A stretch of 50,378 bases of DNA, taken from the NCBI GenBank assembly GCA_018817915.1, contig JAHISX010000087.1, positions 1-50,378 on the forward strand. Direction: 5' to 3'. The notes under the pieces were generated by a model. The model saw nothing but the letters and a program-made list of their open reading frames with translations, searched no databases and was not told where the DNA came from. The stretch comes from Bacillota bacterium. Lineage in GTDB: Bacteria; Bacillota_I; Bacilli_A; Acholeplasmatales; Acholeplasmataceae. The position numbers and the translations under genes are program-made. Positions 1 through 50,378 of this stretch are shown here, one piece after another (the first letter of the stretch is position 1; each line of letters begins with the position of its first letter).

Positions 1-17
1 ATTAGGGTAGAAAAAAA

Positions 18-48
18 GGCATATCAGAAATCAATCTGACATGCCTAT
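18..48. terminator. hairpin, possible terminator
   Basis: AGGCATATCAG (18-28) and CTGACATGCCT (38-48) form an imperfect inverted repeat. It is preceded on the plus strand by a run of A (11-17), which becomes a U-tract after the stem when read on the minus strand. It could terminate leftward transcription from the antiporter gene. That is inferred from shape only. Confidence 0.5.
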
Positions 49-57
49 ATTTGTGCA

Positions 58-139
58 CCACAACCTATTTTAAAGGGGTGTGACACCACAACCCATTTGA
101 AAGGTGTGTTTCCTAAAAACCACAACCTATTTTAAAGGG
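58..139. repeat. three tandemly spaced copies of a 20-bp motif
   Basis: The motif CCACAACCTATTTTAAAGGG occurs at 58-77 and 120-139. A diverged copy (CCACAACCCATTTGAAAGG) lies at 86-104. The spacing is 28 and 34 bp. No ORF covers them. They lie between the antiporter stop and the window edge. Such repeated sites can be transposase-binding sites at an IS end or a dispersed intergenic repeat; the sequence does not decide which. Confidence 0.7.
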
Positions 140-147
140 CCGTTTAT

Positions 148-1362
148 TTATGCGTCAATATGAATTTCTCCAGCTTTTTTCAAAACCATTTTAGTCACGA
201 CTGGTCCTATCAATTCATAAATCAAAACTGTTGCTAAAATCACGACTCTGATTTGAGTACCAAGGATGCTACCTGTGCCAAAGACAGCAGCTGCAGCAAT
301 ACTTAATCCTATTGAAACACCTTCTTGAGGGATCAAGGTAAAGCCGAGAAGTTTAGAAACAACTGGATCTGAATGGGAGATTTTTGCACCAAACCAAGCC
401 CCAAATATTTTACCAAAGACTCTGAATAATGCATAAATTAAGCCAATCGCGCCAATACTAAGTAGAACATTAAGTTGCAATTCAGCACCACTTAAAACGA
501 AGAATATGATAAAGATTGGTGGTGTTACAAAATAGATCAGTCCATTAATTTCTTCATACTTTTCAGAAAGGTTGGCAAAGAATGCACCAACAATCATACA
601 AGCTAATAAAGATGATCCACCTGCCCAATCGGCGATAAAAATCGTTAAAAAGATAACTGCGACGACCAAACTAATTCTGTTGCCTCTTCCTGTAAACCAT
701 TTAATACCAAAAGTAATGATTAATCCAAAGAAAGCACCGATACCAAGTGAAATAAGAATTTCTAGAACTGGTGCGAATATTTGACTGATTAATGAAGTAT
801 GAACCGCCAAAGGATTTAAAGCGTTAGCTACAGCAACTAGAATCCCAAATAGAACAATTGCTACAGAGTCATCGATTGCAACAACGCTAAGAAGTGTATC
901 TGTGAGAGGACCTTTTGCCTTGTATTGTCTTATAACTAATAAAGTTGATGCTGGAGCGGTAGCTGCAGCAATAGCAGATAAGACAAGCGAGAAGCGTAGT
1001 GTTTCTATGGTTAAGTTTTTTGTTATTACGAAAAATAGTAGTAACATACTTAAAACAAAGATAACTCCAAAAAATGCTTCAAAAAAGGCGATGATGATGG
1101 ATCCAGGGCCAACACGTTTGAAATAAGAAATTTTAAATTCATTACCAATTGAAAAGGCAATAAAACCCAGAGCAACTGTAGAAATGAGTTCTAAACCTGC
1201 AAAGAAATCTGCATCAAGTAATCCGAGTACACTAGGACCTACAATCAGCCCACCAATCAGATAACCAGTCACATTTGGTAATTTAACAATCTTAGCAAGC
1301 TTACCGAACAATAAACCGGTTGCAATCATGAGTCCAGTATAAAATAAAGGTGTAATATCCAA
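148..1362 (-). CDS. cation:proton antiporter (CPA/KefB-type membrane domain)
   Basis: This 404-aa protein is almost entirely hydrophobic, with about 12 predicted membrane spans. It has the glycine-rich first-helix pattern of CPA2 exchangers (GGLIVGPSVLGLL, residues 37-49) and a membrane-buried acidic pair in VAIDDSVAI (Asp164/Asp165), which corresponds to the ion-binding Asp of the family. It should exchange Na+ or K+ for protons across the cell membrane. There is no C-terminal TrkA-N/RCK domain as in KefB/KefC, so any nucleotide control must come from another subunit. The P-II-like gene 12 bp upstream is the obvious candidate. The ion is not predictable from sequence. Confidence 0.85.
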   Translation of the reverse strand: MDITPLFYTGLMIATGLLFGKLAKIVKLPNVTGYLIGGLIVGPSVLGLLDADFFAGLELISTVALGFIAFSIGNEFKISYFKRVGPGSIIIAFFEAFFGVIFVLSMLLLFFVITKNLTIETLRFSLVLSAIAAATAPASTLLVIRQYKAKGPLTDTLLSVVAIDDSVAIVLFGILVAVANALNPLAVHTSLISQIFAPVLEILISLGIGAFFGLIITFGIKWFTGRGNRISLVVAVIFLTIFIADWAGGSSLLACMIVGAFFANLSEKYEEINGLIYFVTPPIFIIFFVLSGAELQLNVLLSIGAIGLIYALFRVFGKIFGAWFGAKISHSDPVVSKLLGFTLIPQEGVSIGLSIAAAAVFGTGSILGTQIRVVILATVLIYELIGPVVTKMVLKKAGEIHIDA

Positions 1363-1374
1363 TGTCTTTTGCCC

Positions 1375-1710
1375 CTAACTCTTGAATCCTTCAATATAGT
1401 CAATTGGAAGTGTAAATACAATTCCCGTGTTAGGTTTTGTCATATCACCAGCAACTTCGTGTACGATGTCTAACGCTATTTTGACTTGTTCGTCTTGCAA
1501 AGCCATCAAGATAACATGTGACTCTACTCTTGGATTATCAAATAACATTTTAAGCGATCCAATAAACTCCATATCATCATTTTCAATTAATTTTCTTGCC
1601 ATACCAGTACCATTTAAGATTGTGGCACCTTTAATATTTTTTTGATTCAGTTTTTGTAAAAATTTATCTAGTAACGATTTATCATGCATAATATAGATAA
1701 CTAATTTCAT
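1375..1710 (-). CDS. P-II-like signalling protein
   Basis: This is a 111-aa soluble protein starting MKLVIYIMHDKSLLDKFLQKL. Its length and alternating strand/helix pattern fit the ferredoxin-like P-II/CutA fold, in which trimers bind nucleotides or other small ligands. It lacks the classical GlnB uridylylation loop motif. It is the first gene of a two-gene minus-strand operon with the antiporter, 12 bp apart. An AGGAG ribosome site stands 10 bp before the ATG. P-II-like proteins encoded beside membrane transporters usually gate them, so control of the antiporter is the likely role. That role is inferred, and the fold assignment is moderately secure. Confidence 0.6.
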   Translation of the reverse strand: MKLVIYIMHDKSLLDKFLQKLNQKNIKGATILNGTGMARKLIENDDMEFIGSLKMLFDNPRVESHVILMALQDEQVKIALDIVHEVAGDMTKPNTGIVFTLPIDYIEGFKS

Positions 1711-1736
1711 TACATCATCTCCTTTGTATCGTCTCG

Positions 1737-1764
1737 ATTATACTCCTATCATAAAAATTGTCAA
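1737..1764 (-). promoter_or_regulatory. sigma-A promoter of the P-II/antiporter operon
   Basis: On the minus strand TTGACA (1759-1764) is followed after 16 bp by TATAAT (1737-1742). Both boxes match consensus. They lie 26 bp upstream of the ATG at 1710. Confidence 0.75.
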
Positions 1765-1965
1765 GAGACAAGAAACGTTTACATTGCATTTAAATTGAAT
1801 AAAAAAGATATAAATATATTATATAAAATAAGTTATATAAATTTTTAATTTGAAGTTTAAAAGATAAGTGGAATTTTCGGCAGTTATTTTATACTTGTCT
1901 TTCGTAGAATCAAACAAAATATGCAAAGCATATAAGAACTATATTAAAAAAAATGAGAAAATATA

Positions 1966-2016
1966 TTGACTAATGTTATCAAAAGTGATAATATAATCAT
2001 GAGTGATAACGTTAGT
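1966..2016 (+). promoter_or_regulatory. promoter with inverted-repeat operator before the HTH regulator
   Basis: TTGACT (1966-1971) and TAATAT (1989-1994) are 17 bp apart. A 13-bp inverted repeat with one mismatch, ACTAATGTTATCA (1969-1981) and TGATAACGTTAGT (2004-2016), brackets the -10 box. An inner palindrome TTATCA-AAAG-TGATAA lies at 1976-1991. Sites placed this way would block polymerase, so the layout fits autoregulation by the wHTH protein encoded immediately downstream. The rest of 1765-1965 is AT-rich and shows no gene. Confidence 0.75.
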
Positions 2017-2034
2017 TCAAAAAAGGAGATATAA

Positions 2035-2586
2035 ATGAATAATAAAGCAATTAAAAGTATGATGAATCCAGTACGGTTGAAGATTATTAGAGAAATGACA
2101 CAAAAAAAAGAAGTGACGACGAAAGAGATTCAAGAAATTTGTGGTGACATCCCGCAAGCAACACTTTATAGACATCTCATTGATCTTAGAAAGAATGGAA
2201 TGATTGAGGTAGTTTCTGAAAATCAAGTTAGGGGAACTGTTGAAAGAGTATATGCACTTAAAAATGATCCTTTAAGAGAATTGAAAGAAACAGTTAGAAA
2301 AATGACAAAAGATGGTCTTTCTGAATTGTTTTCCCAATTTATCATTAGTATTCTTTCAGATGTTGATGCATACTTTAAGCAATTAAATGATTTAAAGAAT
2401 CTTGATAAAGAATTTGCTTTAAGATATACTTCATTGTTTCTGTCAGATGAAGAATTTATAGATGTGAAAAATGAAATTAATGAGTTATTAGAAAAAAGAA
2501 GTAGTAATGAAGCTTCACCAGTTCGAAAACTAAGAAAAATATCAACAATTGCTACAACATCAAGTGACACCCTTAAAAAGGAGTAG
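2035..2586 (+). CDS. winged-helix transcriptional regulator (ArsR-like)
   Basis: This 183-aa protein has an N-terminal winged helix-turn-helix at about residues 5-75 (MNPVRLKIIREM, then the recognition region IPQATLYRHLIDLRKNGMI, then a wing ending RVYAL). It continues as a helical, charged C-terminal half of about 110 residues with no recognised ligand domain, likely for dimerisation. The gene starts 6 bp after an AAGGAG ribosome site. It is the first gene of a run of five to six plus-strand genes encoding an ABC exporter and CPBP proteins. It is therefore probably the local repressor acting on the inverted repeats at 1969-2016. The inducer is unknown. Confidence 0.75.
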   Translation: MNNKAIKSMMNPVRLKIIREMTQKKEVTTKEIQEICGDIPQATLYRHLIDLRKNGMIEVVSENQVRGTVERVYALKNDPLRELKETVRKMTKDGLSELFSQFIISILSDVDAYFKQLNDLKNLDKEFALRYTSLFLSDEEFIDVKNEINELLEKRSSNEASPVRKLRKISTIATTSSDTLKKE

Positions 2587-2590
2587 TAAA

Positions 2591-2809
2591 ATGCCAATTC
2601 CTGAAGATTTAATTCCACTATTAATACCGTTAATAGTCCTTGAAGTTGTTTTAATGATGATAGCTTTGATTGATTTGAAAAAGAAAACAGAAGTCAGATT
2701 TGATAATAAATTGATATGGATATTTATTATTATATTAGGTACATTCTTTGGATCGATTGGTTATTTGATTTTCGGAGGTAAAAGAGATGACGATAGCAGT
2801 ATCGACTAA
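2591..2809 (+). CDS. small membrane protein with PLDc_N-type domain (YxlE-like)
   Basis: This 72-aa protein has two hydrophobic spans (about residues 8-25 and 42-62) joined by DLKKKTEVRFDNKLIWIF and ends in an acidic tail. That is the pattern of the PLDc_N family, also called phospholipase D-nuclease N-terminal, despite having no catalytic part. The start is the ATG at 2591. Its ribosome site AAGGAG overlaps the end of the upstream gene, and the longer in-frame extension is not credible. Its end overlaps the ABC ATPase start by 23 bp, so translation is coupled. In Bacillus the yxlE-yxlF-yxlG genes have the same order, with YxlE acting on regulation of that locus. A similar accessory role is inferred here. 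Confidence 0.7.
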   Translation: MPIPEDLIPLLIPLIVLEVVLMMIALIDLKKKTEVRFDNKLIWIFIIILGTFFGSIGYLIFGGKRDDDSSID

Positions 2810-3716
2810 AAATCTATCGAAAGATTTTAAAGGAAATCATGCAGTTGATCGGTTGAATATAGAAGTTCCTGAAGGGTCAATATATGGTTTTCTTGGACCC
2901 AACGGTGCAGGTAAAACAACAACATTAAAGATGTTGACAGGGATGATTGAACCTTCGAGTGGAGATATTGAAATATTCGGAGAAAAAGTTATCTTTGGTC
3001 ATCAAAACTTCCACAATGATATTGGATTTCTGCCTGATGTTCCAGGATTTTATGATTGGATGAGTGCTAAAGAATATTTGTTATTTTGCGGTAGTCTATA
3101 TCATATAGATAAAAAGGAAAGTCTTAATAGAACAAACGACTTATTAACATTGGTTGGCTTAACAAAGCAGTCAAACAAGAAGATAGGCAGTTATTCTAGG
3201 GGCATGAAACAAAGATTAGGCATTGCACAAGCATTAATTAACAAACCTAAAATAATTTTTTTAGATGAGCCTGTTTCTGCATTAGACCCAATTGGTAGAA
3301 AAGAAGTCATTGAGATTATCGGTTCTTTAGCAGGTAAAGTCACAGTGTTTTTCTCAACCCATATTCTATCAGATATTGAAAAGATATGTGATCGTATTAT
3401 TATCATTAAAGATGGAAAAGCCTTACTTGAAGATTCTATTGAAAATATCCGTAAAATGAGTCAATCTAGAGATATAGAAATCGAATTTGATAATGGGGGA
3501 TTATCCAAACTTGAACACCTCATCAAAGAAGTACCGTGGGTGGAATCATATCAATCAAGTCACAATAAAATTGTAGTTAAAGTTCTTAATTTGGATAAAG
3601 GTCGAGAAGAATTGATTAAGATTATAGCATCTAATCAGTTAATCATTAAGAAGTTTTTAGTCTTCGAACCTACACTTGAAGATATTTTTATGAAAGTGGT
3701 GAGCAATCATGCTTAA
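2787..3716 (+). CDS. ABC exporter ATP-binding protein (BcrA/YxlF type)
   Basis: This 309-aa cytoplasmic ATPase carries a Walker A (GPNGAGKTTTLKML, near residues 38-51), an ABC signature of the form YSRGMKQRLGIAQAL, a Walker B (IIFLDEPVSALD) and the switch His in FFSTH. The C-terminal 90 residues form the extra domain common to BcrA-like exporters. It pairs with the membrane protein encoded next, whose start overlaps its end by 8 bp. Relatives export peptide antibiotics or lipids, or confer self-immunity. The substrate here is unknown. The family assignment is firm. Confidence 0.92.
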   Translation: MTIAVSTKNLSKDFKGNHAVDRLNIEVPEGSIYGFLGPNGAGKTTTLKMLTGMIEPSSGDIEIFGEKVIFGHQNFHNDIGFLPDVPGFYDWMSAKEYLLFCGSLYHIDKKESLNRTNDLLTLVGLTKQSNKKIGSYSRGMKQRLGIAQALINKPKIIFLDEPVSALDPIGRKEVIEIIGSLAGKVTVFFSTHILSDIEKICDRIIIIKDGKALLEDSIENIRKMSQSRDIEIEFDNGGLSKLEHLIKEVPWVESYQSSHNKIVVKVLNLDKGREELIKIIASNQLIIKKFLVFEPTLEDIFMKVVSNHA

Positions 3717-4467
3717 TATGAGTTTTTTTATTAAGGAACTAAAAGAAATAATTAAGACAAAAAAACTTGTTATTATGGTTTCTTTATTTATATTTTTTGC
3801 CATATTAAGTCCTTTGACAGCACGATACATCAACGAAATCTTAGCTAGTTTAGGTCAAGGTGTATCAATTACATTACCTGAACCAACATTGATTGACAGT
3901 TGGGGACAGTATTTTAAAAATTTATCTTCAATTTGTTTAATTGTTTACTTAATTGTAATGACAGGGTCAGTTTCGCATGAAAAAAGCAAGGGTTCAATTT
4001 TACTTGTTATGACTAAACGTGTATCAAGATTTAATTTTCTATTCAGTAAACTTTTAAGTGGTATCTTATTATTTACAGTTTGCTATATTATCTCTTTTGT
4101 TATCAGTGGATTTTATACCAATATTTTATTTGGATCTTATACTTATGATGGACTATGGATATCATTACTCCTCATGTGGTTCATGGGCGTATTTTTTACA
4201 TCATTAGCCAATTTTGCAAGTGTTATTTCAAAATCACCTACAATTTCGGCTATATATGGATTTGTGGGATTAGCGTTGATAACGATTTTAAATGTTATTC
4301 CTAAGTTCTCTAAATTTAGTCCAGCTGGTGGTGCTATGCTAGTTACTCAAATAATGTTAGGCATCATTTCACAAAATGATAGTATCATCAACTTAGCTTT
4401 TGCTACATTAGGAACCATTCTTTTATTTGCAATAACTTACTTCATTTTTAGAAAACAAGAAATCTAA
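3709..4467 (+). CDS. ABC-2 type permease (YxlG-like)
   Basis: This 252-aa integral membrane protein has about six spans, with an N-terminal span followed by a long external stretch (about residues 38-70), as in ABC-2 permeases with one large loop. The first ATG at 3709 overlaps the ATPase stop. A second in-frame ATG lies three codons later, so the exact start is uncertain by 9 bp. It forms the channel for the ATPase encoded immediately upstream. Assignment rests on topology and context. Confidence 0.85.
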   Translation: MLNMSFFIKELKEIIKTKKLVIMVSLFIFFAILSPLTARYINEILASLGQGVSITLPEPTLIDSWGQYFKNLSSICLIVYLIVMTGSVSHEKSKGSILLVMTKRVSRFNFLFSKLLSGILLFTVCYIISFVISGFYTNILFGSYTYDGLWISLLLMWFMGVFFTSLANFASVISKSPTISAIYGFVGLALITILNVIPKFSKFSPAGGAMLVTQIMLGIISQNDSIINLAFATLGTILLFAITYFIFRKQEI

Positions 4468-4485
4468 ATAAAGAGGATAAAAATA

Positions 4486-5229
4486 ATGAATCAAGATATA
4501 AATATGAAGCAAGATGCTTTGAAATACCACTCTAGATTCAAATCTATACTGATGCATTTGCTACCAGGTGTACCCATACTATTGGTTTATATCATCCTAG
4601 CACCATGGATTACAAGTCTTGGATATCCTGTAGCGATGGCACTATGTATGGCTATACCCTTAGCATTAATTCCAACTCAGTTGGGTATCTTATTGTTTGT
4701 AGCATATAAAAAAAACAATTCTTTTTCATTCAAAAATATCATTTTATACCAAAAGAAGGCAAGATTATCTGAATATGTTATTTATGGGTTGATTATTCTT
4801 GTTTGGTCTAGTTTATGCTTTGTTTTATTATCACAACCACTCGGAGAATTTATTACGAATCAGTTTTTCATGTGGACACCAGATTGGTTTAGAATGGGAA
4901 ATGTTTTTGAAGGCACTCAGATCAAGTTATTGATGACTTGGTTAATGATCATGATTTTTGGAAATATAATTGGACCAGCTGTAGAAGAACTGTATTTTAG
5001 AGGATACTTACTTCCTCGCATTCGCAGTCAGGAGTATGCACCATTTGTCAATGCTTTCCTATTTGCACTCTATCATTTTTGGTCGCCATGGGTTTTGATT
5101 ACTAGAAGTTTAGCTGTTTTACCTGTTCCATTGATTGCTAAGAGAACTGAGAATCTATATATTGGGATGATTAGCCACATCATATTAAATATCATCTCAT
5201 CTATATCTATATTGATTTTGATATTTTAG
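4486..5229 (+). CDS. CPBP-family intramembrane metalloprotease
   Basis: This 247-aa protein has about seven or eight membrane spans. It has all three CPBP (Abi/Rce1-like) active-site motifs: EELYFRG in VEELYFRGYLLPR, FxxxH in FLFALYHFW, and a late His in SHIILNI. These bind the catalytic metal inside the membrane. Bacterial members process or protect against peptides, often beside bacteriocin or ABC exporter genes. It lies 18 bp after the permease, so it probably belongs to the same transcript and may cleave the exported peptide or give immunity. No precursor peptide gene was found next to it. Confidence 0.88.
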   Translation: MNQDINMKQDALKYHSRFKSILMHLLPGVPILLVYIILAPWITSLGYPVAMALCMAIPLALIPTQLGILLFVAYKKNNSFSFKNIILYQKKARLSEYVIYGLIILVWSSLCFVLLSQPLGEFITNQFFMWTPDWFRMGNVFEGTQIKLLMTWLMIMIFGNIIGPAVEELYFRGYLLPRIRSQEYAPFVNAFLFALYHFWSPWVLITRSLAVLPVPLIAKRTENLYIGMISHIILNIISSISILILIF

Positions 5230-5266
5230 TAATGAATTGATCAATACTTAAAAATGTAGGTGTAGG

Positions 5267-5977
5267 ATGAAACTATCAAAAGTAACAATCATTTTATCGT
5301 TGAGAAGTTCTTTGTTTATTTTTACATTTTTATCAATAGCTTTCATATATAATCAATCCTTAAACGAACTTATGATGTGGTGGTCAGTTATTTGCAGTAT
5401 ATGTAATTTTGTTACAATTATTTTACTTTTTTGGCTTACTCGATCTTTAAAAACAACATATAGGAATTTAATTCATTATCAAAAAGGTTATACACAAGTA
5501 AAATTGATAATTTATGGAATCATCATCATCTTAACCATTGGTATTTCAGGCATGTTTTTAGCAGGTTTTATCGTTTATAGAGAATTACCATACTTTGCAA
5601 CTAGTCTTGTTCACCCTATTCCAATTGGATTAGCAATTCTTAATGTGATCATCCTACCTATAACCACAACTTTAGCTGAAGATGGTCTATACTTGGGTTT
5701 TGGTGTTAATATGATCAAAAATAAATGGATAGCTGTTATCATTCCCGCATTTTTTTATGCACTTCAACACTGTTTTATACCACTTTATTGGAATATTGAT
5801 TACATTATGTATAGATTTCTATCGTTTTTACCACTGACTATGTTATTAGGATTTTGGTATCAAAAAAAAAGAAATCCAACACCCATTATGATTGGTCATT
5901 TTGTAATTAATTTAGCAACAGTTATTCAAATACTTTTAATGTCAATATATCCTGAAATATATATTTCTTTCTTATAG
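5267..5977 (+). CDS. CPBP-like membrane protein with altered first motif
   Basis: This 236-aa protein has about seven spans and aligns in layout with the CPBP protein encoded just upstream. The first motif reads AEDGLYLG instead of EExxxRG, so the second Glu is Asp and the Arg is missing. The second motif (FFYALQH) and the last His (GHFVINL) remain. It is likely a diverged tandem paralogue. Whether it is still a protease is doubtful; it could be an immunity or partner subunit. The start ATG at 5267 follows AGGTGTAGG closely. Confidence 0.72.
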   Translation: MKLSKVTIILSLRSSLFIFTFLSIAFIYNQSLNELMMWWSVICSICNFVTIILLFWLTRSLKTTYRNLIHYQKGYTQVKLIIYGIIIILTIGISGMFLAGFIVYRELPYFATSLVHPIPIGLAILNVIILPITTTLAEDGLYLGFGVNMIKNKWIAVIIPAFFYALQHCFIPLYWNIDYIMYRFLSFLPLTMLLGFWYQKKRNPTPIMIGHFVINLATVIQILLMSIYPEIYISFL

Positions 5978-5989
5978 AAAAATTAGGAG

Positions 5990-6238
5990 ATGAATAAATA
6001 ATTGCATAACGAAGGTGAAAGTTACGCATTGATTCAATTAACAGAAGTATTAGAAAGATTAGAAGAAATGTCAAATGATGAAGTTAATCAAATTGATTCA
6101 CAAACATTACCCAGATATCGCTAAAAGTGTTGTGGGTATTAAATTCTTTTTGATTGCAGAAGCTTCTAGTTTAGGTCCCAGTCATGGATTGTGAGTGCAG
6201 GCACCATCGGGGTTGTGTGGTATATGCATCAAGTTTAG
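5990..6238 (+). pseudogene. decayed small gene, unidentified
   Basis: ATG at 5990 is followed after three codons by TAA. The same frame then runs for 40 codons of coding-like sequence (LHNEGESYALIQLTEVLERL...) to 6124. The likely continuation sits in another frame at about 6108-6194 (HYPDIAKSVVGIKFFLIAEA). It then returns to the first frame at 6188-6238 (IVSAGTIGVVWYMHQV). Such alternation points to frameshift decay of a gene of about 80 residues with a C-terminal hydrophobic segment. A short TTG-started peptide (6002-6124) is the alternative. I do not recognise the family. Nothing else is seen between 6239 and 6295. Confidence 0.4.
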
Positions 6239-6295
6239 AGTATGATGAAGATTCAAAGAAAAAAAATAGAAAATTAAATATTTGAAATAAGATAG

Positions 6296-6322
6296 ATAAC
6301 GGCTTGTTGGGCCGTTATTTAT
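6296..6322 (+). terminator. rho-independent terminator
   Basis: ATAACGGC and GCCGTTAT (6296-6303 and 6311-6318) form an 8-bp stem with a 7-nt loop, followed by TTTAT. It closes the exporter/CPBP transcription unit. Confidence 0.7.
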
Positions 6323-6354
6323 ATAATATATTAAGTAAAATAAAACTCTTGATT

Positions 6355-6383
6355 TTGCTCATTGGACATTAATTTGGTATAAT
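6355..6383 (+). promoter_or_regulatory. promoter of the MBL-fold/queG pair
   Basis: TTGCTC (6355-6360) and TATAAT (6378-6383) are 17 bp apart, 67 bp before the ATG at 6451. The -10 box is perfect and the -35 box is partial. Confidence 0.6.
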
Positions 6384-6450
6384 TAATATGGTCTAGAAAA
6401 CATAATATATCATTATTTTTAATAGAAAGGTTACTGAAGGGATTGATCAA

Positions 6451-7281
6451 ATGAAAATTACCTGTTTGGTTGAAGATACTAGTCATACAAAATCTATAGA
6501 ATCAGAACATGGTGTAAGTTTTTATATAGAAACAAAAAAGCATAAACTCTTATTTGATCTTGGTCAATCTGATTTATTTTTACGCAATGCTGAAAAACTT
6601 CATCTTGATTTGTCTTTAGTCGATATTGTTGTGATATCTCATGGTCTTTATGATCATGGTGGAGGATTAAATGCATTTATGCTAATGAATTCTACTGCTA
6701 AGATTTATATCAATAAACATGCATTTGAAGCACATTATTCGATGAGAAAAGAAAATGAGATGACCTATAATGGATTGGATCAGAGCTTAATTGATTCAAA
6801 TCGATTCATTTTTGTTGATCAAAGATTGGAAATTGATGAGGAGTTAACACTATTTGCTGATGTAAAAGGAGAAGAATTTTATCCTAGAAGCAATCAAACG
6901 CTCTTTAAATTGACAAATGAGCAATTCCAAAAAGACGATTTTAATCATGAACAAAATCTAATGATTAAAGAGCATGATAAACATGTACTTTTTGCTGGTT
7001 GTGCGCATCATGGAATCATCAATATTATTCAAAGAGCATCAGAGATTGCAGCACCTCAGTTGATATCTACAGTGATTGGTGGCTTTCATTTTGTGAGTAG
7101 ATTTCCTGAATTAGCGGAAACTGAAGAAAACATTAAAAAGATTTCTAAAATCTTATTGGCTTTAAATCCAATGTATTATACGGGTCATTGTACTGGGTTA
7201 AAAGCTTATGACATTTTAAAACAAGAAATGAAGAATCGAGTTGAGTATTTTAGTTCTGGATTTGAAATTGTGAACGTATAA
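6451..7281 (+). CDS. MBL-fold metallohydrolase (dihydropterin-type subfamily)
   Basis: This 276-aa soluble protein has the metallo-beta-lactamase fold of the subfamily often labelled 7,8-dihydropterin-6-yl-methyl synthase-like. The metal motif is SHGLYDHGGG (residues 63-72), followed by GCAHHG near residues 183-188, GGFH and TGHCTG near the end. In the usual motif HxHxDH the second His is here Leu66, so one metal site may be altered. The other ligands are present. The substrate is not predictable. The queG-like gene starts 25 bp downstream, suggesting co-transcription, but no biochemical link is known to me. Confidence 0.8.
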   Translation: MKITCLVEDTSHTKSIESEHGVSFYIETKKHKLLFDLGQSDLFLRNAEKLHLDLSLVDIVVISHGLYDHGGGLNAFMLMNSTAKIYINKHAFEAHYSMRKENEMTYNGLDQSLIDSNRFIFVDQRLEIDEELTLFADVKGEEFYPRSNQTLFKLTNEQFQKDDFNHEQNLMIKEHDKHVLFAGCAHHGIINIIQRASEIAAPQLISTVIGGFHFVSRFPELAETEENIKKISKILLALNPMYYTGHCTGLKAYDILKQEMKNRVEYFSSGFEIVNV

Positions 7282-7306
7282 AATTTAGTTAGATGTAGGA
7301 GCTTTT

Positions 7307-8242
7307 ATGATCAAAGAAATTTTAAAAAATGCTTTTGAAACTCAATTTGATATTGTCGGCATCATCAAGACAAAAAAATATTTATCTGAAGCTCATCATA
7401 TGGATCTAATCGTACCTAAAGTTGGGTATCCAACAATGGTTGTTTTAGGTTTAGCATATCCTAGACGCATCATAAAAAATACATCCACACATTTAGTCCC
7501 ATCATTTTATACATTTGGTAGCGACTACCATAAAGTTTTAAAAGAACGCATTGTCAAAGTTATGGAAAAATTTAATTTCCAATATGACTATGGTGTCGAC
7601 AATCACCCTCATGATGAAAGATTAGCCGCTAAACTTGCTGGCATTGGTTTTTTTGGTAAAAATCAACTGATTATCAATCAAGCATTTGGCTCTTACATAT
7701 TTTTAGGTGTTGTTTTCATTGATGTTGAACTAGAAAGTGAATTAATACTAACAATAGATGATGATTGTGGTGATTGTAGAAAGTGCATAGACGCATGTCC
7801 AACTCAAGCATTATTTGAAGGTGGATATGATATAGAGAAATGCATGAGCAACTATAACCAAGAAAAACGTGTATTGACAGATCATGAAATTCAAGCAAAT
7901 TATAGTTTATTTGGCTGTGATATTTGTCAGATGGTTTGTCCTAAAAATATCAATAAAGGCATCAAAGTACATCCTGAATTTGAGTTATCTGGTAAAGAAA
8001 TGGTCTCTATTACAGATTTATTTCAATTTTCAGAAAAAGAATTTAATGCTCAATATACTCATATGTCATATCTTTGGAAAGGTAAGACAATTTTGATGAG
8101 AAATGCTTTAACATTGTTGTTAAAACAAAAAAATAGACAATATAATGATTTAATAGAAACATCGATAGAAAAACAGAATGCATCATGGTATAAAGAAACC
8201 GCAATTAAAATCCTTGATAAACTTAAGGATGAAACACAATAA
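7307..8242 (+). CDS. queG: epoxyqueuosine reductase-like iron-sulfur protein
   Basis: This 311-aa protein resembles QueG, the cobalamin-dependent enzyme that reduces epoxyqueuosine to queuosine in tRNA. It has the core segment VDNHPHDERLAAKLAG followed by GFFGKN and GSYIFLG. Two 4Fe-4S motifs follow: CGDCRKCIDACP near residue 154, and CDICQMVCPKN near residue 205 with a Cys between them. A HEAT-like helical tail with LMRNAL completes it. It is somewhat shorter than typical QueG (about 370-380 aa). tgt and the precursor transporter queT lie 25 kb away in the same window, which supports a queuosine role. A QueG paralogue of other function is the alternative. Confidence 0.75.
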   Translation: MIKEILKNAFETQFDIVGIIKTKKYLSEAHHMDLIVPKVGYPTMVVLGLAYPRRIIKNTSTHLVPSFYTFGSDYHKVLKERIVKVMEKFNFQYDYGVDNHPHDERLAAKLAGIGFFGKNQLIINQAFGSYIFLGVVFIDVELESELILTIDDDCGDCRKCIDACPTQALFEGGYDIEKCMSNYNQEKRVLTDHEIQANYSLFGCDICQMVCPKNINKGIKVHPEFELSGKEMVSITDLFQFSEKEFNAQYTHMSYLWKGKTILMRNALTLLLKQKNRQYNDLIETSIEKQNASWYKETAIKILDKLKDETQ

Positions 8243-8259
8243 AATCATATCAATATAAA

Positions 8260-8294
8260 AATATTCCTTGATGGAAATCCACCAAGGAATATTT
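8260..8294. terminator. bidirectional terminator between converging genes
   Basis: ATATTCCTTG (8261-8270) pairs with CAAGGAATAT (8283-8292). A-rich sequence stands on the left and a T-run on the right, so it can serve both queG (plus) and opuAA (minus). Confidence 0.8.
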
Positions 8295-8296
8295 TT

Positions 8297-9475
8297 TTAC
8301 TCTGCGAGTACTTCTAAAATATCATCATAGCCTAAAACTCCACGTAATCTACCTTTTGAATCTACAACAGGTACATCATATTTTGATTTTTTTAAGTCAC
8401 TCCAAATATCTTTTAAATAGGCATTTCTTTGAACAACTTCATAAACTTCTGTATCAACCAGTGCTCTAAGTGTTTTATTTCTTGTATGTTCTATAGTTGA
8501 TCTTTCAACAGCACCTATTAATTTTCCATCATCATCTGTTACATAACAGACGTCAATTTCTTTTTCATCCATAAATTTAAGTGTTTGTTCTATGTCGTCA
8601 GTTATGCTAGCTGAAAATTTAACTTTGCGCATAACACTTCTTACTTTTAAGATCCGGCTTTTATCAACATCAGCAATAAAGTCCCTGACATAATCATTAG
8701 CGGGTTTCTTAAAAAATTCATTTGGGGAACCAATTTGTACAACTTCTCCATCTTTCATTAATGCGATTCTATCGCCCATTCTAAATGCTTCATTCATATC
8801 ATGAGTTATAAAAACAATTGTACGTTGCATATCATCTTCTAAAGTAAGTAATTCGTTTTGCATATCACGTCGAATCAGCGGATCTAAAGCACTATATGGT
8901 TCATCCATGAGAAGTAGTTGTGGTTCATTGGTCAAAGCTCTTGCGAGCCCTACACGTTGGCGCATACCGCCTGATAACTGTTTGGGCATACTAAATTCCC
9001 AATCCTTAAGACCAACTAATTCAATAGTCTCCATGGCTTTCTTTACTCGTTCTTCTTTATCGACACCTTGAATTTCTAATGGAAATTCAACATTTTGTAA
9101 AACATTTCTATGGCTTAAAAGCCCAAAGTGTTGAAAAATCATTGAAACATCTTTTCTCCGAAAAGCTCTCAATTCTTTTTTAGTCATTTGCGTAATATCA
9201 ACATCATTAATCATGATTTTCCCTCTTGTGGGTTGATTGAGTAAATTAAGTGTTCGAATGAATGTTGATTTTCCGCTACCTGACAATCCAGCAATAACAA
9301 ATAATTCGTTTTCCTTAATCTCAAAGTTGACATTATTGTTTGCTACGGTAGCTCCAGTTTTCTCTTTAATTTCTGAAACAGATAATCCTTTGTCTAATAA
9401 GATTAAAGCTTCCTGTTTTTGTTTTTCTGTACCGAAGATGACTGTTAGATTTTCTACTTTAACTGTAACACCCAT
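8297..9475 (-). CDS. opuAA: glycine betaine/proline ABC importer, ATP-binding subunit
   Basis: This 392-aa ATPase belongs to the ProV/OpuAA type. It has the N-terminal family extension, Walker A GLSGSGKSTFIRTL, signature LSGGMRQRVGLARAL and Walker B LLMDEPYSALD. A pair of CBS domains occupies the last 120 residues or so. Those CBS domains sense ionic strength or nucleotides in osmoregulated importers. It energises uptake of compatible solutes. Its start codon shares one base with the stop of the permease gene (TAATG), giving tight coupling. It is the last gene of the opu operon. Confidence 0.94.
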   Translation of the reverse strand: MGVTVKVENLTVIFGTEKQKQEALILLDKGLSVSEIKEKTGATVANNNVNFEIKENELFVIAGLSGSGKSTFIRTLNLLNQPTRGKIMINDVDITQMTKKELRAFRRKDVSMIFQHFGLLSHRNVLQNVEFPLEIQGVDKEERVKKAMETIELVGLKDWEFSMPKQLSGGMRQRVGLARALTNEPQLLLMDEPYSALDPLIRRDMQNELLTLEDDMQRTIVFITHDMNEAFRMGDRIALMKDGEVVQIGSPNEFFKKPANDYVRDFIADVDKSRILKVRSVMRKVKFSASITDDIEQTLKFMDEKEIDVCYVTDDDGKLIGAVERSTIEHTRNKTLRALVDTEVYEVVQRNAYLKDIWSDLKKSKYDVPVVDSKGRLRGVLGYDDILEVLAE

Positions 9476-10512
9476 TATGCGTCACCTCTATTCTCTTCAA
9501 GTTTCGATGCAATACCTTGTAATAATCTATCTAAAATAATAGCTAGAAATACAATCGCAAATCCACCGACGAATCCTGAGCCAATATCAATATTTCTATT
9601 GGCTACTAAAACAATACTACCTAACCCACCTGCACCAATCATTGATGCAATAACTACCATTGCAACTGCCATCATTGTTGTTTGATTCAAACCTGTAGCA
9701 ATTGTTGATAATGCTTGGGGAATCTGGATTTTAAATAGAAGCTGTTTTGGTGTTGATCCAAAAGATTTACCAGCTTCAAGCATTTCCTGATTGACGCCAT
9801 TAATCCCTAAATAGGTTAATCGAATCAAAGGTGGAACTGCATAAATGATCGTAGCAAAGGTTGCTGGGACGCGACCAATACTAAAGAGCATAACAGCAGG
9901 AATCAAATAAACAAATGATGGAATGGTTTGCATCATATCCAAGATTGGTTTTAAAATCTTTTCAACTCGACTACTTTTAGCCATCCAAATGCCTGTAGGA
10001 ATCCCGACTAGAAAACTAATGAAAACGGAAATAATAATAATTGTTAGTGTGGACATCATTTCATCCCACACACCAAATACACCAATTGCTAATAATAATG
10101 TAGAGAGTACTATAGCAAATTTATAGTTGTATAAAAATTTTGTAACTATAAATAATAGCACAACAAATATCCACCAAGGTGTCTCTAGGTTACCTAGATT
10201 AAGATCAATTGCTGGATTTTCTATGATGAGATTATGAAATAGTAACCATGCAAAAATGATGGCTACAATCGTAATCCATCTTGCTTTGGTTGATGTGAAT
10301 TTTTTCATAACAAAATAAACAATAACTAAAGTTAACCAGATCCACCAAGGAGTACTCATTAATAAATTATTGACAAAATCTAGAGCTGTTAAAATAACAA
10401 CTCTAATGAATTCAAAGAAACCTTCGAATGCGTTTTTAAACCAGCTAAATGCTGCATCAATGAGATCTGCTGCTGGCCCACCTAAATTTAGGAATTCTGG
10501 AAAACTAAACAT
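9475..10512 (-). CDS. opuAB: glycine betaine/proline ABC importer, permease
   Basis: This 345-aa permease of the ProW/OpuAB type has two hydrophobic spans in a long N-terminal part, then the typical five-helix permease core. The core holds the ATPase-contact loop region EAGKSFGSTPKQLLFKIQIP. I place the start at 10512 because AAGAGG lies 8 bp upstream; an in-frame ATG 13 codons further up has no ribosome site. It works with the ATPase and binding protein of the same operon. Confidence 0.92.
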   Translation of the reverse strand: MFSFPEFLNLGGPAADLIDAAFSWFKNAFEGFFEFIRVVILTALDFVNNLLMSTPWWIWLTLVIVYFVMKKFTSTKARWITIVAIIFAWLLFHNLIIENPAIDLNLGNLETPWWIFVVLLFIVTKFLYNYKFAIVLSTLLLAIGVFGVWDEMMSTLTIIIISVFISFLVGIPTGIWMAKSSRVEKILKPILDMMQTIPSFVYLIPAVMLFSIGRVPATFATIIYAVPPLIRLTYLGINGVNQEMLEAGKSFGSTPKQLLFKIQIPQALSTIATGLNQTTMMAVAMVVIASMIGAGGLGSIVLVANRNIDIGSGFVGGFAIVFLAIILDRLLQGIASKLEENRGDA

Positions 10513-10532
10513 ATTTATACCTCTTATATAAG

Positions 10533-10560
10533 AAATATGCAGTGAAAACACTGCATATTT
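10533..10560 (-). promoter_or_regulatory. perfect intercistronic hairpin between opuAC and opuAB
   Basis: AAATATGCAGTG (plus strand 10533-10544 read as its complement) and its perfect 12-bp partner (10549-10560) enclose a 4-nt loop. On the minus strand it is followed by TTTCTTAT, a weak U-tract. It lies downstream of the binding-protein gene and before the permease gene. Such hairpins partly terminate transcription or protect the upstream message, giving more binding protein than permease. The function is inferred. Confidence 0.75.
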
Positions 10561-10580
10561 TTCATTACTTTCTTAATTTT

Positions 10581-11555
10581 TTATAGTTCTAGTACAGCTA
10601 AAATTTTAGCTTTTGCATCTGCAGTAACCCATAGGGACCACATATCACTATTTTCTGATAGCCACCATTTTGCAGTTTCAGTAGCGGTCATATCATTTTC
10701 AGTCATATAAGACAATGCATCACTTGCAACTTGTGACGATGTAGCATATTTACTTAAAAATTCTGATATTTCAGGATAGTCAGCTTGAAAACCTGATGTG
10801 ACAACAATCGTTACATCGTTGGTAGGCATGTTGCCTGCACCTGTTGTAATATCATAATCAAAATAATCTTTTAATAGAACCATATCTAATGTTCCCATAA
10901 TAGCAGTAGGTTCCCAATTATATCCAACCCATGGTTCTGAGCTTTCATAAGCATCAATTAATGTTGCATCTAATAAAGCACTTGATTCTAAAGGTCTTAA
11001 CTCAAAATTAGCAGCCAGTTCAGGATATAATTCTGTGTTTGTAAACTTGTTAATTAAGAATTCGGTAACTTGCCATCCTGATGGTCCACCATAAACAACG
11101 GCTTTGTCTGTTTCAGCATTCCAATTAGATATTTCAGGATCTGCAAATAATTCTTTATGATCAACTAAGTCAACAATATATTCAATATCATATTCATCAG
11201 CTAAATACTGTGGAATATAAATACCTTGATAATTATCTGAGAAATTCACACCAATTTGAGTATAATTTCCTGCAGCAATATCAGATTGATATGTAGGCAT
11301 GTTATCTGACCATGTTTCTACATTAACCTGAATTGAACCATCTGTTAATGATTGAATCAATAATGGTGTATCAACAACAGTAACATCTACTTTGTTGTCA
11401 TAACCCTCTTCAATAATATATTTTGCAACTTGATTGTAAAATTGATTGCTTTGCCAATCACCTTCACCTATCACGATTGTATCGGATTCATACTGACATG
11501 CAGCCAGTGATCCAACACTAATTAATAATAATAAAACTGTTAAAAATTTCTTCAT
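10581..11555 (-). CDS. opuAC: glycine betaine-binding lipoprotein
   Basis: This 324-aa secreted lipoprotein has a signal peptide MKKFLTVLLLLISVGSLAAC with a lipobox (LAAC) and mature Cys at residue 20. An OpuAC/ProX-type binding fold follows. Trp and Tyr residues typical of the quaternary-amine cage are plentiful. I choose ATG at 11555: AGGAG stands 8 bp upstream, whereas the GTG three codons earlier overlaps the ribosome site. It is the first gene of the importer operon and delivers betaine or related solutes to the permease. Confidence 0.92.
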   Translation of the reverse strand: MKKFLTVLLLLISVGSLAACQYESDTIVIGEGDWQSNQFYNQVAKYIIEEGYDNKVDVTVVDTPLLIQSLTDGSIQVNVETWSDNMPTYQSDIAAGNYTQIGVNFSDNYQGIYIPQYLADEYDIEYIVDLVDHKELFADPEISNWNAETDKAVVYGGPSGWQVTEFLINKFTNTELYPELAANFELRPLESSALLDATLIDAYESSEPWVGYNWEPTAIMGTLDMVLLKDYFDYDITTGAGNMPTNDVTIVVTSGFQADYPEISEFLSKYATSSQVASDALSYMTENDMTATETAKWWLSENSDMWSLWVTADAKAKILAVLEL

Positions 11556-11586
11556 TTTTTTCACTCCTCTTATCTATACAATCCAT

Positions 11587-11615
11587 ATTATACCATGAGG
11601 TTGTCAGTATGTAAA
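11587..11615 (-). promoter_or_regulatory. sigma-A promoter of the opuA operon
   Basis: On the minus strand TTTACA (11610-11615) and a perfect TATAAT (11587-11592) are 17 bp apart, 32 bp before the opuAC ATG. The BusR-like gene upstream suggests repressor sites near here. I did not find an unmistakable palindrome. Confidence 0.85.
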
Positions 11616-11649
11616 GGACAGGAAGTGTAGCAATAAGCCCTATTAGAAC

Positions 11650-11675
11650 TAAAAAGAGCTTCTTAAAGCCCTTTA
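11650..11675 (-). terminator. terminator after busR
   Basis: On the minus strand AGGGCTT and AAGCTCT pair around TAAG (one G-U) and run into TTTTTAG. It separates the regulator from the opuA promoter. Confidence 0.65.
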
Positions 11676-11716
11676 GAGAGTTTCTTTTATATGTAATGTA
11701 AGTGTTTTCTAATCTA

Positions 11717-12331
11717 CTAATCAAAGAAATTTATTGTCTCTTTTTCTATTTCTTTATCTCCAAGGATGTAAAGAATGAGGTGTTCTCTCATAATAAATTT
11801 ACTATCTGGTGCTTGATAAATCACTCCATCATCTTCAATCGCAAATACTAACCCTTTAGTTTTTTCCTGAAAATTCAGTGATTCAAAGGTTTGACCAAGA
11901 TAACGATCCCCTTCCAATATTTCATAAGTAAAATATTCGAATGGGAAAACATTATTTTTAGAAGTATGTATTAATTTCTTAAATTTCTTTTGTAGTTCGT
12001 GGTTAACTTTTTTACTTGATTCTAAAAGGATATGAATTTCATTATATAATTCATTAGAAGATATTTGATTTTTATAGTGATCAATAAATCTTAAGGCAGA
12101 TTCTTTTGATGATACATAGATGCCGACACGCTCTTTAACTTCAACGACTGAATAGTTAGATAAGATGCGCATTGCTTTTCTAACCGTTTCACTTGAAACA
12201 TTATATTCTGAAGATATTAAAGAACGACCACTTAACTTTGAACCTTCAACCATTTCTCCTGAAACAATTTTCTTAGCAATTTCGTAAGCAATTTCTTGAT
12301 ACCTAGCTGTTGTTACAATCGATTCTTCCAT
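11717..12331 (-). CDS. busR: BusR-like GntR regulator with RCK_C domain
   Basis: This 204-aa protein has an N-terminal GntR-type winged helix (about residues 8-75, with SGRSLISSEYNVSSETVRKAMRIL). A helical coiled stretch follows (about 80-120). The C-terminal 80 residues read like a TrkA-C/RCK_C domain (GQTFESLNFQEKTKGLVFAIEDDG, then ILYILGDKE). That order is the plan of BusR, the c-di-AMP-responsive repressor of betaine uptake in streptococci and lactococci, of about the same length. It lies directly upstream of, and in line with, the glycine-betaine importer operon, as expected. The c-di-AMP response is inferred from the family; no cyclase gene is in the window. Confidence 0.85.
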   Translation of the reverse strand: MEESIVTTARYQEIAYEIAKKIVSGEMVEGSKLSGRSLISSEYNVSSETVRKAMRILSNYSVVEVKERVGIYVSSKESALRFIDHYKNQISSNELYNEIHILLESSKKVNHELQKKFKKLIHTSKNNVFPFEYFTYEILEGDRYLGQTFESLNFQEKTKGLVFAIEDDGVIYQAPDSKFIMREHLILYILGDKEIEKETINFFD

Positions 12332-12503
12332 TATATTAACCTCATTTATTTCATGTTTATCTACCTTAATTATAACACAGCCACAAGAAATCAGTAATAT
12401 GAGTATAGGTCAACACACAAAAATGTTTATCTATTTAAAGAGTATAAAGGCATATAAATCAAAAGTATCTTAAACATTATTTATTTTTATCTAGAACACC
12501 TAG

Positions 12504-12635
12504 ATTTATACATATGATGTGAGTACATCATATAGCACTGAAAGCTTCAGAATTAAATTTACGATAACTTTTTCTACAAACCCGCCAAATACATCAAGAA
12601 TATTTATTGGTGATGTCGTAGTAAGTGTAAGTTAA
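12504..12635 (+). pseudogene. C-terminal remnant of a secreted protein (possible)
   Basis: This is an open stretch of 43 codons with no start, preceded by in-frame stops. It reads ...YSTESFRIKFTITFSTN, then SRIFIGDVVVSVS and TAA. This strand pattern resembles the last beta-strands of carbohydrate-binding-like modules at the ends of secreted nucleases and lipoproteins. It may be the surviving tail of a deleted gene. The rest of the intergenic region (12332-12719) shows only a plausible busR promoter on the minus strand (TTACTG, 17 bp, TATAAT at about 12374-12402). Confidence 0.3.
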
Positions 12636-12719
12636 TCAATCAATTGAGGTGAAAAAGTATTAATTCCTATTTAGTGCATGGTGAGTGATATAATAAATCA
12701 TGAATATGGATGTGATGAT

Positions 12720-13289
12720 ATGATTTCATTTTATGACTTTTTTATGAAACCTCTAGAAAAAAGAGGCATTAAAGAAGCACGCAAAAGATTAATGCGTCAA
12801 GCCAGTGGTGCAGTATTAGAAATCGGCTCAGGAACTGGGGCAAATCTTAAATTTTATAATTTTGATCAAATAACTGATTTGACTATAACGGATAAAAAAT
12901 TATCTAAACGAATTCAAAAGATGGATCTTAAGCAAATAAAACTAGTAGAAGCTGATGTTTCCAATCTACCTTTTCCTGATGATTCTTTTAATACGATTGT
13001 TCACACACTCGTGTTTTGTAGCGTAACAGATGTTTCTAAAGGTATTTTAGAATTAAAACGCGTCTTAAAACCAAATGGTAAAATTATTTTTATCGAACAT
13101 GTCCTACCAGAACATACTTTTTTAAAAAGAACCTTTAAATTCATCAATCCCATTTGGAGAACATTTGCTTCCGGATGTAATTTAACAAGATCCTATCAGG
13201 ATTCCTTAGAACAAGAGGGGTTTGAGATTTCTGGATTAAGTAAATTTATGAAAACTGTTTTTATCAGTGGTATTGCTAAAGAAAAATGA
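12720..13289 (+). CDS. class I SAM-dependent methyltransferase
   Basis: This 189-aa soluble protein has the glycine-rich SAM-binding motif VLEIGSGTGANLKFY. It also has the acidic end of strand 2, the D-V-S-N-L-P-F segment typical of motif II/III in type-11 methyltransferases, and LKRVLKPNGKIIFIEHV. The closest general group is the UbiE/small-molecule methyltransferases; the substrate is unknown. I prefer the ATG at 12720, giving MISFYDFFMKPLEKRG, a usual opening for the family. An in-frame ATG at 12678 would add 14 residues but has no ribosome site. Confidence 0.82.
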   Translation: MISFYDFFMKPLEKRGIKEARKRLMRQASGAVLEIGSGTGANLKFYNFDQITDLTITDKKLSKRIQKMDLKQIKLVEADVSNLPFPDDSFNTIVHTLVFCSVTDVSKGILELKRVLKPNGKIIFIEHVLPEHTFLKRTFKFINPIWRTFASGCNLTRSYQDSLEQEGFEISGLSKFMKTVFISGIAKEK

Positions 13290-13309
13290 ATATAATATAG
13301 TAATCATAA

Positions 13310-13331
13310 AGAGCTGGTAATCAGCTTTTTT
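13310..13331 (+). terminator. terminator after the methyltransferase
   Basis: AGCTG and CAGCT pair around GTAAT and are followed by TTTTTTATTTTTT. The stem is short but the U-tract is strong. Confidence 0.65.
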
Positions 13332-13351
13332 ATTTTTTAAGTGCGTGAATG

Positions 13352-13400
13352 TTGACATTGAAATCCTTATTGTGTATACTGTACATGTACTACATACACA
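13352..13400 (+). promoter_or_regulatory. promoter with long palindromic operator (YtrA type)
   Basis: TTGACA (13352-13357) and TATACT (13375-13380) are 17 bp apart. A 30-bp near-palindrome covers 13371-13400: arms TGTGTAT and ATACACA surround the perfect centre GTACATGTAC (13381-13390). It overlaps the -10 box and the start of transcription. The GntR regulator at the end of this operon is the natural ligand, giving autorepression. Confidence 0.82.
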
Positions 13401-13420
13401 GATGAAAGAAGGTATTTAAA

Positions 13421-14269
13421 ATGACGATGTTAAAAGTCAAGAATTTAAGAAAAGAATATCCTAAATTTCTTTTAAATGATGTATCTTTCGATATACCCAA
13501 AGGGTATATTATGGGATTCATAGGAGAAAATGGAGCAGGCAAAACAACAACGCTGAAGGCGATGTTAAATATCATTAGTAGAGATGGTGGATCAGTTGAA
13601 ATCTTTGGTAAAAACATGGATGAAAATGAGTTAGATATCAAAAAAGATATCGCATTTATGGCGGGAAATTCTTTTTACCCTAAAAGAAAAATCAAAGAGA
13701 TTACAAAAGTTTTTAAAAGATTTTATTCTAATTTTGATGATAATCTTTATCAACAGTTTTTACAGAAATTTGATTTAGATGAAGAAAAAAAGATAGATGA
13801 ATTATCTCAAGGTATGAGTTTGAAATATTCTATTGCTTTGGCTCTATCACATCATGCAAAATTGATTATACTCGATGAACCAACAAGCGGCCTCGATCCA
13901 GTAGCAAGAGATTCATTATTAGAACTATTTCAAAATATTATCGAAGATGGAGAAGTAAGTATTCTATTTTCAACACACATCACAAGCGATTTAGAAAAAT
14001 GTGCAGACTATATAACTTTTATCCAACATGGTCAAATGATTGAAAGCTTACCTAAAGAAGATTTGATTGAGAAGTATAGATTGGTTAATGGATCATTAAA
14101 TGCATTAGATTCGATTCAAAGTGATTTAATATCCTTTAAGAAAAATGCCTTTGGATTTACTGGATTAATTAAGACTAATCAACTTAAAGAAAATAATAAA
14201 ATTAAGATTGGTGCTCCAAGTTTAGATGATATCATGATTTATTATGCAGAAAGAGGTGCAACTCTATGA
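13421..14269 (+). CDS. ABC transporter ATP-binding protein (YtrB-like)
   Basis: This 282-aa ATPase has Walker A GENGAGKTTTLKAML, a degenerate signature LSQGMSLKYSIALAL, Walker B LIILDEPTSGLD and the switch His in FSTHI. The signature's Q-G-M-S-L-K form is typical of the YtrB group of exporters linked to cell-envelope antibiotics. It overlaps the permease gene by 4 bp (ATGA). An AGAAGG site sits 9 bp before the ATG. It pairs with the permease encoded next; the transported substrate is unknown. Confidence 0.9.
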   Translation: MTMLKVKNLRKEYPKFLLNDVSFDIPKGYIMGFIGENGAGKTTTLKAMLNIISRDGGSVEIFGKNMDENELDIKKDIAFMAGNSFYPKRKIKEITKVFKRFYSNFDDNLYQQFLQKFDLDEEKKIDELSQGMSLKYSIALALSHHAKLIILDEPTSGLDPVARDSLLELFQNIIEDGEVSILFSTHITSDLEKCADYITFIQHGQMIESLPKEDLIEKYRLVNGSLNALDSIQSDLISFKKNAFGFTGLIKTNQLKENNKIKIGAPSLDDIMIYYAERGATL

Positions 14270-14904
14270 AAAACTTAGTCTATAAAGAATTATTTCTATC
14301 AGTTAACAAGTTTTTCTATATATTGCCTATCTTACTTGCTGGACTCATTATGATTCCTCAATGGGTTTATATGGTTGCTTTCATGTATTTCTTCTGGATT
14401 AGTATTCCTCAAATATTTAGTGCTTACTTAGCTCAAAGAGATTACGAATTCACTACTGTTCTACCTGTTAAAAAAAGCTATATCGCAATTTCTAAAGGAT
14501 TAACTGTTATCATCATCGAACTCATTCATATTATCCTTATTGCTATTGCTGGAATCATTCATAATCAAGTTTATGGATCCTTTAATATCTTTATCGACAT
14601 AAGTCCAGCTTTCTTTGGTTATGCATTGATGATGTTTGCTTTGTTTAATATTGTATTCTTACCTCTCTATTTTAGAACTGCTTACTATTTTGGGAAGCCC
14701 TTAATCTTAGCCGCTATTGTTGTAACTATCTTTGGTGTTGGCCTAGAATTATTGACTTTATTGGTTCCTTGGGCAGCTAGAATAATAGATAATCCAAATA
14801 TGATCTATCAATTAGGGATGTTATTCATGGGGATTACTATATTTATTGTCTTAAATTGGTTTGCACTTTCCAAATCTGCTAGAAACTACGAGCAAATTAA
14901 GTAA
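14266..14904 (+). CDS. ABC-2 type permease (ABC2_membrane_5-like)
   Basis: This 212-aa protein has six predicted spans and short loops and no large external domain. The pattern is that of the permease that partners YtrB-like ATPases. It starts inside the ATPase stop (ATGA) and its stop overlaps the next start by 1 bp, so the three genes form one translationally coupled unit. Assignment rests on topology and context. Confidence 0.82.
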   Translation: MKNLVYKELFLSVNKFFYILPILLAGLIMIPQWVYMVAFMYFFWISIPQIFSAYLAQRDYEFTTVLPVKKSYIAISKGLTVIIIELIHIILIAIAGIIHNQVYGSFNIFIDISPAFFGYALMMFALFNIVFLPLYFRTAYYFGKPLILAAIVVTIFGVGLELLTLLVPWAARIIDNPNMIYQLGMLFMGITIFIVLNWFALSKSARNYEQIK

Positions 14905-15284
14905 TGAAAAACTTCTTTATCAGCAATATGTCTGACATTCCCATATATCAGCAGTTATATGATCAGATTGTCGCACAAATATTGAGTGGAGAGCTAAAGT
15001 CTGGAACCAATTTACCATCAATCAGAACGATGGCTAAAGAATTAAGAGTTAGTGTCATTACCATCAAAAAAACTTGGGAAGAATTGGAGAAAAGCGGATA
15101 TCTACGCACCATTTCTGGAAAAGGAACATATATTTCAACATTAACTGACAAAACATTAGAGAAAAAGAAATATGATTTAGTCAGAGAAATTTTTAGTAAA
15201 GATGTTTTACAATGTAAATCACTAGATATTTCAAAAGAAGAAATACTTGAAGTCATAGAAGATTTGTATAACAATAAAAAGTAA
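14904..15284 (+). CDS. GntR regulator, YtrA subfamily
   Basis: This 126-aa protein has the short YtrA plan. A winged helix fills the first 75 residues (PIYQQLYDQIVAQILSGELK, then LPSIRTMAKELRVSVITIKK and GYLRTISGKGTYIS), and about 45 helical residues follow for dimerisation. There is no ligand domain. In Bacillus and relatives the YtrA repressor controls its own ABC exporter operon and responds to cell-wall antibiotics. Here it is the last gene of that operon, with the matching palindrome at 13371-13400. Confidence 0.9.
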   Translation: MKNFFISNMSDIPIYQQLYDQIVAQILSGELKSGTNLPSIRTMAKELRVSVITIKKTWEELEKSGYLRTISGKGTYISTLTDKTLEKKKYDLVREIFSKDVLQCKSLDISKEEILEVIEDLYNNKK

Positions 15285-15303
15285 ATAATTCAATCGATAT
15301 ACA

Positions 15304-15336
15304 AGCCTTGTCTTAGATTATAGGACAGGGTTTTTA
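15304..15336 (+). terminator. terminator of the ytr-like operon
   Basis: CCTTGTC (15306-15312) and GACAGGG (15324-15330) pair with one G-U, followed by TTTTTAT. Between here and 15484 nothing else is seen. Confidence 0.75.
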
Positions 15337-15484
15337 TGTCAAAAGCAATTAATCATATTGTGCATTAAGAAGCTTAAAATTGATTTGTAAAATGATGTAT
15401 ATCTATTAAATATACTCAAAAGTAACTTATTTGCTGATAAACAAAGTTTAAAAAATGTGAAATTTTGATATTATAGACCCGAAA

Positions 15485-15514
15485 TTTACACAATAACTTA
15501 ATCAATGTTACAAT
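15485..15514 (+). promoter_or_regulatory. promoter of the M13 peptidase gene
   Basis: TTTACA (15485-15490) and TACAAT (15509-15514) are 18 bp apart, 18 bp before the ATG. The AGAGGTGAG ribosome site follows. Confidence 0.55.
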
Positions 15515-15532
15515 AATAAAAGAGGTGAGCAT

Positions 15533-17434
15533 ATGAAAAACGAATTAATAAAAACAAATTATTATGAAGCTGTCAATGGCAAATGGTTGGAAAATGCTGT
15601 CATTCCAAATGATCAGCCATCGATGTCAGCATTTTTAGAGTTACATTTAGGCATTGAAAAAATGTTGCTTGATTTAACATCAAAATGGGAAAAAGATCAA
15701 GCAGGCTTAAATAAGAATATTAAGAAATTTATTAAACTTTATCAAATGACAAAGGATTTTGATAAGAGAAATGAACTAGGAACAAGACCGTTTGATTTGA
15801 TATTGAAGAAGATTAGTCAATTAGAAAATTTAAAAGATTTAGAAATAGCATTCAAAGATTTTACCTTAGAATCGATAGAAACACCTTTTGGGTTTTCAGT
15901 GATGCAAGATTTTATGAATAGCAATAATCAAGTTTTATATTTTGGGGCTGAAAGACTATTTTTACCTGATACCTCCTATTATAAAGATGAAGCGACCAAA
16001 GCTCAGTTAATTGGACTTTTTACTCAGACAACTACACAATTATTGAATCTATATGGCTTTTCAAAAGAAGAAACAGAGAAACTTATTAACGAAGCATTAG
16101 CTTTTGATGCATTATTAGTTCCTGTAACAAAGTCTAGCGTCGAGGCTGCAGATTATGTAAAGATGTATAATCCTTTAAGTAAAGCAGATGTTATAAAACT
16201 AACAAAAAACTTTAATGTGATGACAAGTGCTGAAGAACTTGTTAAGCAAAATGTTGAACAGTTAATTATTTTAAATTTAGATTTTATCAATGCTTTTGAC
16301 TCCATTATTAATGAAGAAAACTTTGGAATCATCAAATCATGGATGATTGTTTCTAATGCAAAGAGTTTTGCATCAGAATTAACTGATGAAATCAGAGCTG
16401 CTGGAGGTGCATTTGGTAGAGCGTTATCGGGTATTAAAGAAGCTCAAAGTAAAGATAAATTTGCATTTTATCAAGCTTACAACAGATTTAGTCAAGTAGT
16501 AGGTCTTTATTATGGGGAAAACTATTTTGGACCAAAAGCCAAAGCAGATGTTAAAAAGATGGTTCATGAAATGATTGGCGTTTATAATGATCGTATTACA
16601 AGTAATTCTTGGTTAAAAGAGAAAACCAAAGAAAAAGCAATTAAAAAATTATCTACATTATCTGTTCATGTAGGTTATCCAGATGAATTGCCACCTTATT
16701 ATGATCAATTTGAAATTGGTGGTTATGAAAATGGTTCAGATTTAATCAAAGAAAAACTAAACATGATCAAAATTGTGAACGAATTAAACTTTCAAAAATA
16801 TAATCAAGCACCAAATAAAAATATTTGGGGTATGCCTGCAAGTATGGTTAATGCCTATTATAATCCTTCAAACAATCAAATTGTATTTCCAGCAGCAATT
16901 TTACAAAAACCTTATTATAGTTTAGAACAAAGTCCATCAGAAAATTATGGTGGCATTGGTGCAGTTATGGCTCATGAAATTTCACATGCATTTGATAATA
17001 ATGGAGCAAAATTTGATGAAAATGGATCATTAAGTAATTGGTGGACCGAAGAAGATCTTGAAGCGTTCAATAAAAAGTCTAAAGATATGATTGCTTTATT
17101 TGATGGTGTTGAAACCGGTTATGGTGTTTGTAATGGAGAACTTACTGTTTCTGAAAATATTGCTGATAGTGGTGGATTAAGATGTGCTCTAGAAGCAAGT
17201 AAAAAAGGCGGAAAGCATGATGATGAAGAGTTCTTTAAAAACTGGGCAAGCGTGTGGCGTCAGAAATCTTCTTTAGAATATAGTCAATTATTATTAAGAG
17301 TTGATGTTCACGGCCCATCTATTTTACGTGCAAATATGCAGTTAAGTAATATGCCGGAATTCCAGGATTTCTATCATATTAAAGAAGAAGATCAAATGTA
17401 TTTAGCAAAGGATAAGATGGTTAGCATTTGGTAA
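15533..17434 (+). CDS. pepO: M13-family metallopeptidase (PepO/neprilysin-like)
   Basis: This 633-aa zinc endopeptidase has the catalytic HEISH motif (His481, Glu482, His485), the third ligand in SENIADSGGL (Glu541) and the substrate-binding NAYYNPSNNQI segment before them. The length is that of bacterial PepO. It has no signal peptide or anchor, so it should act in the cytoplasm on oligopeptides, as lactococcal PepO does. It is monocistronic, with its own promoter and a strong terminator. Family membership is certain; the peptide substrate is not. Confidence 0.94.
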   Translation: MKNELIKTNYYEAVNGKWLENAVIPNDQPSMSAFLELHLGIEKMLLDLTSKWEKDQAGLNKNIKKFIKLYQMTKDFDKRNELGTRPFDLILKKISQLENLKDLEIAFKDFTLESIETPFGFSVMQDFMNSNNQVLYFGAERLFLPDTSYYKDEATKAQLIGLFTQTTTQLLNLYGFSKEETEKLINEALAFDALLVPVTKSSVEAADYVKMYNPLSKADVIKLTKNFNVMTSAEELVKQNVEQLIILNLDFINAFDSIINEENFGIIKSWMIVSNAKSFASELTDEIRAAGGAFGRALSGIKEAQSKDKFAFYQAYNRFSQVVGLYYGENYFGPKAKADVKKMVHEMIGVYNDRITSNSWLKEKTKEKAIKKLSTLSVHVGYPDELPPYYDQFEIGGYENGSDLIKEKLNMIKIVNELNFQKYNQAPNKNIWGMPASMVNAYYNPSNNQIVFPAAILQKPYYSLEQSPSENYGGIGAVMAHEISHAFDNNGAKFDENGSLSNWWTEEDLEAFNKKSKDMIALFDGVETGYGVCNGELTVSENIADSGGLRCALEASKKGGKHDDEEFFKNWASVWRQKSSLEYSQLLLRVDVHGPSILRANMQLSNMPEFQDFYHIKEEDQMYLAKDKMVSIW

Positions 17435-17460
17435 TCTGTCTTATGAATCGATAAATTTTA

Positions 17461-17498
17461 AAAGCATCTCGTCAATTGACATTTTGAGATGCTTTTTC
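17461..17498 (+). terminator. terminator after the M13 peptidase
   Basis: AAAGCATCTC (17461-17470) and GAGATGCTTT (17486-17495) form a perfect 10-bp stem followed by a T-run. Confidence 0.85.
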
Positions 17499-17701
17499 TT
17501 TTTATATTTTCCTACTATGATAATAGTTTAATAAGCAATGATGAATTTATGTCAAAAAGGAAATACCCGATTTATACTCTTCTTTATAGCATCACTTCAA
17601 TACAATTCTTTACTATTTATAAACCTAAATAGAATCATAATCATAAGATTTGCATGTTCATAACAAAACCTTTATACTCGAAACAGTAAGGGAGTGGAAA
17701 C

Positions 17702-18556
17702 ATGTTTTCAATAGAAATATTACCTGGATTTGTACTTGGGATAAGAGAGGGTTTAGAAGCTTTTTTAATCATCGCAATTATGCTTGAGTACTTAAACAAA
17801 TCTCAACGGCAACAAGATAAAAAATACGTTATTCAAGGATTATTACTTGGTTTTTCCATATCTTTGATCCTAGGCTTTTTTCTATTTTTTGTTTCAGATA
17901 TCATTCAATCAAGCAGTTCTAACATATCCAAACTTTGGGAATTTTTCGCATCTTTTGGTGCATTGATTCTAATCACAACTTTTATCATCTTCACTTTGAA
18001 AAGTAAACAAAGTATGACTTCTGAAATTCGAGAGAAGATGAGCCTTAAATTATCTAAAAAAGCAATTGTATTGCTTGCGACCATCATGGTAGCAAGAGAA
18101 GGTGTTGAAGTCGTATTATTTATCATCGCTTCAGTGAATCAAACCTATTATTCAATCGGTGCAATCTTAGGTGTGCTTTTTTCAGGTGTTCTTGCGTTTT
18201 TGATTTATAAATCATTAGTTAAAATTAATCTTAAATTGATCTTCAACATAACAATTATCTATTTAATATTACAAGCTGGATTCATGTTAGGTTATAGCTT
18301 TCATGAATTATTTTCATATTTTAAAACTGAACAAATCATGCCTTCTTCACATTGGATTTATACTCAACTTTTTGATTTATCAAATACATTTTTAGATAGT
18401 AAAACTCAACCCATTGGTATAGCACTATATGCATTAATTGGTTGGTATAGTAAACCGGAAATATTTCAATTTATTATGCAATATTTATATTCAGGCGTAT
18501 TTTTAATATGGTTTTTAAATCTTAATACAAAGGATAATACTACTGAAGTTATATAA
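17702..18556 (+). CDS. FTR1-family iron permease
   Basis: This 284-aa membrane protein has about seven spans and two copies of the family's REGxE iron-passage motif: REGLE at residues 15-19 and REGVE at 132-136. FTR1/EfeU proteins carry ferric or ferrous iron across the cell membrane. EfeO- and EfeB-like partners are not encoded nearby, so this looks like a stand-alone member. A likely promoter is TTTGCA-18-TATACT about 25 bp upstream of GGGAGTGG. I saw no convincing Fur box. Confidence 0.88.
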   Translation: MFSIEILPGFVLGIREGLEAFLIIAIMLEYLNKSQRQQDKKYVIQGLLLGFSISLILGFFLFFVSDIIQSSSSNISKLWEFFASFGALILITTFIIFTLKSKQSMTSEIREKMSLKLSKKAIVLLATIMVAREGVEVVLFIIASVNQTYYSIGAILGVLFSGVLAFLIYKSLVKINLKLIFNITIIYLILQAGFMLGYSFHELFSYFKTEQIMPSSHWIYTQLFDLSNTFLDSKTQPIGIALYALIGWYSKPEIFQFIMQYLYSGVFLIWFLNLNTKDNTTEVI

Positions 18557-18951
18557 AATTTAAGCAAGACAATATTATCAAAAACAACAACTCTAAGTTG
18601 TTTAAAACCCAAAAATAGAAAAGTGCTTCAAAACATTATGCATATCAATGTTTTTTTATGTTAATTGCAAATCCTTTGCTTAAGACCGGGTATCATTATT
18701 ATACCTTTTCTCTAACTTTTTGGAGGCATTTCACATCTGGAAGTCTTGTCATATCCATGGAGCTGTGTTTGCATATGAAATATTAACAACAATAGCACAA
18801 CAATAACGTGGTTTTTAAAGAGTTAACTGAGATATTATGATTGGACAATGTTAAGCATTGATTGAATCCGTTGAAGAATCATTATACATAGGTTAAAAAA
18901 ATTGTATAAAATGAGGAACTGAATATAAGAAGGGTAAATTGAGGGGAATCA

Positions 18952-19110
18952 ATGTCATCTACAATAATAAATTTTCAATCTCTGTCAAGAAAAATGTAAT
19001 CATACGAAACTGTACTAATCATTGGAACACAGGTATCTCTAGAAGTTGGAATTTTATTTCTTGAAGATTTAGTCAACAGATACCTATGGTTTCTATTTTT
19101 TAATATATAA
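18952..19110 (+). pseudogene. small ORF interrupted by one in-frame stop
   Basis: ATG at 18952 follows a good GAGGGG site and opens MSSTIINFQSLSRKM, then meets TAA at 18997-18999. The same frame continues directly for 36 codons (SYETVLIIGTQVSLEVGILF...) to TAA at 19108-19110. Uninterrupted coding-like sequence on both sides of one stop suggests the start of a decayed gene whose remainder is lost. The opening faintly recalls ISLre2/UPF0236 transposase N-termini, but I would not name it. The rest of 18557-19250 is AT-rich and shows only a weak hairpin at about 18581-18603. Confidence 0.35.
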
Positions 19111-19250
19111 GTCTTTGAATTATTTCTCCAATTATATGAGATAATTGATGTCGCTCATTTTTTTCGGAAGAAGTAATCATTTTTTTTAAAACATAATAAA
19201 TAAATTCATATAATAAACTTTTTGTGGAGTTCACAATCGTATAAATTTTA

Positions 19251-19279
19251 TTTACATAAACCAAAATTGATTGTATAAT
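19251..19279 (+). promoter_or_regulatory. promoter of the repeat-SBP lipoprotein
   Basis: TTTACA (19251-19256) and TATAAT (19274-19279) are exactly 17 bp apart, 37 bp before the ATG at 19317. Confidence 0.75.
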
Positions 19280-19316
19280 ATACTTAATATAATTAATGCG
19301 AATGGGAGGATTATTT

Positions 19317-20813
19317 ATGCGAACTAAAAGATTATTTATAGGAATGTTTTTATTGCTTATATTAGGATTATTTTTATCATCTTGTGTTGATGCAATTGAA
19401 CTGACAGTTCAATTTGATTCTAATGGAGGATCAACAGTTTCTTCAGTTGTATTAGATGGATCATCACAAGTTTCTATACCTGATAATCCAACAAAAGAAG
19501 GATATACATTTGTTGGATGGTACCAAGAAATAGATCTTATCAATATATATGATTTTGAAACAATACCAACAGTAGATATTACACTTTATGCTAAGTGGAA
19601 TATTAATCAATATACAATACACTTTGATAGTAATGATGGTACTGAAGTCCTTGATATTACTCAAAATTATTTAACTATTGTTACAGCTCCAGATGATCCA
19701 ATTAAAGATGGTTATATATTTGATGGATGGTATATTGATGAAGAACTAATTGTTGAGTATACTTTCACAATCGTACTTACTGAAAATATTAATCTATATG
19801 CAAAATGGATAGAAGACGATGGCATGATCCATTTACCCAATTTAACGATCTATTTTAGTCCTTCTAGAGACAATGAATCCTTACTTCAAAGCATGAACTA
19901 TTTGCCAGATCTTTTAAAAATCGAAATGGCTACTTTGGGTTATTATATTGAAGTTATTACTGTAAATCTCGGGGTAACATATGAAGCAGTTGGCGAAGCA
20001 CTAGCAACTGGAACAGCCGATGTTGGGTTTATTACAGGTAATACTTATGCTAGTTTTTCTAATGGTGTGAACATGGATGCTGCATTAACTGCAACGAGAA
20101 CCGGACTTTCTAAAGATTCCACAAATCCTATGGACTGGAATGATGGAGAACCAACAGTATCAGATATAACTTGTCAATTACCATATTATCGATCAATTGG
20201 AATCGTTGGACAAACAGCTAAAGGCCGTGAACTCGCTGACATAATTAATAGTGGTGGAACAATTACATGGGAAGATTTACAAGATGCTAAGATTGGTGTT
20301 CAATCAGTTACATCGAATGCTGGTCGTGTTTATCCATCATTATTATTCAATGATTTATATGGTCACACTCTTGAAGATTTACCCGCTGCAAACATTATCA
20401 TAGTCTCTGGATATGGAGCAGCTGCTTCAGCTTTAGCATCCGGTTCTGTTGATATCGCATTTGGTTATGCAGATTTTAGAAGAGATTATGCTGATGAATG
20501 GATTTCTAGTATAGAAGGCGGATACAACCAAGAAAATACAATTTGGGAAGATACGGACGTTATTTTCGTTACAGATGGTGTTTACAATGACACAATTACT
20601 GTTTCAAAAGTAACTGTAGATGATGCTCTTCAAGCAGCTATTGAACAAGCATTTGTTAATCTAATTCAAGATACGACACCACTTTCTAATCCTTCTGGTA
20701 TATTTCAAATGGTCAAAGATATCTTCAAAGTATATAGTTATGAAGGTTTTGCAATTGCTGATGATTCAGATTATGATGTCACACGGGCAGCACTTGAGCT
20801 ATTAAATGGATAA
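19317..20813 (+). CDS. lipoprotein: two InlB-type B-repeats fused to a PhnD-like substrate-binding domain
   Basis: This 498-aa exported lipoprotein has a lipobox LSSC with the mature Cys at residue 23. Two Listeria-Bacteroides (InlB B/Flg_new) repeats follow at about residues 28-90 and 93-160. Each has the FDSNxG opening, GYxFxGWY core and LYAKW end. From about residue 165 it reads as a phosphate/phosphonate periplasmic-binding (PhnD-type) domain: LTIYFSPSRDNE, ALATGTADVGFITG, VTSNAG, ALASGSVDIAFGY. I use ATG at 19317 because GGGAGG precedes it by 7 bp; an upstream in-frame ATG lacks a site. No permease or ATPase gene adjoins it, so its transporter, if any, lies elsewhere. Confidence 0.85.
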   Translation: MRTKRLFIGMFLLLILGLFLSSCVDAIELTVQFDSNGGSTVSSVVLDGSSQVSIPDNPTKEGYTFVGWYQEIDLINIYDFETIPTVDITLYAKWNINQYTIHFDSNDGTEVLDITQNYLTIVTAPDDPIKDGYIFDGWYIDEELIVEYTFTIVLTENINLYAKWIEDDGMIHLPNLTIYFSPSRDNESLLQSMNYLPDLLKIEMATLGYYIEVITVNLGVTYEAVGEALATGTADVGFITGNTYASFSNGVNMDAALTATRTGLSKDSTNPMDWNDGEPTVSDITCQLPYYRSIGIVGQTAKGRELADIINSGGTITWEDLQDAKIGVQSVTSNAGRVYPSLLFNDLYGHTLEDLPAANIIIVSGYGAAASALASGSVDIAFGYADFRRDYADEWISSIEGGYNQENTIWEDTDVIFVTDGVYNDTITVSKVTVDDALQAAIEQAFVNLIQDTTPLSNPSGIFQMVKDIFKVYSYEGFAIADDSDYDVTRAALELLNG

Positions 20814-20925
20814 TGTTTAATTTACAACATAGATTTTCATCATAAGTGAATCGAATATTTACTAAGATCATGAAAGTCAGGAACTGTCATATATCTTATT
20901 TTTATTGAATCAATCTAAACATAAA

Positions 20926-20973
20926 AAAATAGCCTTGATCTATAACTTATTAGTATAGATAAGGCTTTTTTAC
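20926..20973. terminator. terminator of ssrA (also usable from the left)
   Basis: AGCCTTGATCTATA (20931-20944) pairs with TATAGATAAGGCT (20954-20966) with one bulge or mismatch. A-run on the left and T-run on the right flank it. Read on the minus strand it follows the tmRNA 3' end by about 30 bp; read on the plus strand it ends the lipoprotein transcript. Confidence 0.8.
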
Positions 20974-20996
20974 TCTTTCGAGCGCTAGGATTATTT

Positions 20997-21336
20997 TGGT
21001 GGAGATGAGGGGGATCGAACCCCTGTGCAAAACACTTTATAGAGTACTTTCTACATGTTTATTTCATTTATAATTTCATGCAGTATCCTAAACGAACAAA
21101 AGGCTACAACACTATCCTAAAGGGTTCTTTTATTATCTTAGGAACGATAATAAATATAACTTACTAAAATTGGGCCGCATCAGAACCGTAAGTAAATTCA
21201 GATTTGGCTCGCACCTGTTCTTAGGCAGCGAAACTTAAAGATTGGTTTCCGGTTATTATAACCTCTGCTTTTTTACATGAGCGACCATGACATGCTTATA
21301 CGCTACTCCATGCCGTGACGAATCCAGAACATCCCC
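20997..21336 (-). ncRNA. ssrA: tmRNA
   Basis: The 340-nt minus-strand RNA begins GGGGATGTTCTGGATTCG and ends in a tRNA-like half with T-arm AGGGGTTCGATCCCCCT and acceptor CATCTCCACCA. CCA is encoded at 20997-20999. The 5' GGGGATG pairs with CATCTCC. The tag frame lies at 21221-21250: after ATAACC it reads Gly-Asn-Gln-Ser-Leu-Ser-Phe-Ala-Ala and TAA. The tag added to stalled proteins is thus Ala-GNQSLSFAA, short but with the usual FAA end. It rescues stalled ribosomes together with SmpB, whose gene is not in this window. Confidence 0.95.
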
Positions 21337-21345
21337 AGCGGATAT

Positions 21346-21374
21346 ATCTTACATCAAATAAATTACTTTGTAAA
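21346..21374 (-). promoter_or_regulatory. promoter of ssrA
   Basis: On the minus strand TTTACA (21369-21374) and TAAGAT (21346-21351) are 17 bp apart. The -10 box lies 9 bp before the mature 5' end. Confidence 0.7.
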
Positions 21375-21512
21375 GTGATAATGTTATTTTAATAAAAATA
21401 AGGATGGTATAATATCAATGTGTTTAAAATCACAAAATGAAATACATGAATATGACGATATGTTACACATAAAAAGTGATATAATAGATAAAACTAACAT
21501 AAGGGGACAATA

Positions 21513-22172
21513 ATGATTAAAGCACTTATTTTCGATATGGATGGAACCATCTTAAATACAATTGACGATATTTCTACAAGTATCAACCATGCATTTACAC
21601 TTAAAGGATATCCAAATCCAACTGTTGATGCTGTTAAGATGGCATTAGGCAGTGGCGCAATACAACTCATTGAAAGATTAGCTCCCAAGCATTTAAAAAA
21701 AGAAGAAATCAGATCATTATATGAAACTTATCAAGCAGATTATGATGTCAACAACAACAATTTGACAGGACCTTATCCAGGGATTATGGATTTACTTGAT
21801 TACCTAAAAAAACAAGGATACTTGCTTTCTGTTGTTTCAAATAAATATGAATATTTAGTCAAAGAACTCAACATCAAATTATTTCACAATTATTTTGATG
21901 TTTCTATTGGTGATGCTCCTGGCATACCAATAAAACCTGCTCCAGATATGGTCTATAAAGCGCTTGACTTACTTAAAATTCATAAAGATGAGGCATTATT
22001 CATTGGTGATTCTGATGTTGATATCTTCACAGCACAAAATGCAGGATTAAAAAGTGTTGGTGTGACATGGGGATTTAGAGATCAAAAGACACTTGAAGCA
22101 TGTCATGCAGATTATATTATTCATCAACCAAGTGAATTATTAAAATTACTTGAAGGGAATCCAAAATCATGA
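21513..22172 (+). CDS. HAD-family phosphatase (phosphoglycolate phosphatase-like)
   Basis: This 219-aa soluble enzyme has the HAD nucleophile motif FDMDGT (Asp8, Asp10), motif II at VVSNK, motif III Lys in GIPIKPAPDM, and motif IV FIGDSDVDI. A helical cap lies between residues 15 and 80, as in the Gph/PGMB group. It should hydrolyse a small phosphate ester such as 2-phosphoglycolate; the true substrate is open. Its stop overlaps the start of the first ATPase-FtsX gene (ATGA), so it shares that transcript, though a functional link is not obvious. Confidence 0.88.
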   Translation: MIKALIFDMDGTILNTIDDISTSINHAFTLKGYPNPTVDAVKMALGSGAIQLIERLAPKHLKKEEIRSLYETYQADYDVNNNNLTGPYPGIMDLLDYLKKQGYLLSVVSNKYEYLVKELNIKLFHNYFDVSIGDAPGIPIKPAPDMVYKALDLLKIHKDEALFIGDSDVDIFTAQNAGLKSVGVTWGFRDQKTLEACHADYIIHQPSELLKLLEGNPKS

Positions 22173-24430
22173 GTTTAATTCGTTTAGAAAATGTATCCAA
22201 GTACTATAAATCTGCTGAAACAGTTTCAGTAGGTATGAAAAAAATTAACCTAGATTTTTCATTAGGTGAATTTGTTGCTGTCACAGGTGAATCTGGATCA
22301 GGGAAATCAACATTGCTCAATGTAATCAGTGGTCTAGATGGGTATGAGGATGGTGAGCTTTACTTATTTGGTGAAGAAACATCACATTATACGATTGCAG
22401 ACTGGGAAAGATATCGTGGGACCTATATTGGTTTCGTTTTTCAAAGTTATAACATCATTGATTCGTTTACTGTTCTTCAAAATGTCTTATTAGCTTTAGA
22501 AGTGCAAGGATATGATCCTAAAAAGAGAAAAGCTAGAGCACTAGAATTAATTGAAAAAGTAGGCCTATTAAGCCATAAAAATCATAAAGCTTCAAAATTA
22601 TCTGGTGGACAAAAACAAAGAGCTGTTATCGCAAGAGCATTAGCCAAAGACTGTCCTATTATTGTTGCTGATGAACCAACAGGTAACCTAGATAGTGCTT
22701 CAGGTGCACAAGTCATGGGCTTATTAAATGACATCAGTAAAGACAAACTCGTCGTTGTTGTCACGCATGATTTTGAGCAAGTTGAAAAATATGCAACACG
22801 AAAAATTAAAATGCATGATGGTGAAGTCGTTGAGGACAAGAAGTTAAAAACAACAACTGAAGTTAATCTTATAGAACCACCTAAAATAAAAAGTATGCGT
22901 TTTTTAACTTTGATGCGTTTTACAATGAGAAATTTATTTTCTACACCTAAACGGTTAGTATTTTTAGTTATGATGCAGTTGTTAATGATGATTGCTTTCA
23001 CATTGATTTTTACTTATCGCGTGAGCATCATGAGAGATACAGAGGTTACTCAATCCGCCAGATTTCCAAATGTACCTGAAACGAGGATATTGGTTGAAAG
23101 AAAAGATGGTCTAGCATTTACCACAGATGATTTATCATATTTTGAGAGTATTAGATATGTTGATAAAGTTTTTGAAAATGGGTTGAGTTTTTATAACTCC
23201 CTCCCTCTTTATGTTTTTGGTGATGAAAATATTGATATTTATGACTCGCAAATATATTACCATCAGTATCAAAATGTCAATGGAACTGATGCAGCATCAA
23301 CTTTAAGTTCAAATGAATATGATGGTACGATGCCCGTAGGAAGATATGACGTGATCATTGGTGATACTTGGGGTGAGTATGAAATAGGCGAGACTATTTA
23401 TCTTGGAACAGATCAAAATTATTATAATCCTACTGACGATGCATTCATCGGTGTGTTTACGATTACTGGCATCGATAAAGCCAAAGGAAATATCTTATAT
23501 TTTTCTGATGCCTTTTTGAATAATTCTGATGTCGACCGTTTTACTATCAACGAATCTATAAGAAATAATTTGATAGAATCTGCAAGATATCAGTGGAGGG
23601 CAGATTTTGGTGGAGATGAATATAGTTTAGAATATAATCCTAATGTTTTAGGTAATCAAATCAATTTAATTCGAGATTATGAGGATGTAGCAACCTTTGT
23701 TGAGACAATAGATTTAACACTTGTATTTTATTTCTATGATACGAATACATGGGAGTATACGGAGTTAGAATACACACTTCAAGATGTTGATATCTACTCT
23801 GTTAGTGGCACAGTCTATTGGGGTCAGTTTGGTGATGATATTTATGATCAACTCGTTGATTTTCTCTTAACTGAATTAGAATACACTTATAAAATTGAGA
23901 ATCGAGTTGTGGCATCGTTATCAGTTAAAGGTCTCAATGATGGGACAAAAACATTAGATGCTATTGATTATGAAACATATAGAACAATTTATCCTGCAAA
24001 CATTCCAGATCCAGCAGCAGCTATCTTCACATTTATGAATGGACTTTATACAGGTGTATTTATGTTTGTTGTCGGTATATTATTATATTCAATCGTTCAT
24101 GCAGTAACTAAAAATGTCATGCAGAGCAGGAAAAAAGATTTTTCTATCTTTAGATCGATTGGAACAAGCAAGACAACATTGGCAAGGCTCGTTGTCTTAG
24201 AACAAGTTTCTATTGCTGCAATATCAGCAACATTGATGCTCACAGTGCTTTTTTTCCTAGGTCAAAATGTACCTGCTATTTATAGCATGATACAATACAT
24301 GGAAATTTCAAATTATATCACACTTATCCTATTCTTCTTATTCTTTGGTGGATGGTTAGGCTTACGATTCAATAAAAAGATCTTTAAACAATCAGTCATT
24401 GAATCCATTGTTTCAAGTAAGGAGGAATAA
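22169..24430 (+). CDS. ABC transporter, fused ATPase and FtsX-type permease (first of pair)
   Basis: The 753-aa protein joins a MacB/LolD-type ATPase to an FtsX-like permease. The ATPase takes about residues 1-225: Walker A GESGSGKSTLLNVI, signature LSGGQKQRAVIARAL, Walker [14 protein letters not shown]. The permease has one span near residues 250-275, an external domain of about 330 residues rich in Asp, Glu and Tyr, and three C-terminal spans. This is the type VII (mechanotransmission) plan, which exports or extracts envelope substrates rather than importing. The next gene has the same plan, so the two probably form a heterodimer. Confidence 0.9.
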   Translation: MSLIRLENVSKYYKSAETVSVGMKKINLDFSLGEFVAVTGESGSGKSTLLNVISGLDGYEDGELYLFGEETSHYTIADWERYRGTYIGFVFQSYNIIDSFTVLQNVLLALEVQGYDPKKRKARALELIEKVGLLSHKNHKASKLSGGQKQRAVIARALAKDCPIIVADEPTGNLDSASGAQVMGLLNDISKDKLVVVVTHDFEQVEKYATRKIKMHDGEVVEDKKLKTTTEVNLIEPPKIKSMRFLTLMRFTMRNLFSTPKRLVFLVMMQLLMMIAFTLIFTYRVSIMRDTEVTQSARFPNVPETRILVERKDGLAFTTDDLSYFESIRYVDKVFENGLSFYNSLPLYVFGDENIDIYDSQIYYHQYQNVNGTDAASTLSSNEYDGTMPVGRYDVIIGDTWGEYEIGETIYLGTDQNYYNPTDDAFIGVFTITGIDKAKGNILYFSDAFLNNSDVDRFTINESIRNNLIESARYQWRADFGGDEYSLEYNPNVLGNQINLIRDYEDVATFVETIDLTLVFYFYDTNTWEYTELEYTLQDVDIYSVSGTVYWGQFGDDIYDQLVDFLLTELEYTYKIENRVVASLSVKGLNDGTKTLDAIDYETYRTIYPANIPDPAAAIFTFMNGLYTGVFMFVVGILLYSIVHAVTKNVMQSRKKDFSIFRSIGTSKTTLARLVVLEQVSIAAISATLMLTVLFFLGQNVPAIYSMIQYMEISNYITLILFFLFFGGWLGLRFNKKIFKQSVIESIVSSKEE

Positions 24431-24432
24431 TC

Positions 24433-26841
24433 ATGATTAGAGTAGAAGGATTACACAAATACTTTTTTAGACATAAGAAAAACGAAATCCATGTGCTTAA
24501 TGACATGACTATTGATTTTCCTGATACAGGATTAGTGGTTCTTTTAGGACCATCTGGTTCAGGTAAAACAACCCTACTTAACGTTATTGGTGGTCTTGAT
24601 AATATTCAACAAGGAACAATTGAATTTGATAATCAAGTCATTCATGGATATAACACAGGTACTTGGGACAAATTAAGAAATGAATCAATCGGGTATGTTT
24701 TCCAAAATTACAATTTATTACCACATCTATCAGTTTTTGATAACATTGCTTTAGTTTTGAAAATGATGGGTATATCTGATCCTGAAATTGTTGAAAATAG
24801 AGTTAATTACATATTAAACGCTGTCAATATGTATCCTTACAGAAAGAAAAAGTCAACACAGCTTTCAGGAGGACAGCAACAAAGAGTTGCTATTGCACGC
24901 GCACTTGTTAAAAATCCAAGAGTCATCATCGCTGATGAACCCACAGGAAATCTTGATTCTAAGAATACTTTAGATATCATGAATATCATCAAAGAGATTT
25001 CGAAACAAAAGCTTGTCGTTCTCGTGACACATGAAAAAGATATTGCTAAAATCTATGGTGATCGCATTCTAGAAATTAAAGATGGTGTTGTCATTGATGA
25101 TTATGTTAATGAAGCTTTGCATGATCATGAAGTTTCGGATGATAATGTCATATATTTAAAAGATTTAGATCAGTTATCTGAAATGAAAGATACACATGTT
25201 TCTATTGATTTATTTAATGACTCTAAACAAGTTGTTGAACCAGTCCAAATTCGATTGATTGTTAAGAATAAAACTTTATATATTGATGTTGATAGTCAAT
25301 TTAATAAAGTGAAACTTGTGGATTCATCTTCAAATCTCGTGATTAAAAATGAAAACTATGTCAAAAAGAACAGAGAAGAAATGTTTGAGACAAGCTTTAA
25401 GTTAGAGGCTCTTGATAATAAAGATGTTCATCGAAACTTTAAAACAATTGTTTCTTTAAAACAGATTTTCATGTTAGCTTTACAAAAGATCATCTATTCT
25501 TCTAGAAGAGGGAAGATCATGTTATTTTCTTTCATCATGGCAGGAGCTGTTATAGCTGTTGCATTATCTCTTGCTGCAGCAACCATCATTCCCGATCTTT
25601 CTAGTAGAAGATTTGAAGATAATTATGTCATAGTGTCAGAACGTTTAACCGATAAAATAACTTACCAACAGTTAGAAGACTATTCAGGGGATAATGCTGA
25701 CTTGTATGTTAACACCTTGAATCAACTCAATATCGAAGTTATTGATCCTGCCCATGAGGAAGATTCATTATTCACGTTTGCTGAGAATATTGATATTCTA
25801 GAACATGCAAAAGGTAAAATATTAGAAGGTAGAAATCCTATAGCAGATGATGAAATTATAATATCCAGTGTACTTGCAGATCGGATGATAAGTACAACAG
25901 GATCTGAATTTGGCATTTGGAGTTACAAACATTTACTTGTTGAACGTTATCGGACAAGTGGACAAGAAATTAAGATTGTTGGTGTTATTGAATCTGATAT
26001 TTCAATTATTTATGTATCTAGAAATTTCAGTAATTTGATTTCTCCAATAACAGTGGAAATTACACCTTTAATATCACCTATTTATTATGGCACAATGGCA
26101 ATTGAACAAGTTAGTTTAACTTATGGTATGATGCCTACCGGTGATCAAGTTTTGATTTCAAGAACACTCTTTGATGCACTCTCAAGTGACCCAATTGATA
26201 ATTCTTGGCCCAAGACATTTGATGAGTTAGACCAAGTTGTAAGTGGTGTATATGATCAAATTGGATATAGTGTTATCGCATCCAATGAAACCATAGAAAA
26301 ATATCGATTTGATATGAATACTTCATACTATGTTTATACAAGTAATCCCAATTTGCTCGTCCTAAATATGAGTGCAGATGAAATATCAGCTAAAGATGAA
26401 ATTAATCAAATTATTGATAATTTCAACAATACCATGCTTGAATTGAGGATTACTGTTTCAATTGTTGCAGCTGTAGTCGTTTCGTTTGTTATGTTAGGAT
26501 TTTATTTCGTTATGCATTCTTCAATGATTTCAAGAATCTATGAAATTTCAGTCTATCGTGCATTGGGTATGAAAAAAAGTGAATTGTTCATTTCATTTTT
26601 AGTAGAGATTTTAATTATATCTACGATTACATCTTTAATCGGTTTTGCTATTGCATCTTACGGAATCAGTTTGGCAAGTGATACATTATTAGGACAATTC
26701 AGAATTTTCTTAGTTACACCATTAACTGTCCTAATAGGTATTATCGTTGTTTATGGTATCAACATTTTAGGAGGCATGATTCCAATCATGTTACTTTTAA
26801 GAAAGACACCAGCACAGATATTATCACAATACGATATTTAA
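24433..26841 (+). CDS. ABC transporter, fused ATPase and FtsX-type permease (second of pair)
   Basis: The 802-aa protein has the same order as its neighbour two bases upstream. The ATPase has Walker [15 protein letters not shown], signature [15 protein letters not shown] and Walker [14 protein letters not shown] linker of about 120 residues (230-350) is longer than in the first protein. Then comes one span near 365-385, an external domain of about 300 residues, and three spans ending [14 protein letters not shown], the usual FtsX tail. The ribosome site AAGGAGGAA sits inside the end of the first gene. The pair may move lipids, lipoproteins or peptides; the substrate is unknown. Confidence 0.9.
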
Positions 26842-26844
26842 TAA

Positions 26845-26870
26845 AAAAGAGCCTAACAAGGCTCTTTTCG
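26845..26870. terminator. bidirectional terminator
   Basis: AAAAGAGCC and GGCTCTTTT pair around TAACAA between the converging ABC and nitroreductase genes. Confidence 0.88.
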
Positions 26871-27476
26871 TTACATCCAAGTTGTTATATCGTCAACATC
26901 TAAACGTATTGATGGATAGCCATCTTCAGCTCTTTTTCCTATGGATAAGATCATGACTGGTTTATATCTTTTATCATCTAGTCCTAAAGCGTTAGCAATT
27001 AGATCATGATTAAATCCACCTATTGGGCATGTATCATAACCGTGTTCTCTTGCGATGTGCATCAGTTGCATTGCTACTAATCCACCATCAATTAATCCTG
27101 ATTTTTCAATACTTTCATCTTTTAAATTTGGAATCATATTTGCGATATTTCTAAGTTGTTTTTCTTTCACCTCAGAAGGCATCAGATTATTTTCTATAGC
27201 TTTGTCAAATATTTTTTCTGCAAACTCATACTTTTTAAGATCTGTAAAGATAACGATCATCGCTGCTGATGTCTCTAATTGGAGATGATTTCCCATTAAT
27301 ACATGTTTTAACTTTTCTTTGCCCTCTAGTGTTTCAATAACTATAAACCGCCAAGGCTGCATATTCATAGAAGAAGGTGCACGTGTCGCTTCCTCAAGAA
27401 TGACCGTCATTTCTTCCTTTGTTATTTTGATTTTAGAATCATATTTCCTAATTGATTTTCTTTCTAATAAATTCAT
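26871..27476 (-). CDS. nitroreductase-family FMN oxidoreductase
   Basis: This 201-aa soluble protein has the family opening LLERKSIRKYDSKIKITKEE. It then has APSSMNMQPWRFIVIE, in which Ser/Asn/Gln residues hold FMN phosphate, and a late EHGYDTCPIGGFN segment typical of NfnB/YdgI-type enzymes. It should act as a dimer using NAD(P)H to reduce quinones or nitro compounds. It stands alone on the minus strand with GGAGGTTAC before its ATG. The substrate is not predictable. Confidence 0.9.
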   Translation of the reverse strand: MNLLERKSIRKYDSKIKITKEEMTVILEEATRAPSSMNMQPWRFIVIETLEGKEKLKHVLMGNHLQLETSAAMIVIFTDLKKYEFAEKIFDKAIENNLMPSEVKEKQLRNIANMIPNLKDESIEKSGLIDGGLVAMQLMHIAREHGYDTCPIGGFNHDLIANALGLDDKRYKPVMILSIGKRAEDGYPSIRLDVDDITTWM

Positions 27477-27550
27477 TTAAGTAACCTCCATTGCAGTGAC
27501 TATTATAGCATGTTATAAAAATATGTGAAATGCATTTGCTTAAGCTTTTA

Positions 27551-27559
27551 TGCTATAAT
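27551..27559 (+). promoter_or_regulatory. extended -10 promoter of the phosphatase/mutY pair
   Basis: TGCTATAAT is a perfect -10 box with the TGn extension, 22 bp before the ATG at 27581. The -35 match is poor, which the extended -10 can offset. Confidence 0.55.
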
Positions 27560-27580
27560 ATTGATGAAAGGGTGAGGGAT

Positions 27581-28105
27581 ATGACAACAGAATTTATTTT
27601 AGTAAGACATGGTGAACCAAGATACGACGAAGTGATTGAAAGAGGCTATTTTGGTATGGGTTACGACCTTGGTAAACTCACTGATAAAGGCGTTGCTCAA
27701 GCAGAAGCAAGAGCAAAAGATCCTGTATTTAATGGTGCAGATTTAATTATTGCATCACCATATACTAGAGCACTACAAACAGCATCTATTATTTCTAGAA
27801 TTACACAAATACCACTGACTGTAGAAAATGACATCCATGAATGGATGCCAGACACAAAGTTTTTATTTGATCTAGATTCAAATCAATCTTTTCAAGAGTA
27901 TTTAGAGGCAAAAGGTATGAGAAATCTTTCTCATCAATATCGATGGGAATCTTATGATGATTTAAAGAAAAGAGTTCAACTCGCTTTAATCAAATATAAA
28001 AACTACAAAAAAGTAATCGTTGTTTGTCATGGCATCGTGATGTCTACATTGACAAGATTTGATGATGTGATTGAACATTGCGGCGTGAGGGAAGTTAGAC
28101 TTTAA
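27581..28105 (+). CDS. histidine phosphatase-family protein
   Basis: This 174-aa protein has the RHG motif LVRHGEPRY with the phosphate-accepting His, the ASPYTRALQTA segment with the second Arg, and a late VVCHGIVMSTL with the second catalytic His. It belongs to the phosphoglycerate-mutase-like superfamily of small phosphatases. The start is the ATG at 27581 after GGTGAGGG; an upstream extension would include the promoter. Its stop overlaps the mutY start by 1 bp. The substrate is unknown. Confidence 0.88.
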   Translation: MTTEFILVRHGEPRYDEVIERGYFGMGYDLGKLTDKGVAQAEARAKDPVFNGADLIIASPYTRALQTASIISRITQIPLTVENDIHEWMPDTKFLFDLDSNQSFQEYLEAKGMRNLSHQYRWESYDDLKKRVQLALIKYKNYKKVIVVCHGIVMSTLTRFDDVIEHCGVREVRL

Positions 28106-29115
28106 TGGATGTTAAATCTCTTGAAGTTTGGTATCAAAAAGATCACCGGAAGCTTCCTTTTAGAGAAACAAAAAATCCTTATATCATTTGGATTAGCGAG
28201 ATTATGCTTCAACAGACACAAGTTGAATCTGTCTTGCCTTTTTTTGTGCGTTTCATCAAAAAATATCCCACAGTTAAAGATTTAGCATTTACTGAAGAAG
28301 AAACATTACAAAAAGATGTTGAAGGATTAGGATACTATAGAAGATTTCGCAACATGCATCTAGCAGCAAAGAAGATCATGTCTGATTATCAAGGCATTTT
28401 CCCTAATAAATACAAAGAATTAATTGAATTACCAGGTATTGGTAAATATACTGCTGGGGCTATTATGTCAATCGCTTATAATATGCCATTTAGTGCACTA
28501 GATGGCAATGTCATTCGAGTCCTTTCTAGATATTTAGGGATTTCTGATGACATGAGATTGGAAAAAAATAGAAAAAAACTAGATTTAATTAATCAAGAAA
28601 ACATTGAATGCGCAACACCATATATCTATACACAAGCCATGATGGAACTTGGTGCATTAATATGTAAACCAAAAAATCCAAAATGTGATATGTGTCCGAT
28701 ACAGGAGCACTGTTTTGCCTATACCAATGATCAGATTGAAAGCTTACCAGTTTTATCAAAACTTAAGGAAAAGAAAATTTTTGAATACATTACTTTGATA
28801 CTTCATACGGAAAATGGATATTTTCTACGAAAAAGAGATGAGGAATTACTAAAAAACATGTATGAATATCCTCAGTTTGAGGCTGAAAGTATTTATTCTG
28901 TTCTTTCTGAGTTGGAAAATCAAGACGTGAGCATAGAGTTGCTTGATTCAAGACAGTTAAACTATCAACATGTTTTCACGCATCAAATTTGGAAAATCAA
29001 TGTTTATCATGTGAAAGTATTAAGTGGGAAACTTGATGATTGGATTTTAGTTGAAAAACAAAGAATTAAAGATATTCCGATGGCGATTGCTCATCGAAAG
29101 ATAAAACTTATTTAA
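28105..29115 (+). CDS. mutY: A/G-specific adenine DNA glycosylase
   Basis: This 336-aa enzyme removes adenine mispaired with 8-oxoguanine. It has SEIMLQQTQV with the catalytic Glu, the helix-hairpin-helix LPGIGKYTAGAI, the catalytic Asp in ALDGNVIRVLSR, and four cluster cysteines in the spacing C-x6-C-x2-C-x5-C (CKPKNPKCDMCPIQEHC). A NUDIX-like C-terminal domain recognises 8-oxoG. The opening LPFR replaces the usual LPWR. The gene starts inside the stop of the upstream phosphatase gene (TAATG). Confidence 0.95.
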   Translation: MDVKSLEVWYQKDHRKLPFRETKNPYIIWISEIMLQQTQVESVLPFFVRFIKKYPTVKDLAFTEEETLQKDVEGLGYYRRFRNMHLAAKKIMSDYQGIFPNKYKELIELPGIGKYTAGAIMSIAYNMPFSALDGNVIRVLSRYLGISDDMRLEKNRKKLDLINQENIECATPYIYTQAMMELGALICKPKNPKCDMCPIQEHCFAYTNDQIESLPVLSKLKEKKIFEYITLILHTENGYFLRKRDEELLKNMYEYPQFEAESIYSVLSELENQDVSIELLDSRQLNYQHVFTHQIWKINVYHVKVLSGKLDDWILVEKQRIKDIPMAIAHRKIKLI

Positions 29116-29158
29116 TTATGATAAAATGGATTTGACATCAACATAAGGAGATTTATCA

Positions 29159-30319
29159 ATGAATCATTTATTGGATGCTTTTGAATCGATTTATCAACAT
29201 AATAAAGATTTAAGAGTTTTTTATTCTCCAGGTAGAGTCAATATTATAGGTGAGCATATCGACTATAATGGCGGCTTGGTTTTTCCTGCTGCAATATCGA
29301 TTGGTACTTATGGTGTTGTCTTTTTAAGAAATGATCGAAAAGTGCGCTTATATTCTGCCAATTTTATTGATCAAGGTATAGTAAATATTGATATAGATAA
29401 CTTAGCTTATGATGAAAATCATGGATGGGCTAATTATGCAAAAGGTATATTAAATCTATTGATCAATAAAGGCTATCAAATACAATATGGATTTGACTTA
29501 TATGTTGATGGCAATCTTCCAACTGCTTCAGGTTTATCGAGTAGTGCATCATTAGAAGTCTTGATGACCTATATTGCTGATACACTTTACAAATTAAATT
29601 TGACACGTGTAGAAATGGCTTTATTATCTCAAGAAGTAGAAAACAAATTCATGGGTATGCACTGTGGTATCATGGATCAACTGATCATTGCCTGTGGTAT
29701 TAAAGATAAAGCACTACTCATGAATACTGCAACTTTAGAAATGGAAGCTTCAAATGCAAGTTTTGATGGATATCAATGGGTCATCATGAATACAAACTAT
29801 CAAAGAAAGACAACAGACTCTAAATATAACCAAAGAGTAAGAGAATGCAGTCAAGGTCTTAAGATACTCAAAGAAAAATATCAAATTAAATACTTATGTG
29901 AATTGAGTATTGACGAACTTCCTTATATTAGAAAATTAATCACTGATGACACTATTTTTCATCGTGTAAGTCATGTCGTAACAGAACAAAATAGAACGAT
30001 CAAAGCAAAATTAATGATGAAAAAAAACGATCCTATAGGATTTGCTCAACTCTTAAATGAATCTCATTATTCATTAAAAAACGATTATGAAGTAACTGGT
30101 ATTCACTTAGATACACTGGTTGAAGCAGCATTAAAGTATGGTGCTATTGGAGCAAGAGTAACTGGTGCTGGATTTGGTGGATGTGCAATTGCTTTAGTGG
30201 AAAATGATAAGATTAAACATATGAAGGAAAAAGTTAAAGAAATCTATAATAAAAAGACAGGACTTAACGTAGAGTTTTACGAAGTCACATTCGAAAATGG
30301 CGTAGGAGAGGTGAAATGA
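29159..30319 (+). CDS. galK: galactokinase
   Basis: This 386-aa GHMP kinase phosphorylates galactose at C1. Visible motifs are the galactose signature GRVNIIGEHIDYNGG, the phosphate loop LPTASGLSSSAS, the catalytic Asp region GMHCGIMDQLI, and motif 3 VTGAGFGGCAIALV near the end. It is the first gene of galK-galM-galT and overlaps galM by 4 bp (ATGA). AAGGAG stands 9 bp upstream of the ATG. No galE was found in the window. Confidence 0.96.
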   Translation: MNHLLDAFESIYQHNKDLRVFYSPGRVNIIGEHIDYNGGLVFPAAISIGTYGVVFLRNDRKVRLYSANFIDQGIVNIDIDNLAYDENHGWANYAKGILNLLINKGYQIQYGFDLYVDGNLPTASGLSSSASLEVLMTYIADTLYKLNLTRVEMALLSQEVENKFMGMHCGIMDQLIIACGIKDKALLMNTATLEMEASNASFDGYQWVIMNTNYQRKTTDSKYNQRVRECSQGLKILKEKYQIKYLCELSIDELPYIRKLITDDTIFHRVSHVVTEQNRTIKAKLMMKKNDPIGFAQLLNESHYSLKNDYEVTGIHLDTLVEAALKYGAIGARVTGAGFGGCAIALVENDKIKHMKEKVKEIYNKKTGLNVEFYEVTFENGVGEVK

Positions 30320-31335
30320 TGAAGATTATTAGAGAACATAAGATTACTGAAGTTGGAGAAATTGAATTCATTACATTAAAAAGTGAGAAAGTTTGTGTTG
30401 AACTCACTTCTTATGGAGCAGCAATTTATCAAATTTATTTTAACGAGCATGAGATGTTATTAAGTCCACAGGATTTAAATACATTTTTGAAATCATCAGC
30501 ATATTACGGTAAAACTGTAGGTAGAGTGAGCGGTAGATTGGCTGTACCATCTTACCAAATTGATGAAAAGTCTTATATTGTAGAGCCTGTTGGAGCTCCA
30601 AAGACAAATATTCATGGTGGAAAGATAGGCTTTTCATTTAAAAATTTTGAAATTACAAATGAGCAAATTACATCATCAGCTGTATCAGTAACCATGAAAT
30701 ATTTTAGTAAGAATGGTGAAGAGAATTTTCCAGGTAATTTGACCTTATTTGTCACATATACTCTAAATAACCAAAACGAATTACGGATGGATTATGATGC
30801 TCAAGCAGATGCTGATACTTTATGTAACATTACCTGTCATCCATATTTCAATTTCCAAAAAGACAAAACCAAAATTAATAAGCACATGCTCACAGTTCAA
30901 GCTGATCACTATTTAAATATTGATGCAGATTATTTAATCTTAGCTAAAGCAGAAGTAAAAAATACACCTTATGATTTTAGAGAACAAGCCAATTTAGGGG
31001 AACGTATTGCTCAAGTTCTAGATACTCCATTTGAGGGATTTGATCATTGCTGGGTTTTCAATCACAAAGCAAATCAAGTTGATCTTTATAATCCAGAATC
31101 CAAATTGGGGATGAAGGTTGACACAAATTATCCAAGTATTGTTATGTATACGCATAACATACCTGAATTGGTTCAATTGGAACAAGTAAGTGATGATGCA
31201 ATTCACTCATCGATTGCCCTTGAATGTCAGTATGAACCAGGTGGGATTCACCACGACTATTTAAACTCAGCAATTTTGCGGAAAAATGAAGTTTATAAGC
31301 ATTACATCAGTTATCAGTTTTATCGAAAGGATTAA
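30316..31335 (+). CDS. galM: aldose 1-epimerase (galactose mutarotase)
   Basis: This 339-aa beta-sandwich enzyme interconverts beta- and alpha-galactose to feed GalK. Recognisable parts are TVGRVSGRLA, NIHGGKIGFSFKNF with the first substrate His, CNITCHPYFNF with the catalytic His, and the late Glu region ALECQYEPGGIHH. It is translationally coupled to galK and followed 6 bp later by galT. There is no signal peptide, so it acts in the cytoplasm. Confidence 0.93.
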   Translation: MMKIIREHKITEVGEIEFITLKSEKVCVELTSYGAAIYQIYFNEHEMLLSPQDLNTFLKSSAYYGKTVGRVSGRLAVPSYQIDEKSYIVEPVGAPKTNIHGGKIGFSFKNFEITNEQITSSAVSVTMKYFSKNGEENFPGNLTLFVTYTLNNQNELRMDYDAQADADTLCNITCHPYFNFQKDKTKINKHMLTVQADHYLNIDADYLILAKAEVKNTPYDFREQANLGERIAQVLDTPFEGFDHCWVFNHKANQVDLYNPESKLGMKVDTNYPSIVMYTHNIPELVQLEQVSDDAIHSSIALECQYEPGGIHHDYLNSAILRKNEVYKHYISYQFYRKD

Positions 31336-31341
31336 ATCTTC

Positions 31342-32814
31342 ATGTATTTAAAGGATTTACTGACAAAGTTAATCGAATATGCTTTGGTTCATCATTTAAT
31401 TGATGAGGATCAAATCAAGCAATCAGAAGACAAACTTGGCGAGATGTTTCTTGTTAAGAATTTTGTTGCTACCCAATCTCAATTTCATATTGATTACACG
31501 CATATGATGAAAGAATTGATTGATATTGCTTATAGAAATAAGCAATTTCAACCTGACTCAATTGATGAAAGGGATGCATATGAAGCAAAAATCATTGATG
31601 CAGTTATGCCTTCACCTGAAAGAGTTCGAACTGTTTTTAAACAACTTTACAAAGTGAATCCAGGACGTGCAACAGATTATCTTTACCGCTTATCAGTAGA
31701 TGTTAATTATATTAAAAAGAATCGACTTAAAGAAAATATTTCATGGAATTATCCAGGTAAGTATGGTCATGTGCAAATGACCATCAATCTAGCTAAACCA
31801 GAAAAAGATCCTAAGGATATCGCTCGTGCATTACTGGAACCAACAATAATAGATATCAATATTCCCAAATGTGTCATATGTAAAGAAAATGAACAAAATT
31901 ATTATAATGCACGGATGAACTTGCGCATGGCTCCAGTGATGCTTGGTCACGAATTATGGTATTTTCAATACTCACCATATCAATACTATAATGAGCATGC
32001 AATCATTTTACACGAAGAGCATAGACCAATGAAAATATGGGATAAAACATTCGAATATTTATTTGATTTTGTTGATCAATTTCCTACTTACTTTATAGGG
32101 TCTAATGCGGATTTACCAATTGTTGGTGGATCCATCCTTAATCATGATCATTTTCAAGCAGGTAAACACCATTTTCCAATTGAAGAAGCTGTAACCATAA
32201 AAACATATACGTGGCAAGATATAATTAAAGTTGAACATATCAAATGGCCATTATCAACCGTAAGATTATCATCAACTTCTAGAGAAAAATTATCAGAATT
32301 AGCATCTAAATTTTTACACCAATGGAAGTCATATGCATGTCAAGAATTAAATATTGTTCCTTTTACTGAGCAAACACCACATAACACGATTACACCCATC
32401 GTCAGAAAAAATCACGATACCTATGTTCTTGATATTGTTTTTAGAAACAATAATACAAATGATCAGTATCCAGATGGTATTTTCCACCCTCATCAAGATG
32501 TCCATCACATCAAGAAAGAAAATATAGGATTGATTGAAGCAATGGGGTTAGCAATCCTACCAGGAAGATTGAAAAAAGAACTTGAGTTAATTAAGACCTT
32601 TTTGCACAGTCATACTGAATTACCAGACGATCTCATTAAACATAAAGCATGGATCAATGAATTGCAATTGGTCAAGGATGTTGATGATCAATTATTGCTA
32701 GAACAAGTTAGTCAAAAATTCGAACGTGTTCTTGAAGATTCAGGTGTTTTTAAATTAACTGAATTAGGAAATAAAAAATTTCATCTATGGATTGAACATA
32801 TACTCCAAAGCTAG
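31342..32814 (+). CDS. galT: UDP-glucose--hexose-1-phosphate uridylyltransferase, class II
   Basis: This 490-aa enzyme is the long Firmicutes form (GalT2), not the 350-aa HIT-type form. It exchanges UMP between UDP-glucose and galactose-1-phosphate. Recognisable segments are NPGRATDYLYRLS, the CVICKENEQNYYNARMNLR region, GSNADLPIVGGSILNHDHFQ with the His cluster, and HNTITPIVRK. It completes the kinase-mutarotase-transferase set of the Leloir pathway; the 4-epimerase must be encoded elsewhere. Confidence 0.95.
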   Translation: MYLKDLLTKLIEYALVHHLIDEDQIKQSEDKLGEMFLVKNFVATQSQFHIDYTHMMKELIDIAYRNKQFQPDSIDERDAYEAKIIDAVMPSPERVRTVFKQLYKVNPGRATDYLYRLSVDVNYIKKNRLKENISWNYPGKYGHVQMTINLAKPEKDPKDIARALLEPTIIDINIPKCVICKENEQNYYNARMNLRMAPVMLGHELWYFQYSPYQYYNEHAIILHEEHRPMKIWDKTFEYLFDFVDQFPTYFIGSNADLPIVGGSILNHDHFQAGKHHFPIEEAVTIKTYTWQDIIKVEHIKWPLSTVRLSSTSREKLSELASKFLHQWKSYACQELNIVPFTEQTPHNTITPIVRKNHDTYVLDIVFRNNNTNDQYPDGIFHPHQDVHHIKKENIGLIEAMGLAILPGRLKKELELIKTFLHSHTELPDDLIKHKAWINELQLVKDVDDQLLLEQVSQKFERVLEDSGVFKLTELGNKKFHLWIEHILQS

Positions 32815-32830
32815 CACACGCTAGCTTTTC
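32805..32830 (+). terminator. terminator of the gal operon
   Basis: AAGCTAGC and GCTAGCTT pair around ACAC and run into TTCTTT. The left arm overlaps the galT stop codon. Confidence 0.8.
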
Positions 32831-32835
32831 TTTAA

Positions 32836-32866
32836 AAAAAACTGAACCCTAAGTTCAGCTTTTAAA
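32836..32866 (-). terminator. terminator of queT
   Basis: On the minus strand GCTGAAC and GTTCAGT pair around TTAGG, followed by eight T. It overlaps the last codons of queT. Confidence 0.78.
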
Positions 32867-33340
32867 GAATTCAATAAAGTGTTGATTATCTTTTAAACTT
32901 AAATAAATTGGAAAGCCAATCGCATACATGACTACAGCTTCACCAATGAATACCGATGGGATTGTATAATACAGTGGTCCTACTAAATAACCAAATGTTA
33001 AGATCAAACCGATGATTAATCCGTTGATAATCGCTGGCCAAGCAAATGCAAGAAGTGCATGTTTTCTTGTGATGTACATGAGAATACCAGCAATGGTTGT
33101 TGCAAGTGTTCCAAAAATAACATCAATTATAATTGCAGCTCCTAACCAGTTTGCTACAAAACAACCTATCGTTAATCCTATAATACTTTTCTTATCAAAT
33201 AAGATAAGAATCATTAAAACTTCAGCAACTCTGAATTGGATCAATTCAAAGCTTGCAAACCTTAAAACCATTACCATAACAACATAAATTGCAGCAATCA
33301 TTGATTGCTTAATTAAATCCTTTAAAACCATGTTTTTCAT
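32855..33340 (-). CDS. queT: QueT-family queuosine-precursor transporter (ECF S component)
   Basis: This 161-aa membrane protein has about five or six spans and the QueT family pattern: IKQSMIAAIYVVMVMVLRF, FRVAEVLMILILF, and SIIGLTIGCFVANW. QueT is the substrate-binding S subunit of an energy-coupling-factor importer for preQ1 or related 7-deazaguanines. The shared EcfA and EcfT subunits would be encoded elsewhere. A preQ1-I-type riboswitch precedes it, and tgt is divergently transcribed 110 bp away, which supports the assignment strongly. Confidence 0.93.
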   Translation of the reverse strand: MKNMVLKDLIKQSMIAAIYVVMVMVLRFASFELIQFRVAEVLMILILFDKKSIIGLTIGCFVANWLGAAIIIDVIFGTLATTIAGILMYITRKHALLAFAWPAIINGLIIGLILTFGYLVGPLYYTIPSVFIGEAVVMYAIGFPIYLSLKDNQHFIEFFKS

Positions 33341-33347
33341 TTTTTAA

Positions 33348-33389
33348 TCTCCCTGTTTTGATTTAGCTGGTTTCCTAGGGTACAGCTAA
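33348..33389 (-). promoter_or_regulatory. preQ1-I-type riboswitch in the queT leader
   Basis: On the minus strand TTAGCTG (33389-33383) and CAGCTAA (33369-33363) form a perfect 7-bp stem. The 13-nt loop begins TACCCTAGG. The A-rich tail ATCAAAACAGGGAGA follows (33348-33362). CCCT in the loop (33380-33377) can pair with AGGG in the tail (33354-33351), giving an H-type pseudoknot. That AGGG is part of the ribosome site AGGGAGA, 7 nt before the ATG. The design matches known translational preQ1-I switches: bound preQ1 hides the ribosome site. Confidence 0.88.
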
Positions 33390-33400
33390 TGATAAATACT

Positions 33401-33429
33401 TTAACATTGTATCAAAATTATGATATAAT
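33401..33429 (+). promoter_or_regulatory. promoter of tgt
   Basis: TTAACA (33401-33406) and TATAAT (33424-33429) are 17 bp apart, 21 bp before the tgt ATG. The two opposed promoters occupy nearly the same DNA, so they may compete for polymerase. Confidence 0.65.
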
Positions 33430-33434
33430 TACAA
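33406..33434 (-). promoter_or_regulatory. promoter of queT
   Basis: On the minus strand TTGTAA (33429-33434) and TACAAT (33406-33411) are 17 bp apart. It overlaps the divergent tgt promoter. Confidence 0.7.
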
Positions 33435-33450
33435 GGTAAAGGATGAGATT

Positions 33451-34566
33451 ATGAGTATACAATTCGAAGTATTACATGTATGTAAGCAAAGTGGTGCCCG
33501 CTTGGGACGACTCACAACACCTCATGGGGTTTTTGAAACGCCTTTTTTTATGCCTGTGGGCACACAAGCAACAGTCAAGACATTGACTCCCGAAGAAACA
33601 AAAAAAGTCTCTGAGGGCTTAATATTGAGTAATACCTATCATTTGTGGCTGCAACCTGGTAGAGAGATCGTTAAAGAACATGGTGGCATTAGAGGATTCA
33701 TGAAATGGGATGGGGCACTCCTCACAGATAGTGGAGGATACCAAGTATTTTCACTTACTGATATGCGAAAAATCACTGAAGAAGGCGTACATTTTAAGCA
33801 TCATAAGAATGGTTCTGCATTATTCCTATCTCCAGAAGAATCAATTAAGATACAAGAAGATTTAGGTGCTGACATCATCATGAGTTTTGATGAGTGTCCA
33901 CCACCTTATGAAACATATGATTATATGAAGGATTCTGTTGAACGTACACTAAGGTGGGCGAAAAGAGGTCGGGATGCTTTATCAACTAATCAGGCATTAT
34001 TTGGTATCGTTCAAGGTGGCCTTGATAAAGAATTAAGAAAGCATTGCGCATTAGAATTGATTGCTATGGATTTTCCTGGGTACTCTATTGGAGGATTATC
34101 AGTTGGAGAAAAGAAACATGAAATGTATGAAATGACTGCCTTTTTAAATCCGATTCTTCCATTTGATAAACCTAGATATTTAATGGGCGTCGGTTCACCT
34201 GATGACCTTGTTGAAAACGTGATCCATGGGATTGATATGTTTGATTGTGTCCTACCAACTAGAATCGCTAGACATGGTAGTGCACTGACTACTGAAGGAA
34301 AAATAGTGATTAAAAATCAAACGTATGAACATGACATGAGACCTCTTGATCCAAATTTAAAAACGAAAGTATCTCAATATACTAGATCTTATATCAGACA
34401 TTTATTTAAAGCAGAAGAAATGTTAGGTATGCGATTAGTTTCTTACCAAAATTTAGCCTACCTAAAGCATTTAATGGCTGAAATTAGACAAGCAATCTTA
34501 GAAGATAGACTTTTAGATTACAAAGAAGAAATGAAGAAAAAAACGAATTATTTTAAATCGAGATAA
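33451..34566 (+). CDS. tgt: tRNA-guanine transglycosylase lacking the zinc site
   Basis: This 371-aa enzyme swaps the wobble guanine of GUN tRNAs for a queuosine precursor. The catalytic parts are intact: [26 protein letters not shown] and [17 protein letters not shown], with the nucleophilic Asp in the last. DEC and LSVGE are of the bacterial (preQ1) type. The zinc-binding segment is changed. Where the usual enzyme has Cys-x-Cys-x2-Cys after LDP, this one has NLKTKVSQ (302-309), and the usual His is Gln333. All four ligands are gone while the rest of the C-terminal domain aligns. It shares the region with queT and, further off, queG. Confidence 0.95.
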
Positions 34567-34626
34567 ATCATCTTTATTTTAATGTGATATTCGTGTAAAA
34601 TAGAATTAGTGCTAGGAGGGATACCT

Positions 34627-35772
34627 ATGGTATTTGGCGAATCAGGAAATTTTGAGCAAAAACCGGTAATTAAAGTCATTGGTGTAGGTGGCGGCGGAGG
34701 TAATGCCGTGAATCGCATGATAGAAAACGATGTCAAAGGCGTTGTTTTTGTTGCGATGAATACAGATGCACAGGTTTTGAAAGTATCAAAAGCTGAAACA
34801 AGAATTCAGATTGGGAAATATTTAACTAGAGGTTTAGGTGCTGGTGCGAAATCAGAAGTTGGTAGAGCAGCTGCAGAAGAATCTATTGCCGAAATTGAAG
34901 ATGTATTAAAAGATGCTGACATGGTTTTTATCACTGCTGGTATGGGTGGGGGAACTGGTACAGGTGCAGCTCCTATCATTGCTCAAAAGGCAAAAGAAAT
35001 GGGTTGTTTAACCATCGGTATTGTAACTAAACCTTTTGCTTTTGAAGGTCCTGCTCGTATGCAAGCAGCAATTTATGGACTAGAAGCACTTAAACCACAT
35101 GTTGATACTTTAATCGTTATTCCAAATGAAAGATTGTTGGCAATTTCAGGACCTACAACACAACTCCTAGATGCATTTAGAGAATCTGATAATGTATTGC
35201 GACAAGGTGTTCAAGGTATTGCTGAAATTATTGCATTTCCAGGACTGATTAATGTTGATTTTGCAGATGTTAGAACGGTTATGGAAAATAAAGGTACTGC
35301 TCTCATGGGTATTGGTATTGCTTCAGGTGAGGATCGTGCTGTTGAAGCTGCTAGAAAAGCAATACACTCTAAATTACTCGAAGTCAGTATTGATGGCGCA
35401 ACGGATGCAATTGTTAATATTACTTCAGGAACAAATATCACTTTATTTGAAACCGATCAAGCATTATCAGAAATTAAGAATGCTACAGATCGTGATTTAA
35501 ATGTCATTTATGGAACAACAGTGAATGAAGACTTAGATGATGAATTTATCGTAACTGTTATTGCAACAGGTTATGAACTCAAAGCTAAGGATTCTACCAT
35601 TGAAAATCTTGCAAGTGAAATCTTTAATAAATCATCCGATGAGCAACTTAAATTAACACGTTCTGGACTGAAGAGTACTGACGATGAAATGGATCATGAA
35701 AATGACAATGTGCCTAAGGAAGGTAAACAACGCAATCTACCTTCATGGCTATCAAAAAAAGGAAAATTTTAA
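34627..35772 (+). CDS. ftsZ: cell division protein FtsZ
   Basis: This 381-aa tubulin-like GTPase forms the division ring. It has [15 protein letters not shown] at the N-terminus, the tubulin signature [15 protein letters not shown], the synergy-loop residues [11 protein letters not shown], and a C-terminal tail ending [13 protein letters not shown]. That tail fits the conserved peptide that binds FtsA/SepF. I start at 34627, after GGAGGG with 6-bp spacing; an upstream in-frame ATG would swallow the ribosome site. No ftsA or mur gene adjoins it. sepF lies three genes downstream. Confidence 0.97.
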
Positions 35773-35793
35773 AAGGCGAAAGCCTTTTTTACT
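35771..35793 (+). terminator. terminator after ftsZ
   Basis: AAAAGGC and GCCTTTTTT pair around a GAAA tetraloop. It starts at the ftsZ stop. Read-through may still feed ychF. Confidence 0.75.
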
Positions 35794-35808
35794 GGAAGGA
35801 AGTAAAAT

Positions 35809-36906
35809 ATGCTAAAAGCAGGAATTATTGGATTGCCTAATGTAGGAAAATCCACACTATTCAATGCCATCACAAAAGCTGAAGCACTTGCTGCAAACTA
35901 CCCTTTTGCAACAATTGAACCCAATGTAGGTGTTGTCTATGTACAAGATCCAAGACTTGATGTTTTGGAACGTATTTATAAACCTAAAAAGGTTGTACCA
36001 ACGGCTTATGAGTTTATCGATATCGCTGGTCTTGTCAGAGGAGCATCAAATGGCGAAGGATTAGGGAATCAATTTTTAAGTCACATACGTGAAGTGGATG
36101 CCATTTGCCAGGTTGTCCGTTGTTTTGACGATAACAATATCATTCATGTAGAAGGTAATGTTGATCCGATACGTGACATTGAAACCATTAAAATTGAACT
36201 GAGTTTAGCGGATATGGATTCTGTAGATAAAAGAATCATTAGACTAGAAAAGAAGGCGAAAGCTAAGCTTAAAGAAGCAATTTTGGAACATGAAGTTTTG
36301 TCAAAAATTAAAGAAGTTTTAGATCAAAATGGTAATCCAAGATTGATCCATTTTGAGGAAGAAGAATTAAAAATCGTTAAGAATTTTAATCTTTTGACCA
36401 TGAAACCTATGATTTATATTGCCAATGTTTCTGAAGAAGATTTACATGATCCAAGTCATAATAATCATTATCAAAATTTGCTTAAATTGGCACATGCTGA
36501 AGGTACAGAAGTTGTTTTAATTTCTGCACAAGTAGAAATGGAAATTGCTTCATTGGAACCCGATGAACAAGTCACATTTCTAGAAGCCTATGGCTTAAAG
36601 AAATCAGGACTCAATGAAGTGATTGAAAAGAGTTATTATCTTTTGGGACTTAAAACATATTTTACAGCTGGAGAACCAGAGGTTAGAGCATGGACTTTTA
36701 AGAATGGTATGAAAGCACCTCAATGTGCAGGAATTATTCATACTGATTTTGAAAGAGGATTCATTAAAGCAGAAACCTTATCCTATAATGATTTACTTAA
36801 ATATGGTACACCACAAGTTGCTAAAGAAAACGGTCGTGTTAGACTGGAAGGAAAAGACTATGTTGTCCAAGATGGTGACATCATGCTCTTTAGGTTTAAT
36901 GTCTAA
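35809..36906 (+). CDS. ychF: OBG-type GTPase/ATPase YchF
   Basis: This 365-aa P-loop protein has G1 GLPNVGKSTLF, G3 DIAGLVRGASNGEGLGNQFL and a C-terminal TGS domain ending DYVVQDGDIMLFRFNV. In YchF the G4 motif is altered, NVSEED here, which fits its known preference for ATP over GTP. It binds ribosomes and modulates stress responses. GGAAGG precedes the ATG by 8 bp. Its stop overlaps the yggS start by 1 bp. Confidence 0.96.
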   Translation: MLKAGIIGLPNVGKSTLFNAITKAEALAANYPFATIEPNVGVVYVQDPRLDVLERIYKPKKVVPTAYEFIDIAGLVRGASNGEGLGNQFLSHIREVDAICQVVRCFDDNNIIHVEGNVDPIRDIETIKIELSLADMDSVDKRIIRLEKKAKAKLKEAILEHEVLSKIKEVLDQNGNPRLIHFEEEELKIVKNFNLLTMKPMIYIANVSEEDLHDPSHNNHYQNLLKLAHAEGTEVVLISAQVEMEIASLEPDEQVTFLEAYGLKKSGLNEVIEKSYYLLGLKTYFTAGEPEVRAWTFKNGMKAPQCAGIIHTDFERGFIKAETLSYNDLLKYGTPQVAKENGRVRLEGKDYVVQDGDIMLFRFNV

Positions 36907-37496
36907 TGTTTGACAATTATTTAGGAATAGTGGTTTGCGCATCAAAGTACTTTAATGCTATGGAAATGAGAGAACTCTTTAACAAAGATGTGACTCATTT
37001 TGGTGAGAATCGCGTTCAAGATTTACTAGCTAAACAAAAGGATCTTAATGATTTAAAAATCACTTGGCATTTCATTGGACATCTTCAAACGAACAAAGTT
37101 AAGGATATGATTAATCAAATAGATGTCTTGCACACATTAGACCGAATCAATTTAGCAGAAAGTATTCAAAAACATGCGAATAAACCTGTAAAATGTATGA
37201 TTCAAGTCAATTTAACCAATGAAGACCAAAAAAGTGGGATTTTGCCTTTGAATTTGGAACAATTTCTTATAGAAATTAAAAAATATGATAAAATAGAGTT
37301 AATCGGTTTGATGACTATAGGTAAGGATGATGATCAAGTTCAAACAGAGTTAGCTTTCAAGACACTTGATGAGCTAGCCAAGAAGTATGAACTGCCATTT
37401 CGCTCTATGGGGATGTCAAACGATTATGATCTCGCGATCAAGCATCATGCAACACACCTAAGAATTGGAAGAAAATTCATGGAGTTGCTCGATTAG
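36906..37496 (+). CDS. yggS: PLP homeostasis protein (YggS/YlmE family)
   Basis: This 196-aa PLP-binding TIM-barrel protein has the Lys that binds PLP in VVCASKYF, HFGENRVQDLLAK, WHFIGHLQTNKVKDMI, and late SMGMSNDYDLAI and LRIGRKF. It is about 30 residues shorter than usual at the N-terminus, lacking the first helix. The start ATG overlaps the ychF stop (TAATG), so the short form looks genuine. In Firmicutes the orthologue YlmE precedes sepF, as here. Confidence 0.93.
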   Translation: MFDNYLGIVVCASKYFNAMEMRELFNKDVTHFGENRVQDLLAKQKDLNDLKITWHFIGHLQTNKVKDMINQIDVLHTLDRINLAESIQKHANKPVKCMIQVNLTNEDQKSGILPLNLEQFLIEIKKYDKIELIGLMTIGKDDDQVQTELAFKTLDELAKKYELPFRSMGMSNDYDLAIKHHATHLRIGRKFMELLD

Positions 37497-37504
37497 GAGG
37501 TATT

Positions 37505-37843
37505 ATGGGACTATTTAGCGTTGGCAAGAAGAAGAAACCAAATGATTTTATCGAAGAGAAAAAAACGATGTCCGATCAGATTGTTTTTGAACAACTTAAA
37601 AATGATGATGATCATTATTTAACTGGTCTTGCTGATCAGATGTTAAATGGACACCCTCTCATTTTAAGCTTTGAAGAACTAGACATCGATCAAGCAAATA
37701 AAGTGATTGCATTCTTTTCCGGTATTATTTATGCCGTTAAGGGAGAAATTGTACTTGTTAAGGACAAAGTCTTCATGTTCGCAATCAATAATGTATATGA
37801 AGATGGTTCAATGGAAGAATTCTTAAAGGATATCGTAGAATAG
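37505..37843 (+). CDS. sepF: cell division protein SepF
   Basis: This 112-aa protein has a short basic N-terminus (MGLFSVGKKKKP), which is shorter than the usual amphipathic membrane anchor plus linker. The SepF core follows (HPLILSFEELDIDQANKVIAFFSGIIYAVKGEIVLVKDKVFMFAI). SepF bundles FtsZ filaments and ties them to the membrane. It begins 8 bp after yggS with TTAGGAGG as ribosome site. With FtsZ in the same cluster and no FtsA nearby, SepF is likely the main FtsZ anchor. Confidence 0.92.
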   Translation: MGLFSVGKKKKPNDFIEEKKTMSDQIVFEQLKNDDDHYLTGLADQMLNGHPLILSFEELDIDQANKVIAFFSGIIYAVKGEIVLVKDKVFMFAINNVYEDGSMEEFLKDIVE

Positions 37844-37854
37844 AATATTGCGAT

Positions 37855-38041
37855 GATAAGGACAAGCATACTTGAGGAAGTTACAAGCGATTTAGGGATG
37901 GTGTAAGCCTAAAAACCAATCACAAGTTATGGATCACCTTTGAGCAAAAAAAATTGAGTGCTAGGGAGTTTCTCTAGAACTAAGGTGGTACCGCGGAATT
38001 TTATTTCGTCCTTAGCTATTAAGGACGATTTTATTTTTTTT
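37855..38041 (+). promoter_or_regulatory. T-box riboswitch for isoleucine
   Basis: The leader before ileS has a stem I region (about 37855-37945) with specifier codon ATC (Ile) at 37933-37935, before the usual ACCTTTGAGC. It has the T-box sequence AAGGTGGTACCGCGG (37982-37996) that pairs with uncharged tRNA. A terminator stem follows: CGTCCTTA (38007-38014) with TAAGGACG (38020-38027), then a T-run. Uncharged tRNA-Ile should favour the antiterminator and raise ileS expression. Confidence 0.93.
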
Positions 38042-38062
38042 AAGATTAAAGGAGAGATACAA

Positions 38063-40765
38063 ATGGATTACAAAAACACATTACTCATGCCTAAAACCGA
38101 ATTTCAAATGCGTGGTAACTTAGGCGTTAGAGAATTAGAGTTTCAACAAAGATGGAAAGCAATAGATTTATACCAAAAGGTTTTAGAACAAAACAAAGAT
38201 AACACACCTTTTGTTTTGCATGATGGCCCACCATATGCAAATGGAGATATTCATATTGGGCATACTATGAATAAAGTCCTAAAAGACTTTGTTTTGCGTT
38301 ATCAAACCATGACAGGTAAATATGTGAGATACATTCCTGGTTGGGATACGCATGGTCTACCAATTGAAACTGCATTAACTAAAAAAGGTATTAACCGCAA
38401 GGAAATGCCTCTTGCAGATTACCGCAAATTATGTCAAAAATTTGCTTGTGAACAAGTAGAAAAACAAAAAGTACAATTTGAAAGACTTGGTATACTAGGA
38501 GAATGGGATCAACCATATATTACTTATGATAAAGACTTTGAAGCAAGTCAAATTTTGGTATTTGCTAAAATGGTTGAACGTGGATTAATCTATAAAGGAC
38601 TTAAACCAGTCTTTTGGTCTCCATCTTCTGAATCTGCTCTAGCTGAAGCTGAAATTGAATATCAAGATAAACAATCAACATCAGTTTATGTTGCTTTTGC
38701 TTCAGTTGCAAAAGAAGGGTTGCTTAAGGACGCTTCATTTGTTATTTGGACAACAACACCATGGACATTACCAGCAAATCTAGCAATATCTGTTCATCCT
38801 CGTTTCAATTACAGTGTGATCTTAGCTGATGGAAATAAATATGTCGTTGGTGAATCACTACTTGAAGAACTTAAGAAATTACTTAACTGGAAAGAAGTTT
38901 CTGTTTTAGGTACCCTCAAGGGTAAAGAACTAGAACATGCACAATATAAACATCCTTTATATGATAGAGTATCTCCAATTATTGTTGGAGAACACGTGAC
39001 AGATACCGATGGTACTGGACTTGTTCATACAGCCCCAGGACATGGTGAAGACGACTACCGTATTGGTAGAACTTATAATCTTGAAATCTTATGTCCTGTT
39101 GATGATAAAGGGTATATGACAGAAGAAGCAGGACCATTCAGCGGTCTTTATTATGAAGTTGCCAATGAGGAGATTGTAAATGCACTTGAAGAAAAACAAG
39201 TCTTACTCAGAAAAGATCGTTTTACCCACTCTTATCCTCATGACTGGAGAACGAAGAAACCTGTTATTTTTAGAGCAACACCACAATGGTTTGCTAGTAT
39301 TGACAAGTTAAAAAATGAATTATTAGATGAAGTATCAAAGGTATCATGGATTCCTGTTTGGGGAGAAGTGAGAATTTCAAATATGATTACGGGGCGTGAA
39401 GACTGGTGTATTTCAAGACAGCGTGCATGGGGTGTTCCAATCCCAGTATTTTATGCTGAAGATAATGAGCCGATCTTAAATCAAGAAGTTTTACAACATA
39501 TCAGTGACCTATTTAAAGAATTTGGTTCAGATGTCTGGTATGAAAGAGAAGCAAAAGATTTACTACCTAAAGGATTTAAACATAAAGGAAGTCCTCATGG
39601 TATATTCAGAAAAGAAACAGACATCATGGATGTTTGGTTCGATTCAGGTACTTCATATTCTGTTTTAGAATCTAGAGGATTATCTTATCCGGCTGATCTA
39701 TATATGGAAGGTTCTGACCAATATCGTGGTTGGTTCAATTCATCGCTTATCACAGGTGTTGCTGCTTATGGTAAAGCACCATATAAGAAAGTGGTTTCTC
39801 ATGGTTTTGTTCTAGATGGACAAGGAAGAAAAATGAGTAAGTCGTTAGGTAATACTGTGGATCCTTTAGTTATTATGAAACAACAAGGTGCTGATTTACT
39901 CAGACTTTGGGTTGCTACAGTGGATTATCAAAGTGATGTTAGAATCAGCAATGATATGATGACTCAAATTTCTGAAGGTTATCGTAAGATTAGAAATACA
40001 TTCCGCTTTATGTTAGGTAATCTTGATGGATTCAATCCAGAAAATGATTATATTGGTTACTCGATGCGAGGCAGATTAAACCGCGTCATGACTTTAAAGT
40101 TTAATGATGTTGTTGCTCAAGTATTAGATGCTTATGAAAATTATGCATTTGATAAAGTTTACCGCGTTGTTGTGCCATTTATGACCAATGAGTTATCAGC
40201 ATTTTATTTAGATTATACAAAAGATATTTTATATATTGAAAAAGAAGATAGTTTTGAACGTAGAAGTGTTCAATCTACACTTTACGATATCACGCTTGGT
40301 ATGCTTAAATTATTAACCCCAATTCTTCCTCATACAACATCTGAAGCATATTTATTATTGCCATTTAGAGAAAAAGAAGATGTTTATTTAGAACAAATGC
40401 CTGGTGTTGGTAAGAAGATGGATGAACATCTAGTTGCTGCTTTTGATATCTTTGATTCAGTGCGTCAGGTAGTTCTTAAGAAACTTGAAGATGCAAGAGA
40501 ACAAAAAATTATTGGTAAATCACTAGCTGCTCAAATCGATTTAACTTTAACTCAAGAACAAATGGATGCCATTGATACATTAGAAATGAAAGTCAATCAA
40601 GTGCTCATTGTTTCAAAGGTCAACATGACTTTAGGTAAGCATCTTAATGTGAAAGTATTACCTGCAGAAGGTGTCGTTTGCGATCGTTGTTGGAATATCG
40701 TTGATCACGTTCATGAAAATGGACTTTGTGATCGATGCAATCATATCCTAGGAGAAGATAAATAA
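38063..40765 (+). CDS. ileS: isoleucyl-tRNA synthetase
   Basis: This 900-aa class I synthetase has the HIGH motif as HIGH (64-67, in PPYANGDIHIGH) and KMSKS in GRKMSKSLGN. The editing domain has WTTTPWTLPAN and the DTDGTGLVHTAPGHGEDDY segment. The C-terminal zinc ribbon has Cys873, Cys876, Cys889 and Cys892. I start at 38063, where AAAGGAGAG precedes the ATG; an upstream reading would run through the T-box terminator. It charges tRNA-Ile and is controlled by the T-box. Confidence 0.97.
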   Translation: MDYKNTLLMPKTEFQMRGNLGVRELEFQQRWKAIDLYQKVLEQNKDNTPFVLHDGPPYANGDIHIGHTMNKVLKDFVLRYQTMTGKYVRYIPGWDTHGLPIETALTKKGINRKEMPLADYRKLCQKFACEQVEKQKVQFERLGILGEWDQPYITYDKDFEASQILVFAKMVERGLIYKGLKPVFWSPSSESALAEAEIEYQDKQSTSVYVAFASVAKEGLLKDASFVIWTTTPWTLPANLAISVHPRFNYSVILADGNKYVVGESLLEELKKLLNWKEVSVLGTLKGKELEHAQYKHPLYDRVSPIIVGEHVTDTDGTGLVHTAPGHGEDDYRIGRTYNLEILCPVDDKGYMTEEAGPFSGLYYEVANEEIVNALEEKQVLLRKDRFTHSYPHDWRTKKPVIFRATPQWFASIDKLKNELLDEVSKVSWIPVWGEVRISNMITGREDWCISRQRAWGVPIPVFYAEDNEPILNQEVLQHISDLFKEFGSDVWYEREAKDLLPKGFKHKGSPHGIFRKETDIMDVWFDSGTSYSVLESRGLSYPADLYMEGSDQYRGWFNSSLITGVAAYGKAPYKKVVSHGFVLDGQGRKMSKSLGNTVDPLVIMKQQGADLLRLWVATVDYQSDVRISNDMMTQISEGYRKIRNTFRFMLGNLDGFNPENDYIGYSMRGRLNRVMTLKFNDVVAQVLDAYENYAFDKVYRVVVPFMTNELSAFYLDYTKDILYIEKEDSFERRSVQSTLYDITLGMLKLLTPILPHTTSEAYLLLPFREKEDVYLEQMPGVGKKMDEHLVAAFDIFDSVRQVVLKKLEDAREQKIIGKSLAAQIDLTLTQEQMDAIDTLEMKVNQVLIVSKVNMTLGKHLNVKVLPAEGVVCDRCWNIVDHVHENGLCDRCNHILGEDK

Positions 40766-41499
40766 TGAACATTTTAGTTGTTAATGATGATGGATATCAA
40801 GCTGAAGGTTTAGGCATTTTAGTTCGAGCTCTTACGCCTTTTGGTAATGTCTATGTTTCAGCGCCTAAAGATCATCAAAGTGCAAAAAGCCACGCGATTA
40901 CGATTAGAAGTCGCATTGAGACGTTTATGACAGAACCTATTTTTGGTTCAACAGCAACGCTTGTTGTTGATGGTACACCAGCAGATGCAACACGTTTAGG
41001 TTTAAAAGTATTTAATGTTGATTTTGATTTGGTTGTATCAGGTATCAATTATGGACAAAATATAGCAACTGACATTTTATATTCAGGTACTGTGGCAGCA
41101 GCACTAGAGGCTAAAATTTTAGGTGTTGATGCAATTGCTATCTCAGCTCATAATACGCATTTACCCTATTTATATGATGAAACGATTAAATTGATGGATG
41201 AAATCATTGAAGCTAAGCTTTATGAAGGTCCTGGTATTTTAAATGTAAATTTTCCTAGAGATACTTTTGCTAGACCAAAAGGTGTTAAAATCACTCAAAT
41301 GGGTCAAAGACTGCAACATGCAGAATTTTTAAAAAGCGAACGTCCTGATGTTTATCACATCAAATCTAGCATCATCAGTTATCAAGAAGATTTAGACTCA
41401 GATGTCGTTGCATTTGATGAAGGGTACGTATCAATTACACCTTTGATCATCAATCGGACTGATTTTAACCGTATTAAAGCTATTCTGGCTATTGAATAG
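40765..41499 (+). CDS. surE: 5'-nucleotidase SurE
   Basis: This 244-aa phosphatase has the metal site VNDDG (Asp8, Asp9) at the N-terminus, the conserved SGTVAAALEA motif and SGINYGQN. It dephosphorylates nucleoside 5'- and 3'-monophosphates and exopolyphosphate. Its start overlaps the ileS stop (TAATG). With deoC and deoD downstream it could help recycle nucleotides. Confidence 0.94.
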   Translation: MNILVVNDDGYQAEGLGILVRALTPFGNVYVSAPKDHQSAKSHAITIRSRIETFMTEPIFGSTATLVVDGTPADATRLGLKVFNVDFDLVVSGINYGQNIATDILYSGTVAAALEAKILGVDAIAISAHNTHLPYLYDETIKLMDEIIEAKLYEGPGILNVNFPRDTFARPKGVKITQMGQRLQHAEFLKSERPDVYHIKSSIISYQEDLDSDVVAFDEGYVSITPLIINRTDFNRIKAILAIE

Positions 41500-41552
41500 T
41501 TAGTTATTAAACATAGTTTATGATAAAATGAGAACATAGGGTAGGTGAATTT

Positions 41553-42407
41553 ATGGCGCATTTTAATATCCACTTTTTTAAGGAAAAAAGCAGAAAAATT
41601 GATTTAGATCTATTAATTGCTTTTTTTGAAGAAGTTGAAGGCATCACAATTGAAATGGATGAAAAGAGCGTACGTTTTAACTACTTGCATCCTAGACTTC
41701 AATATGAGGCTCGTTTTTTAATCACGCCAAAATCTCAAGTTCCTGATATTTACCGCTTGAGTCCAAAATTTCTAGACTTGAATTTTCATATGGAAATGGG
41801 TATTTTAACACCTGATTATGCTGCAAAACATCTATTTGATATCGTTAAGAAAGTTTGCGAGAAATTTGATTTTCATATCTATAATGAAATGTTTGAAGAT
41901 GTACTTCCATTTAAGATAGATGTCGTGAGTAAAGTATTTAATATGCTAAAAGAGGCTTATATAGAAAAAAATCCTATCATTTTGGCGGACTATCATCTTT
42001 TACCTAAAGATAAATTGAATTCAATTCTCAGATATTTAGATGATCAGGTTGAACTACAAAACTATTATAAAGAGCTAGAAACATATGTGCCTAGATACCA
42101 TTTTTTGACAACTGAAAAAAAAGAACTCGTCATTGGTATAGAATGGAAAGAACATACTTTGACTGTATTTCCTCCTTACCTTGATTATCTATTTTATCGT
42201 GTAAATAATGAGATAAAAATCGTTGCATTCGATGAGGCATTCCCTTTAATAGAAAAATTATTACTTGATGTCCCAGGATTTATTAAAGAAACAAAGGTTT
42301 TGCCAAAGAAAACTGCTAGTAAAGTATTTAAAATAATGAAGAAAACTAAATTCAGTTTAATAGACCATACTTTCTCAAAGGAAAATGTTAAACGTTTATT
42401 GGATTAG
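41553..42407 (+). CDS. uncharacterised 284-aa protein
   Basis: I do not recognise this protein. It is soluble, with no signal peptide or membrane span, and is rich in Lys, Glu, Phe and Tyr. The N-terminal half (about 1-100) alternates strands and helices (IDLDLLIAFFEEVEGITIEM, then FLITPKSQVPDIYRLSP). The C-terminal half (about 150-265) holds several strand-rich segments (LVIGIEWKEHTLTVFPPYL). It has a ribosome site TAGGTG and a plausible -10 (TATGATAAAAT) in the 53-bp gap after surE. It is flanked by surE and deoC, so a housekeeping role is possible. No catalytic motif is visible. Confidence 0.8.
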   Translation: MAHFNIHFFKEKSRKIDLDLLIAFFEEVEGITIEMDEKSVRFNYLHPRLQYEARFLITPKSQVPDIYRLSPKFLDLNFHMEMGILTPDYAAKHLFDIVKKVCEKFDFHIYNEMFEDVLPFKIDVVSKVFNMLKEAYIEKNPIILADYHLLPKDKLNSILRYLDDQVELQNYYKELETYVPRYHFLTTEKKELVIGIEWKEHTLTVFPPYLDYLFYRVNNEIKIVAFDEAFPLIEKLLLDVPGFIKETKVLPKKTASKVFKIMKKTKFSLIDHTFSKENVKRLLD

Positions 42408-42452
42408 TTGAATATAAAAGATTAAAAATTAAAGAATAGGAGATATATTTTT

Positions 42453-43127
42453 ATGAAAATCAATAAAATGATTGATCACACCAAATTAGGTGCGAGTATC
42501 AACAAAGACCAAATTGACAAATTGATTGATGAAGCTAAACAATATGATTTTAAAAGTGTTTGTGTAAACCCAGTTTGGGTCGAATATGCAAAGCATGGTC
42601 TCAAAGGTAGTGATGTTCTTGTCTGTACCGTTATTGGATTTCCCCATGGAACACATCAACCCAGTGTAAAAGAATTTGAAGCAGCTCAAGCAGTACTTGA
42701 TGGTGCAGATGAACTCGATATGGTCATCAATGTATATGCTTTGAAGTCAAAGGATTATCAAACCATTTTAACTGAAATCAAAGGTGTCGTCGATAAAGGT
42801 GAAGGTAGAACTGTAAAAGTAATTATTGAAACTTGTTATTTAACACCTGAAGAAATTGTTAAAGCTTCAAAACTTGCTGTAGAAGCAGGCGCTCATTTTG
42901 TTAAAACATCTACTGGATTTGGAACTTATGGTGCAAGAGTTGAAGATGTTAAACTCATGAAAAATACTGTTGGTAATAAAGCCGAAGTCAAAGCAAGTGG
43001 TGGGGTTCGCACCTATGCTGATGCATTAAGAATGATTGAAGCTGGAGCAACACGTATTGGTACATCAAATGGCGTAGATATCGTCAACCAAAAGGAGAAT
43101 GAAAATGATTCCAACACCACATATTGA
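42453..43127 (+). CDS. deoC: deoxyribose-phosphate aldolase
   Basis: This 224-aa class I aldolase cleaves 2-deoxyribose-5-phosphate to acetaldehyde and glyceraldehyde-3-phosphate. The Schiff-base Lys lies in AHFVKTSTGFGTYGA, with ASGGVRTYADALRMIEAGATRIGTS after it and CVNPVWVEYAK near the N-terminus. The length is typical. Its end overlaps the deoD start by 23 bp, so the two are coupled. Together they break down purine deoxynucleosides. Confidence 0.95.
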   Translation: MKINKMIDHTKLGASINKDQIDKLIDEAKQYDFKSVCVNPVWVEYAKHGLKGSDVLVCTVIGFPHGTHQPSVKEFEAAQAVLDGADELDMVINVYALKSKDYQTILTEIKGVVDKGEGRTVKVIIETCYLTPEEIVKASKLAVEAGAHFVKTSTGFGTYGARVEDVKLMKNTVGNKAEVKASGGVRTYADALRMIEAGATRIGTSNGVDIVNQKENENDSNTTY

Positions 43128-43815
43128 AGTAGAAGATAAGAATTTAATTGCTAAAACAGTTTTAATGCCTGGAGATCCATTACGTGCTAAATATATTGCT
43201 GATAACTTTTTAACAAAAGTTGTACAAATTAACAACGTCAGAAATATGTGGGGATTCACTGGTTATTTCGGTAAAAAGAAAGTCACCGTTATGGGATCAG
43301 GTATGGGTATGCCAAGTATTGGTATTTATAGTTATGAATTATTTAAGTTCTACGATGTTGAAAATATTATTCGCATTGGATCATGTGGCGCTTATAGCAA
43401 GGATTTAAATTTATATGATGTGGTTCTTGTTGAACAAGCATTTTCTGAATCTAGTTATGCTAAAACAATGGGCGTTTCATCAAGAAAAATTCTTTCAGCA
43501 AATAAATCTTTAAATAACAGATTGAAAAGAGCTGCAGAAAAAATCAATGTGACATTACATCCTTCAATGATTCATTCTTCAGATGTTTTCTATCGTTTAG
43601 ATACAGAAACAGGATTTGATGTTTACGAAAAATATGGTGCTGTTGCTGTTGAAATGGAATCATTTGCCCTTTTTGCAAATGCTAAAGCATTAAATAAAAA
43701 AGCTGCTTGTTTACTGACAGTTTCAGATTCCTTGGTGACACATGAGGCAACCTCATCACAGGAACGTCAAGAAGCTTTTACAAAAATGATGGAAGTAGCT
43801 TTAAATAGCATCTAA
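43105..43815 (+). CDS. deoD: purine-nucleoside phosphorylase (hexameric DeoD)
   Basis: This 236-aa enzyme has the trimeric/hexameric DeoD signature: MPGDPLRAKYIADNFL, VMGSGMGMPSIGIYSYELF, RIGSCGAY, AVEMESFALF and the late VSDSL with its catalytic Asp. It phosphorolyses purine nucleosides. I place the start at 43105 because AAAGGAG lies 7 bp upstream; an ATG two codons earlier is too close to that site. It ends 1 bp into the next gene. Confidence 0.95.
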   Translation: MIPTPHIEVEDKNLIAKTVLMPGDPLRAKYIADNFLTKVVQINNVRNMWGFTGYFGKKKVTVMGSGMGMPSIGIYSYELFKFYDVENIIRIGSCGAYSKDLNLYDVVLVEQAFSESSYAKTMGVSSRKILSANKSLNNRLKRAAEKINVTLHPSMIHSSDVFYRLDTETGFDVYEKYGAVAVEMESFALFANAKALNKKAACLLTVSDSLVTHEATSSQERQEAFTKMMEVALNSI

Positions 43816-45023
43816 TGCTTTTTATACAAAATGATTTTAAAACGATACAATTCGCTGTCTACTTCACTGATTTAGACGAAGATGAAACACGTGTGTATCG
43901 TTTTTTGTTGCCTAGACTATTAACTACACATACCAATCAATTACTTAATAAAACAGTGATGAATGAAAAGCTTGAAGATTTATATGGAGCTTATTTTAAG
44001 TCGCGTGTTGAACGTATTGGTAATTATTCTGTAGTGAGTATCATTTTAACCATTGTAGACCCTAAAATTGTTGAAGATGACCAATTATTAGATCAAGCAT
44101 TGAGTTTGTTCAATCAAGTCTTATTTGATCATACTTCATTTAATAAAGAACTATTCTTAGAAGAAAAGCGTATGGTCATTGAGCAATGGGAAACACTTTA
44201 CGATAAGAAACGTCTTTATGCACAAACAAAATTCTACGAGCATTTTTTTGAAGGTGATGCTTATGGGAAACCTTTAAGTGGAAGCTTAAAAGATATTAAA
44301 AAATTGACAGTTGAAGAATTAGAAAAATATTATCATGATGTTTTCTTAAAGAATACGAAGAAATTTGTTGCTAATGGCAGAATCAGTGAAACTGATGAGA
44401 AGAAAATTGAATCTATAGTCTCACATGATATGCATTTAATTCATCCATTCACAACAACTTTTAGACCTTCACGCTCTGTATTGGTTATTGAAGAAGAAAC
44501 ACAAATGAAGCAAGCAATTTTGAAGTTGGGGTATCATTTCCCAGTCTTTAGATTAGATAAACTTTATCATGCTGCGGTATTACTTGATACCATTTTAGGT
44601 GGTTACCCAGAAAGTAGATTATTTAAAGAAATCAGGGAAAATCAAGGTTTATGTTATGACGTTTCTTCAAGTTATGATTATTACAAAGGTGTCATCATGA
44701 TCAGTAGTGGTGTAGACTTGAAGCAAAAAGATCATGCTTTAGAGGCTATAAAACAGCTTGTTTTAGATATGATTGATCAAGGCATCAATGAAGAAGAATT
44801 AGAGCATGCTAAAGCGTATTATGCTCATCAGATCAAAAATAGTTTAGATAATCAATCATTTTTGACTAAACGTGCTTTTATTCGTGAACTCTTGAATCAA
44901 GATGATACATTTGAAGAAAGATTAGAAGCAATCAATAAAGTAACCATAAATGACTTAAAAGAAGCATTAGAAAAAATCACATTAGATACCGTCTATGTGC
45001 TTCATGGAGGTCAAAATGATTAA
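43815..45023 (+). CDS. M16-family peptidase-like subunit, no HxxEH (YmfF-like)
   Basis: This 402-aa protein has the two-domain M16B (insulinase-like) fold, with strand-rich segments such as KLGYHFPVFRLDKLYHAAVLLDTILGG and an ENQGLCYDVSSSYDYY segment typical of the second half. The zinc motif HxxEH is absent from the N-terminal half, so it is the non-catalytic partner. It precedes the catalytic paralogue and overlaps it by 8 bp. In Bacillus the ymfF-ymfH pair has the same order. It likely forms a heterodimer that degrades peptides in the cytoplasm. Confidence 0.87.
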   Translation: MLFIQNDFKTIQFAVYFTDLDEDETRVYRFLLPRLLTTHTNQLLNKTVMNEKLEDLYGAYFKSRVERIGNYSVVSIILTIVDPKIVEDDQLLDQALSLFNQVLFDHTSFNKELFLEEKRMVIEQWETLYDKKRLYAQTKFYEHFFEGDAYGKPLSGSLKDIKKLTVEELEKYYHDVFLKNTKKFVANGRISETDEKKIESIVSHDMHLIHPFTTTFRPSRSVLVIEEETQMKQAILKLGYHFPVFRLDKLYHAAVLLDTILGGYPESRLFKEIRENQGLCYDVSSSYDYYKGVIMISSGVDLKQKDHALEAIKQLVLDMIDQGINEEELEHAKAYYAHQIKNSLDNQSFLTKRAFIRELLNQDDTFEERLEAINKVTINDLKEALEKITLDTVYVLHGGQND

Positions 45024-46290
45024 GAAAACATTTGAGCGATTTAATGAAACAGTTTATGAACTTAAACTGAAAAACGGGATGAAAGTACACATCTTACCAA
45101 AAGATGATCCTTATTTTACAACTTATGTTGAGGTGAGTGTTCCTTTTGGTGCACTAGATTTAAAATACCAAACAGAAGTTGATATCAAAGAAACACCATT
45201 TGGAACTGCACACTTTTTAGAACATAAGATTTTTGCTATGCCTGAAGGAGATGCATTTTTAGAGTTTTCTAAATTAGGTGTTGATGCAAACGCAATGACT
45301 TCTTATAATCAAACCTCATATTTATTTGTAGCAACTCAAAATGTGATACCAGCTTTAGACCATTTATTCAAAATGATGGATACACCGTATTTCACTACAG
45401 AAAATGTGGATCAAGAAAAAAATATTATTGCTGAAGAGTTAAAAATGTATTTGGATGATCCAAATGTTGTTATGCAAAATAAAATGATGGAAATGATGTA
45501 TCATGTCCATCCATTAAAATATGATATTGGTGGAACGCTAGAATCAATTATGGATGTAACACCTGAAGTTTTAAGCGATGTGTATCAACGGTTTTATCAT
45601 CCATCCAATCGTCTTGTCACAATTGCTGGTAAAGTTGATTTAAAAGCACTAAAATCATTCTTCTCAATATATGATCAAACCTTTCCAAATAAGGACAAGA
45701 AACCAAAAACGATTCTTCCTAAAGAACCTAAGCGTTTAGTTGAAAAGTATGTTGTAGAAACTAAAGATGTCGGTATTGATAAATTAATGATTGGTATTAA
45801 ATTAATGCCATCTAAAAAGTCCAATAGAGATCAAATCAAAAAAGAAATGGCAATTTCAATGCTTCTCAATATCCTTTTGGGACCATCATCAAAGATATAT
45901 GCTGAACTTCTTGAAAAGAAACTGGTCAATCAAAGTTTCTATATTAACACAACATTTGAGAAACAAGCAGAAAATATATTATTATTTGCTGAATCAAAGA
46001 AAGTTCATAAACTAAAGAAGATTTTAATTGATCTAATGACTGTCGATGCTTTAAATCTAATGACAGAAGAAGCCTTTGATCGTTATAAGAAAGTTTATTT
46101 AGGCCAATTCATCTTTGCATTAAACAATTTAGAGACTAAGGCATATCTATATGGAAAGTATTATCATATGGGATCATCCTTGTTTGATGTCGTTGATATT
46201 TTAAAAGAAATCAAATATGAAGATTTAACATTGGAATTAACAAATATTCAGAAGAAATATATTTCAGTACTCATTCATAAAAAGGCCTAA
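45016..46290 (+). CDS. M16-family zinc peptidase (YmfH-like)
   Basis: This 424-aa protein has the inverted zinc motif in GTAHFLEHKIF (HFLEH) and the distal Glu in NIIAEELKMYLDDP, so it is the active member of the M16B pair. It begins at the ATG at 45016, after GGAGG with 5-bp spacing; upstream in-frame codons lie within the previous gene. There is no signal peptide. A peptide-clearing role is inferred from the family. Confidence 0.92.
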   Translation: MIKKTFERFNETVYELKLKNGMKVHILPKDDPYFTTYVEVSVPFGALDLKYQTEVDIKETPFGTAHFLEHKIFAMPEGDAFLEFSKLGVDANAMTSYNQTSYLFVATQNVIPALDHLFKMMDTPYFTTENVDQEKNIIAEELKMYLDDPNVVMQNKMMEMMYHVHPLKYDIGGTLESIMDVTPEVLSDVYQRFYHPSNRLVTIAGKVDLKALKSFFSIYDQTFPNKDKKPKTILPKEPKRLVEKYVVETKDVGIDKLMIGIKLMPSKKSNRDQIKKEMAISMLLNILLGPSSKIYAELLEKKLVNQSFYINTTFEKQAENILLFAESKKVHKLKKILIDLMTVDALNLMTEEAFDRYKKVYLGQFIFALNNLETKAYLYGKYYHMGSSLFDVVDILKEIKYEDLTLELTNIQKKYISVLIHKKA

Positions 46291-46305
46291 ATAGGTCTTT
46301 TTTTA
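46281..46305 (+). terminator. terminator after the M16 pair
   Basis: AAAAGGCCT and AGGTCTTTTT pair around AAAT (one G-U), followed by a T-run; it overlaps the gene's stop. Confidence 0.8.
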
Positions 46306-46460
46306 TTGAATCAAAAGCTATGATTGAATTCATTTGGTTCTAGAAAAAGATGAGGTTGTTTTCTATATATAATATATACGCGGATGTGAGATGAATCATG
46401 ATTTGGCAATTATGCCTTCCTGATGATGTAAGATATACTGACATTAAATAAGGAGGTATT

Positions 46461-46823
46461 ATGCTAAATCAACTCATCATTATTGGTCGCTTGACACACG
46501 ACCCAGAAACAAAAATACTTGAAGATGGAAGAAAAGTAAGTGATATCACACTTGCAGTGCAACGTACTTTTAAAAACATGGATGGTAATTATGATACAGA
46601 TTTCATTAAAATTACTGTTTGGGAGGGGTTAGCAACAGCTATTGAAGCTTATTGTAAGAAAGGTGTCATGGTTGCTGTGAAAGCTAGACTGCAAAGTTGG
46701 AAGTACGATTTACCAGATGATCGGAAGCTTAATATGCTTGAAGTTGTTGCTGAAAGAATTAGTTATTTATCACCATCTGGAAAAAGTGATTTTAAAGTGT
46801 CAGAAGAAAGTTCAGTAAAATGA
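46461..46823 (+). CDS. ssb: single-stranded DNA-binding protein, tail-less form
   Basis: This 120-aa OB-fold protein has the SSB pattern: LNQLIIIGRLTHDPETKILEDGRKV, then FIKITVWEGLATAIEAYCKKG and LQSWKY. Only about 15 residues follow the OB fold and they lack the acidic DDDIPF-type tip that recruits repair enzymes. It resembles Bacillus SsbB (113 aa), the competence-associated form. It is not beside rpsF and rpsR, so a replicative SSB with a tail is probably encoded elsewhere. TAAGGAGG precedes its ATG by 6 bp. Confidence 0.9.
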   Translation: MLNQLIIIGRLTHDPETKILEDGRKVSDITLAVQRTFKNMDGNYDTDFIKITVWEGLATAIEAYCKKGVMVAVKARLQSWKYDLPDDRKLNMLEVVAERISYLSPSGKSDFKVSEESSVK

Positions 46824-46834
46824 ACTTTTTTTGT
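46806..46834 (+). terminator. terminator after ssb
   Basis: AAAGTTCA and TGAACTTT pair around GTAAAA, followed by TTTTT; it overlaps the ssb stop codon. Confidence 0.85.
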
Positions 46835-46862
46835 TGACATTATATACTATGCAATGTATAAT
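46834..46862 (+). promoter_or_regulatory. promoter with PadR-type operator
   Basis: TTGACA (46834-46839) and TATAAT (46857-46862) are 17 bp apart, 31 bp before the padR ATG. TATAC (46843-46847) and GTATA (46856-46860), 8 bp apart, form an inverted repeat inside the promoter, the spacing typical of PadR sites. It fits autorepression. Confidence 0.8.
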
Positions 46863-46892
46863 ATAAGACATAAGGCAGTATGAGGTGAAATT

Positions 46893-47195
46893 ATGAAAGA
46901 ACAAGTAAAAAAAGGAGTCCTTGAAATATTCGTTCTTGCTATCTTGATGAGAAGCGATTCCTATGGTTACAAAATAGTAAATGATTTGATACAATACATT
47001 GAAATCACTGAATCTACACTCTATCCAATTCTAAGACGTCTAGAAAAGGCAGATGAGTTAGAGACATATAATGTTTTGTTTCAAGGTAGGAATCGAAAGT
47101 ATTATAAGATTACAAAAACAGGAAAGAAGCATATCGATGAGTTCTTGCTTGAATGGGAAGACATTCGCAAGATTTACGATATCTTAATGAAATGA
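46893..47195 (+). CDS. PadR-family transcriptional regulator
   Basis: This 100-aa winged-helix protein has the PadR pattern KGVLEIFVLAILMRSDSYGYKI, TESTLYPILRRLEKADELE, the wing RNRKYYKITKTGKKHI and a short C-terminal helix. It belongs to the PadR-s1 short type. It heads a three-gene unit with DUF1700 and DUF4097 proteins and probably represses the unit. Such modules are common in Firmicutes and often respond to envelope stress. Confidence 0.94.
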   Translation: MKEQVKKGVLEIFVLAILMRSDSYGYKIVNDLIQYIEITESTLYPILRRLEKADELETYNVLFQGRNRKYYKITKTGKKHIDEFLLEWEDIRKIYDILMK

Positions 47196-47202
47196 GGATA
47201 AT

Positions 47203-47766
47203 ATGAAAACATTTCTTAAAGAATTAGAAAGAGAATTAAAGATTAGATTTTATCTTACTGAAGCAGAAGGTATTGTTTCATATTATGAAGAGATAATTCA
47301 AGAAAGATTAGATAATGGCGAATCGATTAATGATATCTTGAGTGATTATGATGCAAAGGAAATTGCTAAATCCATGACAGCAGAAGTTGTGATGAAAAGA
47401 GCAAATGATACATATAAGTCCATTGCAAAAAGTTCTAAACAATTGATGCTATTCCTATTATCTTCACCACTGCTCATACCTCTAGGATTCGCATATGGAA
47501 TTGTATTGATCGTTTGTGTATCTTTAATGTTTGCATTTGTCACAGTGATCGTAGCTAGCATGATTGGCATGGGTGGATTATTTATAAATATGTATCAATC
47601 TGGACTTGGCACAAATGAAATTATAGGAACCATTGGTGTTGGATTGATGGTTTTCTCATTGCTAATAATTATCTCGATATGGCTTTATCAAGCCATTCAA
47701 CAACTTGCTAAGAAATTGATATATATATTTAGTAAGTTAGCTAAAAATAAAGGGGAAAGAAAATGA
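47203..47766 (+). CDS. DUF1700-family membrane protein
   Basis: This 187-aa protein has an N-terminal soluble helical part (LKELERELKIRFYLTEAEGIVSYYEEIIQERLDNGESINDILSDY), the HAAS-like segment of the family, followed by three or four membrane spans. It starts 7 bp after padR and overlaps the next gene by 4 bp (ATGA). Its function is unknown in general; it accompanies PadR and DUF4097 proteins and may transmit a membrane signal. Confidence 0.88.
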   Translation: MKTFLKELERELKIRFYLTEAEGIVSYYEEIIQERLDNGESINDILSDYDAKEIAKSMTAEVVMKRANDTYKSIAKSSKQLMLFLLSSPLLIPLGFAYGIVLIVCVSLMFAFVTVIVASMIGMGGLFINMYQSGLGTNEIIGTIGVGLMVFSLLIIISIWLYQAIQQLAKKLIYIFSKLAKNKGERK

Positions 47767-48776
47767 AATTTTTAATAAAATTTGTTATACTTGTATTTTT
47801 TATAGGTTTGATTTTGACAGTTGTTGCATTTGCAAGTGGTGTTGATTTAACAAATATAAATGATTATTTTATAGATGATGAAGCATATGGTGATCAAATT
47901 GAATATGTCACAACAACTTCAATTGATGCGCTCAATATTGATGTTGAGACAAGAAATATTTATATCGTTTCTTCAACAAATGATTCGATTGTTGTCACTT
48001 ATTATGCTCATGAAAAGGATACTTGGAATGTTGAAGAAGTCAATGGTACTTTAAATGTTGTACAGTCTTCAGAACCTATTATATTTAGTTGGTTTAATTT
48101 TAAAAGAGCATCAAATGAAGTATTAACAGTCTATATTGCAATACCTGATGATTTGATCTTGGATTACTCAATGGGTACAGCAACGGGTGAAGTAATTTTC
48201 TCACAAGGTCCTGATCTGTTACTAGATTTATCAATTGATGCAAATATTGGGGATGTCATCATCGAAAACAAAACTATGGAATCATTGCGCATTCGAATGA
48301 ATACTGGTGATATATCTTTAAATGGTTTAGTTGTTTCAGGTATCCTGGATGCAAAAACAGATATTGGTGATTTAGATATTAGTGAAAGTTCATCTGATCA
48401 ATTCATTTTAGAATCAAGTACTGGTGATGTTGCTATGAATAATCTTGATGGAAATCTAGTAGATGTAAGTTCAGATACAGGTGATATTCATATCAGTGAC
48501 GCGAATATTCTAGGAGTAATTGAATTGTCAACATCTACAGGTAATGTCACTGTAACGGATGCAATAGGTACTGGTTATGACATATCTTCTTCAACAGGTA
48601 ACGTTTCATTTACAAGTACTACTTCGATGGATATACGCTATAATTTAGAGACATCAATTGGTACAGTTCGAGTCAATGGTGACAATCAAGGAACCAAGCA
48701 CACAACGACTACAGGTGCGATTACACTTAAAGTTGATGTGAGCACAGGAAATATAACAGTCAATGTACAGGACTAA
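47763..48776 (+). CDS. DUF4097-family beta-repeat protein
   Basis: This 337-aa protein has an N-terminal membrane anchor or signal (FLIKFVILVFFIGLILTVVAFA). A repetitive beta-structure follows, of about 20-residue units with a Thr/Ser-Thr-Gly-Asp/Asn-(V/I) pattern (NTGDISL, DIGDLDI, STGDVAM, DTGDIHI, STGNVTV, STGNVSF). This is the DUF4097 putative adhesin/parallel beta-helix fold, displayed outside the membrane. It is the last gene of the PadR unit; the ligand or role is unknown. Confidence 0.9.
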   Translation: MKFLIKFVILVFFIGLILTVVAFASGVDLTNINDYFIDDEAYGDQIEYVTTTSIDALNIDVETRNIYIVSSTNDSIVVTYYAHEKDTWNVEEVNGTLNVVQSSEPIIFSWFNFKRASNEVLTVYIAIPDDLILDYSMGTATGEVIFSQGPDLLLDLSIDANIGDVIIENKTMESLRIRMNTGDISLNGLVVSGILDAKTDIGDLDISESSSDQFILESSTGDVAMNNLDGNLVDVSSDTGDIHISDANILGVIELSTSTGNVTVTDAIGTGYDISSSTGNVSFTSTTSMDIRYNLETSIGTVRVNGDNQGTKHTTTTGAITLKVDVSTGNITVNVQD

Positions 48777-48800
48777 GTCTTGTACATTTTTTTTATTATA
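48762..48800 (+). terminator. terminator of the PadR operon
   Basis: AATGTACAGGAC and GTCTTGTACATT pair (one G-U) around TAA, the stop codon of the DUF4097 gene, then a T-run. The stretch from here to 48991 holds no gene that I can see. Confidence 0.85.
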
Positions 48801-48991
48801 TAAAAATCAATTTGCCTTGCTTGATAAATAAACTTTCGCTTTGATCATTAATTGTTATTTTGTCAATATAAGCAGCGTATCATGAGATTTCTTATATTGC
48901 AGGGCGAAAATTAGTTGTTTTTTTATTCAATTATGATATGATTAAATTGTAATTATAGATAGGTTTAAGCATATTAAAAGCCACTAACAGA

Positions 48992-50378
48992 CTTGCTTTG
49001 TCAGAGTAAATTGCGGTTGATTCGATTGACGTGTTTCTTGTCACTAAAAATTGATTATTTAAATCATTTAACTAGTAGAGGGGTTAAATGAATTGAGTCA
49101 GGGTCTATCGCCTTGACTTTTAATTTGTCTAAAATAGCTATTCCATAATGGGTTTTGATCATCTCATATGCCGTAATGAACTGATTAGACCTGAGTTTAT
49201 AACTGTTGATTGCACTGATGACTCGATTGAGTTTTTCTTGAGTTAAGAAGTCTAATGACTTACCTTTTGGAAAAACATATCTTAAAAGACGATGAATACT
49301 TTCAATAGCCCCTTTCTGATAAGATGCTAAAGGATCACAGTAAAATATATGTGTGCGTCTTTGGTCTTGATCGTTTAACTCAAGAGTCTCTGGGTCATAA
49401 AACTCGCTACCACGATCCGTCAAAATCACTGGAAATAAACGCCTAAAATCATCATGCCCTAACGTGTTATACAAGCTTGAAAATGCTTTGGTGACTGGTC
49501 CTAATCCTTTAGGAATCACACAGGCATAGAAAAAATGAAATTCAATTAAAATAAATGTTAGGATATATAATCTATCAGACATTGCACCGTGCACTGTGTC
49601 CATTTCAACAGTAAAGGTTTGTGGGTTTTTAGCACAGTAAGCCAAATAATCCATGAACTGCCGATCTTTGTAGTGTGGTTTTTCTTGTGTCTGTGTTTTT
49701 CTCTTTCTTTTCTTCATCTTGACTTTTAATCTTAAATCATAATTCTTGATTGAAAGAACGTTATTTTCTACATGCCGATATAAAGATCTCACTGAAATCG
49801 GTAGTTCTGGATGGGCTGCTTTAATATGCTCTAAAGATTGTCCTTGATTCACACCCTTTTTGACGACTGTATCAATATAGGTGTATTCGCTTGCTGTTAA
49901 ATTGATTCCTTGCCTTACTTGACTTAATACCATCCTGTAGGTCTTATCTGCTAGCTTAGCATCATAAGCATAAAAATCACTTGTACAGCTCGATTTCAAG
50001 GTGCACCGATCACAGGTGAATGGATATCTTTTATGTCTTTGACAATACGTTTTTGGATGGTTGTTGTACTGAAATCGATTGTTTTCTTTTCGTATGAGAT
50101 GCGTTTGGATTTCATATGAAATGGTTCTTGGACTCTTTTGGATCTTCTCTGCTATGTCAATCAACTTACTGCCTTCTTTTAAACCTACTTGAATTTCAAT
50201 TCTTTGAGATAGTGTTAAATGTTTATATTTTTCAGTCACTTCTCATCATTCCTTTCATATGACAAGAAACACCTTTATTATATTTTAAAAAGGCTAAAAA
50301 AATTTAACCCTTCTATAATCTCTTGATATAGTTACTTTCTTAATTCTATTGAAACAAAATTTACTTTGTCAAATTAAG
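48992..50378 (-). mobile_element. IS30-family insertion sequence, right end at window edge
   Basis: Outer inverted repeats begin CTTGCTTTGTCAGAGTAAAT (left, 48992 on) and, read inward from 50378 on the other strand, CTTAATTTGACAAAGTAAAT. About 25 of 36 positions match. They enclose an IS30 transposase gene. A further perfect 12-bp inverted pair, GTGTTTCTTGTC (49031-49042) and GACAAGAAACAC (50261-50272), flanks the gene more closely. The element is about 1.39 kb, within the IS30 range. The target duplication cannot be read because the window ends at the repeat. Confidence 0.85.
49064..50239 (-). CDS. IS30-family transposase
   Basis: This 391-aa transposase has an N-terminal helix-turn-helix (HLTLSQRIEIQVGLKEGSK, then IAEKIQKSPRTISYEI). 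A Cys-rich segment follows with C76-x2-C79-x5-C85, and then a DDE catalytic core: VEMDTVHG (Asp214), ILTDRGSEF (Asp275) and KGAIESIHR (Glu313). The reading frame is intact, so the element could be active. The 37 residues between Asp275 and Glu313 are slightly more than the 33 typical of IS30. Confidence 0.95.
   Translation of the reverse strand: MTEKYKHLTLSQRIEIQVGLKEGSKLIDIAEKIQKSPRTISYEIQTHLIRKENNRFQYNNHPKTYCQRHKRYPFTCDRCTLKSSCTSDFYAYDAKLADKTYRMVLSQVRQGINLTASEYTYIDTVVKKGVNQGQSLEHIKAAHPELPISVRSLYRHVENNVLSIKNYDLRLKVKMKKRKRKTQTQEKPHYKDRQFMDYLAYCAKNPQTFTVEMDTVHGAMSDRLYILTFILIEFHFFYACVIPKGLGPVTKAFSSLYNTLGHDDFRRLFPVILTDRGSEFYDPETLELNDQDQRRTHIFYCDPLASYQKGAIESIHRLLRYVFPKGKSLDFLTQEKLNRVISAINSYKLRSNQFITAYEMIKTHYGIAILDKLKVKAIDPDSIHLTPLLVK

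Follow-up and report, generated by a model that had tools for sequence, protein, structure and literature searches.

The 50,378 nucleotides analysed here (the window), which make up the entire contig C43 of a 2.13-Mb draft genome, carry a gene for a lipoprotein in which two InlB B-repeats stand in front of a phosphonate-type binding domain, and judged by sequence relationships this gene is a duplicated, dispersed and stalk-fused copy of a PhnD of the phnDCEE type. The host is an apparently uncultured member of the Acholeplasmataceae, a family of wall-less Mollicutes, and is probably wall-less itself. The features of the gene and its surroundings are as follows.

19251 to 19279, plus strand: promoter-like site TTTACA-17-TATAAT, 11 of 12 consensus bases, 37 nt upstream of the start codon
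19304 to 19309, plus strand: ribosome-binding-like sequence GGGAGG preceding ATG 19317, read from the sequence
19317 to 20813, plus strand: stalked PhnD-type binding lipoprotein of 498 amino acids (open reading frame and Pfam matches)
19317 to 19385, plus strand: signal peptide and lipobox LSSC (residues 20-23) with predicted acylated Cys23, motif read from the sequence
19404 to 19595, plus strand: InlB B-repeat 1, residues 30-93 (PF09479, 68.4 bits)
19611 to 19805, plus strand: InlB B-repeat 2, residues 99-163 (PF09479, 65 bits)
19827 to 20810, plus strand: type II binding domain, residues 171-498 (PF12974, pLDDT, PtxB fold match, identity to the PhnD of contig C5)
19857 to 19859, plus strand: V181S, at the place of PtxB pocket residue Leu20/Ile20 as mapped by sequence alignment; Val in 44 of the 44 relatives with a letter there
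20034 to 20042, plus strand: P240T and G242N, both in the conserved loop 'IPGGTY', where all 45 relatives have Pro and 44 of them Gly
20739 to 20750, plus strand: H475Y and Y478F, two changes in the C-terminal motif 'YSHEGY', where all 45 relatives keep His and Tyr; the stalked PhnD of genome G155 also differs at both
20931 to 20966, plus strand: hairpin followed by a T-run, -16.1 kcal/mol for the stretch, z -4.3

Over the whole protein the PF09479 match reaches 123 bits (E 5.2e-36, cut-off 27), and PF12974 (Phosphonate-bd) spans residues 180-486 with 79 bits (E 4.5e-22, curated cut-off 27). The scores of the NCBIfam models TIGR01098 (phosphate/phosphite/phosphonate binding protein, 62.2 bits) and TIGR03431 (PhnD equivalog, 12 bits) are under the respective cut-offs of 112.05 and 261.1. 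A signal peptide with a lipobox cysteine, as is typical of bacterial lipoproteins, can be read from the sequence. These matches bear out the sequence-only reading, which had described a PhnD-type binding lipoprotein with two InlB B-repeats. ATG 19317 is preferred as start codon to ATG 19296 because of the GGGAGG at 19304-19309. Of the promoter and terminator of its own that had also been claimed for the gene, the first has its counterpart in the promoter-like site, found in a scan by consensus match only that gave 24 sites with 18.6 expected (sd 3.9). As to the second, the terminator scan reported no terminator at the hairpin of 20931-20966, and this hairpin, which is located between the stalked gene and a convergent tmRNA gene, could be used by either of them.

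The stalked gene is placed between a gene for an FTR1-type permease and the group tmRNA-HAD-ABC. The FTR1/EfeU-type iron permease gene extends from 17702 to 18556 and scores below the EfeU and TIGR00145 cut-offs; the tmRNA gene is found at 20997-21336 on the minus strand, convergent with the stalked gene. No phnE-like sequence was detected in the window at E 1e-3, and the five ATPase stretches matched there by the PhnC of contig C5 all belong to other genes (23-36% identity), so that the absence of a permease or ATPase of its kind beside the gene, noted before, is confirmed. Encoding together with its own permease and ATPase, the mark of an importer subunit, is thus found for the paralogue on contig C5 and not for the window gene. 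HAD and ABC genes are found together in another 14 genomes of the genus, where HAD is 55-79% identical. The stretch preceding HAD, of which up to 1.5 kb was read, gave no match to the stalked gene in any of these 14 and contains tmRNA in six. In G009, the genome with the closest HAD, the order is FTR1, an AraC-family gene, tmRNA and HAD, with the AraC-family gene occupying the place between the FTR1 gene and tmRNA. The FTR1 and HAD proteins of this locus are 86% and 79% identical to those of the window, and no PF12974 match was found in the G009 genome (85% complete).

The host genome contains two PF12974 matches, the window gene and a gene on contig C5, where a plain PhnD of 353 amino acids is followed by PhnC and two PhnE genes (phnD-phnC-phnE-phnE operon). 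The window domain shares 77% identity with this PhnD over 324 ungapped residues (80% in DNA). A search for phnC and phnE gave none at the locus itself and a phnDCEE operon elsewhere in the same genome. Among the named relatives, which are the best 80 of 215 found and whose binding domains are 41-70% identical to that of the window, in all 80 phnC lies downstream on the same strand, no more than 297 bases away, phnE is also present in 79 (the contig of the remaining one ends there), and InlB B-repeats occur in none. A family search over 88 genomes gave 33 matches above the cut-off, in 31 of the genomes; their open frames measure 263-401 amino acids, the 506 of the window being the sole exception. 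Since the domain family is normally encoded as phnDCEE, the window gene is taken to be its dispersed, stalk-fused paralogue. Four relatives in the genus (G010, G015, G016 and G018; 81-92% complete) have the operonic PhnD and no stalked copy, and the stalked PhnD is known from one species of the genus only. Among the host repeat proteins compared, the window stalk is closest (47% over residues 4-167) to the lipoprotein C5:14683, which shows a weak, sub-threshold metallopeptidase match and shares its contig with the phnDCEE operon. It is possible that the stalked gene is a fusion of parts from the C5 region.

In the host genome the module of lipobox and repeats is also found in front of RCC1-type repeats, a putative metallopeptidase, an S41 peptidase, a BspA-type LRR and an endonuclease I, the lipoboxes of these other proteins being read by eye. 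Because one module precedes so many unrelated domains, it is plausible that the window repeats act as a stalk, and this stalk would be a general presentation module of the host genome, not particular to the window protein. Three further families of binding proteins are stalked in the host, namely BMP/PnrA on contig C5 and SBP_bac_8 and Peripla_BP_6 in tandem on contig C51; no ABC genes were seen by eye beside the BMP/PnrA gene or the C51 pair in the stretches read. Each of the three has a plain relative next to permease genes: for BMP (45%, contig C76) these are two of the PF02653 type together with one ABC ATPase gene, for Peripla_BP_6 (38%, contig C3) again two of the PF02653 type together with two ABC ATPase genes, and for SBP_bac_8 (51%, contig C59) a PF00528 permease gene. 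The stalked BMP/PnrA protein is of the nucleoside type (L039:1496-3103, G000:C5). The N-terminal stretches of the C51 tandem pair (L044:127-4085) are 60% identical over 100 residues; the pair reads as a case of recent module shuffling.

Similar stalked SBP_bac_8 proteins, stalk included, occur in G003, G009 and G016 (46-53%), with the same malic-enzyme neighbour in G016 as in the host, and one additional stalked binding protein each was found in G016 and G015. G016:C56 (L154:658-3381) encodes a stalked SBP_bac_8 protein of 908 amino acids that over 534 residues has 71% identity with the plain protein from C59 of the host (G000); here a stalk has apparently been gained or lost between close relatives. 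At least nine stalked binding proteins, spread over 5 of the 20 genomes, are present in the genus, a lower bound that is based on the matches listed and leaves out the long frames of G001 and G012. Repeats are present in 4 of 14 long SBP_bac_8 frames fetched and in one of two Peripla_BP_6 frames, and no binding domain was present at four loci that had been retrieved solely for their repeats (G015:C185, G018:C34, G011:C29 and G017:C9).

Among the matches listed for 395 genomes of the class, one further protein combines the repeats with a PhnD domain. It is found in G155, a member of a different family, and comprises 549 amino acids with three repeats and PF12974; none of the neighbours of its gene gave a PhnC or PhnE match. 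Its binding domain shares 56% identity with the plain PhnD of its own phnDCEE operon and 38.5% with the window domain. While five of ten inner branches were open in a first tree of PhnD domains, a second tree places the two stalked domains on opposite sides of 100/100 forks, with the plain PhnD from the respective genome as neighbour, at 93/88 for G155, whose row is long-branched, and at 89/77, not a strong fork, for the window and C5 sisters. From this placement the stalked PhnD very probably arose at least twice independently.

SBP_bac_8 with a repeat was confirmed in G040, G214, G223 and G344, that is at four of nine loci fetched. In G040, an order-level relative of the host, the gene of the repeat-bearing protein shares a strand with those of two PF00528 permeases and an ABC ATPase, at intervals of about 10-30 bases (G040:C50, L218:2838-8979). 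To judge from this complete importer operon the stalk goes with an importer there, hence import is compatible with a stalk, and no other result speaks as strongly against regarding the stalk as a sign of a role away from import. Given this operon and the one on C5, the stalk and the lack of neighbours carry little weight as arguments against import, and the earlier suggestion of a 'scout or sensor rather than importer subunit' finds no confirmation in a genome with a 77% identical PhnD in a phnDCEE operon.

In AlphaFold models the binding domain has pLDDT values mostly above 90, and its best fold match is apo PtxB (5o2k_E) with Z 22.9 over 255 residues at 2.5 A, in agreement with the expectation that the C-terminal part folds as a binding protein. 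The repeat region has pLDDT values mostly below 50, both in the full model and when modelled alone, which makes these models unusable for the length or stiffness of the stalk. PtxB, HtxB and E. coli PhnD match the fold with Z 17-23 at 13-18% identity, and the structures of AioX and ArrX are also among the matches; transferrin lobes were set aside as sharing the common fold only. At sequence level a first profile (A1) found nothing among solved structures at E 0.01, whereas a deeper profile (A2) found PtxB and HtxB. The window domain has in common with PtxB, HtxB and E. coli PhnD the type II binding-protein fold and two ligand-site places: Tyr222 and Asp425 are kept, and align with PtxB Tyr55 and with HtxB Asp206/E. 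coli PhnD Asp205, as numbered in the available text of PMC5700983. Unlike the window protein these three have no stalk, and the window domain has Asp where phosphite binders have the Tyr cap from lobe 1. A phosphite binder of the PtxB type was rejected for this reason, as Asp425 aligns in sequence with PtxB Tyr208; an Asp at the cap place would speak for a bulkier ligand, as far as structures of such low identity (13-18%) can tell. The PF09479 repeats are shared with the internalins, surface proteins with InlB B-repeats, and match the solved B-repeat 2y5p weakly (1.3e-5). In contrast to internalins, the window repeats are located between a lipobox and a solute-binding domain, and no leucine-rich or anchor domain is among the Pfam matches of the window protein.

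The binding proteins of phnDCEE operons from Acholeplasmataceae, Paenibacillus, Lachnospiraceae and others share the PF12974 domain, but are plain and encoded with phnC and phnE, whereas the window protein is stalked, dispersed and altered at positions that 45 of them keep invariant. Of 89 conserved positions, defined on 45 relatives with each relative left out in turn for its own count, 11 are changed in the stalked copy and between 0 and 9 in the relatives. Plain copies outside the 45 show 2 changes (C5, the sister), 5 (G155), 8 (G179) and 12 (G305, adjoining phnC). The count is thus high for the clade and not peculiar to stalked proteins, and the count alone marks no new specificity. V181, P240, G242, H475 and Y478 are intact in all four of these outside copies. 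According to the available text of PMC5700983, Leu20/Ile20 is located in the PtxB pocket beside the cap, and the STS motif of PtxB, with which the stretch containing a further change, S334N, aligns, binds the anion. The 'IPGGTY' loop aligns with 'GPLSY' of PtxB, which is not named as a ligand contact in the same text. All changed residues were placed by sequence alignment to PtxB and HtxB, not on coordinates. The altered family-conserved positions, among them one that maps to the pocket wall, speak in favour of a changed role of the window protein.

Four operonic PhnDs agree at 212 positions, of which the stalked copy keeps 177 and loses 35, with 28 losses among the 87 positions in residues 175-289 versus 7 among 125 elsewhere (P 4e-7). 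Segment 290-447 is near-identical to the C5 copy, with third-position differences in 38 of 158 codons versus 48 of 115 in the first 115 (P 0.002). This uneven divergence along the gene suggests a partial gene conversion with the C5 copy, a suggestion and no more because longer-than-expected identical runs also exist between C5 and G010 (P 0.045) and G015 (P 0.022). With G010, G015 and G018 as outgroups, dN/dS was estimated as 0.30 (95% 0.20-0.45) on the stalked branch and 0.14 (0.06-0.33) on the operonic branch; the intervals overlap, and in all 300 bootstraps the stalked branch has the greater dN. The estimates indicate that the stalked copy is under purifying selection.

The likeliest explanation, to which we give a probability just short of even, is that of an accessory binding protein which shares the PhnCEE importer, probably with altered specificity. 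It is preferred because permease-sharing paralogues are documented and the domain stays constrained. The lipid would anchor the protein to the membrane, the repeats would hold the binding domain off the surface, and the domain would catch a related, probably non-identical phosphorus-type ligand and hand it to the PhnCEE permease encoded elsewhere, following the principle of 'one permease, several binding proteins'. Such arrangements are described in the available parts of PMC4206461 for DppA1-A5 with DppBCDF and of PMC8938411 for CaiX/BetX with Cbc, where several binding proteins serve one ABC importer; some of these paralogous binding proteins are encoded away from the permease, as is the window gene. 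These parts mention no stalk for DppA1-A5 or CaiX/BetX, and for the window protein the sharing of PhnCEE would follow by analogy. In its sequence this reading is supported by the PhnD paralogy, the constraint, the changed invariant positions including the pocket wall, and the retention of Tyr222 and Asp425. Two further points in its favour are the plain relatives beside permease genes that the three other stalked binding proteins of the host have, and the importer operon of G040. It has against it that the stalked copy is without genetic link to phnCEE and that four genus relatives are without the stalked copy; the 12 changes of the plain G305 protein make it slightly less likely. The changed invariant positions could equally mean that docking or binding has been lost.

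A stand-alone receptor or sensor, which signals or holds its ligand at the surface without a permease in the manner of AioX, is the main rival of the accessory role and is considered doubtful. It would fit the absence of transporter genes of its kind at the locus, and also the fact that both independent stalked PhnDs are altered, at 11 and 26 of the 89 positions, with six places in common (231, 242, 255, 447, 475 and 478). However, this overlap is not significant at the 5% level (hypergeometric P 0.057), three of the six places (231, 447 and the like) vary in plain copies too, and the plain G305 copy reaches 12 changes by itself. The genome has 14 HATPase_c matches, 13 of them over the cut-off, and some may be kinases; the domain is also a part of gyrase and MutL. 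No HATPase_c match was found on contig C43, whereas aioX adjoins aioSR, the genes for kinase and regulator, according to the available text of PMC7533571. There AioX is described as the sensor for arsenite that acts with the kinase AioS in a three-component system, and the appearance of AioX and ArrX among the fold matches, which differ from the window protein in the absence of a stalk, lends the receptor some credit. The repeat-bearing binding protein inside the G040 importer operon speaks against it.

Less probable still is a helper role, in which the ligand is that of the operonic PhnD and the stalk only lets the protein reach further through slime or a surface layer. High identity, above all in the near-identical residues 290-447, the presence of the identical stalk type on many unrelated domains and the variation of plain PhnDs elsewhere at conserved places agree with it, and the G305 count raises its probability slightly; V181S at a pocket position and S334N in the STS-aligned stretch make an identical specificity less likely. 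There is a slim chance that the gene is a relaxed duplicate without present function and heading for loss, in line with its greater amino-acid change compared to the operonic copy and its occurrence in one species of the genus. Its 498-codon frame is intact, however, it has a promoter-like site and a branch dN/dS well below 1, an independent stalked PhnD exists in another family, and similar stalked SBP_bac_8 proteins are present in four species. An assembly chimera of a repeat protein and a PhnD gene, conceivable in a draft of 89 contigs with 2.39% contamination, is most improbable because both flanks are shared with G009, the reading frame runs through without a break, and at the DNA level the domain is 20% different from the C5 copy.

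Every part of the window protein is already known; as to the combination, no description of substrate-binding proteins stalked by InlB repeats was found in searches of open-licence papers, although one may already exist. The common picture of an importer's binding protein is that of a free molecule or one held near the permease by a short linker. Here a repeat stalk is placed under four families of binding proteins in one genome, and under PhnD independently in two lineages. We tentatively propose, as a rather unlikely generalization, that InlB-stalked, dispersed copies of importer binding proteins form a recurrent class of surface receptors in the class of the host, duplicated from an operon, stalked and altered in the pocket in several families. 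If true, a reaching tier of receptors for sensing or scavenging would exist beside the membrane-hugging importer subunits. The pairs of plain and stalked proteins offer a direct test of the effect of the stalk on ligand capture and delivery, and the 77% identical pair a test of specificity change after duplication. A variant of the stalk is seen in G344:C6 (L211:1023-3062), where an SBP_bac_8 protein carries a collagen-like stretch together with an InlB repeat before its binding domain.
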